Assembly: GCF_007859865.1 (NCBI RefSeq)
Contig: NZ_SJPI01000002.1
Coordinates: 1,570,721-1,634,720 of the forward strand
Reading direction: 5' to 3'
Source of the DNA: Rubripirellula amarantea
GTDB taxonomy: Bacteria; Planctomycetota; Planctomycetia; Pirellulales; Pirellulaceae
Length of the DNA: 64,000 bases
Under the pieces are notes generated by a model, which saw only the letters and a list, made by a program, of their open reading frames with translations, ran no database searches and had not been told where the DNA came from. Each line of letters starts with the position of its first letter. The first letter of the stretch is position 1. Of this stretch, positions 1-64,000 are shown piece by piece. The position numbers and the translations under genes were made by a program.

Positions 1-249
1 ACGCCCACTCGCGAAGAATTGTTCGAAATGGTTCACCCCGACGATCGAGCTCGTTTGCAAGAAGCACTTGAGCTAGCGATCCAAACGGGCGCTGCCTATG
101 AGCTTTCGGTACGTCAACGTGGCGGCGACGGCGAATACGTTTGGGTCAGGGTGCGTGGACAACCTATCCTTAACGAGTCCGGGAAGGCCGTCGAGGTCTT
201 TGGCGTGTTCATGGAACGACCGCAACGCAGTAAGCCCCGTGATACCTAA
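1..249 (+). CDS. C-terminal end of a PAS-domain sensor protein (5' end outside window)
   Basis: The reading frame is open from the first base and ends with TAA at 247-249, so this is the tail of a longer protein. The visible 82 residues look like one PAS fold of the PAS_3 type. There is an HPDDR motif followed by an amphipathic helix, then a YVWVRVRG strand, then a segment NESGKAVEVFGV, which is the usual end of a PAS sheet. Such domains bind small ligands or cofactors and pass signals to kinases, cyclases or regulators. No output domain follows; the protein stops about ten residues after the PAS fold, so any catalytic part must lie upstream. The stop codon sits inside a tandem repeat at 239-310. 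Confidence 0.75.
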   Translation, partial: TPTREELFEMVHPDDRARLQEALELAIQTGAAYELSVRQRGGDGEYVWVRVRGQPILNESGKAVEVFGVFMERPQRSKPRDT

Positions 250-310
250 AGCTATAGTGATGCCTAAAGCTTTAGTGATACCTATAGTCTTGGTAATACT
301 CAGAGCCTGA
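239..310. repeat. Tandem repeat, four degenerate 18-bp units
   Basis: Four consecutive 18-bp units start at 239, 257, 275 and 293. The first two are nearly identical (consensus GTGATRCCTAAAGCTWTA); the third and fourth have drifted. The array covers the stop codon of the PAS gene and ends about 20 bp before the stop of the convergent CPBP gene. Copies lose identity toward the 3' end. No coding or hairpin function is evident. Confidence 0.85.
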
Positions 311-330
311 ATCGCATCACGAAGCGTTCG

Positions 331-1311
331 TCAGGCTGGACCCGCCGAACTCAACGTTTGCTCGGTCATTCCCATCGTGCCGGGCGTTGCAGTGGTGTGC
401 AAACGTAGCGAATAAAGTTTTTTCAAGGACAACGCAAACGCCGCCAACGTCAGAGTCCCGCCAATGATGCAAAACATCGTTGATGGTATTTCGGGAAAAC
501 CCCAATGAAATTTCCCGACCTGATAAACATTCCAGCCGCTATTGATGAACGCATGGCAAAACACACCGGGCCAAATTGAGTTGGTTCGCCATGCGATCAC
601 GCCCAGCCAAACACCGACGATTGTCGCCAATGCGATTCCATGCGGTGAAACGTGGAAGAGTCCAAACACCACGGACGTGATCCCGATTGCGACCGCGGGA
701 CGAAACCGCTGCAACAATCGACGCTGCATGAATCCACGGAACGATAACTCTTCAAAGAAGCCTGGAAGCACCCCGATCACGATGATGAAAACAACCGCCC
801 AGGGAGTGGTGAGATTCCTGTAGAGTTCCAACACGGATTGATCGCCTGGCCAAACCTTTTCAATCAATATCACAACGGCGACGGAAACTAATAAGACCGG
901 GACTGACCCGATCATGAATAGACCGAACGAGTATCCTGAAATGGCGGGCCAACCAAGCCCCAACCGCTCGCTGAGTGAACAATTCGCCCGACGCGCACTT
1001 AGCACCGCAAAGAACCAAATCAATAGCCCGCTAATGACTTGCGACAGCACAATCATCAGAATAAAGATAGACGGTCGCATGAACTCAGCCGGCAAATTGT
1101 TCGCCGCTTCCTGCAAATTTTGACCGGTGGACATCTTTTGCAACAACACCACGACCGCCATCACGATCTGAACTCCGATCATCGCCACTAGTTCAATCAG
1201 GGCGATTACAAAGAGTGGCCATATCCTCGGCTTCGCTTGGCCATTCTCGTTCGATATCGGCGATGAGTCCAAAGCCTCATTCGCGGGAGCATACGGCGAT
1301 GGGTTTGTCAT
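331..1311 (-). CDS. CPBP family intramembrane metalloprotease (CAAX-prenyl-protease-like)
   Basis: Polytopic membrane protein of 326 residues from the ATG at 1311; an upstream in-frame extension to 1455 is possible but has no membrane or domain content. Hydrophobic segments lie near residues 32-57, 82-106, 124-152, 172-184 and onward. The family motifs are all visible: Glu-Glu at 187-188 with Arg192 in EELSFRGF, a FGLFH motif with His220, and CHAFINS with His253. These are the ligands expected of a functional CPBP (Abi/CAAX) protease. Members cleave membrane proteins or peptides, sometimes giving immunity to bacteriocins; the substrate here is unknown. The gene is convergent with the PAS gene and about 190 bp downstream of the ABC exporter genes on the same strand. 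Confidence 0.85.
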   Translation of the reverse strand: MTNPSPYAPANEALDSSPISNENGQAKPRIWPLFVIALIELVAMIGVQIVMAVVVLLQKMSTGQNLQEAANNLPAEFMRPSIFILMIVLSQVISGLLIWFFAVLSARRANCSLSERLGLGWPAISGYSFGLFMIGSVPVLLVSVAVVILIEKVWPGDQSVLELYRNLTTPWAVVFIIVIGVLPGFFEELSFRGFMQRRLLQRFRPAVAIGITSVVFGLFHVSPHGIALATIVGVWLGVIAWRTNSIWPGVFCHAFINSGWNVYQVGKFHWGFPEIPSTMFCIIGGTLTLAAFALSLKKLYSLRLHTTATPGTMGMTEQTLSSAGPA

Positions 1312-1501
1312 AACGAATGCTTTCGGTAGTGCGATTGCGATGAATTGGTCGCTTGATACTCGACAAAATTGGATAGCAAGGTCGTCCAGACAAACAACTA
1401 AGTGATGAGGCATCCGTTGCACCTGACAGATCGGTTGCGGGCTCACCGCTGTCACGTCTGGTCTTTCTCATTTCCGCTCACTCGTACTTCATGTTAATCC
1501 A

Positions 1502-2827
1502 TTAGCCCCGAACGAAGTTGCGTTGAAACAATCGACTGGCGATGACCATCATCACGATCGCAAAACCCAGTTGCACCGCAACCGCGAAAAGGACCTTAGA
1601 ACTCCCCAATCCGAGTCCATCCCAAAAGTAGCCCTGAAATGCCGACATCGCCCAATACGTCGGTGTGCTCTTGCACATCCATTCAACTGCCCTTGGCAAT
1701 TCGATCATCTGCAGCGGAAACCAGCATCCGCCAAGCGCAGCAAAAGTCAAAGTAACCAACGGAGTCATCGAATCGGCTTGTTTGGGAGTTCGTGAAAACG
1801 CGGCGATAAGCATTCCGAAACTTGTGGCTGCAACAGTCCAAACCAACGAAATCATGACCAGGGTTACCGGATCGCGGAACACTCCGATCCCAAACAACAA
1901 CTCCCCGTAAAGCAACAGAATGATCATTTGGATCATTCCCACGATCAACGTGAACAGAACTTTGCCTAGCAAGATGCTATTGCGAGACACGGGCGAAGCC
2001 AACAATCGTGCCATCGTCCCTCGATCGCGTTCGATTAGCAACGTCACGCCACAACTTGCCAATCCAAACATCAACATCATCACGGACACTCCCGATACGC
2101 TTTGCGCGAGCCGGTAAGTTACTTGCTTGGGACGATCCGGTGGAACAACATCCTCGTTCGCCACGGCGGTTGAAGTGCCAAAGAAACCAAAGGATCCGGC
2201 GTCTTCGGAGGCAAATATGTCTTGGTCCGTGGTCGACGCCCATCGCTCGATCACGGATGACAATTCCGAAGCGGTTTGGTTGAACTGTTGAAGATCAATC
2301 TCCGGCATTCCAGCATTAGCAAATTGCTTTCCCATCATGGTGGACCAGTACTCACCACCTTGAACGCTATACATCGCTTGCATGATCCCCAAGTTGATCA
2401 AACGATCTTCCATCGTCCGTCCCGGATCACGAATCAGGCGGAGAGCTCCTTCTTCGGATCGCTCGATCACCGTGGCAAATCCTTGTTCGATCACCAACAC
2501 ATGACTCGTGTCTCCATCGGCAACTTTACGCTCAATCGTCGCGTGATCCGATTCGGTCGCGTCCGTCGAAGGGAGTATCCGCAGCATTTCTGAACCGCGT
2601 AGCGCGTCAATAAACGCTTCGCTTGTTTCGGTCTGATCGCGATCAGAAACCCAAAGAGCAACCTTGGGCATCTGTCCATTGCCGCCCCCGGCTTGTCCCA
2701 TGATGAAACCAAATGTGGTGACAAGCACGATGGGCAATAGAAACCCCAGAAGTAGCGACATGCGATCGCGGAAATAGACTCGCAAGTCTTTCTTGGCAAT
2801 GATCCAAGCTGAAGAGAGTAGCGACAT
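1502..2827 (-). CDS. ABC-2 type transporter permease
   Basis: 441 residues with the ABC-2/NatB layout: a cytoplasmic N-terminus (AWIIAKKDLRVYFRDR), one membrane helix at about residues 22-46, a large extracytoplasmic region to about residue 240, then a cluster of helices from about 245 to the C-terminus. The motif LIERDRGTMARLLASPVSR lies in the coupling region between helices, as is typical of ABC-2 permeases that work with a DrrA/NatA-type ATPase. It starts at ATG 2827, 63 bp after the stop of the ATPase gene, so the two probably form one transcript and one exporter in the cytoplasmic membrane. The substrate cannot be told; related systems export drugs, linearmycins or sodium. Confidence 0.9.
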   Translation of the reverse strand: MSLLSSAWIIAKKDLRVYFRDRMSLLLGFLLPIVLVTTFGFIMGQAGGGNGQMPKVALWVSDRDQTETSEAFIDALRGSEMLRILPSTDATESDHATIERKVADGDTSHVLVIEQGFATVIERSEEGALRLIRDPGRTMEDRLINLGIMQAMYSVQGGEYWSTMMGKQFANAGMPEIDLQQFNQTASELSSVIERWASTTDQDIFASEDAGSFGFFGTSTAVANEDVVPPDRPKQVTYRLAQSVSGVSVMMLMFGLASCGVTLLIERDRGTMARLLASPVSRNSILLGKVLFTLIVGMIQMIILLLYGELLFGIGVFRDPVTLVMISLVWTVAATSFGMLIAAFSRTPKQADSMTPLVTLTFAALGGCWFPLQMIELPRAVEWMCKSTPTYWAMSAFQGYFWDGLGLGSSKVLFAVAVQLGFAIVMMVIASRLFQRNFVRG

Positions 2828-2890
2828 AGATATTACGACTCGGCGAAAGTATTGGCTTAGAACAAATCTCGATAGCGACTTTGCGACCGC

Positions 2891-3670
2891 TCAGTCACGC
2901 AGCGTATGTCCGGTCAGTTCAAGAAAGACCGTTTCCAAGTTTGCGTTGGGGTCCCCAATCAGGCCTGAAAGTTCAGCGGCAGTCCCCACTGCCACAGCGT
3001 TACCGGCATTCATGATCGCGATTCTGTCACACAACTTTTCGACCTCTTCCATGTAGTGAGTGGTGTACATGATTGTGGTTCCGGCCCGATTGAGAGACTT
3101 GAGTGCTTCGAATAAGTGCGATCGGCTTTGCGGATCGACTCCCGCAGTTGGCTCATCGAGTAACAACAACTCTGGTTCGTGCAATTGTCCAATTGCCAAG
3201 TTCAGACGCCGCTTCATCCCTCCGCTGAACTGGCCAGCACGATCATTCGCCCGTTCTTCCAGTCCAGCCAGTGCGAGCGCATGATTGACTCGGTCTCTGA
3301 GCTTCACTTTCCCCAGTCCTGCCAACTGACCAAAGAAAAACAAATTCTCCTTTGCCGTTAAATCGTCGTACAAAGCAATGTCCTGAGGAACGAGCCCGAT
3401 TCGTCTGCGATCGTCCACGTTGGTCGCGGGGGCATATGGCTGATCAAACATCAACATCTCGCCGGCCCAGTCGCCTTTGAGTCCAGCGATACATTCAATG
3501 GTGGTAGTTTTCCCAGCACCATTGGGCCCCAAGAATCCGAAAAACGATCCGGTTTCAATCTTGAGGTCCAGCGAGTTCACCGCCACATGATCACCGTAGC
3601 GATAGGACAGCCCCGTGATCTGTAGCACCACGGATGATTGTTCGCGGTCGAGGGAAGCTGGTTCAGACAA
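2891..3670 (-). CDS. ABC transporter ATP-binding protein (partner of the ABC-2 permease)
   Basis: 259 residues forming one nucleotide-binding domain. Walker A is GPNGAGKTT at residues 48-56, the Q-loop is VPQD near 94-97, the signature is FSGGMKRRLN at 148-157, Walker B is LLLLDEPTAG from 168, and the switch His lies in YTTHYMEEVEKL. This matches the CcmA/DrrA/NatA class that energises ABC-2 permeases. The only plausible start is TTG at 3670, because no ATG precedes Walker A. It is the first gene of the two-gene exporter operon. The 249 bp upstream, to the end of the NAD synthetase gene, hold no gene that I can support. Confidence 0.92.
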   Translation of the reverse strand: MSEPASLDREQSSVVLQITGLSYRYGDHVAVNSLDLKIETGSFFGFLGPNGAGKTTTIECIAGLKGDWAGEMLMFDQPYAPATNVDDRRRIGLVPQDIALYDDLTAKENLFFFGQLAGLGKVKLRDRVNHALALAGLEERANDRAGQFSGGMKRRLNLAIGQLHEPELLLLDEPTAGVDPQSRSHLFEALKSLNRAGTTIMYTTHYMEEVEKLCDRIAIMNAGNAVAVGTAAELSGLIGDPNANLETVFLELTGHTLRD

Positions 3671-3919
3671 TATCTACGCCATCCAAAAAGAGAGGGACGA
3701 TCGGGAGCCTACGTCAATCTGCGACTCATACGGTGCAGTCTCCGACCAACACCCTAGGCTCGACACCGACGACGTTAAGGCGCGCTAAACAAGCAAACTG
3801 GTGAAAACTGAACGTGGCTTTCACGATTCGTTCGAAAGCTAAGTTCTAAAAGCCGGATCCCAAACACCTTTCTTAAGCGTGGTGGCGAGTCATCCGAAGC
3901 CCTGCTCCGGCAAGCCTGT

Positions 3920-5923
3920 TCATTGCCGAAAGTCATCCGGGTCGGCATCGCTGGGCATTCGCCAATCCCCTCGCGGCGAAAGTGACACGGAACCCACTTT
4001 GGGGCCATCGGGAACGCAGTTGCGTTTGAATTGGTTGTGAAAGAACCGCTTGATAAAGGTATTAAGCGTCTCGGCAATCACATCACTCGAATAGGCTTCG
4101 TTGAACTCTGCATGAGCGGCAAGCTGCAAAATTTTATCACGACTGAAACCGTTCCTGACAAAGTGAAACAGGAAAAAATCGTGTAGTTCGTAGGCTCCAA
4201 TCGTCGCTTCGGTGTCCTGACGAATTGATCCATCTTCTCGCGGTGGCAATAACTCTGGTGAAATCGGAGTATCGGCAATCCGGTGCAAGACTTCCGAAAG
4301 AGCGCCGTCAAAATAATGGTCAGCCGCGTACCGAACCAAAAAACGCACGAGCGTTTTTGGTATCGAAGTGTTCACGTTGTACATCGACATATGATCGGCA
4401 TTGTACGTTGACCAGCCGAGCGCCTGCTCGCTCATGTCGCCGGTACCGAGCACGAAGCCGCGGCTCATCAACAGCATCGTTCGGATCCGAGCCTGCACAT
4501 TCTCGAACATCAAATCCCTGGCGTCATCATGCGAGGCAAGCAATTGCTTTTGCAGTGAATCGACCGACGTTTGCTCGTTGATTTTGATGCCAAGTGGTTG
4601 ATGGCCAAGCGATCGAAAGGTGTCTAAACACAACGCTCGAATGTCGATCATTTCCCGAGTAATCTTGGTTTCGTCGATCAGCGTGTCCGCACTGGACTTA
4701 GTGTGATCGGTGGTCCCAAACCCTGGCATCGTGATCCCGACAATATCGCGGCGAGACTTCCCTAGTGTGTCGCAGGCGCGAATGGCGACAAGCAACGCCA
4801 GCGTGCTGTCGAGTCCACCTGATACTCCGATGGAAAGCGTGGTGGTCTTACCCAAACGACTCAATCGTTTGCACAATCCCGCAGTTTGGATGTCGAAGAT
4901 TTCGGCACAACGTTCGTCCAGTTCTTGGCTTTCATCCGGCACGAACGGGTGAGCGTCGATTCGACGCATTGGTGCAGCAGTTGCCTTCCCGCTAGCTCGC
5001 TTCGCTTGTTTTGATTCGAGTTGAACGACACGGAAATCAGCATGGCGTTGAGTTCGTGCGTCATCGAACGATCCAATCACGCGTCGGTCATGCGAAATTC
5101 GCTCGAGGTCGATATCACAAGTGATCGAGGTGGGACCGAACAAAATCGGCGTCAGCCCGTCACCCACCCGGCGAGACTCACCCAATATCGAACCGTTCTC
5201 TGCAATCAGGCAGTGTCCACCGAAAACGAGGTCCGACGTTGATTCCGTTGGCCCGGCGGACGAATAAACGTAGGCCGCGATGCAGCGTCCCGATTGACTG
5301 CGAACCAGATCTCGACGCCAAGCCGCCTTACCGATCGTTTCGTTGCTGGCCGACAAATTGACCAAGACATTCGCGCCCGCAATTGCCGCGTGTGAACTGG
5401 GCGGAATCGGTGTCCACAGGTCCTCGCAAATCTCGACTCCGATCTTCGCGTCTTCCCAAGCGACAATGACGTCGGTCCCGAACGGAACCGGTTCGCCCAA
5501 AATGTTCACGTGCGTAACGTCAACACAAGAAGCGGCTCGGAAATGGCGGCCCTCGTAGAACTCACGATAAGTCGGCAGGAAACTCTTAGGAATCACAGCG
5601 TGGACTTTTCCACCCTGGATGACGGCGGCGACATTCATGAGTGAATCGCTGACGATCATTGGCAGACCGACAATCACAATTTTGTCGTGCGACTTGCTAT
5701 GACGGGCAACCGTTCCGAGCGCTTGTGTGGCTCCATTTAGAAGCGACGTGGATGCGAACAAATCACCGCACGTGTAGCCGGTCAAACCGAGCTCGGGCAG
5801 GACGACCAAGTTTGCATCGCACTGATCGATCATCGCGATCGACGCTTCGGCATTGCGACTCGGCGCGCCGATGGATAGTTCAGGAGCAGCAGCGGTTACG
5901 CGAAAGAAGGGCCGATCGTTCAA
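3920..5923 (-). CDS. nadE: Glutamine-dependent NAD+ synthetase
   Basis: 667 residues, the length of two-domain NadE enzymes, which turn deamido-NAD+, ATP and glutamine into NAD+. The N-terminal nitrilase-type glutaminase domain shows the full triad: Glu44 in LPELGLTGY, Lys113 in VIPKSFLPTYREFYEGRHF, and Cys166 in GVEICEDLW. The C-terminal synthetase has the ATP pyrophosphatase loop SGGLDS at 368-373. The start appears to be TTG at 5923, and it shares bases with the TGA stop of the upstream gene (TTGA overlap), which suggests translational coupling. The next in-frame Met (residue 31) would remove the first strand of the glutaminase domain. An ammonia tunnel between the domains is expected from the family. 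Confidence 0.95.
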   Translation of the reverse strand: MNDRPFFRVTAAAPELSIGAPSRNAEASIAMIDQCDANLVVLPELGLTGYTCGDLFASTSLLNGATQALGTVARHSKSHDKIVIVGLPMIVSDSLMNVAAVIQGGKVHAVIPKSFLPTYREFYEGRHFRAASCVDVTHVNILGEPVPFGTDVIVAWEDAKIGVEICEDLWTPIPPSSHAAIAGANVLVNLSASNETIGKAAWRRDLVRSQSGRCIAAYVYSSAGPTESTSDLVFGGHCLIAENGSILGESRRVGDGLTPILFGPTSITCDIDLERISHDRRVIGSFDDARTQRHADFRVVQLESKQAKRASGKATAAPMRRIDAHPFVPDESQELDERCAEIFDIQTAGLCKRLSRLGKTTTLSIGVSGGLDSTLALLVAIRACDTLGKSRRDIVGITMPGFGTTDHTKSSADTLIDETKITREMIDIRALCLDTFRSLGHQPLGIKINEQTSVDSLQKQLLASHDDARDLMFENVQARIRTMLLMSRGFVLGTGDMSEQALGWSTYNADHMSMYNVNTSIPKTLVRFLVRYAADHYFDGALSEVLHRIADTPISPELLPPREDGSIRQDTEATIGAYELHDFFLFHFVRNGFSRDKILQLAAHAEFNEAYSSDVIAETLNTFIKRFFHNQFKRNCVPDGPKVGSVSLSPRGDWRMPSDADPDDFRQ

Positions 5924-6876
5924 AAGTTGTCCGCCTTACGGTATGCATCAATCACTTTCTGTTCCCCTTCTTCGCCGCGTTCGCTATTGCCGTGTTCCAT
6001 CCCAATCACACCCTCAAATCCCTTTTGGTGAATGTGCTTGAAGACTTCGCGGTAGTTGATCTCGCCAGTGTACGGTTCCTTACGTCCCGGATTGTCGCCC
6101 GACTGGAAATAGGCAATCTCGGACCAACAAGCATCAATGTTGGGGATTAGGTTGCCTTCGGTAATTTGCTGGTGATAGATATCGAACAAGATTTTGCAGG
6201 ACGGACTATTTACCGCCCGGCATATCGCGTAAGCCTGATCGCTTCGTTGAAGGAATGTGCCACCGTGGTTGGCGTACCAATTCAAAGGTTCTAACACCAT
6301 GACCAAATCGTGCGGTTCGAGAATCTCAGTACAACGTCTGAGCATGTCGATCACGTTGGCAGTTTGGTACCCTTGGGCAAGTCGTGGTCCGCCATAGCGA
6401 TTCCATTCACCTTCGCTGTGTTGCTGGTCCACACTTCCCGGCACGACCGTGCACCACTTCGCATTGACCCGCTTGGCAACCGTAACAGCGTCGTTCATCG
6501 CCTTCAGGATTTCCTCGGTCGTATCGTCACTAGGCCGCGCGAATGTTGGGCGATCAAAACTGCCATACGCAACGAAGACTCCCATTTGCATCTTCAATTC
6601 ATCGAGCAACTTGCCAATCTTTTCTTGCGTCTCAGGCGTTTCTGCGGGCAACCCGTTGTATTCAAAAGCGGTGAACCCTTGGTCGGCGGCGAAACGAATT
6701 TGGTCAAGCACATCGGCCCCCGCTGAAACTTTGAACATTCCCGGGTGCGGGGCGTAGCCAAGTTTGAATTTGGGAGTTGTCGCATCAGCAGCCCGAGTGG
6801 CCTTTGAAAATACGCCTGAGGAAACCGAAAGAGCGGCCGTTGCGAATGAGGCTTTTATGAGTTCGCGTCGTTGCAT
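5920..6876 (-). CDS. Tat-exported TIM-barrel sugar isomerase/epimerase (hydroxypyruvate isomerase-like)
   Basis: 318 residues. The N-terminus MQRRELIKASFATAALSVSSG resembles a Tat signal, with RRELIK followed by a hydrophobic stretch, so the protein is probably exported. The rest is an AP-endonuclease-2-type TIM barrel. Visible metal-site segments are VLEPLNWYANHGG (Glu), LFDIYHQQITEGN (Asp and His) and GVIGMEHGNSERG (Glu), which match the hydroxypyruvate isomerase Hyi family. Planctomycetes carry many Tat-tagged relatives of unknown substrate, so activity on hydroxypyruvate is not assured. The stop overlaps the nadE start by 4 bp, so the genes are co-transcribed, though a metabolic link to NAD synthesis is not obvious. 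Confidence 0.85.
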   Translation of the reverse strand: MQRRELIKASFATAALSVSSGVFSKATRAADATTPKFKLGYAPHPGMFKVSAGADVLDQIRFAADQGFTAFEYNGLPAETPETQEKIGKLLDELKMQMGVFVAYGSFDRPTFARPSDDTTEEILKAMNDAVTVAKRVNAKWCTVVPGSVDQQHSEGEWNRYGGPRLAQGYQTANVIDMLRRCTEILEPHDLVMVLEPLNWYANHGGTFLQRSDQAYAICRAVNSPSCKILFDIYHQQITEGNLIPNIDACWSEIAYFQSGDNPGRKEPYTGEINYREVFKHIHQKGFEGVIGMEHGNSERGEEGEQKVIDAYRKADNF

Positions 6877-7039
6877 GGTGGGAGAACGTCAAAGGGAGGC
6901 GTTGGTACGAGAGAAAGCGGTAGAGCAAGCAGTATAACTGAACCTGGTCACGAAGAGATGCCCCAAACGCTACACTCATGACGCCAACGAAAACGGCCTC
7001 GACTGACGCGCAAATTCAAATCCGATTGACATTGACGAC

Positions 7040-7726
7040 ATGACCTCTCCCATCATTTCCCCTCGCCTATTCAAGTTCCTGCGAGAGTTAAAGAAGAACA
7101 ACGACCGTGATTGGTTCGCCGAAAACAAAGCACGCTACGAAAGCGACGTTCGTGAACCCGCCGTCGAACTGGTCCGGCGGCTAGAAAAACCGCTCTCGCG
7201 AGCCGCCCCGATGCTGGGAGTCGTCCCCAAGGGACATGGCGGAAGCGTGATGCGAATCTATCGTGACACTCGTTTTTCAAAGGACAAAACGCCTTACAAG
7301 ACAAACGTCGGCATCTCCATTCGGCATCAAGCCGACGGGAATATCCACGCACCGGGCATTTACCTCCACCTTGCCAGCGATGAATGTTTCATTGCAACAG
7401 GTTGCTGGCGTCCAGAACGCACCACACTGGCCGCCATCCGAGCAGCAATTGCCGAAGACCCCAAAGCCTGGAAAAGAGCGCGAGATAACAAATCCTTCCG
7501 AGCGGTGTATTCGTTTGCCGGCGAAAGTTTAAAGACGTCGCCGCGAGACTACGACAAGGACCATCCGATGATCGATGACTTGAAACGAATCGACTTCATC
7601 GCAGTAGCTCCACTCCAACGGCAACAAATCACCAGCGACGAAGTTGTTGACTTGGTGATTGACCACGTCAAGAAGGCCAAACCTCTCATGCGATTCTTGT
7701 GCGATGCCATCGACGTCCCGTACTAA
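7040..7726 (+). CDS. DUF2461 family protein (TIGR02453)
   Basis: 228 residues matching the DUF2461 pattern along its whole length. Family-typical segments are FLRELKKNNDRDWFAENK near the N-terminus, VMRIYRDTRFSKDKTPYKTNVG in the middle, GIYLHLASDECFIATGCWRPE, and a C-terminal segment HPMIDDLKRIDF. The family is widespread and has no proven biochemical role. It starts at ATG 7040, about 160 bp from the divergent isomerase gene. Its 3' end overlaps the next gene by 23 bp, so the two are probably translated from one mRNA. No signal peptide or membrane segment is visible, so it should be cytoplasmic. Confidence 0.9.
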   Translation: MTSPIISPRLFKFLRELKKNNDRDWFAENKARYESDVREPAVELVRRLEKPLSRAAPMLGVVPKGHGGSVMRIYRDTRFSKDKTPYKTNVGISIRHQADGNIHAPGIYLHLASDECFIATGCWRPERTTLAAIRAAIAEDPKAWKRARDNKSFRAVYSFAGESLKTSPRDYDKDHPMIDDLKRIDFIAVAPLQRQQITSDEVVDLVIDHVKKAKPLMRFLCDAIDVPY

Positions 7727-9506
7727 TCTGGCAAGCGTGCAAGACCGCAAACTTGCTGCGGCCAAAGAACGAGCCAACAACGATTGGGCACGACCTATCC
7801 TATTGGCGGGACTTATCGCCAACGCGATGACCATGACCATCGCTTGGGATCCGTTTTCCAATCGTGGCTTCGAACCGTTTTCCATGTTCGTAATCGCGTC
7901 GATCTTCGTGCAATCCTGTTTACTGACGCTGCCGGGCTTACTACTGACGTATCGTTACCGAGCGCTCGGCTGGTTCGCTATGGCGATTCCCTTGTTGATC
8001 GTGATGATCGACGCGGCGGTCTATCGGACGATCGGCACTCACGTGATAAGTGACCGAGGCTTGGCAGCTGTATCGACCATGCCGCAGTGGATCTCTCACG
8101 CAGGTTGGCCCGCTTGGCGTACGTTGATTTCCATCGCTGTTGGTTTCACTGCGACCTACGCTGCTTGCATCGCATTGACAAACATTTTGGTCGAACGATT
8201 CACCTGGAAGATCGCTTATGGCATCGTTGCATTCGTTGGCGGAGCCACATTGATCACTCTGTTCTCGGCGTTTCATACGCGAGTCGACATCGGCCGCAGT
8301 CCGTTCCAGCATCCCCTGAGCATTGCTGGGATTTGGCGTCCGGTTCCGATCACGTTTTCGGACACTCACGCCGCGGACATCGGGGTCACCACAGGAACCG
8401 AACTGGAAATGGTGTCGGCCGAACGGGCGCAGCGCGAGCGAGCCATTCGTTTGATCCAAACCCAACCCATCGAAGCAGCTCGTAAACCAGACGTCGTGAT
8501 TGTTGTCGTGGAGTCGTTTCGGCATGAATTGGTTGACGCCCAAACGATGCCGCACCTCCATGACGCGGCAAACCGAGGGTTATGGTGTCGCAACCATTAC
8601 TCCAGCGGCAATGCGACCAGCCATGGAATGTTCTCACTCGTTTCAGGGATGGACGCAACTTGGTTTTCGTCCAAGCTCCGCTATCGCCCACCCATGTTCG
8701 AGATTTTTCGTGATGCAGGTTACCACCTAGGCTTTTTCGCCGGCCACGATGATTGGCAGCGATTCTATATGGACAGTTTCATTAGCGAAGACCACTTTGA
8801 CGTGTTTGAATTCCAACGTCAGGATGGACTGGCAAGTGACCGCTGGGCGACAGCGGAGACCTTGCGTTTCCTCGATCGGCAAATCGGTCCCGAATCATCC
8901 CCTCAAACCAACGATTCGTCGCAGGTCGAAGACATGACTGATTCGGAAAACTTCCACCCCGCGCCGCGGCTTGCGATTCTGTATCTCTACGCGACTCATT
9001 CTCCCTACCGAAGCTATGCCGAAGATCAAATCTTTGATCCATCGGCCGAAGAGGATTTTCCGATTCCCTATGGAGCCGAGGACCAACTGCTTGTCTGGAA
9101 TCGGTATCGCAATTCGGCGCACACCGTCGATCGCTGGCTGAAGCTATTCTTCGAAGACGACTCCGATCGTATTGTTGTTGTCCTGGGTGATCACGGCGAA
9201 GCTTTCTTGGAAGATGGCACGATAGGGCATGGCACTCGAATATCTCGTCAGCAGAACATGACACCCGCCATTCTTTTCGGCCAAGGCATCCCGGTATCTG
9301 CTATCGAAGCACCGACGATGCACGCAGACATACTTCCTACGCTGGTTGATTTGATAGGCTTAGATGTTTCAGGGATCGAAGCGATAGACGGTGTCAGTCT
9401 GTTGGACAACGAAGCGGTTCACAACGAAGACCGCTCGTTTGTCACTCGCGATTACCTCACCAGTGATACCGCGGCGATTTCGGTCAGTGAGGTTCCAACG
9501 AAATGA
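7704..9506 (+). CDS. Membrane-anchored alkaline-phosphatase-superfamily enzyme (YejM/LtaS-like sulfatase domain)
   Basis: About 600 residues from ATG 7704, a start inside the DUF2461 gene; an earlier in-frame start at 7659 is less likely. The N-terminal quarter carries about five hydrophobic helices, starting with WARPILLAGLIANAMTMTIAW. The soluble domain then shows sulfatase-superfamily motifs: VIVVVESFRHE (metal-ligand acid), HYSSGNATSHGMFSLVSG (nucleophile Thr/Ser region), VVLGDHGEAF and GHGTRIS (Asp and His ligands). This order is that of YejM/PbgA and lipoteichoic-acid synthase relatives. It probably acts on a lipid or envelope polymer outside the cytoplasmic membrane. There is no Cys/Ser sulfatase consensus CxPxR, so a true sulfatase is unlikely. 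Confidence 0.82.
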   Translation: MPSTSRTNLASVQDRKLAAAKERANNDWARPILLAGLIANAMTMTIAWDPFSNRGFEPFSMFVIASIFVQSCLLTLPGLLLTYRYRALGWFAMAIPLLIVMIDAAVYRTIGTHVISDRGLAAVSTMPQWISHAGWPAWRTLISIAVGFTATYAACIALTNILVERFTWKIAYGIVAFVGGATLITLFSAFHTRVDIGRSPFQHPLSIAGIWRPVPITFSDTHAADIGVTTGTELEMVSAERAQRERAIRLIQTQPIEAARKPDVVIVVVESFRHELVDAQTMPHLHDAANRGLWCRNHYSSGNATSHGMFSLVSGMDATWFSSKLRYRPPMFEIFRDAGYHLGFFAGHDDWQRFYMDSFISEDHFDVFEFQRQDGLASDRWATAETLRFLDRQIGPESSPQTNDSSQVEDMTDSENFHPAPRLAILYLYATHSPYRSYAEDQIFDPSAEEDFPIPYGAEDQLLVWNRYRNSAHTVDRWLKLFFEDDSDRIVVVLGDHGEAFLEDGTIGHGTRISRQQNMTPAILFGQGIPVSAIEAPTMHADILPTLVDLIGLDVSGIEAIDGVSLLDNEAVHNEDRSFVTRDYLTSDTAAISVSEVPTK

Positions 9507-9777
9507 AACACTCGATTGATAGGCGGTTGCCAAGAGGTAAGACATACGAAGCCGACGAGGTCAATTTAGTTTTCTCATTTCACCGCGGCTCAAGTGCCCA
9601 AAGGCGATTGAGCTTTGCTGGGTACAGCGATCTCGCTGTCGCACGAGTACCGTTTGCACTTCGTTCAAATAAACGAAAACGTTGGAATTGAGTGACTTCC
9701 ATCAACTTATATGGCGGCCTCATTCTTGCGTGCGGCAACAAATGCACGAGCTTCGCATCGCGACCTTCGCTTAGGGT

Positions 9778-10122
9778 TTGATGGGAACTAAGATGGTCTT
9801 GTCGCTAGTGCAATGGACCGAAAGCCTGCTCGATGTCTGGTGGCTGTTGTCAGGTGTTCTCGGTGCCGGAATTGTCGGACTATTTTTGTTAGGCTTATTG
9901 GTTCCCACCCTCAACAGCACATGTGCCTTGATCGTCTTGTCCGTCGGCATGCTGATCATCGCGTGGATGGTAATCTCGACGACCGATCATTGGCCATCGT
10001 CCTGCAGTAGCCTCGCGAGTCCGTTTCATCCGTACCTGGTCATCGTGATGGGTCCGTTGGCCATGATTGTGCTCGGACGACTCGTCGCTGCATCGAATGA
10101 GCGAGCGATTTATACAGAATAG
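9778..10122 (+). pseudogene. C-terminal remnant of a sodium/solute symporter (SSS family)
   Basis: An open frame of 114 residues resembles only the last part of SSS transporters: a DVWWLLSGVLGAGIVGLFLLGLL helix, a second helix LNSTCALIVLSVGMLIIAWMVIS, a short loop with SPFHPYLV, and a final helix. An intact SSS protein has 450-550 residues and 13-14 helices. An in-frame TAG at 9772-9774 closes the frame just upstream, and I found no upstream symporter sequence in 9507-9777, so most of the gene has been deleted. The following gene encodes a sialidase-like protein; planctomycete sialidase loci often carry SSS transporters, which fits decay of a former uptake partner. A functional short protein cannot be ruled out. 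Confidence 0.7.
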
Positions 10123-10167
10123 ACTCGCTGCTTTGCTCGACCTCACCACTCAAACAGCTTCGCCCCT

Positions 10168-13100
10168 ATGAATCACTCAATCCAGTTGTCATTACTGTTG
10201 TCATTGCTGTCGTCACTGGTCATCGCGATGGCGACGTATGCCGATGAGTCAGCTTTCAAGTTGCAACCGATGGCGTACAACCATCCTGGGTTGGAAGTCG
10301 ACCTTGGCGTGGGATTGTGGGCTTACCCGATTGCGGTGGATTATGACAACGATGGGGACACGGATTTGATAGTTGGTTGTCCTGATAAACCTTCTCAAGG
10401 CACCTATTACTTCGAAAACCCAACCCAAGACCCCCAAAACAAGATGCCGGTTTTCAAACCAGGCGTTCGGATCGGCGACGGCTACCACTACATGACACCA
10501 AGCGTCGTCAACGGCGAAACCATTGTGCTGGTGCCGGGTCAAGAGTTCCGTCGAAACTCGAACACAGGCCAGTTTGATTTTAGTAAGCCGCGCAAGATTG
10601 ACGCCCCTGCCGATCCCCAGCACTACGTCCAAGGTCGCACGCGGGCCAACATGTGGCGTTACGTCGATTTCGACGGGGATAACGATCGGGACATCGCCGT
10701 GGCCATCGGTGATTGGTCCGATCTAGGTTGGGACCATGCGTACGACAACCATGGGAATTGGCGAAACGGTCCGCTGCACGGTTCTGTTTCTATCCTGATC
10801 AACGAAGGTAACGATGAAAAACCGATCTACAAGCAGCCTCATACGAAACTTCATGCCGGAGGTGGCGAACTTGACGTCTACGGTTGGCCGTCTCCCAACT
10901 TCGCTGATTTCGACGGCGATGGTGACCTCGATCTACTTTGCGGTGAGTTCTTAGACGGCTTTACCTACTTTCAGAACGTCGGATCGCGAAACGCACCGGA
11001 CTATGCTGCAGGACGGAGGCTTGACGACTCCTCCGGGAATCTGCTTAGCATGCACGTGCAGATGATCACTCCTTCGGCCGTCGATTGGGATAACGACGGT
11101 GATCAAGACTTGATCGTCGGCGACGAAGACGGTCGAGTTGCGTTTATTGAGAACACCGGCCGACTATTCGACCAGATGCCTGTCTTTGAAGCTCCGAAGT
11201 ACTTTCGTCAACAGGCTGACACGCTCAAGTTCGGAGCCTTGGCGACGCCCTTTGCGTACGACTGGGACAACGACGGTGATCAAGACATCCTCTGCGGTAA
11301 CACAGCGGGATCCATCGGCTGGTTTGAAAACCTTGGTGTTGCCAATGACGGTATGCCGAAATGGAATTCGCCTGTCTTGCTAAACGTGAAGTCCGACAAT
11401 GGCACCACCGAACCATTTCGAGTGACTGCGGGTCCAAACGGTTCGATCCAAGGCCCCTGCGAATCAAAATGGGGATACACGACGCTCAGCGTCGTCGATT
11501 GGGACGCCGACGGTGATGCCGATATTATCTACAACTCGATTCTCGCCCGCATAGGCCTGCTGATTCGTCACCAGGACACGCTCATAGAGAAGCCGTTTGA
11601 CAGCGGCGTGCGTGAACTGCCACCGTCATGGAATTGGCAACAAACCCCATCGAGTGAAACGTTGACTCAATGGCGTACGACACCGTTGGTTTACGACTTC
11701 GATGACGACGGACGGCTGGACCTTATCATGCTCGACCAGGAAGGCTACCTAACGTTGCGTTCGGCGGGTGGCAAAGCTCAGCGAATATTTGTCAATGAGA
11801 ACAATGAACCGCTGCGTTTGAATTCAACCAGTTGCGGTGGTTCGGGACGAGTGAAGTTGGCGTTGGTCGATTGGGACGCAGATTCTCGGTTGGATATTCT
11901 GGTGAACTCCGAGAACGCCGCTTGGTACCGCAATTGCGAAACACGCAGCGGTAACGTTGTGTTGAAGAAAGTGGGCAACCTAGCCCGACGAAACGTAGCC
12001 GGTCATACGTCCAGTCCCGCGGCCTGCGACTTCAATCGCGATGGGAAACCCGACCTGTTAGTCGGCAGCGAAAATGGTCGACTATATTTCATCGAGCACG
12101 ACGATTGCATCACCTTCACTGACGAACAAATCACCGGAAGACCGCCTATCGACAACGAGGAACCGACCATCCCCGGACTGGTTGAGCAGGAGTTCATTTT
12201 TGACCAGGCACCTTTTCAACAATGCCACGCATCGACCGTTTGCCAAACCTCGCGTGGACTCGTTGCTGCTTGGTTTGGCGGAACGAGGGAAGGGCAAAAC
12301 GATGTGAGCATTTGGACTAGCTATCACGATGGTCAACGATGGAATGGCCCCAATCGAGTCGCGGACGGAATCCAACACGATGGACTGCGATATCCATGCT
12401 GGAATCCCGTTTTGTTTCAGCCACCCGGTGACGCACCGACGTTGTTGTTCTTCAAAGTTGGCCCGAGCCCGAGCGAGTGGTGGGGCGAGGTGATGATTAG
12501 CTACGACCGAGGCCGTACGTTCCGCGATCGCAAGCGACTGCCCGAAGGCATTGATGGTCCGGTGCGTTGCAAACCGATTCTGCTGGACGATGGAAGCACG
12601 TTGCTTTGCGGATCGTCGACGGAGTACGACGGTTGGCGTGTCCATTTCGAATCTGTGAAATTGGCTGACGGAATGCTTACCGATACCTGGAAACGCATCG
12701 GACCTATCAACGATGGAAAGCTATTCAATGCGATTCAACCAACATTCCTGACGCACTCAAACGGACAATTGCAAGTGATTTGCCGAACGAAAGAAGGCGT
12801 GCTGGCGACGAGCCGTTCGCACGACAGCGGTATAACGTGGAACACCATGACAGCGACCGATATCGCCAACCCCAATTCCGGAATCGACGCGGTAACCTTG
12901 AATGACGGCCGGCATCTTCTGGTCTACAACGACCTACCCTCAGGTGAAACAGGCTGGGGAAAACGAGGCCTATTGAATCTCGCTCAATCCACCGACGGTC
13001 TTACGTGGCGCGATATCGCTGTCCTGGAACGTAAAGAGAATGCCGAGTTCAGCTATCCGGCCATCATCCAATCCACCGACGGTAAGGTCCACATCACTTA

Positions 13101-13170
13101 CACTCACAAGCGAACAAGAATCAAGCACGTTGTCATTGACCCCACTAGGTTCGCTCTAACAGACGAATGA
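10168..13170 (+). CDS. Secreted VCBS/FG-GAP repeat protein fused to a sialidase-like (BNR) propeller
   Basis: 1000 residues with a signal peptide (hydrophobic core SLLLSLLSSLVIAMA, residues 8-22). Residues about 45-660 contain repeated calcium-binding-type motifs such as DYDNDGDTDLIVG, DFDGDGDLDLLCG, DWDNDGDQDLIVG, DWDADGDADI and DFNRDGKPDLLVG, about nine copies, as in FG-GAP/VCBS beta-propellers. From about residue 685 the sequence changes to a sialidase-type fold: CHASTVCQTSRGLVAAWFGG, then Asp-box-like motifs SYDRGRTF, SHDSGITW and STDGLTW. The C-terminal half may hydrolyse sialic acids or other glycans; such BNR_2 proteins are common in polysaccharide-degrading planctomycetes, but substrate is unproven. 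The fusion suggests a carbohydrate or surface-binding propeller tethered to an enzyme. Confidence 0.85.
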   Translation: MNHSIQLSLLLSLLSSLVIAMATYADESAFKLQPMAYNHPGLEVDLGVGLWAYPIAVDYDNDGDTDLIVGCPDKPSQGTYYFENPTQDPQNKMPVFKPGVRIGDGYHYMTPSVVNGETIVLVPGQEFRRNSNTGQFDFSKPRKIDAPADPQHYVQGRTRANMWRYVDFDGDNDRDIAVAIGDWSDLGWDHAYDNHGNWRNGPLHGSVSILINEGNDEKPIYKQPHTKLHAGGGELDVYGWPSPNFADFDGDGDLDLLCGEFLDGFTYFQNVGSRNAPDYAAGRRLDDSSGNLLSMHVQMITPSAVDWDNDGDQDLIVGDEDGRVAFIENTGRLFDQMPVFEAPKYFRQQADTLKFGALATPFAYDWDNDGDQDILCGNTAGSIGWFENLGVANDGMPKWNSPVLLNVKSDNGTTEPFRVTAGPNGSIQGPCESKWGYTTLSVVDWDADGDADIIYNSILARIGLLIRHQDTLIEKPFDSGVRELPPSWNWQQTPSSETLTQWRTTPLVYDFDDDGRLDLIMLDQEGYLTLRSAGGKAQRIFVNENNEPLRLNSTSCGGSGRVKLALVDWDADSRLDILVNSENAAWYRNCETRSGNVVLKKVGNLARRNVAGHTSSPAACDFNRDGKPDLLVGSENGRLYFIEHDDCITFTDEQITGRPPIDNEEPTIPGLVEQEFIFDQAPFQQCHASTVCQTSRGLVAAWFGGTREGQNDVSIWTSYHDGQRWNGPNRVADGIQHDGLRYPCWNPVLFQPPGDAPTLLFFKVGPSPSEWWGEVMISYDRGRTFRDRKRLPEGIDGPVRCKPILLDDGSTLLCGSSTEYDGWRVHFESVKLADGMLTDTWKRIGPINDGKLFNAIQPTFLTHSNGQLQVICRTKEGVLATSRSHDSGITWNTMTATDIANPNSGIDAVTLNDGRHLLVYNDLPSGETGWGKRGLLNLAQSTDGLTWRDIAVLERKENAEFSYPAIIQSTDGKVHITYTHKRTRIKHVVIDPTRFALTDE

Positions 13171-13789
13171 CTCGAGCGGAAATGGCGTGACCCAACGTAC
13201 GGTGTTGTTCGGCATCCAAGTGCACTCCATCGACATTGCTAGTCTTCGTCACGGTGGCCGCGTCAAAGAACTCGCACTTCATCTCGTCTGCGATGTCCTT
13301 GACGGCGTCTGCCAAGCCAACTGCTTTCTGTTCTGCTCCTTCAAACTTCTTCGCGATCTCACACGCAACGGACTGAATTTTCGGCGGTGCCACAAGTAAA
13401 ATCTCGGGCACTGGCATTCCGGGTTCGATTGGTGCACGTCGAATGGCCGAAACGATTGACGCCAATCCCTTCGCGGATTGCCTTGCGTCGATTTGGTGAA
13501 CGGACTGAAAGTCATTGGTCCCTAGGAACACGATCACGATCGACAAAGGCGAATTGACTTCGATTCGTTGCTCAATCCCGATCAGGCCATTGCGTCCCGG
13601 TTTACTCGGATCGTCGACGCAAGTTCGTCGTCCGTTCAGACAATCTTCGATCACTCGCACCTTAAACGACTGGCGATGAAGCTCAGCCTCCATCATTCCC
13701 GGCCAACGCTTTTCGAATGCAAGCCGTTCGCGGGTTCCAGGAACGATGCCCCAGCTCAAAGAATCAGCGTAAACGAGGATTGGATTCAT
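13145..13789 (-). CDS. SGNH/GDSL family hydrolase (arylesterase-like)
   Basis: 214 residues of the SGNH hydrolase type. Block I reads YADSLSWGIVPG with the catalytic Ser10; the usual GDS is ADS here. Arg20-Arg22 and RWPG follow as in the arylesterase subgroup. Block III is FLGTNDF, supplying the oxyanion Asn, and block V is DGVHLDAEQH with catalytic Asp and His. No signal peptide is visible, so it is probably cytoplasmic. It is convergent with the VCBS-sialidase gene, and the last 26 bp of the two coding regions overlap. A role in removing acyl groups from sugars would fit that neighbour, but this is inference. Confidence 0.87.
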   Translation of the reverse strand: MNPILVYADSLSWGIVPGTRERLAFEKRWPGMMEAELHRQSFKVRVIEDCLNGRRTCVDDPSKPGRNGLIGIEQRIEVNSPLSIVIVFLGTNDFQSVHQIDARQSAKGLASIVSAIRRAPIEPGMPVPEILLVAPPKIQSVACEIAKKFEGAEQKAVGLADAVKDIADEMKCEFFDAATVTKTSNVDGVHLDAEQHRTLGHAISARVIRLLERT

Positions 13790-14354
13790 TCCCTATTCCT
13801 TAAGGCATTTCGGTCTTGGAAAACTTAGCCAGGACGTTAGATAAAGCTTACCATTGCGGACGCACATGCAATGTTCAATCGCAATATCGCAACAAAATCT
13901 CGATGCCATGGTCGCCGACGAATGATTCGCGAAAGAACGTGAGCAACGAAACAATTGGACTAGCCCCGGGACCGCGAAGATTAGACAGCCGAGTTCCGCG
14001 TTAACAGGGATAGACACTTTTCCGAACAGGTTGCCGTCGACGGCAATGATTGAGTAGCAATTGCGATTGGTACTTCTAGGTGGTTCCTTCCGTCCAATGC
14101 GTACTCTAAGTCGTACAGGCTGCGAGAAGAGCACTGGACGCACAAACGACAGGGGATTTTTGTTCACCCAGTTGAGGCTCTTACAAATTTTATTGCACGC
14201 GATTGGTGAATCGGCTACGCTCGATTTGATCTCCAACGGCCAAGTGGCGTTCGTAACAAGAAGCCTGTCTCACGAGGCATGTGCATCCTTCGCGTCCATT
14301 GGTGTCTGGAAAAATAAACTTTTAAATGGACGTCCATTTTTTTGAACTTCGCAA
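13790..14354. other. Intergenic region between the SGNH hydrolase and PEP-CTERM genes
   Basis: About 565 bp without a gene I can support. A 147-codon minus-strand frame (13793-14236) is present, but it is rich in Cys, Ser and Arg with no domain pattern and looks like chance. The last 70 bp turn A/T rich and hold the palindrome at 14324-14339, so this end probably contains the promoter of the PEP-CTERM gene. The SGNH gene also reads away from this spacer, so two divergent promoters are expected here. Confidence 0.5.
14324..14339. promoter_or_regulatory. Perfect 16-bp palindrome upstream of the PEP-CTERM gene (possible operator)
   Basis: AAATGGACGTCCATTT is a perfect inverted repeat with no spacer, in an A/T-rich stretch and followed by a run of T. 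It ends 15 bp before the ATG at 14355. The lack of a loop argues against a transcription terminator and favours a binding site for a dimeric regulator near the transcription start. No regulator gene is adjacent. Confidence 0.5.
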
Positions 14355-15104
14355 ATGGTATGCAGTATGCCCCGCTTGGATTTAGCCTGGCCTCGATCGA
14401 GTTCTCTTGTGGCTTGGGCTTCCCTGATGGTCATGGGTATCTTGTTGCCCTGCGGTGTTTCGCAGGGAGCCTTGGTGACGTTTGCTTTTGAAGCGGAACT
14501 TGAGGCTGACCTGCAACCTTTTTACGACATGGATCCCGGTCAAAAATTGCGGGGCAAGTTTACCTTTGAATCCAACACAGCAGCATCGCCACGTTCGGCG
14601 TACGTAACGCGTTACGACAACTCGATTGAAGCGTTCTCGCTAAACTTAGAAGGAATCGGTACCGGTACAGGCAATGACGGGTTCATCGACATCATCGACT
14701 CGCAACCGTACACCATCTTCGATTCCAACGGCCAAGTTACCTCTTCGGGCATTCGAGACGCCTACGTCGTTGACGGCCGGCTCAACGGAATAACACTCGA
14801 AGGATCTTTAGGCACTAATATCTCTTATGGATATCAAATCAACCTACTCGATCGCGAAAACGAGTCCTTCACGACGCAAGACTTAGCACTGACTCCTCCT
14901 GACTTTTCCACCTTTGAGATCCGATCCATCAACCTTTTGTGGACCAACACAGGCACAGGCGGTGCCATCGGCTACACCCCATTTCAATTGACTTCCATCA
15001 CCGCAGTTCCCGAACCAAGCACAAACATGTTAATGGGCCTGGGAATCGTAGCGATGTTGTTGCATCGCCGCAGACGCACATCGTCGGGGGATGCAGTGAA
15101 GTAG
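14355..15104 (+). CDS. PEP-CTERM sorting domain protein
   Basis: 249 residues, exported. The N-terminus carries a signal peptide with core SSLVAWASLMVMGILLP; the ATG at 14367 is an equally good start. The C-terminus has the complete PEP-CTERM tripartite signal: AVPEPST, a hydrophobic helix NMLMGLGIVAMLL, and an Arg-rich end HRRRRTSS. Exosortase normally cuts at this signal and moves the protein to the surface or exopolysaccharide matrix. The mature part (about residues 45-220) is rich in Thr, Ser, Gly and Asp with alternating beta-strand pattern and has no catalytic motif I recognise. No exosortase gene is in the window. A palindrome just upstream suggests specific control. Confidence 0.9.
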   Translation: MVCSMPRLDLAWPRSSSLVAWASLMVMGILLPCGVSQGALVTFAFEAELEADLQPFYDMDPGQKLRGKFTFESNTAASPRSAYVTRYDNSIEAFSLNLEGIGTGTGNDGFIDIIDSQPYTIFDSNGQVTSSGIRDAYVVDGRLNGITLEGSLGTNISYGYQINLLDRENESFTTQDLALTPPDFSTFEIRSINLLWTNTGTGGAIGYTPFQLTSITAVPEPSTNMLMGLGIVAMLLHRRRRTSSGDAVK

Positions 15105-15493
15105 TTCGCACTACGCTTATCCTGATCGTGATCTTAAGCGGCAGAACGATTGGCCAGAGCATCGTTTACACGCAACAGCCTTCTAACTAGTCGAACGGGG
15201 TGACAATCAACCGTCAATGATCGAACGCAATCCTTACTCAGGTGCACTTCAATGACTTCTGACCTAGTCAATTCAACTAAGCTTAAGTGAAGCCTTATGA
15301 CAACCATTGCAGACCATGTAATACTCAAACAATGGTGTCAGGAGGCACTCTGGGAAGTTCGAAGAGACGAAATTGAATGGAAATCCGATACGCTTGTCTC
15401 GCGGTTACGGCACTTGATGGATACGTGGTCGCAATTCAACGTCTAAACGTCATGAATCGCTGGGCTAACTCTAAAGCCAACCATCGGCATACA
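15105..15493. other. Intergenic region after the PEP-CTERM gene
   Basis: About 390 bp between two convergent genes. I see no supported gene, RNA or strong hairpin followed by a T run. Short frames on both strands lack any domain-like pattern. Confidence 0.5.
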
Positions 15494-15958
15494 TTAAACT
15501 GCACGAAGCCGATGAATATAGTCGGCGAAAGTGTGCAACTCGATCGAGTCTGCGTATCGTTTGGCAAATCGCATTTCGTAGTAGGCACCTGAATTTCCGC
15601 CGTTCGCATTGAACCCTAAACACTCGCTGGTGCCGCCCCAATCAGAGCCTCGAGCCAAGTAGATCGACGGACGAAAACCTTCAGCCAACCGAACTGCACA
15701 CATCAAGAAGTCGGACGTTTTCTGGAACTTAGATTCGAAGATGAATGGATTGGTTTGATTGGATGTGGTATCAGTAGCCTTGACCTGAACCGAGTAGAAA
15801 ACGCCACCGGGTGACCGACAAACAAAGTCAATACCACGATCGTCGTATTCAGAGTCGTAGACCTCAAATCCCTCAAGCGTGAAGGCCATCTTGGAGTAAG
15901 CTTCAGCGAAGCAACCTTTCTGAATCGTGTTTAGATGAGCGTAGGAAGTTCTGAGCAT
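15494..15958 (-). CDS. Small protein with a PD-(D/E)XK nuclease-like core (DUF4365-like)
   Basis: 154 residues from ATG 15958; an extension to a TTG at 15991 is possible. The pattern GCFAEAYSKMAFTLEGFEVYDSEYDDRGIDFVC followed by FYSVQVKAT resembles the restriction-endonuclease-like fold: an N-terminal helix with Glu, an Asp on a strand (RGIDFV), and a QxK motif on the next strand. This arrangement is shared with DUF4365 and similar nuclease-like proteins found near mobile or defence genes. No helicase, methylase or toxin partner is next to it; the upstream neighbour is another small hypothetical gene 125 bp away on the same strand. DNA cleavage is an inference from the fold pattern only. Confidence 0.65.
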   Translation of the reverse strand: MLRTSYAHLNTIQKGCFAEAYSKMAFTLEGFEVYDSEYDDRGIDFVCRSPGGVFYSVQVKATDTTSNQTNPFIFESKFQKTSDFLMCAVRLAEGFRPSIYLARGSDWGGTSECLGFNANGGNSGAYYEMRFAKRYADSIELHTFADYIHRLRAV

Positions 15959-16083
15959 GTGCGTGGGTTCCTCAAGTGCTAGCAGTGCCAAATTCGCATT
16001 CTCACTCTCTAACGATTGAGGATGCGACGAAAGATCTCCGGTGTAGTTGATGGCTATCCGCTGACTATTGGTCGCATTTGGAT

Positions 16084-16479
16084 TTAACGTGGAGTATCAG
16101 CAGTTGGTTTAGCTACGACTTGGTGATCATCTTCGTAGATCACGTAACCAGGCGAATTGGTGCGAATCTCGCGGACCGGGATGCCACATTCAACCACCAA
16201 ATGAACAAGATAGCGAACATTGCGAATACAGTCCACGGAATCTGACTTGAACCAGCATAGCCCTGTATCAGCGCGATGTGCTTTTCGTGAACTTACAAAA
16301 CGGTCGGGTATTGGTAATTCGCGGACAAACCAGTCGAGCGTTTTACGAATCTCAGCCTGCAAGTAAGCTGGCGAAACATCGCGATGCAATATATCGTATG
16401 CAGCAGCAAAAACTCCCTCGGGTCGATCCGATTCTCGCTCTGGGTCGGCAGCAACGTATCGCAACAAAGTAGCAGACAT
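16084..16479 (-). CDS. Hypothetical protein, 131 residues
   Basis: I do not recognise a family. The frame has a normal ATG start (16479), balanced composition and a likely alpha/beta character: an N-terminal helix-rich half (PEGVFAAAYDILHRDVSPAYLQAEIRKTLDWFVREL) followed by strands around DTGLCWFKSDS and SPGYVIYEDDHQVVAKP. The end of the protein could be a small beta sheet. No signal peptide or membrane helix is visible. It lies 125 bp upstream of the nuclease-like gene on the same strand and may share its transcript. The composition looks like a real gene rather than a shadow, but function is unknown. Confidence 0.6.
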   Translation of the reverse strand: MSATLLRYVAADPERESDRPEGVFAAAYDILHRDVSPAYLQAEIRKTLDWFVRELPIPDRFVSSRKAHRADTGLCWFKSDSVDCIRNVRYLVHLVVECGIPVREIRTNSPGYVIYEDDHQVVAKPTADTPR

Positions 16480-16695
16480 TATTAACCTGGGTTACGATCA
16501 GGTACATCGATAATGCACGAATAGAACACTTGCAGCAACATCGACTGCCGATGTTCCGTCTGCATTCGGTTATATCGCACCGCCGTCCCTTCGGCTCAGT
16601 AACGCATCGTCAACAACCCACGTACAGTCAAAAGCATACATCGGAAGCGAAGAGCCAACTTCAATACGGAGGCGCGATGATGACACTTGGACAAT

Positions 16696-16777
16696 CGTAA
16701 GCGACAACCGATACGCCTTGTTAGACGGAGGCTTCAACTCGCATAGGCATGCGGCGTACACGGTACGTGAGCGGCTC
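16696..16777 (-). repeat. Possible dispersed intergenic element (low certainty)
   Basis: On the minus strand this stretch reads, in one frame, EPLTYRVRRMPMRVEASV and then a TAA stop. From memory, short predicted proteins ending in nearly this string recur in Rhodopirellula genome annotations, which would make it a multi-copy element rather than a gene; I could not check this. The stop overlaps GTCTAACAAGGCG (16714-16726), which resembles the first core site of an integron attC, but I found no matching second core site within 200 bp, so an attC call is not supported. Confidence 0.35.
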
Positions 16778-16900
16778 AAGCATATGCATTTTCCCGCCTC
16801 TTTGTGGATAACGCTAATGATCAGTGGAACATGGGTTGCGTGCTATCGATTCGCAAGCTGCTTGATCAGCGACTGCGCTTGCGTAGAAATATAGTCCAGG

Positions 16901-16931
16901 GACATTGCCAAGCGGAGACCCTGGCAATGTC
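16901..16931 (-). terminator. Probable transcription terminator hairpin of the esterase/SMP-30 gene
   Basis: A perfect 10-bp stem, GACATTGCCA (16901-16910) and its complement (16922-16931), encloses an 11-nt loop, 43 bp past the stop of the minus-strand gene 16974-19592. A second, mutually exclusive stem, CCAGGG (16896-16901) with CCCTGG (16919-16924), overlaps it. On the minus strand the hairpin is followed by a weak U-rich stretch (TATATTTCT) about ten bases later, so the fit to an intrinsic terminator is partial. Confidence 0.5.
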
Positions 16932-16973
16932 ATTGTACGAACTCGTTACTCGCCGGGCACGGCAGGCCCAGAT

Positions 16974-19592
16974 CTAAGGCGTTTCGACAGTTAGCTTGCG
17001 GCGGTAGATCCTTTGGCCGTGCGCGATGTACAGAGTGCTGTGGTTGGGCCCCGCCAACATGCACGTCGTAAAAGGTTGATCCTTATCTACTTTCGGTAGC
17101 ACTCCGCATGGTCGGCCGGTGGGGTCGAAGATTTGCACGCCAAGATCACTGGTCACGTAGTAGCGCCCGGCTTTATCGACTGCCATGCCATCGCCTCGAG
17201 AGGAAGCCACGTACGGCGGTGGCTCATTGAAATTGAACTCACCTTTTGGATCGACCGCCAATCGCATTGGCATCGTGGGCATCTTGGCATCAAGCACGCC
17301 CCCTGGATTGACTCGGAACGTCCACGTGATCGCTCCACCGTAATCCGACACCGCGAGCGTCCCGCCGTCGTTGGACAAAGCAATGCCATTGGGCCGATTG
17401 ATCCCGGTGTCAACAGGCGTGACTTCGCCCGACTCGGGATTGATACGAGTGACCTGTTTTGCGCCGGTTTCGGTAATCAGTACGAATCCGTCGCGAGTGA
17501 CCGCCAAGTCATTCGGCTTGACTCCTTCGGCAATTGTTTTGACCTCTCCACTACGAACATCAATCGAGATCACTCGGTCCTTGGATCCCTGACAGGCGTA
17601 CAAAAGCGTCCCATCGGGGCTGAGTTCCAATCCGCTGACCGATTCCTTCGCGATCACGGATTGTCCGCCCGTTGTCGCGTCGATCCGGATCACCGACGGC
17701 GCCCGCATGTCGCAGAAGTACAGATTCCCTTGCGCGTCGGCACACAGGGCATCGGCGAAGCCAAGATCATCAGCAACGAGTTCCCAGGCTTCACCCGGGA
17801 TCAGCAAATTCAAGAGAGTTAAATCGCCTCCCAAATCACCTTGAGTGTTGATGACAGGTTTGTGTTCTTCGTTTCGCCACAACCACTTCATCGCCTCAGG
17901 AAATTTCGAACCCCCAAAGTCCGCGTTGTGTGCGTAGCCCTCCGCCCAGTCGAAACGAACGTCGTAGCCCATGTAATTCAACGCCGCGGCCATTCGTTGG
18001 TTTGCCCAAGGCCAACTTCCAAACGCGTTATCAACATCGCCACTGGTGTCGGCCATGTAGACGCGAATAGGCTTGGGTTCGGTTTTGCGAACGAGTGCCG
18101 GATAGATGTTGCCGCCTCGCAGGTTAGTGAAGCTACCGACACTGGAGTAAACCTTGCGAAAGTAGTCCGTTCGTTCCCAGGCGGCAGTGAACGCGCAAAT
18201 CGCGCCGGAACTAGAACCGCCTATAGCGTGCATCTCGGGATCATCCGAGATGGTGTAGCGTTTCTTGACTTCGGGAATGATCTCGTCAAGCAAGAACCGA
18301 GCGTAGCGATCGCCCAAGCTGTCGTATTCAAAGCTTCGATTGGAATGTTTGTTCTTTTTGCGAGGCTTAGCGGTTTCGTGACCAGGATTCAAAAACACAG
18401 CAATCGTAGGTGGCATGTCGCCACGAGCGATCAGGTTGTCGAAAACAATCGGCACTCGCCAGCGACGATCTGTGTTCCGCATTCCTTCACCGTCCTGAAA
18501 CACCATCAACGCAGCAGGTTCTTCCGGAGAGTACTGAGCCGGTACATAGATCGCCCAGTCTCGCGTGGTCCCGGGGAAGATCTTCGATTCCCAGGGCTGC
18601 ATCGTTTCGACCTTGCCTCGAGGAACACTTTCTTTGGCAACTGCGTCGGGATGTGGTTCCCACTTTGGTTTGGTGCTGGGATCGGGAACGTGCGAGGACT
18701 TGGCATTGTCATCCCACAACCATTTCAACGCGTTGGGCAAATCCTCGCCGGCCCACTTGCCGCTGTGTCCGCCATCGGTCATGACCAGTTTGTGTTGGTA
18801 GCCAGCAAACTGCAGCGCCGCCGCCATGTCATGATTGCCCAGCGGCCAATTGCCGTGCAGGTTATCGAGATCGTCTCGTCCATCTTGCAGGTAGACCTTG
18901 ATTGGCTTGGGTTGCTTGTGGGACTTGCGAATTAATCCGGGATACTCCCAGCCGCCGCGGATGTTGGTGAAGCTGCCAATGTGGCTAAGGACCTTACCGA
19001 ACTGGTCTGGCTTTTCCCACGCGACGGTAAACGCAGCGATACCGCTCGACGATATCCCGCACACCGCGCGGTCGACCGGATCGTCGGAAACGTTGAGTCC
19101 CTTTAACGCCACCGGTAGTAGTTCATCCACCAAGAACGTCGCGTTGCGATCACCGAGCGAATCGTATTCGAAGGACCGGTTGCTACGGTCTTTGGCATCA
19201 TCAAGCGTGGGGGTGATAATGCCTGGGTTAACAAACACGGCGATCGTGACCGGCATCGCTTGTTGAGCGATTAAGTTGTCCAGCACGACAGGGACTCGAA
19301 AGGCGCCGTTTGGATTCGCGTAGGACGAACCATCCATAAAAACCATCAACGAGGCAGGTTTGTCGGATTGATACTGCGCCGGCACATAAACGCTGTACTC
19401 TCGGGTCGTTCCGGGGAAAACGTGGCTGTCGCTGAACTTGCCGGAAGTGACTTCGCCGCTCGGCACGTCAGGCTGAACTTCACCAACAGAATTGTCTTGC
19501 CCGACCGAAACAGTGGGATGGATTGCCGTCAGAGACAACAACGTCAACAGCGAAAAGGTGATCCCGTTTTTGAAAAGCTTGGGGAACGTCAT
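16974..19592 (-). CDS. Secreted three-domain protein: two esterase domains plus SMP-30/gluconolactonase propeller
   Basis: 872 residues with an N-terminal signal peptide (core ITFSLLTLLSLTAI, residues 11-24). Residues about 55-297 and 335-577 are two copies of the same alpha/beta hydrolase of the enterochelin-esterase/esterase D type, 280 residues apart. Each has FPGTTR, VPAQY, the block SNRSFEYDSLGDR and a Ser-centred elbow: GISSSG at 179-184 and GGSSSG at 458-463. The likely His is in DGGHSGKW of copy one and EGYAHNADFGG of copy two. From about residue 610 to the end is a six-bladed SMP-30/strictosidine-synthase-like propeller (NLYFCDMRAPSVIRID, GVKPNDLAVTRDG, NRPNGIALSNDG). The protein probably hydrolyses esters or lactones outside the cytoplasm; the substrate is unknown. 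Confidence 0.88.
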   Translation of the reverse strand: MTFPKLFKNGITFSLLTLLSLTAIHPTVSVGQDNSVGEVQPDVPSGEVTSGKFSDSHVFPGTTREYSVYVPAQYQSDKPASLMVFMDGSSYANPNGAFRVPVVLDNLIAQQAMPVTIAVFVNPGIITPTLDDAKDRSNRSFEYDSLGDRNATFLVDELLPVALKGLNVSDDPVDRAVCGISSSGIAAFTVAWEKPDQFGKVLSHIGSFTNIRGGWEYPGLIRKSHKQPKPIKVYLQDGRDDLDNLHGNWPLGNHDMAAALQFAGYQHKLVMTDGGHSGKWAGEDLPNALKWLWDDNAKSSHVPDPSTKPKWEPHPDAVAKESVPRGKVETMQPWESKIFPGTTRDWAIYVPAQYSPEEPAALMVFQDGEGMRNTDRRWRVPIVFDNLIARGDMPPTIAVFLNPGHETAKPRKKNKHSNRSFEYDSLGDRYARFLLDEIIPEVKKRYTISDDPEMHAIGGSSSGAICAFTAAWERTDYFRKVYSSVGSFTNLRGGNIYPALVRKTEPKPIRVYMADTSGDVDNAFGSWPWANQRMAAALNYMGYDVRFDWAEGYAHNADFGGSKFPEAMKWLWRNEEHKPVINTQGDLGGDLTLLNLLIPGEAWELVADDLGFADALCADAQGNLYFCDMRAPSVIRIDATTGGQSVIAKESVSGLELSPDGTLLYACQGSKDRVISIDVRSGEVKTIAEGVKPNDLAVTRDGFVLITETGAKQVTRINPESGEVTPVDTGINRPNGIALSNDGGTLAVSDYGGAITWTFRVNPGGVLDAKMPTMPMRLAVDPKGEFNFNEPPPYVASSRGDGMAVDKAGRYYVTSDLGVQIFDPTGRPCGVLPKVDKDQPFTTCMLAGPNHSTLYIAHGQRIYRRKLTVETP

Positions 19593-20215
19593 CAGGGACT
19601 CCGGTGGGAAGGAGGCGGGAGCGGGAGGCAGGAAGGAATTCGATCCGAGACGAGAGATCGTACCACAGCAAAGAGCCGTCTACACGTTGCGGCAAGTCGG
19701 CTAGTTTAACCAGGAAGGCTGGCAACGGAATCATTCCCTTTTGCCGCTTCGGTCCTATTCACTTGTCGATTGCCAGTCGACACGGGGCCAAGCGAGAACA
19801 CTCGGGCAAAACACTCGGTCAATATCACTCGGGCAATATCACTTTGGCATAGTCACTCGCGGTTTCCGATCCGGCCCTTACTTTCGTTAGGACCGGTCCA
19901 AAACGACTTCGAACACGGACCGAACCGTTTGGCCGTTGATTCCCCGAGCCGATCAACGCTGCTGGTAAGGATGACAACCTACGGTTCAACCGGGTCATAT
20001 CAGCCTTTTGCGATGTTGTCCAACAAACACCAAGCAATCAGCTGAACAGTGTCCGGCCGGCGAAATCGCTCGGCAGCGACGGATTCATTGACTCATGTTC
20101 CCCATTTCGTAGCTCACCCCGCGTTGAACCGATTGCGATCGATCGCGAACGCTTGAACACCTGCACTATGCTTTGCATCGCAAAGCAATCGTGCGGGTTC
20201 CCATTGGCAATCCTC
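19593..20215. other. Divergent intergenic region between the esterase gene and the kinase gene
   Basis: About 620 bp between divergently transcribed genes, so it should hold both promoters. It contains the 14-bp tandem repeats at 19799-19859 and a G/A-rich patch at about 19605-19640 next to the esterase start. No gene is supported. The kinase frame extends in-frame back to 20153 without convincing protein features. Confidence 0.5.
19799..19859. repeat. Tandem repeat, about four 14-bp units
   Basis: Units start at 19799, 19812, 19826 and 19840, with a partial fifth at 19854; consensus CACTCGGGCAATAT. The first unit is 13 bp, the others 14. Similarity falls off in the fourth copy. The array lies in the divergent spacer, about 205 bp upstream of the esterase start. 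It has no coding sense. Confidence 0.85.
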
Positions 20216-23200
20216 ATGGCAATTCCTGAATCATCGAACTTCGACGAAACGAATCGCCCCGGCGATACGCCAAGCCGAAGTGATCGTGAGAAACGGTCGC
20301 CGGACGATGATTCAGCATCAAAGCTTCGTTCCCGACGGCGGCAGGGTCGTTCACGAAAGACGATTGACCAAGACGTTGTTCATGATGCCACTCTCGGATC
20401 GGACGCCGCCGAACGACCCAAGCCATCGCAAACAGAGTCCAGCCAGCCGCCCGCGGAATCCTCGACGGAAACATCGCCTTGCCCTGCGGTTAACGATTCG
20501 GTGCCTTCACGTTACGAAAGCGTAGGTGAGGTCGGTCGCGGAGGGTGGGGAGTAGTCGAAAAAGCAGTTGACCGCCAACTCGATCGCGAAGTCGCCGTGA
20601 AGCGGTTCACCGACACGTACGAGGTCACCGAGCAAGAACGTCAGCGATTCTTACACGAAGCGAAAGTCACCAGCCAGCTTCAGCATCCGGGTATTGTCCC
20701 GGTCCACGAGATGGGCGACCAAAAAGACGCCTACTATGTGATGAAGTTGCTCGATGGCGTGACGCTTCAAGAGTTCATCCAGCAACATCATTCCGACAAG
20801 TTGTCTCGAACGAAGCAAACGCGGTTCGAGTTCGGCGAAAAGCTCGAACCTCTGTTGCAACGCTTTGTCGATGTCTGCAATGCGGTCGCGTACGCGCACA
20901 AGCGCGGCGTGGTCCATCGCGATTTGAAGCCATCTAACGTGATGATTGGCGAATTTGGCGAAACGGTAGTCTTGGATTGGGGCTTGGCACACTCGCTTGA
21001 TGCAACGCCCGGTTTGGCCACCACCCCGCTGCCTGCGCGACGAAAGAATGTTCACGCTGATTCGACCCCGTTGATCGAGCCCGACGGAACCGTGGTCGGA
21101 ACGCCAGCCTACATGTCCCCGGAACAGGCGTCCGGCGAAATCTCAGCGATCAGCCAGCCATCGGACATCTATTCGCTTGGAATGATCCTGTACGCGATCG
21201 TCGCCGGGCGTCACCCTTACCAAGGGCAACCGGTCGAACAAATCCTGAAGCAAGTTCAATCGTCGAGTTACCCAAGCTTGCGATCGCTGCAGCCTTTAGC
21301 ACCATCGGCTTTGGTCTCGATCGTCGCCAAGGCCATGTCACGGTCGCCCGGGGATCGCTATGAGAGCGCAGAACTCTTAGCCAGCGACGTTCGACGATTC
21401 ATTGCTGGTGATTCGGTGTCGGTGCACCAAGAAAGCTTCATCGAAAAGAGTGTTCGGTGGTGCCGACATCACCAAGGAATTGCTGCAGCGGTGGCCGGCT
21501 GTGCTTCGGTATTGCTGGTCGGTGCGATTGTCTTCGGAATTGTGATTAAGCAATCGCATCGCGCCGAGCAGATCGCCCGTATCGAAGCTGAACAATCGCA
21601 TCGGGAAGCCATCCTTAGCTTGGGTGAGGCGCGCGAAGCAACCGATGCGTGGTTGATCGAGCTGAGCGGCTCCCTCCAGTTCTATCCGGGAATGGAAAAA
21701 CTACGTGGCGAACTGCTAGAACGCGCCATCCATCAATTCGATCGACTCGAGACCCAAAATTTAGCGTCGTCGCAAACGCAGACCGCTGATAGTGCTTCAG
21801 GGACGGCATCGAGTCCGAACGTCGACTCATCAGTAACGTATCGCGAGCATACCGATCAACTAGCAAAATTAGAGCGAGCCAAGGGAGCCTTGCGTCTGGG
21901 CGACCTCTATCGTTTAACAGGCAAGCCAAACCAAGCCAGGACGCACTACCAAGCCGCCGCTACGATCCTGCGAAAACACGATCAAGACCCTGCCCCACCT
22001 GCTTTGAACGTGACACCGGTCTCGTTGAGTGATACCGGGAAAATCGACAATCACACCGGTTCGGCAATCCAGGATGCGTACACACTCGAACGCGTCAACG
22101 CGATCATCGGGCTGCTCTTGTTGGCTGAAGACACCGAAACCGATCTACCATCAAGCCAAGAGATTACCGTTGCCCGCCGTTGGCTGCGCAGCGTGACCGA
22201 ACCGATTCACCGAGATACACTCCAAAGCGAGACTAACAGATCAGCGTTAGACAGCTATTCAGCTCGTTTGATCTCGGCCTTCGTGCGGATGGAAATGGCA
22301 TTGCAAAATGCTAAACCGCACGCACACGATCGCGTCGACGCGATGGGCAATGGTTCGTCGTTCGAAGATGCGGTGACGTTGGCCCGATGGTTGGCGGATC
22401 GAACTCAATCGCCGCGTGACCGCCGCCTATCCGAAACGATCCAGACGCAGAATTGCCGACAACTGGCCGATACGGGCCAGCACCACGATGCGTGGCAGCG
22501 CTGGAGCGTGCTGATCGACGACGTTCAACGATGGTCCGACAGCGACCCCGACCGCATTGACCTTTTGCAATCCTTAGGACACGCGCTGCTGCAACGAGGT
22601 AACTGCCAAGTTCAGTTGGGTAATCACGAGAACGCGACCGCTGACTTTGATCGTTCTATCCGCATGATCGAGAAGGCATGGCGATTAACGGACGACGACG
22701 GGTTCTATCGAATCAACTTGGCAACCGCCGAAAACAATCTTGGACAGTTACTGGCCACCGGAAAGAACCGCAACCCGGCGATGGCGACCAAGTTGCTTCG
22801 ACAGTCGCTCAAAACGTACGAAGCATTGCTACGCGAAGGCGTCACCGCGGATCGCCTGCGCCGCTACGCCCAAACTCATCATGCCTTAGCGGTACTCAGT
22901 TCACCGTCGAATTCCGCGGTGGATGTGGTCACCGAACAAGCCGTTGAGCACGCTCAGAAATCCGCATCCGCGTTTGAAATTCTTAGCGATTACGTTTCCC
23001 TTTCGGTGGACGACACGCTCGGTTGGATGCATTGCCAAGTCACGATCGCATCGCATCATGCCCAGCACGGAAGAATGAAACCCGTGGCAAGCATGCTGGA
23101 ACACCTTCGGCAACGCGAGCAGCAACTTGGGCAAACCGCCTTGAACGCCGTGCAAAGCCAAACACTACGAAGGGTGACCGATGCGATCGAGGTGTTCGAA

Positions 23201-23281
23201 GAGTCCATCGGGGCAACTGATTTGATCAGCACGACTGACACAGACGAGCCAACCGACATCGAAACTGACTTGGTCGATTAA
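20216..23281 (+). CDS. Membrane Ser/Thr protein kinase with C-terminal TPR-like region
   Basis: About 1021 residues from ATG 20216; the frame continues upstream to ATG 20168 and TTG 20153, and no ribosome-binding site decides between them. After a polar, low-complexity N-terminus (about 95 residues), a Hanks-type kinase domain follows: GRGGWGVV glycine loop, VAVK lysine, HRDLKPSNV catalytic loop, DWG in place of DFG, and GTPAYMSPEQ. A membrane helix AAVAGCASVLLVGAIVFGIVI comes at about residue 430. The extracytoplasmic 560 residues are helical and include TPR-like stretches such as RLGDLYRLTGKPNQARTHYQAAATIL. The kinase probably phosphorylates cytoplasmic proteins in response to an outside signal. 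The next gene, 137 bp downstream, has a phosphothreonine-binding FHA domain and is a natural candidate target. Confidence 0.9.
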   Translation: MAIPESSNFDETNRPGDTPSRSDREKRSPDDDSASKLRSRRRQGRSRKTIDQDVVHDATLGSDAAERPKPSQTESSQPPAESSTETSPCPAVNDSVPSRYESVGEVGRGGWGVVEKAVDRQLDREVAVKRFTDTYEVTEQERQRFLHEAKVTSQLQHPGIVPVHEMGDQKDAYYVMKLLDGVTLQEFIQQHHSDKLSRTKQTRFEFGEKLEPLLQRFVDVCNAVAYAHKRGVVHRDLKPSNVMIGEFGETVVLDWGLAHSLDATPGLATTPLPARRKNVHADSTPLIEPDGTVVGTPAYMSPEQASGEISAISQPSDIYSLGMILYAIVAGRHPYQGQPVEQILKQVQSSSYPSLRSLQPLAPSALVSIVAKAMSRSPGDRYESAELLASDVRRFIAGDSVSVHQESFIEKSVRWCRHHQGIAAAVAGCASVLLVGAIVFGIVIKQSHRAEQIARIEAEQSHREAILSLGEAREATDAWLIELSGSLQFYPGMEKLRGELLERAIHQFDRLETQNLASSQTQTADSASGTASSPNVDSSVTYREHTDQLAKLERAKGALRLGDLYRLTGKPNQARTHYQAAATILRKHDQDPAPPALNVTPVSLSDTGKIDNHTGSAIQDAYTLERVNAIIGLLLLAEDTETDLPSSQEITVARRWLRSVTEPIHRDTLQSETNRSALDSYSARLISAFVRMEMALQNAKPHAHDRVDAMGNGSSFEDAVTLARWLADRTQSPRDRRLSETIQTQNCRQLADTGQHHDAWQRWSVLIDDVQRWSDSDPDRIDLLQSLGHALLQRGNCQVQLGNHENATADFDRSIRMIEKAWRLTDDDGFYRINLATAENNLGQLLATGKNRNPAMATKLLRQSLKTYEALLREGVTADRLRRYAQTHHALAVLSSPSNSAVDVVTEQAVEHAQKSASAFEILSDYVSLSVDDTLGWMHCQVTIASHHAQHGRMKPVASMLEHLRQREQQLGQTALNAVQSQTLRRVTDAIEVFEESIGATDLISTTDTDEPTDIETDLVD

Positions 23282-23418
23282 TTAGCAACCCCGACATCGC
23301 TCACCAATCCGAGGGGTAACCCATGTTTGCAAAGCAGTCCGATACCATTTGTGCCGCAACCTACTTTCGCAACAAGCGCATCGACGAACCAAACCTACTC
23401 TAGAACTATCTCATCATC

Positions 23419-24387
23419 ATGACGAATTCAGCGCCAACGACTATCGATTCATTCCCGCCCGGATCCGACCATTCGCCCGTCGTATCAGCAACCACCAAGA
23501 ACACTCCGGTTGCCGAGGCGACACTGCGACGGCAACCGACTCCCGAACCAACCGTCGAAGTCAACGAATGCTGTTTAGTTCAAATCTATCCGGCCGACGT
23601 AATCACAGGGATGTTGTTGCTTGAGGAAGATGAGTTTTCCATCGGACGTTCGCCCGACACTGATTTGCCATTGTCAGACAGCAGCGTTTCGCGTCAGCAC
23701 GCCATGCTGATCCGCGGCAGCGAAGGTTACCTAGTTCGCGACCTGGGAAGCACTAACGGAACCTTAGTTAACGAACAAATCATTGAATCGGATTGCGTGC
23801 TACGCAGCGGCGACACGGTTCGTATCGGTAGCTTCTTGTTTCGATTCTTGTCCGCCGGTTCGGTGGAATCGCAGTACCACGAAACGGTCTACAGCGCGTT
23901 GACTCGTGATGCGCTAACGGGCACCATGAACAAGCGATACTTGCTGGATGCGATGGAACGCGAGATCTCTCGATCAACCCGAGCGAAGACCGACATGGCA
24001 GTGGTCATGCTGGACATTGATCACTTCAAGTCGGTCAACGACACTCACGGTCACTTAGTGGGCGACGAGGTGTTGCGAACGTTTGGCAAGCGAGTGGGTG
24101 ACATTTGCCGCACCGATGACTTGTTGGCTCGTTACGGCGGCGAAGAGTTCTGCTTGTTGCTTGCTGCGACCGGTCGCGAAGAAGCCGCGGAAATGGCTGA
24201 CCGCTGCCGCCGCGCTGTTGCCAGCGCTCCATTTGAAACCGCCGCCGGTCCCCTAGAAATCACGGCGAGCTTTGGATTCGCAGTGCTGAACCCCAACGAG
24301 CCAGCGACAACGAAGGGCTTGCTTGAACTCGCTGACCAACATCTCTACGAAGCCAAACGAGGCGGTCGCAATCGCGTGTGCGGTTAA
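23419..24387 (+). CDS. FHA-GGDEF protein: diguanylate cyclase controlled by a phosphopeptide-binding domain
   Basis: 322 residues. After a disordered N-terminus of about 50 residues comes an FHA domain (about 75-140) with all key motifs: FSIGRSPDTDLPL, SVSRQHAML and DLGSTNGTLVN. These bind phosphothreonine peptides. Residues about 160-320 form a GGDEF domain: DALTGTMNKRYL, VMLDIDHFKSVNDTHGHLVGD, and active-site RYGGEEF, so it should make cyclic di-GMP from two GTP. No RxxD inhibitory site stands directly before GGEEF (the residues there are DLLARY). No membrane helix is visible. It follows the Ser/Thr kinase on the same strand, which suggests that phosphorylation by that kinase is read by the FHA domain and changes cyclase activity. 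Confidence 0.93.
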   Translation: MTNSAPTTIDSFPPGSDHSPVVSATTKNTPVAEATLRRQPTPEPTVEVNECCLVQIYPADVITGMLLLEEDEFSIGRSPDTDLPLSDSSVSRQHAMLIRGSEGYLVRDLGSTNGTLVNEQIIESDCVLRSGDTVRIGSFLFRFLSAGSVESQYHETVYSALTRDALTGTMNKRYLLDAMEREISRSTRAKTDMAVVMLDIDHFKSVNDTHGHLVGDEVLRTFGKRVGDICRTDDLLARYGGEEFCLLLAATGREEAAEMADRCRRAVASAPFETAAGPLEITASFGFAVLNPNEPATTKGLLELADQHLYEAKRGGRNRVCG

Positions 24388-24454
24388 GCCAAGCGAACGA
24401 TTGTAAGATCACCAAAAGCGAAACGGGACCCGACCTAGCGATTGCAGTCGGCAG

Positions 24455-26914
24455 CTAGTACGTCAATTCCGCTCCGACATAGAACCCAAAACCAGGACGG
24501 TACACTCCGAGCCCAGATCGGTAATCGATGTGTTCTCGATAGAACTTATCGGTCACGTTTTCAATTCCGCTGGTGACCAGCAAGTGATCCCACCGTCGAT
24601 AGCTTCGAATGTTGTAGACGGTGAACCCCGGCGTTTCGATTTCCTGCAAGGTGCTGGCGACTCGATCTTGATTGTCAACGATCCGAGCTTCAAACTCGAT
24701 TCCCCAGTGTTCGTGAGTGGGGTCCTGGATCAGAAGTCCAACGCGTGCTTCCATGGGTGCGATCCCTGGAAGAGGTTCGGAATCGACGCTTCCATTGTCG
24801 CTTCGGTACGGCGATCCGGTGTGTCGTGATGGGTCAAGCCTTGAACGATCTCGCCCTTCGACGTAAGTCAGAATTCCGAACGTTGACACCATCGATGTCA
24901 GGTCCGCTTGAGCGTAGGTTTCAAACCCCATCAAGGTAGCAAGGTCCGTGTTGACGAACGACGCTCCCTGTTGAAACCCATCAATCGTTCCCGCAGGATC
25001 GAACAGGTCATAGGTGATGTAGTCCTGAATCCAGGCATGGTGACCGTGTAATCCTAGCGTCATGTCATCCGAGTCGTATTCGATTCCCACATCGCACTGA
25101 TATAACTTCTCGGAATCGAGTTGCGGGTCACCATCGAGGAATGTCAAACCACGCTGCAAAGACCCAATGAAAGTGTATTCAGCGTACATTTCCGTGAGCG
25201 TGGGTTGTCGCATCGCAAAGCCCGTCCCCGCATTGGTGCTCCATCCCCCACCAAGATCACGATTGGCGGTTAGGTACGCCGACCCCAACAAGAATTGTCG
25301 GTCCAGCGAGGATTCTTCCAGGACGCTAAGCGGCTCAGCTACACCTTGCACAATGTCGCGAGAGTCCGTGAACACTCCATCGATCCGAGTACCGGCGGTA
25401 ACAACCACATCATCGTTCCACTGCAGAATCCGCTCGGCGTAGACCCCAAAGTCCAACGCATCACTGCGAGGGATCGGGAAGTTGTTGTCGTTGGGGTCGG
25501 GATCATAGAAATCATACTCGTTGAGTTCTTGATTCAAATAAATCATGTCCGTACCGACCGAGAACTGCGAGCACGCCGTGATGAAGGATGATTCGAGTCG
25601 ATAGCCCGCCGAAAGTGCATCGCCGTCCGTCGTCGTGGAACCGTCCGCAGCACCGAGAAATGACGGCTGGAAAGCGTCAACGAGCGAAGGAATCTGTCGA
25701 GCCTTGCCTGGACGTTTAGTATCGCCTTCGAAGCGAGTTCGGTTGTACCACACCTCGGACGTGAAACGATCAGCGAAGCTAGGCGCGTCGTTGGTGTACG
25801 TGATCTCGTAACCGTCAGTGATCAGAAAATTCAGGTCCGTCACCAAACCCGGGAACTCTATGTCGGTTTGGTCCAAACGCAATGCATTGATTTCGATCTT
25901 CTGGTGATCGTCGATGTCAAATCCGTACGCGACAAACAGGTCACGAGACTTGTAACTTGATGGAATAAAGTAGTCATCCTGTCCGGTTTCGTAGTCGCTG
26001 CCAGTTCGGTGGCCATAGCTGATATGAAAACCGTAGTCGTCACTGCCGCCCCAAAACGATTGTCGTCCGTAGAACTGATCCCCGTTGGAATGATAGGTCC
26101 CACTGGTTGCCCCGTGACCTTCGTAGCCATTCTCGTAACGAGGCGATTGCAGGAATTCCATGTCGACAAACCGGAACCCCGGCCCGTACCGACTGGCGTA
26201 GGGACCTTTGATCAGAATCGAGTCTTGAATTAAACGCGAGTCGATCTTGCTCATCATCGTGTCCAAGTCCATTCGAGCGGGTGCCCAGTAGGACCCGGAT
26301 GCGAGGACTTGGCCTACGCGTTGGCCTCGAATTCGAGTGTCGCTGACGATGGGCGTGCGATTTTGAATGGAAACACCGTGCGCCGCCTTCGATCTTCGCA
26401 GCAAGTCACCCACGTCTGCGGTTCGTCTGCCCAATGCTTCTTCGCGAAAGACCGCGTCTGCGGCGGGTGAGAGCGAAAGCGTTTCGCGATCGGTGGGCAA
26501 GTCGTCAATCTGGTTGACCTCACCAAACAAGCTGGCGATTCGATGATCGGCTGCAAGTGCTGCGTTGTCCTTGTCGTTGGCAGCGACATCGCCTCGCTGC
26601 ACAGGTGGTTGCATTGCGGGTGGTTGTAGGACCGGCGGTTGCATCACGGGTCCCTGGACAACAGGTCCCTGGTTGATGGGCGCTTGCACTGCAGGGCCTT
26701 TGACTGCGGGGCCTTGTACTGCAGGGCCTTGTGCTTCAGGGCCTTGTACTACAGGGCCTTGTGCTTCAGGACCTAGCATTGCAGGCCCCTGCAATGCAGG
26801 AGCAAACTGTTGTGCTTGGAGCGCAACCGAATTCGATACGACGAGCAGCCCAGCCGTAAAGCTGGCCGCCCATCGCAACAAATTGCGTTCAGTGGTTGAA
26901 TGTGGTTGCGGCAT
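24455..26914 (-). CDS. TonB-dependent outer-membrane receptor with a Gln-Gly-Pro repeat linker
   Basis: 819 residues. A signal peptide (core WAASFTAGLLVVSNSVALQA, ending near residue 35) is followed at 38-106 by a repetitive linker of VxGPxxQ type units (see separate entry). Residues about 155-280 look like a TonB plug (GDLLRRSKAAHGVSIQNRTP, TRIRGQRVGQVLASGSYW, LIKGPYASRYGPGF). The remainder is an alternating-strand beta barrel rich in Tyr, Asp and Gly, ending in AELTY with the aromatic last residue usual for outer-membrane barrels. I do not see a classical N-terminal TonB box, so the linker may replace or precede it. The ligand is unknown. It lies 79 bp downstream of the beta-helix barrel gene on the same strand, probably one transcript. 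Confidence 0.87.
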   Translation of the reverse strand: MPQPHSTTERNLLRWAASFTAGLLVVSNSVALQAQQFAPALQGPAMLGPEAQGPVVQGPEAQGPAVQGPAVKGPAVQAPINQGPVVQGPVMQPPVLQPPAMQPPVQRGDVAANDKDNAALAADHRIASLFGEVNQIDDLPTDRETLSLSPAADAVFREEALGRRTADVGDLLRRSKAAHGVSIQNRTPIVSDTRIRGQRVGQVLASGSYWAPARMDLDTMMSKIDSRLIQDSILIKGPYASRYGPGFRFVDMEFLQSPRYENGYEGHGATSGTYHSNGDQFYGRQSFWGGSDDYGFHISYGHRTGSDYETGQDDYFIPSSYKSRDLFVAYGFDIDDHQKIEINALRLDQTDIEFPGLVTDLNFLITDGYEITYTNDAPSFADRFTSEVWYNRTRFEGDTKRPGKARQIPSLVDAFQPSFLGAADGSTTTDGDALSAGYRLESSFITACSQFSVGTDMIYLNQELNEYDFYDPDPNDNNFPIPRSDALDFGVYAERILQWNDDVVVTAGTRIDGVFTDSRDIVQGVAEPLSVLEESSLDRQFLLGSAYLTANRDLGGGWSTNAGTGFAMRQPTLTEMYAEYTFIGSLQRGLTFLDGDPQLDSEKLYQCDVGIEYDSDDMTLGLHGHHAWIQDYITYDLFDPAGTIDGFQQGASFVNTDLATLMGFETYAQADLTSMVSTFGILTYVEGRDRSRLDPSRHTGSPYRSDNGSVDSEPLPGIAPMEARVGLLIQDPTHEHWGIEFEARIVDNQDRVASTLQEIETPGFTVYNIRSYRRWDHLLVTSGIENVTDKFYREHIDYRSGLGVYRPGFGFYVGAELTY
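26597..26803 (-). repeat. In-gene 15-bp tandem repeats encoding (Q/K)GPxx pentapeptides
   Basis: Residues 38-106 of the TonB receptor are built of about 14 pentapeptides: first QGPAM/LGPEA/QGPVV-type units, later QPPVL/QPPAM-type units. At DNA level the unit is 15 bp with consensus CAGGGCCTTGTACTG on the plus strand. Neighbouring units are nearly identical, which points to recent slippage or unequal exchange. Confidence 0.85.
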
Positions 26915-26993
26915 CCTGCTCGCGACTCCCGTCCGTAATTAGTATCGACTGTGTTAGGCCGAGTTGAACTTCCAGCTTTTTCGTTCAGTGATC

Positions 26994-29108
26994 CTAAGGA
27001 AACGTGTCGTTACCGTCTTCGTTACCCGATCCGGTATTGTTGTTGGCGGTTGCACTGTTGGCACCGTCGTAGCCAAAGTCACCATTGTCCTCGGCCACAT
27101 TGTTTGAAAACTCACCTGCCCCCGTGTTGTCCGTAAAGTCAAATCCGGACCCATCATTCTCGTTTGCTACGTTTGCCAGAAACTGCCCCTGGTTGGTAAC
27201 AAAGTCGAAACCTCCGCCTTCATTTCCAATCGAATAGTTTTCTTGAAAGAGTCCGAAGTTGTCTTCGAAATCGAAACCAACATCGCCGTTGTCATATGCG
27301 TAGTTCTCTTGAACGGTCCCGTTGTTGTCGGCGAAGTCAAAACCATACGATGCATTGTCGAAGGCGAGGTTCTCTTCGACGACGCCATTGTTGGCTGCGA
27401 ACGTAAATCCTTCTCCATCGTTATCCGCCGACAAGTTCCCAGCGATCGACCCCGTGTTGTCGAGGAAATCGAATCCGCTCTCGCCGTTTTCGTACGATTC
27501 GTTCTCGTCAAAGTTGCCAGAGTTATCGTCTGCGTAGAAACCGTATCCCTCGTTACGCAATGCTCGGTTGAACGATACCTCACCGTCATTGTCAAACAAG
27601 TCGAACCCATTTCCCTCGTTCCCGAGAGCGTTGTTTTGAACAAACAGTCCTTCGTTTTGCTCGATGTCGAAACCGTGCGATCCATTGTCGGTAGCGCGGT
27701 TATGAGCAATCACGCTGTCCGAATCCAAAGTACCGAACCGGAACCCGCTATCGTCAGCGCCGGTGACGTTGTTACCGATGATCAAGACGTCTTCTAAGTC
27801 AGCCAGACCACCGGACAATTCACTCGAAATGCCGTGCATACCGCCGAAGATATTGAAGCCCGAGATCACACTGTTGTCCGCCGTCAGGATTACCGACTCG
27901 GTGATATCTATTCCGTGAAGCTTCACTTTCGAGCCGAAAACAGCGTGAACGCCAGTGTCAGCTCCCTTTACGGCCAATCCACCGCCAAATAGTTGCTGTC
28001 CGTCCTGAACTTCGATGGCATCGGTGACTCGAATAACGCCCGCTCGACCATCGATAATCACCGAGTCGGTCGTGGCGGTGGCCACCGCCGTTGGCAGATC
28101 TGGCGTGTTGGCGTCGAGTACAGTAACCGAGCCGATTTCGAAATCATAAGTCGCGTGCAGAGCGACCTCTTGTCCGCCTGGTGTCGGGTTAGCCTGGGTC
28201 ACCACATCGACATCGCGGACCACCACGTCCGTCATGCGTCGTTCGATTCGTGTCATCCGTCGGTGGCGGCGACGATCCGGGCCGAATGGCATTCGAATGG
28301 AAAGCGTGCCAGCGGTTTGAGAATCACGCACGTCGTCGTGCTGGTACTGAACGCCAAATGTGACTCGAGAATCCAGCGATAAGAACGGTAAGTCGAACGA
28401 TCGCAGTTCGGCTCGAATTCGCGGTCCGGTAATTGATTCGGCTGTCGGCGAATCCGTATCGAAGTGATAGATTCCCGCGAACACTCGCAATTCGCTGTCG
28501 AAGTAGTTCGGGCACCGCCATAGCAACGACCCGACCTCGGCGTCAGTTCCATAGTAGGCACGCTCTTCGTTGTTCTGAACGACAAGGTTGCCGTTGGATA
28601 CGATAGCTGTGGCACCCACCGCTTGCGCCGAGCCGCCTTCGGGAAGATACCCGTTCCATCGGACATCGTACTTATCGCTCAGCATTTCCATGCCAAACGT
28701 AGCTTGATGAAAGGTGTTCTCGTTCGCAGAGTGCTTCAAGTCGTAGAAGCCGTAGACGCCGGCGATGTAGTCACCGGCAAATAGGTGACGGTAAGCGAGA
28801 CCCCAGTTGCCCTCGGCTCCACCGCCATAGGCAAACTGACCGCGGATATCGGCGAACAAGAGATCATCGTGCGTCGACGCGAGCGGTACAAACAAATCCG
28901 TGTGCACGCGGCTGACATCATCGCCGCGCCCCGTCAATGCAGCGTAAGGTCGGTAGGGATCACTTTCGATGGCCGGATTGAGCGGTCGACCGTCGAAGAC
29001 GTGCGATTCCAACGACTGAGCCTGCACCGACGAGATCGCGCAAAACGCGACCATTACGCAGCAGGCGACCTTCACGCGCGCTGAAACTTGCAGTTGCCAG
29101 TTCTGCAT
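26994..29108 (-). CDS. Outer-membrane protein: inverse-autotransporter-like barrel with right-handed beta-helix passenger
   Basis: 704 residues; GAGGAG four bases before ATG 29108 is a good ribosome-binding site. A signal peptide ends near AQS (residue 32). Residues about 45-290 resemble the intimin/invasin-type inverse-autotransporter barrel: TDLFVPLASTHDDLLFADIRG, NWGLAYRHLF, GVYGFYDLKHS, then DVRWNGYLPEGG. Residues 290-335 are a linker rich in Arg then Asp. From about 355 a beta-helix follows (VITDAIEVQDGQ, KVKLHGIDITESVIL, DNSVISGFNIFGG), and residues 470-690 are nearly perfect 22-residue coils with pattern NxAxDNxxxGFDFxDNxGxxxE. The barrel-first, passenger-last order is that of type Ve secretion. 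It probably displays an adhesive or ligand-binding rod; it may cooperate with the TonB receptor encoded 79 bp downstream. Confidence 0.78.
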   Translation of the reverse strand: MQNWQLQVSARVKVACCVMVAFCAISSVQAQSLESHVFDGRPLNPAIESDPYRPYAALTGRGDDVSRVHTDLFVPLASTHDDLLFADIRGQFAYGGGAEGNWGLAYRHLFAGDYIAGVYGFYDLKHSANENTFHQATFGMEMLSDKYDVRWNGYLPEGGSAQAVGATAIVSNGNLVVQNNEERAYYGTDAEVGSLLWRCPNYFDSELRVFAGIYHFDTDSPTAESITGPRIRAELRSFDLPFLSLDSRVTFGVQYQHDDVRDSQTAGTLSIRMPFGPDRRRHRRMTRIERRMTDVVVRDVDVVTQANPTPGGQEVALHATYDFEIGSVTVLDANTPDLPTAVATATTDSVIIDGRAGVIRVTDAIEVQDGQQLFGGGLAVKGADTGVHAVFGSKVKLHGIDITESVILTADNSVISGFNIFGGMHGISSELSGGLADLEDVLIIGNNVTGADDSGFRFGTLDSDSVIAHNRATDNGSHGFDIEQNEGLFVQNNALGNEGNGFDLFDNDGEVSFNRALRNEGYGFYADDNSGNFDENESYENGESGFDFLDNTGSIAGNLSADNDGEGFTFAANNGVVEENLAFDNASYGFDFADNNGTVQENYAYDNGDVGFDFEDNFGLFQENYSIGNEGGGFDFVTNQGQFLANVANENDGSGFDFTDNTGAGEFSNNVAEDNGDFGYDGANSATANNNTGSGNEDGNDTFP
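27102..27701 (-). repeat. In-gene 66-bp tandem repeats (nine 22-residue beta-helix coils)
   Basis: Codes for residues 470-669 of the barrel/beta-helix protein. Units begin at residues 470, 492, 514, 536, 558, 580, 602, 624 and 646; eight are exactly 22 residues and the last is 24. Each has Asn at position 1, Asn at 6, Gly-Phe at 10-11, Asn at 16 and Gly at 18. The regular Asn ladders and stacked Phe fit one beta-helix turn per unit, and the acidic surface suggests calcium or cation binding. Confidence 0.88.
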
Positions 29109-29468
29109 GGGTCTCCTCGCTTGCGTTCACGGTCAAAACGAGGCGTCCGCGACCCCTCTAAATAGTACAACCATTTCCCGTATCGGCGAATTTGGCGATT
29201 GAATCAATGAAAGCTGAAAAAAGACTCAATTCTGGTGCTTTATATTACGAGAAGCGTGCACGTTTGTACCTAAAACAAGATGATCGTTGCCTCATCGTCT
29301 AGATTGGCAACATGCAGTTGCGGCAGCTTTGGCAATGCTACGACAGCCAATGATCGACAAGTTGGCTCTGATCGCAAGATCGTGTCGGCTAATCAATTAG
29401 CGTCTAGGATAGTGGTCTACTTTGCGGTGTAAGCCATGTTGAAAACACAGTCGAGATTAGGAAGTACG
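29109..29468. other. Divergent intergenic region upstream of the barrel/beta-helix gene
   Basis: About 360 bp between divergent genes. On the minus strand a weak -35/-10-like pair (TTCGCC, 17 bp, TACTAT) lies about 50-80 bp before the barrel start; I give it little weight. No gene or RNA is supported. Confidence 0.4.
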
Positions 29469-31082
29469 ATGTCGGCCTTGCGCTGGCTGCTCGTTCTTTG
29501 GACGGGGGCAGCGGTCCAATCGTTCGCTGAAGACTCGCCCAATGTGATCGCTCACTACGTACCGAACAACACCATCAAGCTCGCCTGCCAACAGAGCGAC
29601 GGCACCTATGTGAATGTACAGAAAATTCACACCACGATCGAACCATCCGAACAGTTTCAACTTGTCGACGGTCAATGGCGAGGCGAAGAACCCGGATGGG
29701 AAGGCAGACCCGATCAATTGCAAACGACCTATGTTGGCGGATGGTCAATTGAGGTTCACTATGATGATGCCGCAATTGATCGGCTCGGGCATTGGAAGCA
29801 TTCTGCGGTTTCAGGCAACGACTACGCGGTCCTGGTTGGAAAGCATGTTCCGCCCGGATTGACGATGCCAGTTCACTTCGCGACCCGCGACGAGAAAGGT
29901 TGCATGCTGTCGCGTAAGTTTGATCCCGACCGCGGCGCGACAAATTATCCCGAAACGGATTGGCACGCCGAAGACTTTGACTTTGTTGCCTCGAAGACAA
30001 CCGAGATCCTGAATCAACAAGGCCTCTCGGCTCCCTGGACAAACCACTCGCGGCGTGAATTGGTCAGTGCTCTTGCCAACTGGATCAAAGACGTTCGGTT
30101 ATCACGAATCGCCGTCGAAGACACTCTGCATCCGGTCGACTTCTTGGACGACGGACGATGTTATTGCGGCGGCGCGGCCAACACACTCGTTGCGATGTGC
30201 AGCATCCTGCAAATTCCGGCTCGCTACTACGGAACAATGGATCACGCGTTCGTTGAATTTCAAGACGATGAAGGACGTTGGTTGTTTGTCGAGAACCAGC
30301 CGGGCACGTTCATGAACATGCAACTTGCTTCGCCCAATCCTTACGACCCAGCCACGCATCAACAACTCGCTCAACAGTGGGCGCTAAACCAGCAGTTCGA
30401 TGCGGTGTTTGAAGGTGGAATCATCGACGTCATCGCTGACCCGCAACGGTACAAGCTGTTTGATGATCCGAAGCTGGGATGGTTTTACAACTGGTCGTGC
30501 CCGGCTACTTATCGGCCCGACGGAAGCGACACGGGTGCGGACTTAGTCGCGCGTCCTCAAGTGCTGCACGATTGGGTGTTCAATCTCTACACCGGCTACG
30601 GCGATTCCGAGGGAGACTACATTCACAAGCGAAGCATCTTCATGGGCGAGCGTTTAGGCAGCGTCTACGAGTTGGCGGCGCTTTATAGCCCACGACGCTC
30701 GGACTTGCCGTACGTTTGCCGACGACGAAGCGATGATCAAAACGTTGTGTTTCTGACTCCGTGGCGAGACAGCCACTACGGTCAATGGAATAACCCCACG
30801 AAGATTCACGCTGGAATTGGTAACGCGATTCGAAAACAGTTTTACCTGTCTGACCTTGACGGAGTTACCAAAGTAGTGTCCGCCATCATTCTTGGCCCCG
30901 ATGGCGACCTCGATCTCAAAATCCCAACGGATGGCGGAAAGTGGCACTACGAGATCAACGGGCATCGCTACCCATTGGCGCAAGCCGGCGGGTTCAATAC
31001 CACCTCGAACTACCAAGGCACGGGCATGAGCGTTCATCGCTTCGAAATCCCACTCGCCATCCTAAATTCGTCGAGCCAATAA
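29469..31082 (+). CDS. Secreted transglutaminase-like (papain-fold) protein
   Basis: 537 residues from ATG 29469, which starts a clean signal peptide (MSALRWLLVLWTGAAVQSFA); an upstream ATG at 29436 is possible. The centre has a transglutaminase-like core: GRCYCGGAANTLVAMCSILQIPARYYG gives the nucleophile Cys on a helix, DHAFVEF gives the His, and WLFVENQPG provides the third site, where Glu-Asn stands in place of the usual Asp. N- and C-terminal regions appear beta-rich. Proteins of this type may act as peptidases or cross-linkers outside the cytoplasm, or be inactive binding modules; the substrate is unknown. A small tandem repeat directly follows the stop codon. It is divergent from the barrel/beta-helix gene. 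Confidence 0.75.
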   Translation: MSALRWLLVLWTGAAVQSFAEDSPNVIAHYVPNNTIKLACQQSDGTYVNVQKIHTTIEPSEQFQLVDGQWRGEEPGWEGRPDQLQTTYVGGWSIEVHYDDAAIDRLGHWKHSAVSGNDYAVLVGKHVPPGLTMPVHFATRDEKGCMLSRKFDPDRGATNYPETDWHAEDFDFVASKTTEILNQQGLSAPWTNHSRRELVSALANWIKDVRLSRIAVEDTLHPVDFLDDGRCYCGGAANTLVAMCSILQIPARYYGTMDHAFVEFQDDEGRWLFVENQPGTFMNMQLASPNPYDPATHQQLAQQWALNQQFDAVFEGGIIDVIADPQRYKLFDDPKLGWFYNWSCPATYRPDGSDTGADLVARPQVLHDWVFNLYTGYGDSEGDYIHKRSIFMGERLGSVYELAALYSPRRSDLPYVCRRRSDDQNVVFLTPWRDSHYGQWNNPTKIHAGIGNAIRKQFYLSDLDGVTKVVSAIILGPDGDLDLKIPTDGGKWHYEINGHRYPLAQAGGFNTTSNYQGTGMSVHRFEIPLAILNSSSQ

Positions 31083-31084
31083 TC

Positions 31085-31132
31085 GAGCCATCATTTGGGC
31101 CATTGATCGGGCCATTAATCGGGCCAATAGGT
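31085..31132. repeat. Tandem repeat, four 12-bp units, followed by a 14-bp palindrome
   Basis: Units start at 31085, 31097, 31109 and 31121; consensus GGGCCATTRATC. The array begins 2 bp after the TAA of the transglutaminase-like gene. Six bases later comes the perfect palindrome AGGCAGCGCTGCCT (31138-31151). The palindrome has no loop or T run, so a terminator is doubtful. Confidence 0.82.
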
Positions 31133-31348
31133 GATAGAGGCAGCGCTGCCTGGCACCAACGAGTCCTTGCCAGTCGCATGTAAGCAGCGATTGAACCGGC
31201 GAATAGTGCGTCGCAAGCTCATGAGTACGAAGTTTGGACGCCAGAGATCGTCAAATTCGCTTGAAATCTCTCTAGCTTGAAGCCAAAGCAAAGTGTTATT
31301 CCCAACCGCACACAAAGTTTGGCTTGAACGCTTGAGGATTTTCGCCGG

Positions 31349-31786
31349 GTGCCCGTCCGAGTTTCACATACCGCTGGTTTCACCATCGCGATCGCGCTGA
31401 TCATGCTCGCTTGCTCGGGATGTGTGCGTCGTCGAATGACGGTACGCACCAATCCTCCGGGGGCCACGGTCTCGGTCGACAACCAAGTGATTGGAACGTC
31501 TCCCGCTGCGTCGTCGTTCGTCTATTATGGCACTCGTGAATTTCGCATCGAGAAAGACGGCTATCGCACCGAAACGATCCGTCGAAAAATCAATCCGCCC
31601 TGGTATGAAGCTCCGGGCCTAGATTTCATTGCCGAATCGTTGTGGCCTGGCGAAATTCGCGACGAACGCATCATTGACGTGGAACTGGTGCCCAAGACCC
31701 TTGAATCGCCAGAGAATTTAGTTGGACGAGCCGACGCGTTGCGAACCCAATCCCGACTCGGCGTCGTCACGGCCCCGTCGCCGTAA
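31349..31786 (+). CDS. PEGA-domain lipoprotein
   Basis: 145 residues from a GTG start. A hydrophobic N-terminus (AGFTIAIALIMLACSGC) resembles a lipoprotein signal, though the cleavage box is not perfect. Residues 30-75 form a PEGA domain: MTVRTNPPGATVSVDNQVIGTSP followed by FRIEKDGYRTETI. PEGA modules are small surface beta domains. The C-terminal part has IIDVELVPK, the last strand of the fold. Its final 65 bp overlap the 5' end of the next frame if that gene starts at TTG 31722. It is probably attached to a membrane facing the periplasm; its partner is unknown. Confidence 0.82.
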   Translation: MPVRVSHTAGFTIAIALIMLACSGCVRRRMTVRTNPPGATVSVDNQVIGTSPAASSFVYYGTREFRIEKDGYRTETIRRKINPPWYEAPGLDFIAESLWPGEIRDERIIDVELVPKTLESPENLVGRADALRTQSRLGVVTAPSP

Positions 31787-34439
31787 ATCTGCTTGCAACC
31801 CTTCGGTCAGCAACCGCAGCTTATTGACGCTGCTGCCGTTTGTACTGGGGCCGACTTTTGTTGTCGTGCTGCTCGGCGGCACGTTATTCGACGGCGATGC
31901 GGGACACCGCGAACAGCTCGCCTTTCGCGACGTCTTTCATTTTTACACACCCCTGTATCAGTATCTTGCCGATCGCAATTCCGGCGAGATCATTCCGCTT
32001 TGGAATCCGCTTTGCCAGACCGGGATGCCGTTGATTGGCGAAACGACGACCGCAGTTCTCTATCCCATTCGATACGCGGTTTCCTCCATCGCGTGGTACG
32101 TGACACTGCATTTGATTTGGGCCTCGATCACCGCGGCGTTGGCGACTCGATGGATCGGTTGCTCGTGGCGAGGCCAAACCATTGCCTCACTGATCTATCC
32201 GCTTTCAGGCAGCGTTTATTTCCTGCACACCAATCCACCCTTCTTGGTCAGCGCATCATGGCTTCCGTTGGCGATGGTTAGTTTGATCGGAACAACGAAG
32301 CTGACTTGGCCAAGGCGGATTGCCCTGGCCGCCATATCGCTGGCCATGATGGTGCTCGGTGGCGACCCACAAACAGCGCTGCACTGCGTACTGGTCTCTG
32401 CTGTCGTACTAGTCATCCCTGTTGCTCTTTTTCGATCACAAGATAGCCGCGTCGAACTTGCCACGATCGGGTGTGCGGCGCTGCTATCGGGATTGATCGC
32501 GGCACCGCAAATAGCGGCCTCGCTTTCATGGAGTGGCCAGAGTGACCGAGTTCACATCGTTCACGAAGAGCCGACTTGGTTTTCGCCGCCGATTACTGGT
32601 GGCAACAAGCAGGCCGCGATGGAGTACTCGGTTGCGCCGTGGCACTTTGCTGAACTACTCACTCCATCGGCTTGGGGTTCGCTCATCCCAGTGAACCAAC
32701 GGATCAGTGCGTTGATTCCCGGTGACGGTCGAATGTGGACTCCCACCTTGTTCATGGGAATGACAGTGGTCTGGATGATCCTCGATCGAACTTGGCTTTG
32801 CCTTCGTCGCCGATCAACACCGATCACTCGCAGGCTGGCACGTTCGAATCGCTGGATCGCCATCGCGGCAGTTTCTGGCTTCGCTGCGATGGGCCATTTC
32901 GGATTGGTTTGGTGGCTGCAATCGCTAACCGGACAATTCGATTCACTCGATTCCGCCGCGCTAGGTCCCTACTGGCTGCTGTACCACGGCTTGCCTGGCT
33001 ATGAGGCATTTCGATATCCAGCAAAGTGGCTCCCCATGTTCGCACTTGGCTTGACGATGGCGACCGCAATATGGGTCGATCGCCGAGCATATCGCCGATC
33101 GGCCGCGCGAATGCTTGTGATCGCGATAACCCTAGCCGCACTCTGGTCGGCAACCTATTTCTTCGATCAATCGTTAGTTAACAATGCTGGAACCATCAGC
33201 GACCCATACTGGGGACCGCTGCATGTGGCCGTTGGCCTGGGCGAGATCCGTTTGTCGATCGCACTGTCCATCGTTGCCGCAGTAGGCTTTTCTGTTGCAG
33301 CGTGGTTCAAGCCAACACGTCGCAGCATGACATGGGCCCCTGGCATTCTGATCGGCATCACAGCGGTTCAGTTGGCTTGGTCGGCGAGCCAAATCACCTA
33401 TGTCGCGTTTAGGCATCCGATTGCACTGCCACCTTTGTCCGCTGATCAATCGCTTGCTTTGACCCCAAGTCAGCCAACCGGGGATACGCCGATATCAACA
33501 AGTCCCCAATCAAACAACCAAAAACCAAACAGCCAAGTATCAAATTGGGCGGCATCACACACCAATGAGAGTCCGTTTCGTTGGATGCGGGTTCAGCTTA
33601 ACGGCGGGTGGCCAAAAACTTGGGCGACGAGCTCGTCGACGTATCGTCTAGACGAAGTCAGCTCGGCGGAACGGATGAGTCGCTTTGGACGCTGGCACAT
33701 GGTCGATAACGATGCGGTGTTCAACAATTTTGTGTCGATTGGCAGCGAACGTCAAAGCGAGTTCTGGAAAGCGATTCGCGAACTTGAGCTTCAATACGGC
33801 GGCACACTACCGGATGAATCCTGGCGATACATCCGTCGTTGGTTGGCGATTGACGGAGTGATTGAGCAATCTGATCGAGGAATCGCGACCACAAACGTTG
33901 ATCCGATTCAGCAACCGATCGAAGTGGTGACTCACTGGCGCACCCTAGAAGATCGCGAACCGACCGCAGAGGAAATTGCAACAAGAATTCGTGAGGTGAT
34001 CGCTGGCAATCATGCTGGACCGCTCGTCTACAGCGATGTTAGTGACAAGCCAGCTAGTTCGGTTTCCCCCGCCCACCAAGCAGCCCCCAACAACCGGTTG
34101 GAACGACCGCAGTTTCGAATCATATCGTCGAATGAGCAGCGACTTGAACTTGAGGTGGAAGCTAGTGCAACGTCACGCTTGATTCGACCGGTTTACCAAG
34201 ACGGTCATTGGGTCGCCTCCATCCGAGACCTCGATCTACCCGAAGCCGAACCAGAACGTTTGGCCATCGAGCCCACTGACTTCTTAAAGCAATCCGTCGC
34301 TGTTCCACCCGGAAGATGGAACGTCCGTTTTGAGTATCGACCTTGGTGGTTAGCACCGACCATCGCCATCAGTTTGATGGGCATTTGCGTCGCGGTGGGA
34401 CTGATCTTTAGGAAGCCGGCGTTTGCAGGATCGCGATAA
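31722..34439 (+). CDS. Large polytopic membrane protein, YfhO/GT-C-like
   Basis: 905 residues if it starts at TTG 31722; no ATG occurs before the first helices, so the start is uncertain (another TTG lies at about 31824). The first loop reads RDVFHFYTPLYQYLADRNSGEIIPLWNPLCQTGMPLIGE, a pattern typical of YfhO-type proteins with a GT-C glycosyltransferase-like fold: Arg-Asp after helix 1 and PLWNP before helix 2. About twelve helices follow to roughly residue 560. A soluble stretch of about 290 residues and a last helix (LAPTIAISLMGICVAVGLIF) end the protein. It may transfer sugars from polyprenyl carriers, but the substrate is unknown. Its end overlaps the convergent RluA gene by 32 bp. Confidence 0.72.
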   Translation: MDEPTRCEPNPDSASSRPRRRKSACNPSVSNRSLLTLLPFVLGPTFVVVLLGGTLFDGDAGHREQLAFRDVFHFYTPLYQYLADRNSGEIIPLWNPLCQTGMPLIGETTTAVLYPIRYAVSSIAWYVTLHLIWASITAALATRWIGCSWRGQTIASLIYPLSGSVYFLHTNPPFLVSASWLPLAMVSLIGTTKLTWPRRIALAAISLAMMVLGGDPQTALHCVLVSAVVLVIPVALFRSQDSRVELATIGCAALLSGLIAAPQIAASLSWSGQSDRVHIVHEEPTWFSPPITGGNKQAAMEYSVAPWHFAELLTPSAWGSLIPVNQRISALIPGDGRMWTPTLFMGMTVVWMILDRTWLCLRRRSTPITRRLARSNRWIAIAAVSGFAAMGHFGLVWWLQSLTGQFDSLDSAALGPYWLLYHGLPGYEAFRYPAKWLPMFALGLTMATAIWVDRRAYRRSAARMLVIAITLAALWSATYFFDQSLVNNAGTISDPYWGPLHVAVGLGEIRLSIALSIVAAVGFSVAAWFKPTRRSMTWAPGILIGITAVQLAWSASQITYVAFRHPIALPPLSADQSLALTPSQPTGDTPISTSPQSNNQKPNSQVSNWAASHTNESPFRWMRVQLNGGWPKTWATSSSTYRLDEVSSAERMSRFGRWHMVDNDAVFNNFVSIGSERQSEFWKAIRELELQYGGTLPDESWRYIRRWLAIDGVIEQSDRGIATTNVDPIQQPIEVVTHWRTLEDREPTAEEIATRIREVIAGNHAGPLVYSDVSDKPASSVSPAHQAAPNNRLERPQFRIISSNEQRLELEVEASATSRLIRPVYQDGHWVASIRDLDLPEAEPERLAIEPTDFLKQSVAVPPGRWNVRFEYRPWWLAPTIAISLMGICVAVGLIFRKPAFAGSR

Positions 34440-35442
34440 CACGGGCGATGTCTTGGGCAATTGGTGCTTCGAACGTCATCCGTTCACCCGATTGCGGATG
34501 CGTGATCGTCAACCGTCGGGCGTGCAGTGCCTGACGATCCAAGACGATGGGCTCACCGGGCTTCCGAGGCAATCCGCGCAACATCGATTCGGTCACTTCC
34601 GCATGACCGGCGTACAAACGATCGCAGATGATCGGCGATCCGATGTGCGCCAAGTGGACACGCAATTGATGAGTGCGACCGGTCTTTGGCTTCAAACGAA
34701 CCTGAGTAAACCGGCCGTGCCTCGATATCACTTCATAGAACGTTGACGCCGGACGACTCGTTTCGTGGTCCTCACGAATTGCTTGTTTGTCCCGCTGATA
34801 CGGATGTCGGCCGATGGGTGCTTCGATCAGGTCACGATCGCGATCGATGGGGGCACCGGTGATCGCAAAGTATTCTTTTTCGACCAAGCGATCATGAAAT
34901 TGTTGGGACAGGTGCGTGTGAGCCGCGTTGGTCTTGGCGATCACAATCACACCGCTGGTGTCACGATCGAGACGATGCACGATTCCCGGCCGAGATGGTC
35001 CGCCGACATCGGAAAGATTCTGAAAGCGGTAGGCCAGCGCGCTGGTCAACGTACCGCTCCAGTTACCTCGAGCCGGGTGCACTACCATTCCCGCGGACTT
35101 GTTCACGACGACGATTGAATCATCTTCGTGCAACACATCGATCACGATGTTCTCAGGAACCGTATCGTCGGGCGGCAATTCAGGAAGCTCAAAACGAACC
35201 TTCTGGCCCGCCTTTAACTTTAAGCTGGGGCGAACGACCTTGCCGTCAACCTCCGCGGCGCCTTCCTGCACCGCGGCGCGTATCTGAGTCCGCGAATAGC
35301 CATCGCACAACTGACATAAGAAAAAGTCGAGACGCATCCCGCGAGATTCTTCCGGCACGACGAAGTCACGAATCACTTCGCCTTCGTCCGGATCGCCCGA
35401 CGAGTCACCGGCATCCGATTCGGGCGCGTTGTCGTTACTCAC
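34408..35442 (-). CDS. RluA family 23S rRNA pseudouridine synthase
   Basis: 344 residues from GTG 35442. An acidic N-terminal tail precedes an S4 RNA-binding domain at about 30-95 (MRLDFFLCQLCDGYSRTQIRAAVQEGAAEVDGK type pattern). The catalytic domain shows the family signature HRLDRDTSGVIVIAKT, with the nucleophile Asp, then RTHQLRVHLAHIGSPIICD. This is the RluD/YlyB type that isomerises uridines in 23S rRNA. The start overlaps the stop of the upstream TPR gene by 8 bp, so they share a transcript. The exact target uridine cannot be read from sequence. Confidence 0.92.
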   Translation of the reverse strand: MSNDNAPESDAGDSSGDPDEGEVIRDFVVPEESRGMRLDFFLCQLCDGYSRTQIRAAVQEGAAEVDGKVVRPSLKLKAGQKVRFELPELPPDDTVPENIVIDVLHEDDSIVVVNKSAGMVVHPARGNWSGTLTSALAYRFQNLSDVGGPSRPGIVHRLDRDTSGVIVIAKTNAAHTHLSQQFHDRLVEKEYFAITGAPIDRDRDLIEAPIGRHPYQRDKQAIREDHETSRPASTFYEVISRHGRFTQVRLKPKTGRTHQLRVHLAHIGSPIICDRLYAGHAEVTESMLRGLPRKPGEPIVLDRQALHARRLTITHPQSGERMTFEAPIAQDIARVIAILQTPAS

Positions 35443-36313
35443 TCGCTGATTCAGCGGCGGCTGTCTCTGGTTTGGTCTCAGTTGCTGGTTCGGCTTCGGC
35501 TTCCATTTCTGGCTCGGCCGTTACTTCCGGAGTCGTTGGCTCGCCAGACTCATCACTCGGCAAGTCCATTTCGGATTCCTTGTCCATCACGTCCGAGTCT
35601 TCGCCGCCGGGCAGGTCCAGTTCAGGAAGGTCGAGACTAAGATCGGGCAGGTCAGGAAGCTCGTTGGCGTCCGGCAACGATGGAGGCAAAGAAGGTTCCG
35701 CAGGTGAGAAATCCTGATCCGCAAACCAAGCCAAGAATTGCTTAGTATCGGCTTTCGCGAGACTATCGATTCGACTTTGAGCCTTTTCGATCATCGCTTC
35801 AGATTCGCCGATCGCAATCGTTTTCTTGTACTGTTCAACCGCTTCGTCCAATTCGCCGAGCGATTCGGCGGTACGGGCTAGGCCAAAGTGAGCACGCGAA
35901 AGCAGCAACGGGTCACTGGCGTTAACGAGTGAGTTTGAAAATGCGTTGCGAGCATCGCCGAGCAACTGAGCAGCGTTCTCGCGATCTTTGTAAAGCGCAT
36001 CAATGCCTTGTGCCAAATATTCGTTCCCCTGATACACGCGAGCCCAATTGCCAGCGATGGTTCCGGGGTAGGTGTCACTAACGGTCGCCAACACTTCGGG
36101 GTCACCCGAGTCGGCGGCTTGAATCAGTTCAAGCGTTGCATCGCTACGCTGCTCGGTTTGCTGGGTGCTGTAGAACAACCAAGCAATGCCCGCAATGAAC
36201 AAGGCACCCACGACAACCGCGATCAGCTTTGAATAGGGCTCGATCGATTGGTTAATCCGGCCAATATGGACGGCCAATTCGTTTTCTTGCAGTTCGTGAC
36301 GACGATCGTTCAT
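35435..36313 (-). CDS. YfgM-like membrane-anchored TPR protein
   Basis: 292 residues from ATG 36313; the upstream extension to 36403 adds a Pro-rich stretch with no clear role. The N-terminus (ELQENELAVHIGRINQSIEPYSK) resembles the cytosolic tail of YfgM-type proteins. One membrane helix, LIAVVVGALFIAGIAWLFY, is at about 30-48. Tetratricopeptide-like helices follow, for example SDATLELIQAADSGDPEVL and AHFGLARTAESLGELDEAVEQYKKTIAIG. The last 60 residues are a highly acidic tail rich in Asp, Glu, Pro and Leu. YfgM associates with the SecYEG translocon and chaperones in other bacteria; a similar role here is plausible. The acidic tail is unusual. It is transcribed with the pseudouridine synthase gene. 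Confidence 0.8.
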   Translation of the reverse strand: MNDRRHELQENELAVHIGRINQSIEPYSKLIAVVVGALFIAGIAWLFYSTQQTEQRSDATLELIQAADSGDPEVLATVSDTYPGTIAGNWARVYQGNEYLAQGIDALYKDRENAAQLLGDARNAFSNSLVNASDPLLLSRAHFGLARTAESLGELDEAVEQYKKTIAIGESEAMIEKAQSRIDSLAKADTKQFLAWFADQDFSPAEPSLPPSLPDANELPDLPDLSLDLPELDLPGGEDSDVMDKESEMDLPSDESGEPTTPEVTAEPEMEAEAEPATETKPETAAAESASE

Positions 36314-36533
36314 GGGAGTCGGTGACGCTGGAGAGGGGAAAACAAAGCCAGCAATGACCGGCAGAGGTTCGGAAATATAGAAGCCACCTGAGTTTAGCGT
36401 CAAGACAGTCTATCGCTTCAAGGGAACCTTCAATCACCTGCTGGCGTCGGCCTGCTGTCTTAAGCGGCTAACTTAAGCAGTTGTCTTGAGCTGGCCGCAT
36501 CAGGAACCCGCTTTCATCGCGAAGCAGTCCCAA

Positions 36534-36563
36534 GGATCGCGGATTGCAGGATCGCGGATTGCG
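36534..36563. repeat. Two-copy 15-bp tandem repeat
   Basis: GGATCGCGGATTGCA is followed directly by the same sequence with one change at the last base. It lies in the 290-bp spacer between the TPR gene start and the DUF2237 gene end. Confidence 0.75.
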
Positions 36564-36603
36564 GAACCTGGATGCGACGCACTCACTTTTGGATGCACTC
36601 AGG

Positions 36604-36966
36604 CTATAGCTCGACCGCGTGTTCCTGTAATTCCTCGAGCGACGCAAATTCAAGCGAAGAGATGTGGCAAGACTCAAGAATGACGGGTGGAGCCATTCCC
36701 GCATCGTAAGCTTCTTTCCACCTCGCCGCACATAAACACCAACGATCACCGGGAACGAGCCCCGGAAACCGGTACATCGGCATGGGAGTCGTCAAGTCGT
36801 TGCCCCGAGCCTTGCTGAAGTCCAAAAACTCTGCCGTCACCTGGCAGCAAATAACGTGCAAACCTGCGTCTTCGCCGCCTGTATTACAACATCCATCGCG
36901 AAAGAAGCCCGTCATGGGGTTGGTGCTGCAAGATTGCAGATCACTTCCAAGCACATTTTTTGCCAT
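36604..36966 (-). CDS. DUF2237 family protein
   Basis: 120 residues that match DUF2237 over their whole length: NVLGSDLQSCSTNPMTGFFRDGCCNTG, then GLHVICCQVTAEFLDFSKARGNDLTTP, then FPGLVPGDRWCLCAARW and the C-terminal APPVILESCH. The family is common in bacteria and eukaryotic algae and has no known activity. Its many conserved Cys residues may bind a metal or be redox active; that is inference. No signal peptide is visible. The gene is monocistronic as far as the sequence shows. Confidence 0.92.
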   Translation of the reverse strand: MAKNVLGSDLQSCSTNPMTGFFRDGCCNTGGEDAGLHVICCQVTAEFLDFSKARGNDLTTPMPMYRFPGLVPGDRWCLCAARWKEAYDAGMAPPVILESCHISSLEFASLEELQEHAVEL

Positions 36967-37347
36967 CGCCTATGCCTTCCGCCAAGTCAGATCAAGAAAT
37001 CCAAATTCATTGCAATCAAGCTGATCGATCAGACATCCCAGGGCAAGGGTGGGAGGCCTAGGAGAGCTAGCGAACAAAAATCGAATGCGCAGCCATCAAG
37101 CGGTAAGCCTGAGTCTTGTTTAAGCCAGTAGGGCCAAGCTAGTAGGACCAAGCCAGCAGAGCCAAGCTAGCACGACCAGGATTCCGCCAAGCAAAGGTAG
37201 ACAAAGGCGAAAACGGGGAAGCGGGGACGCGAGATACCGGCAAAGCGGGGATCGAGAAGTGCCGCTGGGGGCGATGATGAACATTGAGGTGACACGCTAT
37301 ACTTCGTTCAATTCCCCCTAAGCCTCGAGAATTCGGACCAACCCGAC
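36967..37347. other. Divergent spacer between DUF2237 and the helicase gene
   Basis: About 380 bp that should hold the promoters of both neighbours. It contains the 14-bp tandem repeat array at 37122-37177. No gene is supported. Confidence 0.5.
37122..37177. repeat. Tandem repeat, four 14-bp units
   Basis: Four exact-length 14-bp units start at 37122, 37136, 37150 and 37164; consensus AAGCYAGYAGRRCC. Units 1 and 3 carry CC at positions 4-5, units 2 and 4 carry CT, as if a 28-bp pair had been duplicated. The array lies about 170 bp upstream of the helicase start. Confidence 0.9.
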
Positions 37348-39774
37348 ATGGATGCGATCTTCCAAGACTTGACGGATGCCCAGCGAGAAGCCGTGACGCA
37401 CGTGGACGGGCCGCTGCTGATCTTGGCTGGCCCTGGGTCGGGAAAGACTCGGGTGGTGACACATCGAATCGCTCACATGCTGGCCAACGGAGTTCGTCCC
37501 TGGCAAATCGCAGCCTTGACGTTCACCAACAAAGCCGCTGAAGAAATGCGGTCGCGAGTCGACGCGCTCGCTCCTGGGCAACCGGTTTGGATGGGAACCT
37601 TTCACCGGTTTTGCGCTCAATTGCTGCGACGCTACGGTGGCATGGTCGGACTGAGCGAGAACTACTCGATCTATGACATGTCCGATGCCAAGCAAGCGAT
37701 GAAACGAGCCATCGCGGCGGCGGACGTATCGACGACTCATGCGTCACCCGAGCAAATCGCGGCGGCAATCAGCCGATCCAAGAATCGTTTGATCACGCCC
37801 GAGATGATGGAAGGCCATTCGTTAACACCGGGCGATACCATCGCGGCGAAGGTCTACCCGGTTTATCAGCAACAACTATTGACCGCCAACGCCGTCGACT
37901 TCGACGACTTATTGCTTCACATCGCGCGACTGATTCGCGAAAACCCCGAAGTACGAGCAGAACTCGACGCCAAGTTCAAATACATCCTGGTTGACGAATA
38001 CCAGGACACCAACCTGGCCCAATACGCGATCGTACGCGCCCTTTCGATCGACAATCCCAATCTTGCGGTTACCGGCGACCCCGATCAATCCATTTACGGA
38101 TGGCGTGGTGCCGACCTGAACAACATCCTTGACTTTGAAAAGGACTATCCGAGCGTCAAAACAGTTCGATTGGAAAAGAACTATCGCAGCACACCCAATG
38201 TGTTGCGAGTAGCCGATCAACTGATTCGTCACAATCAAAAACGCAAACAAAAAGACCTGTTCACCGATAACCCCGAAGGCGACCCCGTCGTGCTTCGAAT
38301 TTTCGAGGACGGCTATAAAGAGGCCGATGGAATTGCTGACGAGATCGCCGCCGCGATCTCAACCGAAGGTCTTAAGCCAAGCGATTTCGCCGTCTTTTGC
38401 CGCATGAACGCGTTGACCCGTTCGCTTGAACACGCCTTCCGTGCTCGCGCGCTGCCGTACCAAATCGTCAACGGCGTCGAGTTTTATCAACGTCGCGAAA
38501 TCAAGGATTTGTTGGCCTATCTGCACTTGGTCAACAACCCGAATCACGATGTCGCGTTCCAACGAGTCGTTAACGTTCCTACGCGTGGAGTAGGTGCGAA
38601 GACGATCGAGAAGATTCGTGCTCATGCCGATTATCATCGCATCCCCATGCTCGAAGCAGCCCGACATGCGTCGTCGATCGAAGGGTTGGCCAAACGATCG
38701 GCATCTGCAGTTACGAAATTCGTTTCGATATACGATCGCTTGTGCATTAAAGCGACCGCGACCTTGGAAGATCTGATCCGCTACTTGATTGAAGAAATTG
38801 GCTACGAAGCCTATCTCGAAAAGTCGATGGTGGAACAGCAGGACAGCAACCCGATGGCGAACGTTGACGAATTCGTTACCGCAGCGGTGGAGTTTGACCG
38901 CCGACATCCCGAAGACGGATCGCTTGATGCGTTCTTGGAACAAGTAGCACTGGTGGCCGATACCGACGCGTTGGATGGATCGACCGACCGCGTGACCCTG
39001 ATGACGCTTCACGCCGCCAAGGGCCTGGAATTTCCATGCGTGTACATCATCGGCGTTGAAGACGACCTGATACCGCATTCAAGATCCAAGAGCACCGAAC
39101 AAGAATTCGAAGAGGAGCGTCGCTTATTGTTCGTCGGCATCACGCGGGCTGAACAACGATTGCAGTTGAGCCTATGTAAGCGACGGGCGGTGCGAGGCGA
39201 TATTCGGCCGGTAATTCCGAGCCCCTTTCTTAACGAACTTCCGCTCGAGGACATCAAGCGGATCGAAAGCGCAGTCGAACGCAATTGGTTCGATGAGGAA
39301 TTCGACCAAAGCTACCCTGATTCGTGGGACCTGCCTGACTTGAGCGATAGCGATGGCGCGGATTCCGATCTCGGCGATATCGACCAGGCTGGTTCAGCCG
39401 CTCACCGTAAGGGTTCCGGATCGATCGGCGACGACACTGATTTTGTCAGCGAGATGCCGACCCTGATGAACGTCGTCGATGAAGCCGCACAAGTTCCTGC
39501 TCCGCCGACCTCAGCGTCCTCGGTATCATCCAAGCCCAAGAAGAAGATGATTCTGAGCGGCCTGAAGACAGGGGCGGATATGCTTTCCGGTGGTGCAACG
39601 CCGTTGACGGCCTATCGCGAGGGAGTCCAGGTGCGGCACGGCGAACATGGCGAAGGCACGATAATCGCGGTCACCGGCCGCGGCCCCAAGCGAACTGCCA
39701 AGGTCCAATTTGATGATGGGGAACACAGCTTTCGTTTGGCTTACGCCAAGCTTGAATTGGTCGATTCGCCCTAA
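37348..39774 (+). CDS. uvrD: UvrD/PcrA-type superfamily 1A DNA helicase
   Basis: 808 residues with the complete set of helicase motifs. Walker A is GPGSGKT at 28-34, motif II is VDEYQDTN, motif III is GDPDQSIYGWRGAD, motif IV is LEKNYRSTPN, motif V is MTLHAAKGLEFPCVY, and motif VI is LLFVGITRAEQRL. After the core is an acidic linker (DLSDSDGADSDLGDID) and a C-terminal Tudor-like domain, VRHGEHGEGTIIAVTG followed by KVQFDDGEHSFRLAYAKLELV, as in PcrA and UvrD that bind RNA polymerase. It unwinds DNA 3' to 5' in repair and in clearing stalled polymerases. UvrD and PcrA cannot be separated from sequence alone; the symbol is used for the family. Confidence 0.95.
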   Translation: MDAIFQDLTDAQREAVTHVDGPLLILAGPGSGKTRVVTHRIAHMLANGVRPWQIAALTFTNKAAEEMRSRVDALAPGQPVWMGTFHRFCAQLLRRYGGMVGLSENYSIYDMSDAKQAMKRAIAAADVSTTHASPEQIAAAISRSKNRLITPEMMEGHSLTPGDTIAAKVYPVYQQQLLTANAVDFDDLLLHIARLIRENPEVRAELDAKFKYILVDEYQDTNLAQYAIVRALSIDNPNLAVTGDPDQSIYGWRGADLNNILDFEKDYPSVKTVRLEKNYRSTPNVLRVADQLIRHNQKRKQKDLFTDNPEGDPVVLRIFEDGYKEADGIADEIAAAISTEGLKPSDFAVFCRMNALTRSLEHAFRARALPYQIVNGVEFYQRREIKDLLAYLHLVNNPNHDVAFQRVVNVPTRGVGAKTIEKIRAHADYHRIPMLEAARHASSIEGLAKRSASAVTKFVSIYDRLCIKATATLEDLIRYLIEEIGYEAYLEKSMVEQQDSNPMANVDEFVTAAVEFDRRHPEDGSLDAFLEQVALVADTDALDGSTDRVTLMTLHAAKGLEFPCVYIIGVEDDLIPHSRSKSTEQEFEEERRLLFVGITRAEQRLQLSLCKRRAVRGDIRPVIPSPFLNELPLEDIKRIESAVERNWFDEEFDQSYPDSWDLPDLSDSDGADSDLGDIDQAGSAAHRKGSGSIGDDTDFVSEMPTLMNVVDEAAQVPAPPTSASSVSSKPKKKMILSGLKTGADMLSGGATPLTAYREGVQVRHGEHGEGTIIAVTGRGPKRTAKVQFDDGEHSFRLAYAKLELVDSP

Positions 39775-40040
39775 CGCTGTGCCGGTGGCACGCCGATACA
39801 GCTTGAATTCCCGTCGAATCCGGCCTCAAGCGGGAAATTACGATGCAGAAAGTACCGCGGAAGCGGGTCCGTTCCCACTTCCCATTGCCAGGACGTTGCT
39901 GTATCCTCTGCGACTCGACAAATCCAGATCCGACAACTTTTCCACGCTAAAGCGGTGTCGAAAGGCCTGTCGAAGACTTCGGCGAGTGATCTGCCGGACG
40001 CACCTCATAGTCACCCTACGGACAGAAAGCGTAGATAATC

Positions 40041-40262
40041 ATGGCAAGCAAAGCCAAGAAAACAAAGATCAAGACTCACAAGGGAACCAAGAAGCGGATC
40101 CGTCTGAGTGCAACTGGCAAGGCCATGCACCGCAGCAGCGGAACCAGTCACTTGGCTCAAGCAGTCTCAGCTAAGCGTCGGCGAAACCTTCGTGGTACCA
40201 CCGCGATGGCTACCTGCATGGAACCAACCGTTCATGCTTCGCTTAACGGCCACAGCTACTAA
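40041..40262 (+). CDS. rpmI: 50S ribosomal protein L35
   Basis: 73 residues. It has the L35 pattern KKTKIKTHKGTKKRIRLSATGKAMHRSSGTSH and is rich in Lys and Arg as expected for a small 23S rRNA-binding protein; the end (SAKRRRNLRGTTAM) also fits. It is slightly longer than the usual 64-66 residues. Genes for L20 and PheS follow on the same strand, the common order; infC, which often precedes rpmI, is not present immediately upstream, where the helicase gene ends 266 bp earlier. Confidence 0.95.
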   Translation: MASKAKKTKIKTHKGTKKRIRLSATGKAMHRSSGTSHLAQAVSAKRRRNLRGTTAMATCMEPTVHASLNGHSY

Positions 40263-40267
40263 TTTCA

Positions 40268-40285
40268 ACGGTCGCCATTGACCGT
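40268..40285 (+). other. Small hairpin in the rpmI-rplT spacer
   Basis: ACGGTC and GACCGT pair across a 6-base loop, starting 5 bp after the rpmI stop. There is no following T run, so it is not a good terminator. It could mark RNA processing or stabilise the rpmI message. Confidence 0.3.
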
Positions 40286-40458
40286 CGATGTCGCTGAAAC
40301 AGGCGACTCACACTTTCACTATTTTTCCAACAACGATTTTTGAATTCGAAGCGATTGGGCAAAACTTCGGCACCCTTGAAGTAATTCTTCATCCGTGGTG
40401 GCCGGGGCCTGAATCGGTCAAACGCAAAAACCAAAGCAATCTCTAAGGAACCACTGTC

Positions 40459-40824
40459 ATGCGGACTACTACCGGATCAACTCGGCATAAGGCAAAGAAG
40501 CGTCTTTTCAAGCGAGCCAAGGGCTACAACGGCGGCCGCGGTAAGCTGATCCGCAGCGTCAAAGAAACGTTGCTTCGCAGTGGTGCGTACGCCTTCCGCG
40601 ATCGTCGCGTTCGCAAACGTGATTTCCGCAAGCTTTGGATCATTCGTATCAACGCTGCCGTTCGCCAACACGACCTGCGTTACAGCGAATTCATCTACGG
40701 CCTGAAACTGGCCAACATCGAGATGGACCGTAAGACTCTGTCCGAGATGGCTATTCACGACGAAGCTGGCTTCAAAGATGTCTGCGATAAGGTCAAAGAA
40801 GCTCTCGCCTCGAAAGCTGCTTAA
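40459..40824 (+). CDS. rplT: 50S ribosomal protein L20
   Basis: 121 residues. It matches L20 throughout: [60 protein letters not shown], then [25 protein letters not shown]. An AAGGA sequence ten bases before the ATG is a good ribosome-binding site. L20 is an early assembly protein of the large subunit and represses its own operon in several bacteria. Here 196 bp separate it from rpmI, an unusually wide gap. pheS starts 6 bp after its stop. Confidence 0.96.
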
Positions 40825-40830
40825 CCATCC

Positions 40831-41877
40831 ATGTCGCTCGATTCTTTCGTCGCGACCCTCAGCAAGTTAGAAGACGAAGCCCGGGCCGCATTCGAGCAAG
40901 CCACGGACATCGATTCACTTGAAGAGGCACGCGTCAAATACCTGGGTGCCAAAAGCGGTGTGCTCAAGGATGTAGCCAAGCAAATGGGCACGATCGATAA
41001 ATCCGATCGGCCCACTGCCGGGCAAAAGCTCAACGCTTGTAAGTCCAACGTCGAATCCGCATTCGCCCAGTCGCAAGAGCGTCTTGGCAATGATGGTCCC
41101 GACGGCATCGACCCCACCTTCGATCCAACCCTGCCTGGTGTTCGGCCCAACATCGGCCACGTTCACCCAATCACGCAAACCATCAATCACTTGATGGAGA
41201 TCATGGGCCGCATGGGCTTTGAGGCTGCTGAGGGTCCCGAGGTTGAAGACCCGTGGCACAACTTCGTGGCGCTGAATATCCCCGAAGATCATCCCGCTCG
41301 CGATCCGCTTGATAACTTCTACCTTGCATCGGCAGCGTCGATGGCGGGTGACAAGGGTGTCAAACGAGAGAACGTTGAGGGCACGCGTTTGCTTCGCAGT
41401 CAAACCAGCACCGTGCAAATTCGCGTGATGGAAAATACTCAGCCGCCCATTCGAATTATCTCGCTGGGCCGCGTTTATCGGCCGGACCAACCTGACGCGA
41501 CACACTTCCCGATGTTCCATCAAATGGAAGGTCTGTTGGTCGACACGAATGTCACCATGGCTAACCTGAAGACAGTGTTGCGAGTGTTCGCCAATAACTA
41601 TCTTGGTGACGACGTCGAGATTCGTTTTCGCCCTTCCTTCTTTCCGTTTACCGAACCAAGCGTCGAAGTCGACTTCTTTTGGAATGGTTCATGGATCGAG
41701 TTTGGCGGGGCTGGCATGGTCGATCCGGATGTGTTCAAGGCGGTCGGTTATGACCCCGATAAGGTTTCAGGCTTCGCTTTTGGCCTCGGTGTCGAACGAT
41801 TGTGCATGCGGCGTCATGGAATCACCGACATTCGCGATCTATACAGCGGCGACCTGCGGTTCTTGCGCCAGTTCTAG
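40831..41877 (+). CDS. pheS: Phenylalanine--tRNA ligase alpha subunit
   Basis: 348 residues of the bacterial PheS type. The N-terminal coiled-coil (about 1-85) contains YLGAKSGVLKDVAKQMG. The class II catalytic core follows, with HPITQTINHLMEIMGRMGFEAAEGPEVE, LLRSQTSTVQIRVME, FHQMEGLLVD, and motif 2/3 segments FRPSFFPFTEPSVEVDF and GFAFGLGVERLCMRRHGI. It joins phenylalanine to tRNA-Phe together with PheT. No pheT gene follows; an SDR dehydrogenase gene comes 49 bp later, so pheT must be elsewhere, as in several planctomycetes. Confidence 0.95.
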   Translation: MSLDSFVATLSKLEDEARAAFEQATDIDSLEEARVKYLGAKSGVLKDVAKQMGTIDKSDRPTAGQKLNACKSNVESAFAQSQERLGNDGPDGIDPTFDPTLPGVRPNIGHVHPITQTINHLMEIMGRMGFEAAEGPEVEDPWHNFVALNIPEDHPARDPLDNFYLASAASMAGDKGVKRENVEGTRLLRSQTSTVQIRVMENTQPPIRIISLGRVYRPDQPDATHFPMFHQMEGLLVDTNVTMANLKTVLRVFANNYLGDDVEIRFRPSFFPFTEPSVEVDFFWNGSWIEFGGAGMVDPDVFKAVGYDPDKVSGFAFGLGVERLCMRRHGITDIRDLYSGDLRFLRQF

Positions 41878-41926
41878 CGCGCGACCGCGGCCCGACTTCG
41901 CTTCCCTCCCCACCGATTGATTGCTG

Positions 41927-42712
41927 ATGAGTAACTTGAGCGGAAAACGAGCCGTTATCTCCGGTGCTGCCCGCGGCATTGGCCTCGGAATCGCCGTCGA
42001 ACTGTGTCGTCTCGGTGCCGAGGTTGTGATCTTCGATATAGGCGACGCAAGCGATGCGGTGAAAGCCTGCGAAAAAGTGGGCGGCAAAGCTCACCAAGTT
42101 CGCGGAGATGTTTCAAGCGAATCCGATGTCCGCGACTTGATGAATCAATGCGTCGCTAAAATGGGCGGCCTCGATATCGTGGTCAGCAATGCGGCCTACA
42201 GCGATCGTCATTTGATGTTGGAATCGGACCTCGATGAGTTCCGCAAGACAATCGACATCAGCATGTGGGGCGCGTTCTACATGACGCGTTTCGGTTCCGA
42301 GAAACTGGTTGCTGCCGGAAACGGTGGCAACATCGTCGTCATCAGCAGCCCGCATGCTCATATGCCGATCCCAGGTGCGATGGCCTACAACATGTCCAAA
42401 GCCGCCAATGACCAGATGGCAAAAACGGCGGCATGTGAATTGGCCCAACACAACATCCGCGTCAACCTGATTCACCCAGGATGGATTGACACCCCGGGCG
42501 AACGCAAATTCTTCGAAGAAGAAACACTGATGGAAGAGGGCAAGAAAATCGCCATGGGCCGACTTGGCCAGCCCTCGGACATTGCACGCGGGGTTGCCTT
42601 CCTTTGCGATCCAGCTAGCGAGTACATCACCGGCTCGACGCTAACCATCGACGGCGGAATACAGTTACCCTTTCGAGAAATGTATCGATTGGAACAAAAC
42701 CCCCAGGCATGA
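41927..42712 (+). CDS. Short-chain dehydrogenase/reductase (SDR family)
   Basis: 261 residues from ATG 41927. This is a classical SDR: the NAD(P)-binding motif GAARGIGLG near residues 14-22, an acidic residue after strand 2 (VVIFDIGD) suggesting NAD preference, NAAYSD, the catalytic Ser in [10 protein letters not shown], and YNMSKAA with catalytic Tyr and Lys. [13 protein letters not shown] and the C-terminal [14 protein letters not shown] complete the fold. It oxidises or reduces a small alcohol or ketone; the substrate is unknown. Its stop is 10 bp before the next gene, so the two probably share a transcript, although that neighbour is unrelated in fold. Confidence 0.92.
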
Positions 42713-42722
42713 GGCCCATCGC

Positions 42723-44387
42723 ATGGACGCCACGACGGATCTAGCGGAACAAAACGCACGTGCTGCGTTGCATCGCAATGATCCACGTTCAGGTTTGCTT
42801 GACCCATTGTCGGCGGCATCATCGATAACACCGGTGTTTGGCTCGTGCGGATTTTGGGTCGTGATGGCCTTGCTCTTGTTCACCGCTTCGCCATGCTTGG
42901 CGAACGGCGGAATCTTGAACTTTTCGATCAGTGACGAAGTATCCGACGCCCCGCTGATCAGTCGCTGCGAACTGTGGCGTCCCGATCGGCAACGTGGCAA
43001 TGACGAGCCGGGTTCTCGTAAGACATTGATGCCCGTTCGCAAAACGGTTCCTGCGGGCTTGGGCTTCGTCATCGACCGATCCAGCGAACTGGCTCTGCCC
43101 GATGGCAACTATCAATTCCGCTTGATTCGAGGGCCTGAGTACCGAATCATCAGCGGAAGCTTCACGCTCGAGAAAACCAGCCTCGACGACCATCATGTGG
43201 GGCTGCCTCGGATGGTGGACATGTTCAGCGAAGGCTGGGTCAGCGGCGATGCGTATGTTCCGGCGAGCGACTACAGTTGGCCACTGCGGATGGCGTCGGA
43301 AGACCTGCACCTCATTGCCACTGACCAAGACATTCCCGCTCGAGCGATACCGGGGCGTGATCCCAAAGAATCCGTTGACTTCGAACCGGCTTGGACACAA
43401 TTCGATGCGTCAATTGGCGATGGCCTTGTCGTCTACGGAAAACCAGAGCTAGAACCTGGATTGCTTCCCGTCGAACGGATCTTAAAGGCTAAAGAAACGC
43501 CGGGTGTAAAAGTCGCGATCGAAAATCCGTTCGCATGGCCTTTGCCAGTTTGGCTGGCTACCGAAAGCGTCGACGGACATTTTGTGTTGGGTGATTGGAT
43601 AAGACTCGATAAAGACGTGATGCGTGTTCGCGATGGTCGCCCAACTCAGGCTTTAATCAAAGGCGATGCGTTCGCGGTCGGTCGGTGGGCGGAAACGATA
43701 TATCACCACATGCTCGAATGCGGCCTGACGATCCCGCCATTAGCTGGAAGTGGGGACGATTCAGGTAAGTCCCCGATTGGATACAACCGCATTTACGCGA
43801 CCGTGCCCATGTCCGACGCCTACGGTGACCAAGCCGTCGAATCGCCAAGGGCCCCAACATCGTCCGAAGAATGGTGGCGGACGGTTTGGAGCGGTCACAG
43901 CGTTGCAACGAACGGGCCATGCTTGCGAGTATCGCTCGGCGACAAGCTTCCCGGACACACGTTTCACGCATCTACCGGCGAGGTACTGCAACTGCGTCCC
44001 GAACTACGATTAGCGGTTCGTGACCCGGTGGAATACTTAGATGTGATCCACAACGGCAAGATCTTCTATTCGGCGAAGCTAGACGAGTTTGCCAAAGCAG
44101 GTGGCGTGATTCCGTTGATGAACATCAAGGAAAGCGGCTGGGTTATGATCCGCGTCGTCACCGGTTACGAAGGTCACTTTCGGGCTGCAATGAGTGCTCC
44201 CTGGTACGTCGTATTCGATGGCCAACCTCGTGTGAACCAGCAGAGCGTCGATTTCTTCCAACTCTGGCTCAAAGAATACGAAGCACGTCTACGAAAAATG
44301 CCTGACGATGAAATCGCCAGGCATGTTCCGCATGTTCAAAGAGCCCGAAAGTTCTGGAACAGCCGCGCGACATACGCCCGGCCGTAG
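42723..44387 (+). CDS. Exported CehA/McbA-like PHP-fold protein lacking metal ligands
   Basis: 554 residues with an N-terminal hydrophobic segment (GFWVVMALLLFTASPCLA, about 43-60) that should direct export. The middle resembles CehA/McbA metallohydrolases: GWVSGDAYVPASDYSW aligns with the family's GW-GD-HxH segment, and MASEDLHLIATDQ matches the next motif. Where active members have His-x-His for metal, this protein has Ala-Tyr-Val-Pro. Other His residues expected further on are also hard to place (WSGHSVATNGPCLRV keeps one). It is therefore likely to be an inactive, binding-type relative. Function is unknown. It lies 10 bp after the SDR gene and is convergent with the sigma-factor gene, 12 bp away. 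Confidence 0.65.
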   Translation: MDATTDLAEQNARAALHRNDPRSGLLDPLSAASSITPVFGSCGFWVVMALLLFTASPCLANGGILNFSISDEVSDAPLISRCELWRPDRQRGNDEPGSRKTLMPVRKTVPAGLGFVIDRSSELALPDGNYQFRLIRGPEYRIISGSFTLEKTSLDDHHVGLPRMVDMFSEGWVSGDAYVPASDYSWPLRMASEDLHLIATDQDIPARAIPGRDPKESVDFEPAWTQFDASIGDGLVVYGKPELEPGLLPVERILKAKETPGVKVAIENPFAWPLPVWLATESVDGHFVLGDWIRLDKDVMRVRDGRPTQALIKGDAFAVGRWAETIYHHMLECGLTIPPLAGSGDDSGKSPIGYNRIYATVPMSDAYGDQAVESPRAPTSSEEWWRTVWSGHSVATNGPCLRVSLGDKLPGHTFHASTGEVLQLRPELRLAVRDPVEYLDVIHNGKIFYSAKLDEFAKAGGVIPLMNIKESGWVMIRVVTGYEGHFRAAMSAPWYVVFDGQPRVNQQSVDFFQLWLKEYEARLRKMPDDEIARHVPHVQRARKFWNSRATYARP

Positions 44388-44399
44388 ATGATCGCTCGA

Positions 44400-45848
44400 C
44401 TAGGCACTCAAGAATTGGCCGAGGAAGCGAGATGCTCCCTCATTCTTAAGCTTGCGAATCGCAGCACGTTCAATTTGACGAACGCGTTCGCGCGAAAGTT
44501 GGAACTCCGCTGCGACCTCGGCAAGCGTGTGCGGGAAGTAAGTCCCAAACCCGTAACGCATTCTCAAGATCTTTTGTTCACGTTCGTTTAGCTTGCTTAG
44601 TAATTCAGAGCAACGACGACGAAGTTCAACCGCGTCAGCGGTTTCCGACGGCGTAGCTTTACTGCGATCGGGTAACAGGTTACCAAACTCTTGCTGCGAA
44701 CCTACTGCCGACCGTTGGTTCAGGCTGACCGGTGTCTCAGCGATACGCTCGAGGATGGCAAGTCGCTCGGTGCTGGTGTTGGTGATCTTCGCGAGTTCGA
44801 TCTTTGAAGGTTGTCGTCCCGTCTGTTGAACGAACTTTGTTTTCTCGCGTCCGATCTGGTTCATCTCGCTGATCACTTGCGCCGGAACCCGGACGGCTCG
44901 TCCCTGTTCAGCCACAGCACGGCCAATCGCTTGACGGATCCACCAAGTCGCGTAAGTCGACAATTTGAAACCGCGGCGGTGTTCGAACTTTTCAACGGCT
45001 CGCATCAGACCAGCGTTACCCTCTTGGATCAAATCCAGGAATGACAATCCTCGGTTTCGATACTTCTTGGCAACCGAAACGACCAACCGCAAGTTGGCTT
45101 CGACGAGCTTGCTCTTCAGATCCAAATACTCGTTGTACGCTTTCTCGATACGCAGAATGCGACGCGAAAATCCACGGCGTGAATGCATGCTTCGACGAAG
45201 CACAAGCGACTCATCAGGCGTCAACGGTTGCGATCGCCGCTTGTTGCCGATGTTAACGGCAACAGGTCGCAGATCTTGATAGTGTTCTTCAAGGAAGGTC
45301 AAACGAAGCTCAAATTCGTCGATCAACTCGATCGAGTGTTCGCGAAGCTTCAGGAACTGTTTGAATGCTTGTTTGCGTCGGCGTGGTGATGTCTTGGGCG
45401 AAGCAGCAGCCTTGAACTCTTCTCGAAGCGAAAGGCGTAGGCCTCGCGCCGTTTTCAAGTTCTGTGGCAAGCACGCAATGACCGCCTTCTTCGAATTTGC
45501 GTCAGCGACGCTGTGATCGAGTGCGCGATCAATCCGCGAGTCCCCGTCAACGACTGCCTGCAGTTCTTCCATGACCGCGTCGGCGACGAAACCAATGCGA
45601 AGCATCTCGCGACGGAACTGCGCCCTCGCAGCATCCATGGCGACCGCCAATGCGTATTCGTCGCCACTGGTCAACAAACTCGTTCGCGCGATCTCTTCCA
45701 GGTACAAGCCAAGCGTATCGGCTTGATCGTCCGCGTACTTGGTGCGTCCAGGATTAGACACACGCGAAGCCGTGACATCGCCGCCAACGACGCTGGCTGT
45801 GACGTCAAGAGCGATGGGGTCGAAGTCGGGGTTGTATAGAGAAACCAT
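44400..45848 (-). CDS. RNA polymerase sigma-70 family factor (RpoD/SigA-like, group 1/2)
   Basis: 482 residues from ATG 45848; an in-frame TTG at 45881 lies further up. Region 1.2 is [21 protein letters not shown]. Region 2 is complete ([61 protein letters not shown]), including the -10 recognition helix. Region 3 is [21 protein letters not shown], and region 4 has [16 protein letters not shown] and [26 protein letters not shown] for the -35 element. The spacer between regions 1.2 and 2 (about 170 residues) is Arg/Lys-rich and differs from E. coli RpoD. It may be the main sigma factor or one of the paralogues that planctomycetes carry. No dnaG is nearby, so I leave the symbol open. Confidence 0.9.
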
Positions 45849-46583
45849 TGTCTTTGCGTCTTTCGGCGGGGAGGTTGTCAACGATGAGTCAGACGATCAA
45901 CGAGGCAGAAAAGTTCACCTGTGAATCAAATCACAAGTGCTTGTTTCCAGCTCCGATTTCGCCCTGGCAGGCTACAGAGGAGAACACAACAATGATGCAA
46001 ATCTCGCGCCGGATAGGTGCTTATCGGGTAATTCGAGAGTAGCTCTTTGTTATTGGCCTGCATCTGCTTTAAACGTGATCGTTTGGATTGCGATAGGGTC
46101 AGTTTCGAGGTCGTTTTGAGCGGTTTAAGAGCGATCAGCAGTCGAACTCTGCGACGCATCTCGCGACGGTGTAGCGATTTGCCCCATGGGCTACCGGTGT
46201 CTCGATCAGTGAAACAATGACTTGTATTTTCTTCAAACGATTCGGACAGTGCGTACTAAGGCGAAATGCACATCGAGGTGAAAATACCGCCAGCGAAGTT
46301 GCGACTATCCATGCTTTAAACCGAGATCGCTGACTACCAATAACTTTAAAAGGCTCCTAGACATTAGGACGAACCACGATGCGTGCGCAACACTGACGCG
46401 AACGCGAAAACCCTTTCGTGTATCTGCTTTCGCAAAAATACAAACTAGCGCGTCGCGGGAGTCTCATTCCGCTACATCGATGCGATCGAGCCCGTTAAAC
46501 TACTTCGCTTTCGCAAGCCGTCCTTCGACTGATGATCGCCTGGTCTTCTTCTCTTCCTCTCCTTCGCACTTGCCGAGTTCCCA
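45849..46583. other. Long divergent spacer between the sigma-factor and asparagine-synthetase-like genes
   Basis: About 735 bp between divergent genes, the longest gene-free stretch in the window. Short frames occur, but none has a domain-like pattern. I looked for tRNA T-loop sequences, 6S/tmRNA/SRP-like hallmarks and hairpins with T runs and found none. An A/T-rich patch lies around 46300-46360. Regulatory DNA or a small RNA remain possible. Confidence 0.45.
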
Positions 46584-47969
46584 ATGTCCTCTGCGTCTTC
46601 TGCTAACCCACCAAATCAATTCCAAGGCCAACCCGCGGCATTGATTGATCGAGTGGTGAACCTGCTTGATCCTGCTGGCGATATTTTGCTCAACACGACC
46701 ATTGATCAAGCTCGCGAAGCGGTACGCACTGGAAACGTCGAGGGAATTCGGTCCATCATGGGGCAGTTCGCGATTTGCGAACAATCGGGCAAGACGATTC
46801 GCATGGCACGTTCGATCGGACGTCCGATGCGGTACTTCTTGGCCAAGCGAGTCGAAGGCCCCGCCTTGATCATTGCAGAGCGAATCGACGAAATTGCGGC
46901 ACAGCTAGAATCCGAAGGTCTGGGTGATCAGTTCAACCCCGCTTACACCCGCATGGTTCCGGCGCATCATCTGCTTGAGTTGCAATTAGTTGGTTGCCCC
47001 GATCCAAACCCCACACTCACCCGCTTTTTCGCTCCTCCGCGAAACCGCTTGCCAGCCAACATTGCATCGGTGGGACAGGCCTATATCGGGCGTTTGGCGG
47101 AAGTCTGCGATGCGTGGCTCGAAACGCTTCCAAAAGATGAACCTATTGGTGTGTTGTTTAGCGGCGGTATCGATAGCGGTAGCGTGTTGGTCGTGCTCGA
47201 CTTCCTGCTGCGACGACGAGGCCAATCCCCGGCCCGATTGAAGGCCTTCACGCTTTCGATCACTCGCGACAAAAAATCACTGAATCCCGAAGATGTTCAG
47301 CAGGCTCAAAAATTTCTCGATGCCATCGGATCGCCGATGTATTTGGAAACGGTCGAAGTGCCTCTAGAAACAGTGTCGTGGCGAAAGGCGATCGAGATCG
47401 TCGAGGATTACAAGCCGCTGGACATAGAATCCGCCACGATGGCGTGTGCGTTGCTTCAAGAGGTACGCTCACGCTATCCCGATTGGATTCACATGGTCGA
47501 CGGCGACGGCGGTGACGAGAACCTGAAGGACTATCCTATCGAAGACAATCCGGAGCTCACGATCAAAAGCGTGCTGGGCAATCGAATGCTGTACCAAGAG
47601 GGCTGGGGCGTGAATGCGGTAAAGCACTCGCTCGTCTACAGCGGCGGTCAAAGTCGCGGCCATGTGCGCACCAGCGCGCCAGCAGCCAAGTTTGGATTTC
47701 GTGGATTCTCGCCCTACGCAATGCCTCAGGTGATCGAAGTGGCCGAAGGCATTCCCTTTGTGGACCTCACGGACTGGGACCACGAAAAACTTTACGCACT
47801 TAAAGGGCAAGTCGTTGCAGCGGGGATTCAAGCGATCACCGGTGTCGAGATGCCAATCTTCCCCAAACGCAGATTTCAACACGGCGCTATCGACGACGTG
47901 GGCTTTCAGAGTTTGTTCCCCGCCGATCCCCAGGAGTACCGTGATGCGTTTGCTCAACTTTACCGCTAG
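46584..47969 (+). CDS. Asparagine-synthetase-like protein with degenerate glutaminase domain
   Basis: 461 residues. The C-terminal half is an AsnB-type ATP pyrophosphatase: SGGIDS at 193-198 and the metal/AMP loop DGDGGDE at 306-312, followed by GFSPYAMPQVIEVAEGIPFVDLTDWD. The N-terminal 110 residues recall the end of the AsnB glutaminase fold (GQFAICEQSGKTIRMARSIGRPMRYFL, then IIAERIDEI), but the start lacks the usual Met-Cys-Gly nucleophile. The enzyme therefore probably cannot use glutamine and may accept ammonia or an amine, as beta-lactam-synthetase relatives do. It may adenylate a carboxyl group of an unknown substrate. It is next to the PmoA-like gene, with no biosynthetic cluster around it. 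Confidence 0.83.
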   Translation: MSSASSANPPNQFQGQPAALIDRVVNLLDPAGDILLNTTIDQAREAVRTGNVEGIRSIMGQFAICEQSGKTIRMARSIGRPMRYFLAKRVEGPALIIAERIDEIAAQLESEGLGDQFNPAYTRMVPAHHLLELQLVGCPDPNPTLTRFFAPPRNRLPANIASVGQAYIGRLAEVCDAWLETLPKDEPIGVLFSGGIDSGSVLVVLDFLLRRRGQSPARLKAFTLSITRDKKSLNPEDVQQAQKFLDAIGSPMYLETVEVPLETVSWRKAIEIVEDYKPLDIESATMACALLQEVRSRYPDWIHMVDGDGGDENLKDYPIEDNPELTIKSVLGNRMLYQEGWGVNAVKHSLVYSGGQSRGHVRTSAPAAKFGFRGFSPYAMPQVIEVAEGIPFVDLTDWDHEKLYALKGQVVAAGIQAITGVEMPIFPKRRFQHGAIDDVGFQSLFPADPQEYRDAFAQLYR

Positions 47970-48003
47970 GCCGATGCCAGCCGACATGACGCCGATGCCA
48001 GCC
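47970..48003. repeat. Two copies of a 13-bp sequence, 21 bp apart, at the start of the PmoA-like gene
   Basis: GCCGATGCCAGCC occurs at 47970-47982 and again at 47991-48003, directly after the stop of the asparagine-synthetase-like gene. Each copy contains an ATG in the PmoA reading frame, so duplication has created several candidate start codons (47974, 47986, 47995). Confidence 0.75.
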
Positions 48004-48024
48004 AATCATTCTCGCAATGACTTG

Positions 48025-48990
48025 ATGATCGCCAGCTTGACCTCGAACAGCTTGAAGTGCTTAGTCATAGTCGCGTTGGCAACCTTAGGTATCGCTTCGT
48101 CTGGTGCTGCGGAACCCTCATCAGTTTCGCTTCGTGATGGCGACCGCGTCATTGCAACCTACCATGCGGAAACTCAGGTCGCACCGAATCCGGACGAGCC
48201 TTGGTTCAATCGTAGCGGTTTCATTCACCCGTTTTGCACGCCCAGTGGAATCGCTGTGACTTGCGATTTCCCGATCGAACACGAGCATCAACACGGGCTC
48301 ATGTTCGCCTGGACTAGCTCCCATATTAACGGCCGCCCGGTCGATTTCTGGAACGCCGCTGAGCTTGAAGCAAGAGTGGAACACGCAGAGTTGTTGATTG
48401 CCGAACCTAGCGTCATTCGAGCAAAGTTACGACACATCGAATTGCCGGACGATTCAAACGGCGAGGAAAAGCTGGCACTTGACGAGACGTGGCAGATCAA
48501 ACGCGTCGACCACCCTACGATGAATGTAATGGACCTTGTGTCCGAGCAGCACAACGTCATGAACGTCCCGCTGACAATCAAGGAATACCATTATGGTGCC
48601 ATGTGTGTTCGAGGTCCCAATGCGTGGATGGATGGTAAATCAACCATCACTGACGATCGCCACCAGGACCGAGAACAAGGCAACCATTCGCGTCCCAAGT
48701 ATGTCGTGATGTACGGCGAGATTGACGGTAAGCCTTGCGGACTTGCCGCGATAAGCCACTCCGGCAACTTCCGATCGCCTCAGCCCGTGCGAGTTCATCC
48801 CAATGATCCGTACTTCTGTTTCGCGCCAATGGTCTTGGGCGATTTTGAAATTGAAGCCGGATCAACCTATACATCGGCGTTTCGGTTTGCAGCATTCGAT
48901 GGCCCACCAGACCACGAAGCACTTCAAGCACTTGCCACGCAGTTCGCTGAATTACCGTTCGACCAACTGCAAATCAAGCCACTGAACTAG
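48025..48990 (+). CDS. PmoA-like family secreted protein (PF14100-type)
   Basis: 321 residues from ATG 48025, which gives a clean signal peptide (MIASLTSNSLKCLVIVALATLG); the ATGs at 47974, 47986 and 47995 would add a polar tail. Typical segments of the family follow: NRSGFIHPFCTPSGIAVTCDFPIEHEHQHGLMFAWTSS, EYHYGAMCVRG, and FRSPQPVRVHPNDPYFCFAPM. The family name recalls methane monooxygenase, but these proteins have no relation to that enzyme and are common in planctomycetes with unknown role. Conserved His residues (HEHQHG) suggest a metal site. The gene is convergent with the alpha/beta hydrolase gene and overlaps its end by 39 bp. Confidence 0.85.
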   Translation: MIASLTSNSLKCLVIVALATLGIASSGAAEPSSVSLRDGDRVIATYHAETQVAPNPDEPWFNRSGFIHPFCTPSGIAVTCDFPIEHEHQHGLMFAWTSSHINGRPVDFWNAAELEARVEHAELLIAEPSVIRAKLRHIELPDDSNGEEKLALDETWQIKRVDHPTMNVMDLVSEQHNVMNVPLTIKEYHYGAMCVRGPNAWMDGKSTITDDRHQDREQGNHSRPKYVVMYGEIDGKPCGLAAISHSGNFRSPQPVRVHPNDPYFCFAPMVLGDFEIEAGSTYTSAFRFAAFDGPPDHEALQALATQFAELPFDQLQIKPLN

Positions 48991-49845
48991 CCTTGCCACG
49001 ATGTCATCGCGTCGCAGATCGTGAAAGAGACTGTGTTTGGTTTCAGGCCACGACACCAACGTCGCCGGCTTTCCGATTCGGATGGCAAGATTTTTGCACG
49101 CGTTCCGGTCAATCAAAGAATCCTCGCCACCGTAAAGCACCAGCGTAGGGATCTGAACTTCGCGAGCATGGTCGAGAGCCCAACGCCCTTGCGACACTAG
49201 CTGTGTCGCCAAGTACAACGTGATTCGTGAATGCATCGCGTCGTCTTGCCTGATCTTTTCAATCTCTTGCGGATCGCTAGTCAACGCGTGGACATCAATA
49301 GCTTTGCCAAACTTGACGAACGGAAATAGATGTCCCGTCAACCAGGCCGCAAAGATGATGGGACGAGGCATCGGGTTGGGTGGCAACAACATCGGTGCCG
49401 CCAACACCAATCCCAACAGCGGAGGCATCGACGAATCGACCGACGATTGTCGCAGGACGTAGTTGACCGCCAAATTTCCGCCCATGCTATGTCCCAACAA
49501 AGCTTGCGGGACATCGCCGAAACGTTCGACCACCGATTGACGCACTGCAGCGATGTCGGCCAACAGGCGGTCAAACTTGGCAAGTGATCCTGGTTTGCCG
49601 GGCGATTGACCGTGAGACGGCAAATCAAATCCAACGACGGCAATCTTAGCGTTGGAACTTGAAATCACCTGATGGGCCATCTCGGCAAACCGGGCGGAGT
49701 GATCACCCAGCCCGTGAACCGTGATTAAGACAGCGTCAGGCTGATTCGAATCGCTATCACGATCGCTCGCCCGATACCAAAGTCGGCCATGCAGATTGCC
49801 ATGCGCACCTACTTTGATCGAGTCTTCGCAAATACTCAATTGCAT
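48952..49845 (-). CDS. Alpha/beta hydrolase, monoacylglycerol-lipase-like
   Basis: 297 residues, no signal peptide. The fold markers are VLITVHGLGDHSARF (oxyanion region), the nucleophile elbow GHSMGGNLA with Ser120, LYGGEDSLIDR with the likely Asp, and ETKHSLFHDL with the His. This is the Hydrolase_4 / monoglyceride lipase pattern. It probably cuts esters of fatty acids or similar lipids in the cytoplasm. The ATG follows the TAG of the ThuA gene directly (TAGATG), so the two are translationally coupled. The 3' end overlaps the convergent PmoA-like gene by 39 bp. Confidence 0.9.
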   Translation of the reverse strand: MQLSICEDSIKVGAHGNLHGRLWYRASDRDSDSNQPDAVLITVHGLGDHSARFAEMAHQVISSSNAKIAVVGFDLPSHGQSPGKPGSLAKFDRLLADIAAVRQSVVERFGDVPQALLGHSMGGNLAVNYVLRQSSVDSSMPPLLGLVLAAPMLLPPNPMPRPIIFAAWLTGHLFPFVKFGKAIDVHALTSDPQEIEKIRQDDAMHSRITLYLATQLVSQGRWALDHAREVQIPTLVLYGGEDSLIDRNACKNLAIRIGKPATLVSWPETKHSLFHDLRRDDIVARLVQWLDLQLVER

Positions 49846-50634
49846 CTACTTAGCGAGAGCCCATTTGAATCCTTCAGCGATGATCGATTGCCATTGCTCG
49901 GACTCCATCGTGACATTGTGATGTCCCAAGGTGGTACCAAACACGCGCACGTCTTTGAACGTGTTGGTCCAGATGATCGGTTCTTCGTTGCCGGTTTCGG
50001 TGCTGTGCGATGTCGCTAAGACAGTTGTTCCCGGCCAAAGGTTTTCGATGATGTAGAGTTCACCGTTGGGCGTATCCCAAGACTCACCAAGCGCTCGGGT
50101 GATCGGATTTGACTTTCCAGCTTCGGTTGGCACAACCGTCAACGATCGTTTGCTTTTCTCGTGTCGCCGGCTGGTCACACCGATCAACTCACGCCATGAA
50201 TCCGCAGTCGGCGCGGTGCGGTAGGAATGCATCGAGCAGTGCACCATCAAAGCAGGCACGCCATTTTCGACGTGCGCATCTACGATCGACTGAACAAACT
50301 CAGCCTCCTCAACCGCACCGAAGCATTCGTTGTGAATGACGATGTCAAAGTCTTTGATCCAATCGGGTTTGCTGTAAATTTCAGCCTTGGTCTCTCGCGT
50401 GTCAGCGTAGTCCAGGATCGTCCACTTGATGGACCCCACTCGCTCGGACAGCCCTTTTGAAATGATGACCTTTTGATTCTCGTAATCATGGCAACATCCG
50501 CCTGTCACTAACAGAGCACGGATCTCTGGCTTTCCGGATTCATCCGCTCGAGTCAAACTCGGATCAAGAACAAGCAAAGCTGCCATGGCAAAGACGGGAA
50601 TCAGCATGCCAGCGAAACTAGGAAGTTTGAACAA
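49846..50634 (-). CDS. ThuA-like family secreted protein
   Basis: 262 residues from TTG 50634. A GAGG ribosome-binding site seven bases upstream favours this start, although the ATG at 50607 would also give a signal peptide (core MLIPVFAMAALLVL). The ThuA pattern is clear: IRALLVTGGCCHDYENQKVIISKGL, DIVIHNECFGAVEEAEFV, GVPALMVHCSMHSYR, and VFGTTLGHHNVTM. The fold is glutamine-amidotransferase-like, with Cys and His residues resembling a catalytic site, but no activity is proven; members are linked to sugar use. Its TAG abuts the start of the hydrolase gene. It is divergent from fxsA, with 190 bp between. Confidence 0.87.
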   Translation of the reverse strand: MFKLPSFAGMLIPVFAMAALLVLDPSLTRADESGKPEIRALLVTGGCCHDYENQKVIISKGLSERVGSIKWTILDYADTRETKAEIYSKPDWIKDFDIVIHNECFGAVEEAEFVQSIVDAHVENGVPALMVHCSMHSYRTAPTADSWRELIGVTSRRHEKSKRSLTVVPTEAGKSNPITRALGESWDTPNGELYIIENLWPGTTVLATSHSTETGNEEPIIWTNTFKDVRVFGTTLGHHNVTMESEQWQSIIAEGFKWALAK

Positions 50635-50764
50635 GGAAGGACCTCAGAAGAAAAAGGGGCGGGGAAGAGACCATTCGCGGCCTCGGGGGCTCTGGTTAGA
50701 CAAGAGCTTAGAGACAATTGCGCCGCGTCACAAATCCACCAACAAAATTACGCAGAAACAAACA

Positions 50765-50779
50765 TGGCACGGCAACTGC
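50765..50779 (+). promoter_or_regulatory. Sigma-54-type -24/-12 promoter-like sequence upstream of fxsA
   Basis: TGGCACGGCAACTGC matches the consensus TGGCACG-N4-TTGC at all but one fixed position, with GG and GC 12 bases apart as required. It lies about 45 bp before the fxsA ATG at 50824, a normal distance. No enhancer-binding protein gene is near. A single match of this length could be chance. Confidence 0.45.
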
Positions 50780-50823
50780 TAACTTAAACTAAGGTCCCAA
50801 CCACTGCCAATTTGACCACTGCC

Positions 50824-51297
50824 ATGCTTCTGATCAAGTTAATCCTCGCATTCACCCTCATTCCGCTTGTTGAGCTGTATTTGCTACTGCAATTGGCGGA
50901 AGCCACCAGCATTTGGGTGACCATCGCTACCGTGATATCCACAGGAATTCTAGGTTCCGTGCTGGCGAAACGCGAAGGCGCGATCGCATGGCAGCGGTTT
51001 CGTGAATCAATTGGACTGGGCGGTGACTTAAGCCAAGCTAGATTTCCGGGTCGAGAAATCCAGGACGGATTAATGATTGCCTTTGCCGCAGCCCTGCTGC
51101 TGACCCCCGGGTTGGTCACCGACACCGTAGGCTTCACGCTGCTTTTTCCTCGTGGCCGCGAATTCATGCGGAAACACATTCTGCCGCGATTGTTCCGCAG
51201 CTTTCGCGTGCAAGTTCAAACCAGTCGATCACCCAATCCGCCGCGTACGCGCCGCAGCGATACCATCGACGCCGCTGCCTTCGAGCGCAAAGCCTAG
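50824..51297 (+). CDS. fxsA: FxsA family membrane protein
   Basis: 157 residues from ATG 50824; a TTG at 50812 is in frame. The protein has the FxsA pattern: a first helix LIKLILAFTLIPLVELYLLLQL, a second helix VTIATVISTGILGSVLAKREG, and a third AFAAALLLTPGLVTDTVGFTLLF, followed by a polar Arg-rich tail. FxsA is a cytoplasmic membrane protein linked in E. coli to exclusion of phage T7 by the F plasmid; its normal role is unknown. The gene stands alone and has a sigma-54-like sequence just upstream. Confidence 0.9.
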   Translation: MLLIKLILAFTLIPLVELYLLLQLAEATSIWVTIATVISTGILGSVLAKREGAIAWQRFRESIGLGGDLSQARFPGREIQDGLMIAFAAALLLTPGLVTDTVGFTLLFPRGREFMRKHILPRLFRSFRVQVQTSRSPNPPRTRRSDTIDAAAFERKA

Positions 51298-51380
51298 TGC
51301 AAGACTGCGAGTTCAGCGTGCGAAGTTCGGACACTGAACTCGAATGGTAGACGACGATTTCGAAGCCAAGAAGTTGCTGT

Positions 51381-52715
51381 TTAGGCCAGATCCAACTTCG
51401 CTGTGCTGTCGCCAAAGGTGTCCGCAGAAACGCCCATGCGATTGATCATTTCCAAGTGCAGGTTCGTCATCGGCGTCTTTTCAGCAAGCTTCTGGTGAAT
51501 CCCGCCCTTGATCCCCTGCGACGCACCGCCTGCAAAGATCACCGGCAAGTCATCGTGATTGTGTCGATCTCCGTCGCTAATCCCGCTGCCGTAAACAAGC
51601 AACGTCTTATCAAGCAACGTGCTTTCGTCGCTGAGCTTGGTTTCAGACATCTTGCCAAGGAGGTGAGCGAACTGACGTGCATAAAATTCATCAATCCGAG
51701 CGATCTTTTCCAGTCGTTCTTCGTCCTTCTTGTGGTGCGAAAGGTCGTGGTGACCGTCACCGATTTCAAGCTCGCTAAACGATCGATTGCTGCCGTCATG
51801 GGCAAGCATCAAAGTCGCAACCCGAGTCGTGTCGGTCGCGAGAGCTAACGACATCACATCCATCATCAATCGCATGTGCTCGCTGTACTTTTCCGGAATC
51901 CCCGCAGGTGTCGGATAGTTCGGATCCTCTGGCAACCCGAAACGCTCGGCGTTCTCGATGCGATTTTCAATTTCTCGGATTCCAGTCAGGTACTCGTCAA
52001 CCTTTCGACGATCCTCGACGCCTAGTTGACGGGCAACGAAGTCAGCTTCCTCTTTCAAGAAGTCCAAAACGGACTCTTGCCGCTGTTGACGCTTGGCGTA
52101 GTTTTTTGATCGCTTTCCGTGATCGCCGTCACCGAACAATCGTTCGAATACCAACCGTGGATTTGATTCCGGCGAAACCGGCGTCCGCTCGTCGGCCCAT
52201 GCAATGTTGAACTGATAGGCACAAGAGTATCCCGAGTCGCAGGCCCCGCTTTTGCGCACGCCGTCGCACGATAGTTCCAGTGACGGCAAACGTGTATCGC
52301 CACCGATGCTTTGGGCAACGAATTGATCTGCCGATACGCCGAGGTGAATGTCTGCTCCCGCAGTCTTGTGAGGCCGTGCTCCCGTCAGGAACGTCGCGCT
52401 CGCTCGCGCGTGGTCGCCGCCACCATCTCGGTGAATGTACGCTTCACGGTGTTCCAGCCCCGTAATGAAACGCAACTTGTCGCGAAACGGTTCGAGCGCC
52501 TGAGTCGATCGGTTGAATCCAAAATCAGCTCCCTCACCCGTTGGACGCCAATGTTGCATGTTGACGCCGTTAGGAACGTACACGTAACACATCCGCATGG
52601 GTTCCGCCGAAGCAGAGGCCGCGGTGGCGAAGGCCCGGTGATTCAAACTCGGCAAGAACGGCAATGCTACCGAAAGACCAGAGGCCTTCAAAAAAGTTCG
52701 TCGCGATGAGCTCAT
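51381..52715 (-). CDS. DUF1552 family Tat-exported protein
   Basis: 444 residues. It starts with SRRTFLKASGLSVALPFLPSL, a Tat signal with the RR-x-FLK box. The body matches the planctomycete-rich DUF1552 family: YVYVNGVNMQHW-like segments (VPNGVNMQHWRPTG), LSCDGVRKSGACDSGYSC, and a C-terminal part with LLVYGSGISDGDRHNHDDLPVIFAGG, which recalls the DUF1501/alkaline-phosphatase-like fold. No function is proven. It is the downstream gene of a pair: the DUF1592-type cytochrome protein gene ends 56 bp upstream on the same strand. Such pairs are very frequent in planctomycetes and presumably act together in the periplasm. Confidence 0.93.
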   Translation of the reverse strand: MSSSRRTFLKASGLSVALPFLPSLNHRAFATAASASAEPMRMCYVYVPNGVNMQHWRPTGEGADFGFNRSTQALEPFRDKLRFITGLEHREAYIHRDGGGDHARASATFLTGARPHKTAGADIHLGVSADQFVAQSIGGDTRLPSLELSCDGVRKSGACDSGYSCAYQFNIAWADERTPVSPESNPRLVFERLFGDGDHGKRSKNYAKRQQRQESVLDFLKEEADFVARQLGVEDRRKVDEYLTGIREIENRIENAERFGLPEDPNYPTPAGIPEKYSEHMRLMMDVMSLALATDTTRVATLMLAHDGSNRSFSELEIGDGHHDLSHHKKDEERLEKIARIDEFYARQFAHLLGKMSETKLSDESTLLDKTLLVYGSGISDGDRHNHDDLPVIFAGGASQGIKGGIHQKLAEKTPMTNLHLEMINRMGVSADTFGDSTAKLDLA

Positions 52716-52771
52716 TAAATTGATTCTAAAAACGTAGGTTGAAGATGAAGGAAGCGAGACTACGGCGAAGC

Positions 52772-55363
52772 TTATCGGCCAGCCAAGTCAACTCTTTCGG
52801 CGTCAGGTTTGGGCATGTAGTTGAACGGCACGCTTGTCACAATCGCTCGAATCAAAGAACGCATGCTGCCGTCATTTTCGTGCATGTCTCGCACGATCTG
52901 ATCCACCGCTAACGTATCTTGGTGCGTCAGTCCGCGGCCGATCGCGTAGACCAACATTTTTTCGGCCAAACAACGATAGAAGTCATCACGTCGCTGGTTA
53001 GCCAATATATCGGCAAGTTCCAATGCCGATGAAAACTTTTCTCCGGTCATCAATTCACCACGAGGGTCAATCGGTTGATCCGGCGATGCTGGACGACCGC
53101 GCCATCCAGGCATCCCTAGTTCGACCTCTCGGTATTGCCCCATCGCATTGTAGTGCTCGAGGGCTAAACCCAGTGGATCCATGCGGCTATGGCATGATGC
53201 GCATGCCGCGTCAGAACGGTGCAGTTCGAGCACTGCACGCAGCGATGCTTCACTCAGTTCGCCTTTCTTTGATGCTTCAAGCTCAGGAACGTTTGGCGGC
53301 GCCGGCGGCGATGGCGTTCCAAGTAAGTTTTCAAGTATGAACAATCCACGCTTGACGGGACTGGTACGCGTTGGGTTGCTAGTGACCATAAGAATCGAAC
53401 CGTGAGTCAACAGACCACGGCGATTGGAATCCTCAGGCAAGTCGACTTTACGCATGTCGTTGCCTTCGACGCCATCAATCCCATAGAACTTTGCGAGCGG
53501 TCCGTTCAGGAATGTGTAGCGAGCATTGAGTAGCTCGTGGACAGGCCGATCTTCCTCGATTAAGTGCTGAAACATCATTTCAGTTTCTTTCTTCATCGCA
53601 CTTCGAACACGCCAATCGAGTTCAAAGTCATTATCGCGGAAGGCCAAAACGATTTTCGCTTCGATCGGCTTGTCCATCACGTCGCGGGTAAGCAACCATT
53701 GGCCAACAAAGTTTTCGATACCTTGCGAAAGCTGCCACTCATCCGCTTCAAAAAAACGAGTCAGCTCTTGATCGATATTTTCGCGCAATTTGCCTTCACG
53801 GGCAACGTTCAGCAGGTTCTCGTTGGGCGGACATGAACCCAGAAAGTAACTCAATCGCGTCGCCAACGCGTACTCGTCGATCGGCACTCCCAACGATGAC
53901 TTTTGGAAGAAATCAGGCACTGACGCAACCAAATCGTCGCCAAGGGGCTCTTCGATACGAAAGATGAATCGAGGGGACGCCAAGATCAACTTCACCGCCA
54001 TCGCGATCCCACGCTCATAAGAGGATCCTGGCTCACTGCGGGTCTTTCGAGCTATCCCAACGAGTCGATCGATTGTCTTTTCGCCCGCAGGTCGTCGGTA
54101 GGCACGAAGCGCGAAACGTTCAACGACCTCCCTCGTCATTGCGTCCAGCTTTTCCTCATCGGCATCCCCTGGGGGCGGACCGTTGAAAAGTATGCGAGTC
54201 CCAGTGCGATACGCGCTCAAGTCAGAATCCAACGGGCCAATGAAGTCCGCGTACTCCAAACGAAACGAGTAGGGAACGTCTTGATTCTGCTCTGGCAAAG
54301 TCGATTTGGCGTCGTCGCAAACCGTGACCAATTCGATGCTGATGTGAACCGGCTTATCACCCACTTCCACATCACCTACCAATTTGCCACCACGCTCGTA
54401 CGCGAAGCCCAATCGCGCTTCGTCCAGCTTCGTTGGCTCGCCATCGTCGGTGTGCCATCGCAGCGTGACATTGGCTTCCTGCTTCGTAGTGGTCCACGAA
54501 TTATCAAGTTCCCATTCGACTTCTAACCGATAGCGTCCGGGATGCTTAAGCGTTTCCACCATGTGGAACGTCGTGTCACCATCGAGTCTTCGCTGACTCT
54601 TCTTGGGACCATCGGGCTTATCGGAATGAAAGTGGTCCGCCCAAAAGCGAGACTCAAGGGGCGTACGGCCATCCAAAGGAATGGACTTTTGAACGATTTG
54701 CTCGGCTGCCGACAAGTACTTTTCTAACAGCACGGGCGAGATATGAAGCACCTCGCCGATCGTATCGAAACCGTACCCCGTATCATCAGCAGGAAACTCT
54801 TCGCTGGTGTCAAACGACATAGACGTCAGCTGGTGGACCGTGGCCTTGTACTCGGCTCGATTGAGCCGACGCAAAACAACTTTTCCCGGATCGATGTTTT
54901 CGGGATCAAGGCGAAACACTTCGCGATTGATGAAATCAATCCACTGGTTCCGCTGCTGCAATTCAGGCTGCTCTTCCTCGGACGGCGGCATCGTCTGCGC
55001 ACGGATGTTTTTCCAAACGGCTTCCCAACGATCAATCGTTTGATTGCCGTATTCGCCCGACGCGAGTTTCTCAAAAGCAAACCCGCCTTCCTCGGCATCA
55101 TCGCCATGGCATCCAAAGCAATGATCTTCGAACTGATTACGCAGTTGTTCGATATCGAAGGTTAGGCTGCCGTGACCGTCGTCCGACTGATCTGCTACCG
55201 CTGGCTCAGCACCGATTGCGGCAAAGGTACTTGGCACCGAGGCCAAGATCAGGAAGGAGAGGCAACACGCAACAGCCCGAGGGCAGCAGATGCTTAGCAT
55301 GGAGAGGGCGCAGTGAAGGGGGCGGGGCCGAATGGAAGCAAATGGATTTGCTAACCTCACCAT
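52772..55363 (-). CDS. Planctomycete-type cytochrome c protein with DUF1587/DUF1592/DUF1588/DUF1585 domains
   Basis: 863 residues; a signal peptide core lies at SMLSICCPRAVACCLSFLILA, so ATG 55300 is an alternative start. The N-terminal cytochrome domain has CFGCHG (heme Cys82, Cys85, His86) and a later Met in TMPPSEEEQP. Then come DUF1587 (VVLRRLNRAEYKATVHQL), a beta-sandwich of about 150 residues, DUF1595/DUF1592 (VERFALRAYRRPAGEKTIDRLV), DUF1588 (NRRGLLTHGSILMVTSNPTRTSPVKRG) and DUF1585 at the C-terminus. A second CASCH motif stands in CASCHSRMDPLGLALEHY, so two hemes are possible. It is exported and probably moves electrons in oxidation of a polymer or sugar, but the substrate is unknown. 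It is the first gene of the DUF1552 pair. Confidence 0.93.
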   Translation of the reverse strand: MVRLANPFASIRPRPLHCALSMLSICCPRAVACCLSFLILASVPSTFAAIGAEPAVADQSDDGHGSLTFDIEQLRNQFEDHCFGCHGDDAEEGGFAFEKLASGEYGNQTIDRWEAVWKNIRAQTMPPSEEEQPELQQRNQWIDFINREVFRLDPENIDPGKVVLRRLNRAEYKATVHQLTSMSFDTSEEFPADDTGYGFDTIGEVLHISPVLLEKYLSAAEQIVQKSIPLDGRTPLESRFWADHFHSDKPDGPKKSQRRLDGDTTFHMVETLKHPGRYRLEVEWELDNSWTTTKQEANVTLRWHTDDGEPTKLDEARLGFAYERGGKLVGDVEVGDKPVHISIELVTVCDDAKSTLPEQNQDVPYSFRLEYADFIGPLDSDLSAYRTGTRILFNGPPPGDADEEKLDAMTREVVERFALRAYRRPAGEKTIDRLVGIARKTRSEPGSSYERGIAMAVKLILASPRFIFRIEEPLGDDLVASVPDFFQKSSLGVPIDEYALATRLSYFLGSCPPNENLLNVAREGKLRENIDQELTRFFEADEWQLSQGIENFVGQWLLTRDVMDKPIEAKIVLAFRDNDFELDWRVRSAMKKETEMMFQHLIEEDRPVHELLNARYTFLNGPLAKFYGIDGVEGNDMRKVDLPEDSNRRGLLTHGSILMVTSNPTRTSPVKRGLFILENLLGTPSPPAPPNVPELEASKKGELSEASLRAVLELHRSDAACASCHSRMDPLGLALEHYNAMGQYREVELGMPGWRGRPASPDQPIDPRGELMTGEKFSSALELADILANQRRDDFYRCLAEKMLVYAIGRGLTHQDTLAVDQIVRDMHENDGSMRSLIRAIVTSVPFNYMPKPDAERVDLAGR

Positions 55364-55551
55364 TTAAGCATCAAAGCACGCTTTCTGGCAAAGTATCGGA
55401 GTCGTTTATTGTAGGAGAATTGGCAAGTTTGCCGAGAACAACCCTACAATTAGCCACCAACGGATCGCCCCGCACCTTAAACCCCTCCCAGCGTGCCGGA
55501 ACGAGCCGCTAAGGCTACGCAGTGACCTTGCGTCCACCGCTTGAACATGCG

Positions 55552-56073
55552 TCAGTTAATGACGTCAGCTTGCAGCTTTTCAATTTGGGCCTGCAATTGA
55601 TCAATTCGGTCCATCAAACGCACGACCAGTACGCGGAGTTCGGACTCGGACATTTCCGATACCGAGGCCGCGATATTCGACGTATTCAAGTTGCTAAGCG
55701 CCATCGCCGATCCCGATTCCTCGGCGGACTTTTCCTTCGCCAAGGCCATCAACTTTGTCTTCGTAGTTGCAATGTCGTTCAAGACAAACTTTGCGGACGG
55801 GTGCCGAGGCCCGAATGTGGATTCAGCAAATCGCAGTTGCTTGAGTTGATCGACAAGCTCTCGGCCCCGCTCGGTGGAGAGCACGATCCGAGGTATATCG
55901 TCCTGTTTGGACAAACCGTCGACAAACTCATCGGGGTAGCGGAGTCTGTCTTGGGCAGACGTGGCGCCGGGTGACAATGCGACGACAAAAACAAATGCAC
56001 AAAGCGCGGAGAGAGCGGTCTGAAACTTCACTGGGAAACCTCGGTATCGATTGGACGAATTTACCCTCCGCAT
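55552..56073 (-). CDS. Exported protein with C-terminal coiled coil, function unknown
   Basis: 173 residues. A hydrophobic segment (TALSALCAFVFVVALSPGAT, about 19-38) preceded by Arg/Lys residues is a likely signal peptide. The mature part is helical: RELVDQLKQLRFAESTFGPRHPSAKFVLNDIATTKTKLMALAKEKSAEE, and the last 45 residues (ELRVLVVRLMDRIDQLQAQIEKLQADV) have a heptad pattern, i.e. a short coiled coil. The FGPRHPSAKFV segment resembles the tetratricopeptide-like or polysaccharide co-polymerase region seen in other planctomycete proteins, but the match is too short to name. It lies 92 bp downstream of the NfeD pair, same strand. Confidence 0.7.
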   Translation of the reverse strand: MRRVNSSNRYRGFPVKFQTALSALCAFVFVVALSPGATSAQDRLRYPDEFVDGLSKQDDIPRIVLSTERGRELVDQLKQLRFAESTFGPRHPSAKFVLNDIATTKTKLMALAKEKSAEESGSAMALSNLNTSNIAASVSEMSESELRVLVVRLMDRIDQLQAQIEKLQADVIN

Positions 56074-56165
56074 ACGCCAGTCTAATTACGGGGTCCGAAG
56101 TGCGCATCACCCTTTTCGCCTGATTTTTCGCGATTTAGGTGGCAAACCAGCACTCACGCCACGGG

Positions 56166-56765
56166 CTATTCGTCTTCCAAAGATTCGAGCGATTGTTCAA
56201 GAGCAGGCGGCGAAAGCGCGACATTGGATGATGGCTCGTTCTCGTTTACCTTAGAACCGACCGGCATAGCGGTGCTCTCCGTCCCCAATCGGACGTGGAT
56301 TCTGCCGGCAACCACTTCTGTTACCACGATCGTCGATCCTGCGTCGATGGGGGGGCCAGAAGTGAGCGCGTCAAATTTCTGGCCATTCACGACGACAAGT
56401 CCACTGGGCAACAAATCGGTTTTCGCAATCCCCGCCTGCCCCACTAACTCAGCAATATCCTTGCCATCACGAGTGTGACGCGGAGTCTTCACGTCGGTTA
56501 GCTGACCAGGACGACGATTCAAGATTCGTCGACCGATGGGAGTGTGCGGCCATACCTTTACCATCGCAGACAACACCAGCGGCGTCGATGTGAATAGAAG
56601 TGCGGTCACCACCACGCCAGTGGTTAAACCATACGAAAACGCGAACGCGATGGCACTCGCAAAGCATACAACGGCAGCGATTCCCATCGTCCCGCCCGTT
56701 GGAAGAAAGAACTCTCCCACAAGCATCACGTGGTACGCACAGATAAGAATCACAATCAACGTCAT
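56166..56765 (-). CDS. NfeD family membrane protein (short form)
   Basis: 199 residues. Two hydrophobic stretches, about 1-20 and 25-65, form the membrane part. Residues about 105-165 are the soluble OB-fold NfeD domain: ELVGQAGIAKTDLLPSGLVVVNGQKFDALTSG, then GSTIVVTEVVAGRIHVRL. Such short NfeD proteins accompany stomatin/flotillin-like proteins or longer NfeD partners in membrane microdomain control. The ATG overlaps the TAA of the long NfeD gene by one base (TAATG), a strong sign of coupling. No stomatin gene is adjacent, so the long NfeD is its likely partner. Confidence 0.87.
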   Translation of the reverse strand: MTLIVILICAYHVMLVGEFFLPTGGTMGIAAVVCFASAIAFAFSYGLTTGVVVTALLFTSTPLVLSAMVKVWPHTPIGRRILNRRPGQLTDVKTPRHTRDGKDIAELVGQAGIAKTDLLPSGLVVVNGQKFDALTSGPPIDAGSTIVVTEVVAGRIHVRLGTESTAMPVGSKVNENEPSSNVALSPPALEQSLESLEDE

Positions 56766-59050
56766 TACGGATCCGTCCGTTCGACCAATTCCACAACCAC
56801 GCGGTTCGCATGCACGTCGCTCACTCGCACGAGCGCTCCCGCTTCGATCAATCCTCCATCGCTCATCACCTGCACAATTTCGTCATCGAACTGAGCCTTC
56901 CCCGATGGACGCAAAGGGGTCGTTGTGAAACCTTGCCGTCCGACAAGATAGCTGTAGTCCGCTAACCGCTCCGATGCATCCAGTCGATCTCCATCGGGGG
57001 CCTCCATGACCAAGTGCTTGAACAATGGAATATGAGGGAACAACATGCGCATCACCAAGAATCCACCAACCATCCCAGCGGCGCCCGCCAGAGCCGACCA
57101 GATGCCTTTGCTCAGCAGCGTGATCTGATACGTGTTGGTTGGCACCACAAACGTTTGGCTCATCAAGACAATTCCCAGTACCGTCAATGCGAGTCCACCG
57201 ACTCCAAAAACGCCAAACCCGGGCAGAACAAAGATCTCTATCCCAATGCAGATCAATCCGAGCGATAAAGCAAGCAACTCAAACCACTCTGCTGTCCCCG
57301 CCAAAAACTTCATCCAGAAAAACATGGCGAAACAGATCAGTGCGATGAAGCCAGGGAAACTCAGCCCGGGCGAATTCATTTCAGTCGATAGCGCCGAAAA
57401 CCCAATGAACAAAAGCAATATGGAAAGGCCAGTGCTTCGCCCTAGTCGTTCAACCAACCGAACCAAGCCGCGGTCAGCAACTGGTTGAGGAATTTCACTC
57501 AAGCCGAGCTTGTCGGATGCCGCCGCTAACGACTCTGCTTCTCCCTCAGCTAATCCCAAAGTAACCGCTTCACTCGCGGAAATGCCTTCGCCCAGTTCAA
57601 TCTTTTCACCACGCTGCCAAACCGAATCCGCTGGACCCCGCGGGTTGTCATTTCCGTCACCGACTCGACCGTCCGCCAATTCATCGGCAATATCAGCTTC
57701 GGTCGCAAAGCGGATTCTTCCCGTTTTTTGATTGGTGTACCGGTAAACATCCAACGTCGGATCGAGCAACCCGCGAATCAACGCCGCAGGCCGATTTACC
57801 GAATCGGCGACTTGTTCAATCAACTCGTCGTAAACATTTGCCCGATCCATCGACATCGTTTCCGCGCCGGGGCCGCCAAGTCGCGAATCAGGCTTCAGGT
57901 AGAGTGGTTTGCAAGACAGAGCGATCAATGCCGAGTCACCGCGGGCTTCACCGCGGACAAACCCGGCGACCGTGCGCAGCGGTGGTTTCGGATCACTGAA
58001 TAACGACGCCATCGTCGCGCTGATATCCAGCGAACCGCCGATTGAATCAATGCTTATCAGCCAAGTGTTGACACCAGGGGTTTTTAAAGAATGGGCCAGG
58101 TTGCTTCGCCAACGCTGACTACGATTGCTGGCGATCGACCCCGTGATCTCTAATAAGACGGCTTTCGATTCGCCTTCAAACACGGATTCATTCTGTTTCC
58201 GGAGCGTGGCGAGATCGAGCAATTGCGCAACTTCGTCTTCTGAGTCTGTGACTGAAGCGGCAATGCGAGCCTTGCGAAGCTTCGAAGCATCGAGACGCAA
58301 TGATTCACCTCGTTGACTCCAGACCTCTTCGTCGAGCAGGCTGCCTTCTTGGCGAAGTTGTTCGAGACTCTCACCCGACACAAACAACTTCTCGCCACCG
58401 ACTTTGGTAGCCCAAGCAAGTTCGAGGTCGGGATCCAACAGCGATTTGATCATCGCGTCGGGAAATAATTCTCGACGATTGCCGATCGACAAATAGCTCA
58501 GCATGATCGTCTCTTCACCCGATGCGTCCAGAGAGTTCGCACTCGCGATGACTCCACGCTCCCCCATTAGCAACATGTCGGACGCAATGATGGGCAGGGT
58601 CGAATGCCCCGATACTTCGGAAGTGACCCACGAAACGATCTTCAATCGCCGTAGCTTTGGCCCCGTGATCGCTCGGGCTAGGCGAAGCGCATCTTCAAAG
58701 GCAGTTTCGTCGACAGACGAAGCGTCCGAAATCCGTGATCCCTCGACGTCCTCGGATCCATAGCGAAACACAACGGTTCGGCGCTGATCTTCGCCCGCGT
58801 CGTCGTTTAGCCTCTCGAGTCGGCTCACCAAATCGGACGCCTGTTGCGTCGTAAGCGGTACGGGAACGTCGACCAGGAATCCATTCTTGACCTCTTGGTC
58901 CTGCGCTTGCAAACGCAATTGCATGGCGGCGAAGAACACGGCCGCCAGCATCAAAATGGTTGAGTACGCAGTCCTCGCCGCTTGCGTCGGAACACCCCTT
59001 CGCACGTAACGAAAACGGGGCGCAGAACGCGGCGGGGAATCCATCAACAT
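56765..59050 (-). CDS. Long NfeD-type protein with ClpP-like domain(s)
   Basis: 761 residues from ATG 59050, a start chosen by a strong Shine-Dalgarno sequence at 59059-59067; an in-frame GTG at 59056 lies too close to it. A signal peptide (core STILMLAAVFFAAMQLRL) begins the protein. Residues about 50-230 and 295-480 each recall the crotonase/ClpP-like fold (VSWVTSEVSGHSTLPIIASDMLLMG; ISIDSIGGSLDISATMASLF then VAGFVRGEARGDSALIALSC). The second copy keeps a Ser at the expected nucleophile place. Four or five membrane helices follow from about 545, then a C-terminal OB-fold (LVGRQGFTTTPLRPSGKAQF). Long NfeD proteins cleave stomatin tails in other bacteria. It is co-translated with the short NfeD gene. 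Confidence 0.86.
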   Translation of the reverse strand: MLMDSPPRSAPRFRYVRRGVPTQAARTAYSTILMLAAVFFAAMQLRLQAQDQEVKNGFLVDVPVPLTTQQASDLVSRLERLNDDAGEDQRRTVVFRYGSEDVEGSRISDASSVDETAFEDALRLARAITGPKLRRLKIVSWVTSEVSGHSTLPIIASDMLLMGERGVIASANSLDASGEETIMLSYLSIGNRRELFPDAMIKSLLDPDLELAWATKVGGEKLFVSGESLEQLRQEGSLLDEEVWSQRGESLRLDASKLRKARIAASVTDSEDEVAQLLDLATLRKQNESVFEGESKAVLLEITGSIASNRSQRWRSNLAHSLKTPGVNTWLISIDSIGGSLDISATMASLFSDPKPPLRTVAGFVRGEARGDSALIALSCKPLYLKPDSRLGGPGAETMSMDRANVYDELIEQVADSVNRPAALIRGLLDPTLDVYRYTNQKTGRIRFATEADIADELADGRVGDGNDNPRGPADSVWQRGEKIELGEGISASEAVTLGLAEGEAESLAAASDKLGLSEIPQPVADRGLVRLVERLGRSTGLSILLLFIGFSALSTEMNSPGLSFPGFIALICFAMFFWMKFLAGTAEWFELLALSLGLICIGIEIFVLPGFGVFGVGGLALTVLGIVLMSQTFVVPTNTYQITLLSKGIWSALAGAAGMVGGFLVMRMLFPHIPLFKHLVMEAPDGDRLDASERLADYSYLVGRQGFTTTPLRPSGKAQFDDEIVQVMSDGGLIEAGALVRVSDVHANRVVVELVERTDP

Positions 59051-59058
59051 TTGCACTT

Positions 59059-59067
59059 CTCCTCCTT
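59059..59067 (-). promoter_or_regulatory. Strong Shine-Dalgarno sequence deciding the long NfeD start
   Basis: AAGGAGGAG on the minus strand, 8 bases before ATG 59050. Most genes in this window lack such a site, so it supports ATG 59050 over the GTG at 59056, which would be only 2 bases away. Confidence 0.75.
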
Positions 59068-59268
59068 AGAGCAACTGATTTCTAACCGGTGCGTCTGCGT
59101 ACAGTTCCAGCTCAATCATGTGTAGTTAGCCTTAACGTAACGCCATCCACCAGCATTATAGGTCGCCAGAAGAATCGAAAACCGCTATTAAGTACACATC
59201 CAGACTTACTTGAGCCCCCCTTGCAGGCTAAAAAAGAGGTCCACAGTGACCTGTTCGGAAAATGTTCC

Positions 59269-62133
59269 ATGACTGCCCCCGCATCGCAACCGCCTGGCAA
59301 CGGAGATACGCCTCGCGCGTCTTCGTCGCCAAACTTGGATCCCGCGGACGATCTCGGTCAGAATAGCAAAGTCGAAGGGCAAAGCGATCCCGAAAGTGGT
59401 GAACGCACCGACACATCCGTCGACGGCACGATCGATCAGCTTGTCTCGCTAGATCTGACCATGGATGGCGAACAGATTGACGATACTGGGATGTCAACGT
59501 TGAAGGGAACAATGTCCATTGAGCTCTCCAGCGATATGGGCATGACCGAGGGGCCATTCGATCTCGGCGAAACGAGCACCAAGCATCCTCCCAAAGTCAG
59601 AGTTTCCAAGAAGTCGAAACAGCGAGCCAAAGCACTGCCAAAGAGAGTTGGCAAGTTCAAGATCAAGGCCGAGTTGGGAAGAGGTGCCTTTGGAGTGGTG
59701 TACCTGGGCTTTGATGACGAACTCAATCGCAATGTCGCGATCAAAGTTTCGATCGTTTCGGATCGTGATCGCCAAGAGAGACTTAAGACTGAGGCAGCCA
59801 AAGCAGCACAGGTCGAAAGCCCAGGTATCGTGCCGGTCTATCACATTGGCACAACCGAAGACGGTTCCGTTTACTTTGTGCAGAAATACATTCCAGGTTA
59901 CTCGCTACGAGATGCATTAAGGCAAAGCCCGCTTTCGCCGATACGAGCCACTGCACTGGTGCACTCGCTGGCAATCGCACTCGTTCCCGCCCATCGTCAA
60001 GATGTCCTGCACCGCGACCTCAAACCAGACAACGTGTTGATAGACGAAGAGGGGCGTCCTTGGATTGCCGACTTTGGATTGGCAATCTCAGAGAGCGAAC
60101 TTTCCAGCAGCCGTCGCGAACTTGCTGGCACACCGCCCTACATGTCGCCCGAGCAGATCAAAGGTCGCACCGACTTCCTTGACCAACGTTCAGACATCTG
60201 GGCGCTCGGCGTGATCTATTACGAATGTCTAACTGGCAAGCTTCCCTTCCAGGGCAAGACTCGCCAAACCATCACCGAGCAAATTTGCGAACGTGACCCT
60301 AAACCCCTCCAGCAGCATGCACCAGGTTTGCTGACCGAAGAGATCAACAACGTTTTTCTCAAAGCCTGTGCTAAACAACCATCGGATCGATACGCCACTA
60401 CGGCCGACTTGGCTACTGCTTTGGAGTCACTTATCGCTAACGGGCTGAGTGAACAGAACATTCGCGGCGAAAGTATGCCTGGGCTGCTCGGCCAAAGTTC
60501 GATCGACTTCAACACTCGGCGATCGCTTTCGACGCACCAATCCACCGGCGTCTCCCTATCGTCTCATTCAACTCGATCAAGCATCGAGTCAACATCAACG
60601 AGCACAAGGATTGGCCGAGGGATTGGACTGCTTCAGAAGCTGCTCGGGCTCGTGTTCATCATCGGTCTATCGTTAGCGGCCAACCTTGCCTATCAAAAGT
60701 TCAACGTGACTGAGTCGACCAAATCCACCGCAACGGACGGTTCGGATGATGCCACCGCATCCATCGCCACGGATCCCGTCCTCGCAGCGACATTGCCCAT
60801 GGTCGAGGCGATTGTAGAACCCGACAACGAACCTGAACCAACGCCAGAACCCGAACCGATCCCAATGCCAAGTGGGACCGAAGATGATCCCATGCTGGTT
60901 TCCACGACTGGAAATGGCTCTCATTCTACGATCGAATCCGCCATCAACGACGCACCCGTCAACGGGTTCATCCGCGTCGGCCCCGGGGACTACGAAGAAT
61001 CACTGAGGGTAACAAAACCGATCACGATTCTAGGACCGACTCGAGTTCGAGGTGAGATCCAGTGCCGGATCGGCAATCAGCTTGAATCCGTCATTTTCGC
61101 CGAGAGCCCAACGGGAAAAATCACGTTCAAAGACGTTCGTATCGAAGGCAAGGGAACTCAGATGACCAACGAGTTCAATGCCATTGAAATATCCCAAGGC
61201 ACCTTCGTCATGGTTGACTGCGAGGTCACCACCAGCAGCTACAACGGCGTGAAGGTGCGGAAAGGATCCACCTTTGGTGCCCAAGGATGCAAGTTCTTTG
61301 ATTCGCGAACCTTTGCCGTCTCGGGAAAGCAGCATGAAGATATTCAACTGGTCAATTGCGACTTTCGAAATTCTGGCGTCGAACTGGTGAGCGGAAAGGG
61401 TCGAGTCTTGAAGTGCCGTTTCTATGGCGAGAAGGGCGTGTGGTGCAGCGATCAGGAGAGCCTTGTTTCGGTTGAACAGTGTCATTTCACCAAAACTCGA
61501 TCCGATAGCACCCAGGCTCGTGCGGGCGCAACCCTTCAACTGTCTGATTCCACCTTCCTGGATTGCGAAACAGCGATTCGTGTTTCCGATGCGACTGTTG
61601 TCGCTTCGAAGTGCACCATGCAGAACGCCACCGTTGCCGTTGGCGTCGGCGGCTTAGATGCGACCTCGGACATTACGTTAACAAATTGCGAAATCGACGG
61701 GGGTAAAGTTGGGATTGATCAGGCTTCGGGAAAGCTATTGATCGATGGTGGTTCAGTGACTCATTGCACCACCACCGCGATCTTGTTCACTTCTGAAGAC
61801 GAGCAAAGCCATGACGTGAGTGGTTTAATTCGCAACTGTACGCTGCAATCCAAAGGCCAAATCGTTCGACTCAGCTATGGCGAACTCGACCTTCAAAATG
61901 TTTTGATCAAAAGTTTTGAAACCACTTTCGGAATTTTTGCGAAGACGACTATGCATGAGAATGCCAAGGTTAATCTTCTTTGTGACTCGTCGGTCGATTT
62001 CGAAGGTGACTTTGACTATTGCCTGTTTGCCCAAGGTGAGGTGACAATTCGGCTCGACAATGAATTGCGCACCCGAATGGCCGAGAATGGTCGACGAGCG
62101 GCCTTGCTGCCCAATGCCGTGTACGTAGATTGA
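59269..62133 (+). CDS. Ser/Thr receptor kinase with C-terminal right-handed beta-helix
   Basis: 954 residues from ATG 59269; the frame opens 60 codons earlier but that part is not protein-like. A polar N-terminus (1-120) precedes a full Hanks kinase domain: GRGAFGVV, VAIK, HRDLKPDNV near residue 247, DFGLA, GTPPYMSPEQ and SDIWALGVIYYECLTG. A linker and one membrane helix (LLGLVFIIGLSLAANLAY, about 460-478) follow, then a Pro/Glu-rich stalk (EPEPTPEPEPIPMP). Residues about 540-930 form a parallel beta-helix: SHSTIESAINDAPVNGFIRVGPGDYEESLRV and repeated strands with DC, NC and SxF turns. The helix probably faces the periplasm and binds a glycan or protein, signalling to the kinase. The M28-type gene follows 9 bp downstream. 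Confidence 0.9.
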   Translation: MTAPASQPPGNGDTPRASSSPNLDPADDLGQNSKVEGQSDPESGERTDTSVDGTIDQLVSLDLTMDGEQIDDTGMSTLKGTMSIELSSDMGMTEGPFDLGETSTKHPPKVRVSKKSKQRAKALPKRVGKFKIKAELGRGAFGVVYLGFDDELNRNVAIKVSIVSDRDRQERLKTEAAKAAQVESPGIVPVYHIGTTEDGSVYFVQKYIPGYSLRDALRQSPLSPIRATALVHSLAIALVPAHRQDVLHRDLKPDNVLIDEEGRPWIADFGLAISESELSSSRRELAGTPPYMSPEQIKGRTDFLDQRSDIWALGVIYYECLTGKLPFQGKTRQTITEQICERDPKPLQQHAPGLLTEEINNVFLKACAKQPSDRYATTADLATALESLIANGLSEQNIRGESMPGLLGQSSIDFNTRRSLSTHQSTGVSLSSHSTRSSIESTSTSTRIGRGIGLLQKLLGLVFIIGLSLAANLAYQKFNVTESTKSTATDGSDDATASIATDPVLAATLPMVEAIVEPDNEPEPTPEPEPIPMPSGTEDDPMLVSTTGNGSHSTIESAINDAPVNGFIRVGPGDYEESLRVTKPITILGPTRVRGEIQCRIGNQLESVIFAESPTGKITFKDVRIEGKGTQMTNEFNAIEISQGTFVMVDCEVTTSSYNGVKVRKGSTFGAQGCKFFDSRTFAVSGKQHEDIQLVNCDFRNSGVELVSGKGRVLKCRFYGEKGVWCSDQESLVSVEQCHFTKTRSDSTQARAGATLQLSDSTFLDCETAIRVSDATVVASKCTMQNATVAVGVGGLDATSDITLTNCEIDGGKVGIDQASGKLLIDGGSVTHCTTTAILFTSEDEQSHDVSGLIRNCTLQSKGQIVRLSYGELDLQNVLIKSFETTFGIFAKTTMHENAKVNLLCDSSVDFEGDFDYCLFAQGEVTIRLDNELRTRMAENGRRAALLPNAVYVD

Positions 62134-62142
62134 CCCCTTTGA

Positions 62143-63297
62143 ATGGATTCTAAAATGACGTCAACGGTATCGCCCCGCCCTTCCAAATCGAGCCGATCGA
62201 CATCCCCGACCTCTCAGTCGCGAGCAAACGAGATCAACGCCACCGATAATCCAAACCGCGATTCCACATCGTCCTCGCAGTTCCATCATCGGCAACCCAA
62301 TCATCGGCTGGCCGCCGTCCTGGTCGCAATTGTTGCGGTTGCCGCGATCGCCTGGATCGCAGCACGGATGGGCGCGGGTCCGGGGGCGGATTCTGTTCGA
62401 AACCAATCGCCCACATCAAATCCCATTCCCGCGACCTACGACGCGGACCGGGCGATGAACTACCTCGAACGACTTTGCCAATTTGGCCCGCGGCCATCGG
62501 GCAGTGACGCAATGAAACGACAACAGGATTTCCTGCAGGATTTTTTCGAGAAACGTGGTGCCCAAGTAGGTTTCCAATCGTTCGAGATCCGACATCCCGA
62601 GAACGGATCTGCGGTGCCCATATCCAACTTGATCGCATCGTGGGGTCCTGATCGGCCCAAACGAGCACTACTTTGCGCTCACTACGATACCCGACCTTAT
62701 CCCGATCGCGATCGTAAGAATCCTCGCGGAGTGTTCGTGGGTGCCAACGATGGAGCGAGTGGCACGGCGGCTTTGATGGAAATCTCGCATCAGTTCGACG
62801 CGTTACCTCCGCAAATCGGAGTCGACATTGTCCTCTTCGATGGTGAGGAATTTGTGCTCAAACAGGGACGCGATGACTACTTCCTCGGATCCAGCTTCTA
62901 CGCCGAACAATACAAAGCCAATCCGCCTCAATCACGGTTCACCAGCGGCGTTTTACTTGACATGATCGGTGACCGAGAACTGAAGATATACTTTGAACAG
63001 AACAGCATGAAGTACGCTCGCCCGCTTGCGAAAGACATTTGGCGAGTGGCCGACCGCTTGGGTGTCGACGCGTTCGTACCTCGGATTCGACATGAGATCC
63101 AAGATGACCATCTACCGCTTAATCGAATCGCTCGGATTCCGACCGTTGATCTGATCGACTTTGATTATCCGCGTCCAGGGATTGGACAACCATCTTATTG
63201 GCACACCGAGCAAGACATCCCCGCAAATTGCAGCGGTGAATCACTAGCCGCGGTCGTTTGGGTTGTTCACCAATGGATGCTTACCCTCGCAAATTGA
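62143..63297 (+). CDS. M28 family zinc peptidase / glutaminyl-peptide-cyclotransferase-like, membrane-anchored
   Basis: 384 residues. A Ser/Thr-rich N-terminus precedes one membrane helix (LAAVLVAIVAVAAIAWIAA, about 51-69), so the enzyme faces the periplasm. The M28 core shows the zinc ligands: HYDTRPYP, GANDGASGTAAL, DGEEFVL, and later LLDMIGD and YWHTEQD. FGPRPSGSDAMKRQQDFL begins the domain and is typical of glutaminyl cyclase relatives, which keep a single zinc. Either aminopeptidase or cyclase activity is possible. The gene starts 9 bp after the kinase stop, so they are co-transcribed; this may link peptide processing to the kinase signal. Confidence 0.88.
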   Translation: MDSKMTSTVSPRPSKSSRSTSPTSQSRANEINATDNPNRDSTSSSQFHHRQPNHRLAAVLVAIVAVAAIAWIAARMGAGPGADSVRNQSPTSNPIPATYDADRAMNYLERLCQFGPRPSGSDAMKRQQDFLQDFFEKRGAQVGFQSFEIRHPENGSAVPISNLIASWGPDRPKRALLCAHYDTRPYPDRDRKNPRGVFVGANDGASGTAALMEISHQFDALPPQIGVDIVLFDGEEFVLKQGRDDYFLGSSFYAEQYKANPPQSRFTSGVLLDMIGDRELKIYFEQNSMKYARPLAKDIWRVADRLGVDAFVPRIRHEIQDDHLPLNRIARIPTVDLIDFDYPRPGIGQPSYWHTEQDIPANCSGESLAAVVWVVHQWMLTLAN

Positions 63298-63361
63298 TTA
63301 ACGAAAACAATCTATAACTGTCGCCCGTCACCATCCACTTCTTACTGTCACTCTTTCATTC

Positions 63362-63751
63362 ATGTTTGCTGGTAGCCTTGTCTTATCGTTCACGCTGATC
63401 GCGTTTGCGTTTTGGTTGCAGTGGAACGAGAAACTCGGCTGGCCTCAGGAACAAGCTGACCTCAATCGTGCCATGCATCCACTCATTGGTAGCGATCTTG
63501 ATCGAGACTACTACCGACGCAGAAGTTCATCGCGGGCCCGTATTCATTGGATCATCGGCATCTGTGGAGTGTTGATTTTGATTGCGGCGATCGCAGGCCA
63601 CGGAGTGATTTGGGTGGGTGCTTGGATGTGCGTGATGTTCGCGCTGGTCTGCGTCGTGCTGCTGGCTCTGTTAGATGCGTTTCGCACGCACCGCTACCAC
63701 AAGAACAAATTGCCACAGGTTCGTGACCACGTCCTCGGAGAAGATTCTTGA
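63362..63751 (+). CDS. Small two-segment membrane protein, function unknown
   Basis: 129 residues with hydrophobic segments at about 1-19 (FAGSLVLSFTLIAFAFWL) and 61-105 (IHWIIGICGVLILIAAIAG, VIWVGAWMCVMFALVCVVLLALL). The middle (WNEKLGWPQEQADLNRAM to RDYYRRRSSSRARIH) is polar and Arg-rich, so it lies in the cytoplasm. I do not recognise a family, but the pattern is that of a real membrane protein. It lies 64 bp after the M28 gene and overlaps the next frame by 4 bp, so it is part of that run of genes. Confidence 0.7.
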   Translation: MFAGSLVLSFTLIAFAFWLQWNEKLGWPQEQADLNRAMHPLIGSDLDRDYYRRRSSSRARIHWIIGICGVLILIAAIAGHGVIWVGAWMCVMFALVCVVLLALLDAFRTHRYHKNKLPQVRDHVLGEDS

Positions 63752-64000
63752 GCGTTCAACGCTGGCTGGCTTGCTTCATTTTGGTGTCGTTGTCATCAGT
63801 CGCGGTTTGGTCCGATGATCAAACTTCGAACCAGCCGACGCGTACGCTACTTTTCTCGGACGATTTTAACCGCGAAGAATCGGACGAAAGCCAGGAAGAG
63901 CTTGGTGGAACTTGGACGACAAGCAGTGCGACTCGTGCAAACGGCAACAAGCAAGTCGATCTCCGCGACAACACGTTGCATATCTACATTCACGAGTCGG
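63748..64000 (+). CDS. Start of a secreted protein (3' end outside window)
   Basis: Starts at TTG 63748, which overlaps the TGA of the previous gene (TTGA), and stays open to the window end (84 codons). The first 20 residues (SVQRWLACFILVSLSSVAVW) are a signal peptide. The mature start, RTLLFSDDFNREESDES, then GGTWTTSSATRANG and DLRDNTLHIYIHES, resembles the DDFNR-type opening of concanavalin-like/DUF1080 proteins common in planctomycetes. These are jellyroll proteins thought to bind or cut sugars. The rest is needed to confirm this. No ATG is available nearby, so the TTG start is the best choice. Confidence 0.65.
   Translation, partial: MSVQRWLACFILVSLSSVAVWSDDQTSNQPTRTLLFSDDFNREESDESQEELGGTWTTSSATRANGNKQVDLRDNTLHIYIHES

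Follow-up and report, generated by a model that had tools for sequence, protein, structure and literature searches.

Is the signal of a Ser/Thr protein kinase converted directly to cyclic di-GMP (c-di-GMP) at a locus of the planctomycete Rubripirellula amarantea? The question was raised by a first-pass annotation of a window of 64,000 nucleotides (the whole stretch of DNA that was analyzed; contig NZ_SJPI01000002.1, positions 1,570,721 to 1,634,720), which described an intact Ser/Thr kinase gene lying 137 bp before an intact FHA-GGEEF cyclase gene on the same strand. Coordinates, Pfam matches, and motifs all agree with that description (Table 1). The kinase protein matched Pfam Pkinase (1.8e-38), and string searches recovered a complete Hanks-type motif set: the glycine loop (GRGGWG, 107), the catalytic lysine (AVK, Lys129), HRD (Asp236), a DFG-like variant (DWG, Asp254), and an APE-like variant (SPE, 301 to 303). 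Its closest PDB relatives are PknB, and an alternative TTG start at 20153 would make it 21 amino acids longer. The cyclase protein matched FHA (6.4e-20) and GGDEF (7.4e-46, residues 163 to 319). String searches found the phosphothreonine-binding motifs of its FHA domain (G76-R77-S78, S91-R-Q-H94, and S111-T112-N113-G114) and its GGEEF active site (residues 240 to 244) to be intact, along with an RxxD product-inhibition site (RTDD, residues 231 to 234) absent from the first-pass description. A simple scan of positions 23200 to 24600 found no promoter-like or terminator-like site, which is weak evidence that the two genes may be co-transcribed.

Table 1. Positions of the genes, domains, and sites of the locus within the window
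Feature	Position	Strand	Basis
Transmembrane Hanks-type Ser/Thr kinase gene, 1021 aa from ATG	20216..23281	+	Pfam Pkinase, PDB relatives, motifs
Kinase N-tail motif HDATLGSD, residues 56-63; possible autophosphorylation/FHA docking site	20381..20404	+	Weak; sequence motif
Kinase catalytic domain, residues 100-390	20513..21385	+	Pfam
Lone strong predicted transmembrane segment of kinase, ~residues 421-447	21476..21556	+	Hydropathy scan
Kinase C-terminal TPR-like region, residues 481-1021	21656..23278	+	TPR matches
FHA-GGDEF diguanylate cyclase gene, 322 aa, DgcB-type	23419..24387	+	Pfam, PDB 6hbz, Foldseek
Codon of cyclase tail residue Thr35, the predicted site of phosphorylation and ligand of the FHA domain	23521..23523	+	Alignment conservation
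Cyclase FHA domain, residues 74-137	23638..23829	+	Pfam; intact pThr-binding residues
Cyclase RTDD product-inhibition (I) site	24109..24120	+	String search
Cyclase GGEEF active site	24136..24150	+	String search
TonB-dependent-receptor-like outer-membrane protein, 819 aa, Pro-rich N-terminal repeats	24455..26914	-	PF00593, profile matches, co-occurrence

The adjacency of kinase and cyclase is conserved within the family, though not universal. In a sample of 149 genomes of the family, kinases occupied 27 of the 114 positions immediately next to FHA-GGDEF genes, 7 of the 104 positions two genes away, and only 4 of the 274 positions at three or more genes. The count took in 59 of 60 loci (L088 was lost in gene calling), and the Fisher P value for adjacency (4e-12) is not a true probability because the loci are related. 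At the level of the 60 loci, with kinase fragments shorter than 180 amino acids left out (L076), a same-strand kinase lay within 200 bp upstream of the cyclase gene in 15 and downstream in 9. It was divergent in 4 (at most 371 bp away), separated from the cyclase by a receptor gene in 8, only distant in 2, and absent from the fetched DNA in 22, several of which were cut by contig ends. The stop and start of the two genes overlapped by 4 bases in L073, L090, and L094 and by 8 bases in L091; L073 is the paralogue pair in the R. amarantea genome itself, and its overlap presumes an ATG start for the kinase. Outside the family, kinase adjacency was rare. Among the 46 loci listed, planctomycete L133 and L134 aside, a same-strand kinase was next door in L162 only, with an opposite-strand kinase at L158 and one two genes off at L164 and L184.

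Judging from the phylogenies, the pairing also seems to have more than one origin. Kinases adjoining FHA-GGDEF genes fell into at least three separate clades of a quick kinase tree built without bootstrap, and the second kinase and FHA-GGDEF pair in the R. amarantea genome, which lies at C1:2508452-2510280, belongs to a different kinase lineage. On the FHA-GGDEF tree, which is poorly resolved at depth, has an outgroup that is not clean, and was used solely for this purpose, kinase presence changed at least 10 times. The module is accessory, since a high-scoring orthologue was lacking from all five of the other genomes compared within the genus.

On the other side of the cyclase gene, the locus holds a third conserved member, which the first-pass annotation missed. 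The receptor-like gene is present at 10 of the 15 orthologous (group A) loci in three arrangements, with position and strand varying; no orthologue was found in the DNA fetched at L053, L057, L059, and L061. The PF00593 barrel was matched by 12 of 12 receptor homologs, and the protein from the window is the only PF00593 match detected in its genome. The PF07715 plug was matched only weakly (E ≤ 0.01), in 3 of the 12 and not in the receptor of the window itself, where residues 159 to 251 are strongly conserved and look plug-like by eye. No STN signaling domain was found among the Pfam matches of the 12 homologs at E ≤ 0.01. We infer from its co-occurrence that the receptor-like protein belongs to the kinase-cyclase unit, which is thus larger than two genes.

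It is possible that kinase and receptor form the actual unit, serving uptake or envelope control, with the cyclase as an optional output or as a phospho-reader reporting on that unit, for example in metal or heme acquisition. From the 63 receptor matches listed, we examined 20 that had no known FHA-GGDEF neighbor, leaving out weaker ones and G120:C890. A same-strand receptor directly followed a kinase in 7 of these loci and was near one in 2, and their kinases shared a clade with a support of 98 with those of group A. That same clade holds four other kinases of the R. amarantea genome; own-genome kinases near group A are L244 to L247. The receptor profile, moreover, matched OprC, which has been called a copper transporter, and PhuR, a heme protein. 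However, these matches span the barrel and part of the plug and do not identify a ligand, so that we claim neither copper nor heme as substrate, and 11 of the 20 loci showed no kinase, several of them on short contigs. Furthermore, the genome yielded no match to the TonB families PF03544 (control positive in 3 of 14 genomes) or PF13103 (control positive in 1 of 14), in searches that could miss a divergent TonB; this result may argue against a classical transporter. On this evidence, we consider a kinase-receptor unit with the cyclase as an optional part unlikely.

If kinase and cyclase do communicate, the phosphothreonine that the FHA domain reads is most likely on the cyclase itself. Among residues 20 to 51 of the N-terminal tail, which is otherwise variable, Thr35 is the only one identical across all 14 aligned orthologues. 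All 14 have an acidic residue (Asp or Glu) at −2, and Thr35 precedes the LVQIYP strand by 18 to 19 residues. The underlying alignment had 20 rows; L059 was left out and its tail read separately. In that alignment, L066 carries Ala in the Thr35 column, perhaps through misalignment, and its protein has PEIT with the threonine at the usual distance. A cross-phylum alignment of the cyclase with 38 of 80 loci (34 without a full FHA-GGDEF open frame and 8 with an open frame of at least 345 amino acids were excluded) had threonine in 37 of 39 proteins, including the Bdellovibrionales tail DKTSVV. In a count made without alignment, all 36 kinase-linked loci and 18 of 22 loci without kinase had a threonine at a distance of 16 to 21 residues from the start of the FHA strands, on their N-terminal side. 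This range was chosen after inspection of the data, and the tails of L072, L077, L085, and L100 were inspected by eye. The threonine does not depend on a neighboring kinase, since FHA-GGDEF group C retains it with the adjacent kinase mostly absent. Likewise, L059 kept the threonine, had no kinase in its fetched DNA, and lacked the acidic −2 residue. AlphaFold predicted the tail to be disordered (mean pLDDT of tail blocks, ~46 to 60), which makes the model uninformative on FHA binding, and we dropped docking of Thr35 in that model as an argument. Because Thr35 is conserved and matches the residue read by the FHA domain of DgcB, a cyclase from Bdellovibrio, the likely kinase target is the cyclase's own tail rather than the kinase activation loop.

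Alternatively, the FHA domain could bind a phosphothreonine on the kinase, either in the activation loop, which has several threonines, or at the N-tail motif HDATLGSD, which would bring the cyclase to the membrane and activate it there, with phosphorylation of its tail secondary or absent. There is precedent in mycobacteria, where GarA first docks on PknB via its FHA domain and is then phosphorylated on its tail, and several of the orthologous kinases have an acidic-x-T-I/L-G motif (in the form T-[IL]-G-[SP]) in their N-tails. Yet the motif was not seen in orthologues L053, L057, L061, L062, and L063, half of the other kinase tails (23 of 46) had a looser version (D/E-x-T-L/I/M), and Thr35 of the cyclase is conserved far better. 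We therefore regard the motif as a lead rather than a specific docking site and docking on the kinase as improbable as the main route, although it is compatible with tail phosphorylation. Very improbable is a third reading, that the genes are neighbors by shared ancestry or as parts of a mobile accessory island, with some other target for the kinase: the 68 Pkinase matches of the genome (some being pieces of a single gene) make kinase neighbors fairly common, the locus has a patchy distribution in the genus, and over a third of the family loci lack a kinase, but kinases concentrate beside the cyclase, come from several separate lineages, and are retained as partners while gene order is reshuffled.

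Taken together, the adjacency, conserved and repeatedly evolved, supports a link from the kinase to c-di-GMP, and we lean toward the locus being a dedicated phosphothreonine-to-c-di-GMP switch. The initial prediction of such a link is thus supported in part, and a lack of conserved adjacency, one of the two outcomes named in the first-pass annotation as refuting it, did not occur; what changed is that the unit would include the receptor and that the likeliest FHA ligand would be the cyclase's own tail at Thr35, a part of the protein that the annotation did not bring up. In the mechanism that we propose, the kinase would be an inner-membrane protein whose catalytic domain faces inward and whose TPR-like region faces outward. 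That region is possibly a periplasmic sensor; relatives of it at E ≤ 1e-10 occurred in 15 of the 149 genomes, and in each of them an FHA-GGDEF gene lay no more than about 5 kb away. The stimulus would probably arrive via the neighboring receptor-like protein, and the stimulated kinase would phosphorylate Thr35 in the flexible tail of the adjoining cyclase. By analogy with the DgcB work, the phosphorylated tail would be bound by the cyclase's own FHA domain, within or between subunits, so that the two GGDEF domains could come together and synthesize c-di-GMP, until inhibition through the RxxD site stopped the reaction. The steps from kinase through Thr35 to c-di-GMP are ones we judge reasonably probable, whereas a role of the receptor as input is plausible but less likely than not. 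Somewhat less likely still is the full transenvelope relay, of a new kind. In it, the receptor-like protein would act as a pure outer-membrane sensor, no TonB having been detected in the genome, and would signal through the periplasmic TPR region to phosphorylation of the cyclase tail and c-di-GMP; the kinase-cyclase pairing would have come about repeatedly, with kinases of separate lineages.

Phosphothreonine-gated c-di-GMP synthesis is itself a known idea from the DgcB work (PMC6733907). What is new here is the conserved adjacency of the kinase in the family sample, the involvement of at least three kinase lineages, and the second pair in the same genome, as well as the receptor and the single conserved tail threonine. 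The portions of the DgcB report drawn on here argue that a phosphothreonine tail switches the cyclase on and name no kinase (PMC6733907), and the locus supplies a candidate substrate together with its candidate kinase. Only a single acceptor residue is predicted, and the genome has another such pair whose kinase is of a different lineage, so that the missing kinase step of DgcB becomes directly testable. Kinase, receptor, and cyclase occur together in this planctomycete and in several relatives; at L133, from Rhodopirellula sp. JC639, the three genes follow one another in the order kinase, receptor, cyclase. If the receptor were the input, an outer-membrane receptor would signal through a Hanks kinase to c-di-GMP, a route for which we found no case in a literature search that had most subscription journals outside its scope.

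The closest known system is DgcB of Bdellovibrio bacteriovorus (Bd0742, PDB 6hbz; PMC6733907), which was the best PDB match of the cyclase by sequence (E = 3.8e-50) and the top match in Foldseek. The two share the FHA-GGDEF architecture, the GGEEF and RxxD sites, and a conserved threonine in the tail that precedes the FHA domain. The DgcB FHA domain was crystallized with a synthetic phosphopeptide from its own tail, and DgcB with a disulfide-locked tail was strongly active (PMC6733907). Its authors proposed a kinase for the tail without, in the sections drawn on, identifying it (PMC6733907). In R. amarantea, by contrast, the adjoining gene encodes a kinase, and this neighbor is conserved. The tail motifs also differ, being EKTSIV in DgcB and EATLRR here; a hydrophobic +3 residue after the threonine is a specificity feature that matters in DgcB (PMC6733907), but it is absent from the cyclase, which has Arg38, and the 14 aligned orthologues include R in 7, H in 4, and Q in 2. 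Judged by sequence, the cyclase is nonetheless of the DgcB type, as this residue does not define the architecture. A reported kinase-tail-FHA-GGDEF fusion, likened by description only, has the same domain order as the kinase and cyclase; as described, it is one protein with no receptor, in contrast to the two genes here. GarA and OdhI, FHA proteins that act with PknB/PknG and control metabolic enzymes, were found as FHA relatives of the cyclase in our homology search. Like the cyclase, these proteins combine an FHA domain with a threonine in their own N-terminal tail (PMC6733907). Unlike the cyclase, they have no GGDEF domain. In the FecA-FecR-FecI system, a TonB-dependent-type outer-membrane receptor signals to an inner-membrane partner, and the proposed relay would share this path. 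It would differ in that the receptor here is without STN, the transducer would be a Hanks kinase, and the output would be c-di-GMP instead of a sigma factor.

The two genes that the first-pass annotation had joined, a Ser/Thr kinase beside an FHA-diguanylate cyclase said to convert a kinase signal directly to c-di-GMP, are real and intact. They lie on contig C2 of a 6.9-Mb host genome that is 99.6% complete. To place them, we compared 60 FHA-GGDEF loci, comprising the window and 59 from a 149-genome family sample. A same-strand kinase lay within 200 bp upstream in 15 of these loci and downstream in nine. In a further four, a divergent kinase lay within 371 bp; in eight, the kinase stood beyond an intervening receptor gene, and in two it was distant only. 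No kinase occurred in the fetched DNA of the remaining 22. By gene position, kinases occupied 27/114 places at -1/+1, 7/104 at -2/+2, and 4/274 at three or more, although these loci are related and the observations are not independent. Relatives of the kinase C-terminal region were found in 15 of the 149 genomes (E up to 1e-10), always at most about 5 kb from an FHA-GGDEF gene.

Stop-start overlaps between kinase and cyclase genes (four bases in L090 and L094, eight in L091, and four in L073, the second FHA-GGDEF locus of the host genome, if its kinase starts at ATG) suggest translational coupling. The L073 pair has a kinase of another lineage and reversed gene order, and is a separate pair. 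Among 46 FHA-GGDEF loci outside the family with two genes on each side, a same-strand kinase was next door only in L162; L158 had an opposite-strand neighbor, and in L164 and L184 the kinase was two genes off. Two of the 46, L133 and L134 (the latter a Planctomycetaceae MAG), are members of the planctomycete groups covered by the family comparison and are excepted here.

Features of the window and of the host genome (G000)
Feature	Location	Strand	Length (aa)	Remarks
Ser/Thr kinase	20216-23281	+	1021	One strong predicted transmembrane segment; TPR-like C-terminal region
FHA-GGDEF protein (P0001)	23419-24387	+	322	137 bp after kinase; RxxD product-inhibition site also present
TonB-dependent-receptor-like protein (P0003)	24455-26914	-	819	After cyclase gene; PF00593, 1e-19
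Beta-helix protein	26994-29108	-	704	Right-handed beta-helix (PF13229)
Further kinase	59089-62133	+	1014	Domain at C2:1630379-1631122
Second kinase-cyclase pair	C1:2508452-2510280 (L073 7438-9587)			FHA-GGDEF gene 49% identical, overlaps kinase gene
FHA and kinase matches together	C1:21338-22480			Open frames of equal reported length; suggests FHA-kinase fusion
FHA and kinase matches together	C2:456791-458008			Open frames of equal reported length; suggests FHA-kinase fusion

When 82 kinase domains were placed in a tree, the window kinase and 13 orthologues formed one clade (support 99), nested in a wider clade (92) that also takes in the kinases of L068, L069, L070, L078, L079, L086, and L093. 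At least two further, well-separated clades contain kinases that neighbor other FHA-GGDEF genes. One holds L071, L072, L074, and L083 (100); the other holds L080, L088, L090-L092, L094, and the kinase of the host genome's own paralogue (row L230) (81, inside a clade of 98).

The tails of planctomycete cyclases differ in length and sequence, and a single threonine is kept (Thr35, in EATLRR of the window protein). It was present in 14 of 14 aligned orthologues, each with Glu or Asp at -2 and 18 to 19 residues between the threonine and the LVQIYP strand. L059, the fifteenth member of orthologous group A (the window and L050-L063), shares the spacing of the threonine but carries Asn at -2. In an alignment across several phyla (P0001 and 38 of the 80 loci found), 37 of 39 proteins carried threonine in this column, and DKTSVV of the Bdellovibrionales protein L171 supplied the aligned residue. 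In the two exceptions, L147 and L155, a threonine falls two residues earlier (GTLVL and GTLIL), and the alignment may be off rather than the residue missing. An alignment-free count over the 60 family loci, using a range picked after seeing the data and with four anchorless loci read by eye, found a threonine 16 to 21 residues ahead of the initial FHA strand in 36/36 kinase-linked loci and in 18/22 that have no kinase (missing in L064, L065, L082, and L097). Of the distant-kinase loci, L105 has this threonine and L095 does not. L064 and L065 have another conserved neighborhood in common, with genes of 303, about 440, and about 1080 aa downstream on the opposite strand. A third FHA-GGDEF set, group C (L098-L102, L104, and L106-L108), conserves the tail threonine, mostly as GTLR, with no kinase in the fetched DNA; in its relatives L103 and L105, a kinase is next door or distant.

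A receptor homologue was present at 10 of the 15 group A loci. In L054, L055, L056, L062, and L063 the kinase and cyclase genes flank it; in L058 and L060 it follows the cyclase gene and shares its strand; in the window, L051, and L052 its orientation is convergent. None was found in the fetched DNA of L053, L057, L059, and L061, and the contig of L050 ends too early for assessment. All three genes also occur together in L081 (receptor in two open frames), L089 (receptor on the opposite strand), L093, and Rhodopirellula sp. JC639 (L133). All 12 receptor homologues compared matched PF00593, and three of the 12 also gave a weak match to the plug domain. Among 20 cyclase-less receptor loci drawn from the 63 receptor matches listed, a same-strand kinase was directly upstream in seven and nearby in two more; no kinase was visible in 11, several of them on short contigs. 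Those nine kinases group beside group A kinases in a clade (98) that also holds four other kinases of the host genome.

Receptor homologues occurred in 44 of the 149 family genomes (E up to 1e-30), and any PF00593 protein in 96. In the host genome the receptor was the only PF00593 match, and a profile search, which could miss a divergent TonB, detected no TonB. The neighboring beta-helix protein looks barrel-like by eye in its N-terminal part, and L051 and L052 have a homologue of it after the receptor gene. The module is accessory, since no orthologue was present in the other five sampled genomes of the genus, where best scores were at GGDEF-only level or, in G131, at paralogue level.

The most economical reading is a chain from receptor to kinase, phospho-Thr35, FHA domain, and c-di-GMP. 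The kinase domain and cyclase would sit in the cytoplasm, with the TPR-like region probably across the membrane. Gene order suggests that the state of the outer-membrane receptor could be passed to the kinase, and adjacency and conservation point to Thr35 as its putative target. By analogy with the Bdellovibrio FHA-GGDEF cyclase DgcB, the FHA domain would then capture the phosphorylated tail and rearrange the GGDEF dimer, yielding c-di-GMP in amounts that the RxxD site would limit. Docking of the FHA domain on the kinase, much as with GarA and PknB, is compatible with this tail model and could be added to it.

DgcB (6hbz) was the best solved-structure match of the cyclase (E 3.8e-50, residues 60-320). 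An AlphaFold model from 39 input sequences (mean pLDDT 88, pTM 0.71) had a disordered tail and again retrieved 6hbz as the top Foldseek match, with a TM-score of 0.49 and rmsd of 13.6, taken to mean that the two domains are packed differently. In the DgcB study, the FHA domain bound a synthetic phosphopeptide covering the region of threonine 14 in the protein's own tail, and strong activity was obtained from an I-site mutant whose tail was fixed to the FHA domain by a disulfide. The effect of the phosphomimetic T14D was very small, and the responsible kinase was left unidentified (PMC6733907). The same paper mentions a Sorangium kinase-tail-FHA-GGDEF fusion (PMC6733907). The two cyclases differ at +3 from the tail threonine, which is hydrophobic in DgcB whereas the window protein has Arg. 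A 2005 survey describes one Clostridium thermocellum protein that combines a kinase, TPR repeats, and GGDEF, and reports clustering of M. tuberculosis FHA genes with kinase genes (PMC1262709); another paper mentions FHA, GGDEF, and planctomycete, but the text available concerns other systems (PMC7159879). FHA-GGDEF enzymes gated by tail phosphothreonine are known in principle. Our literature search, judged by its listed matches and by passages of PMC7159879, found no publication on planctomycete kinase-cyclase-receptor loci.
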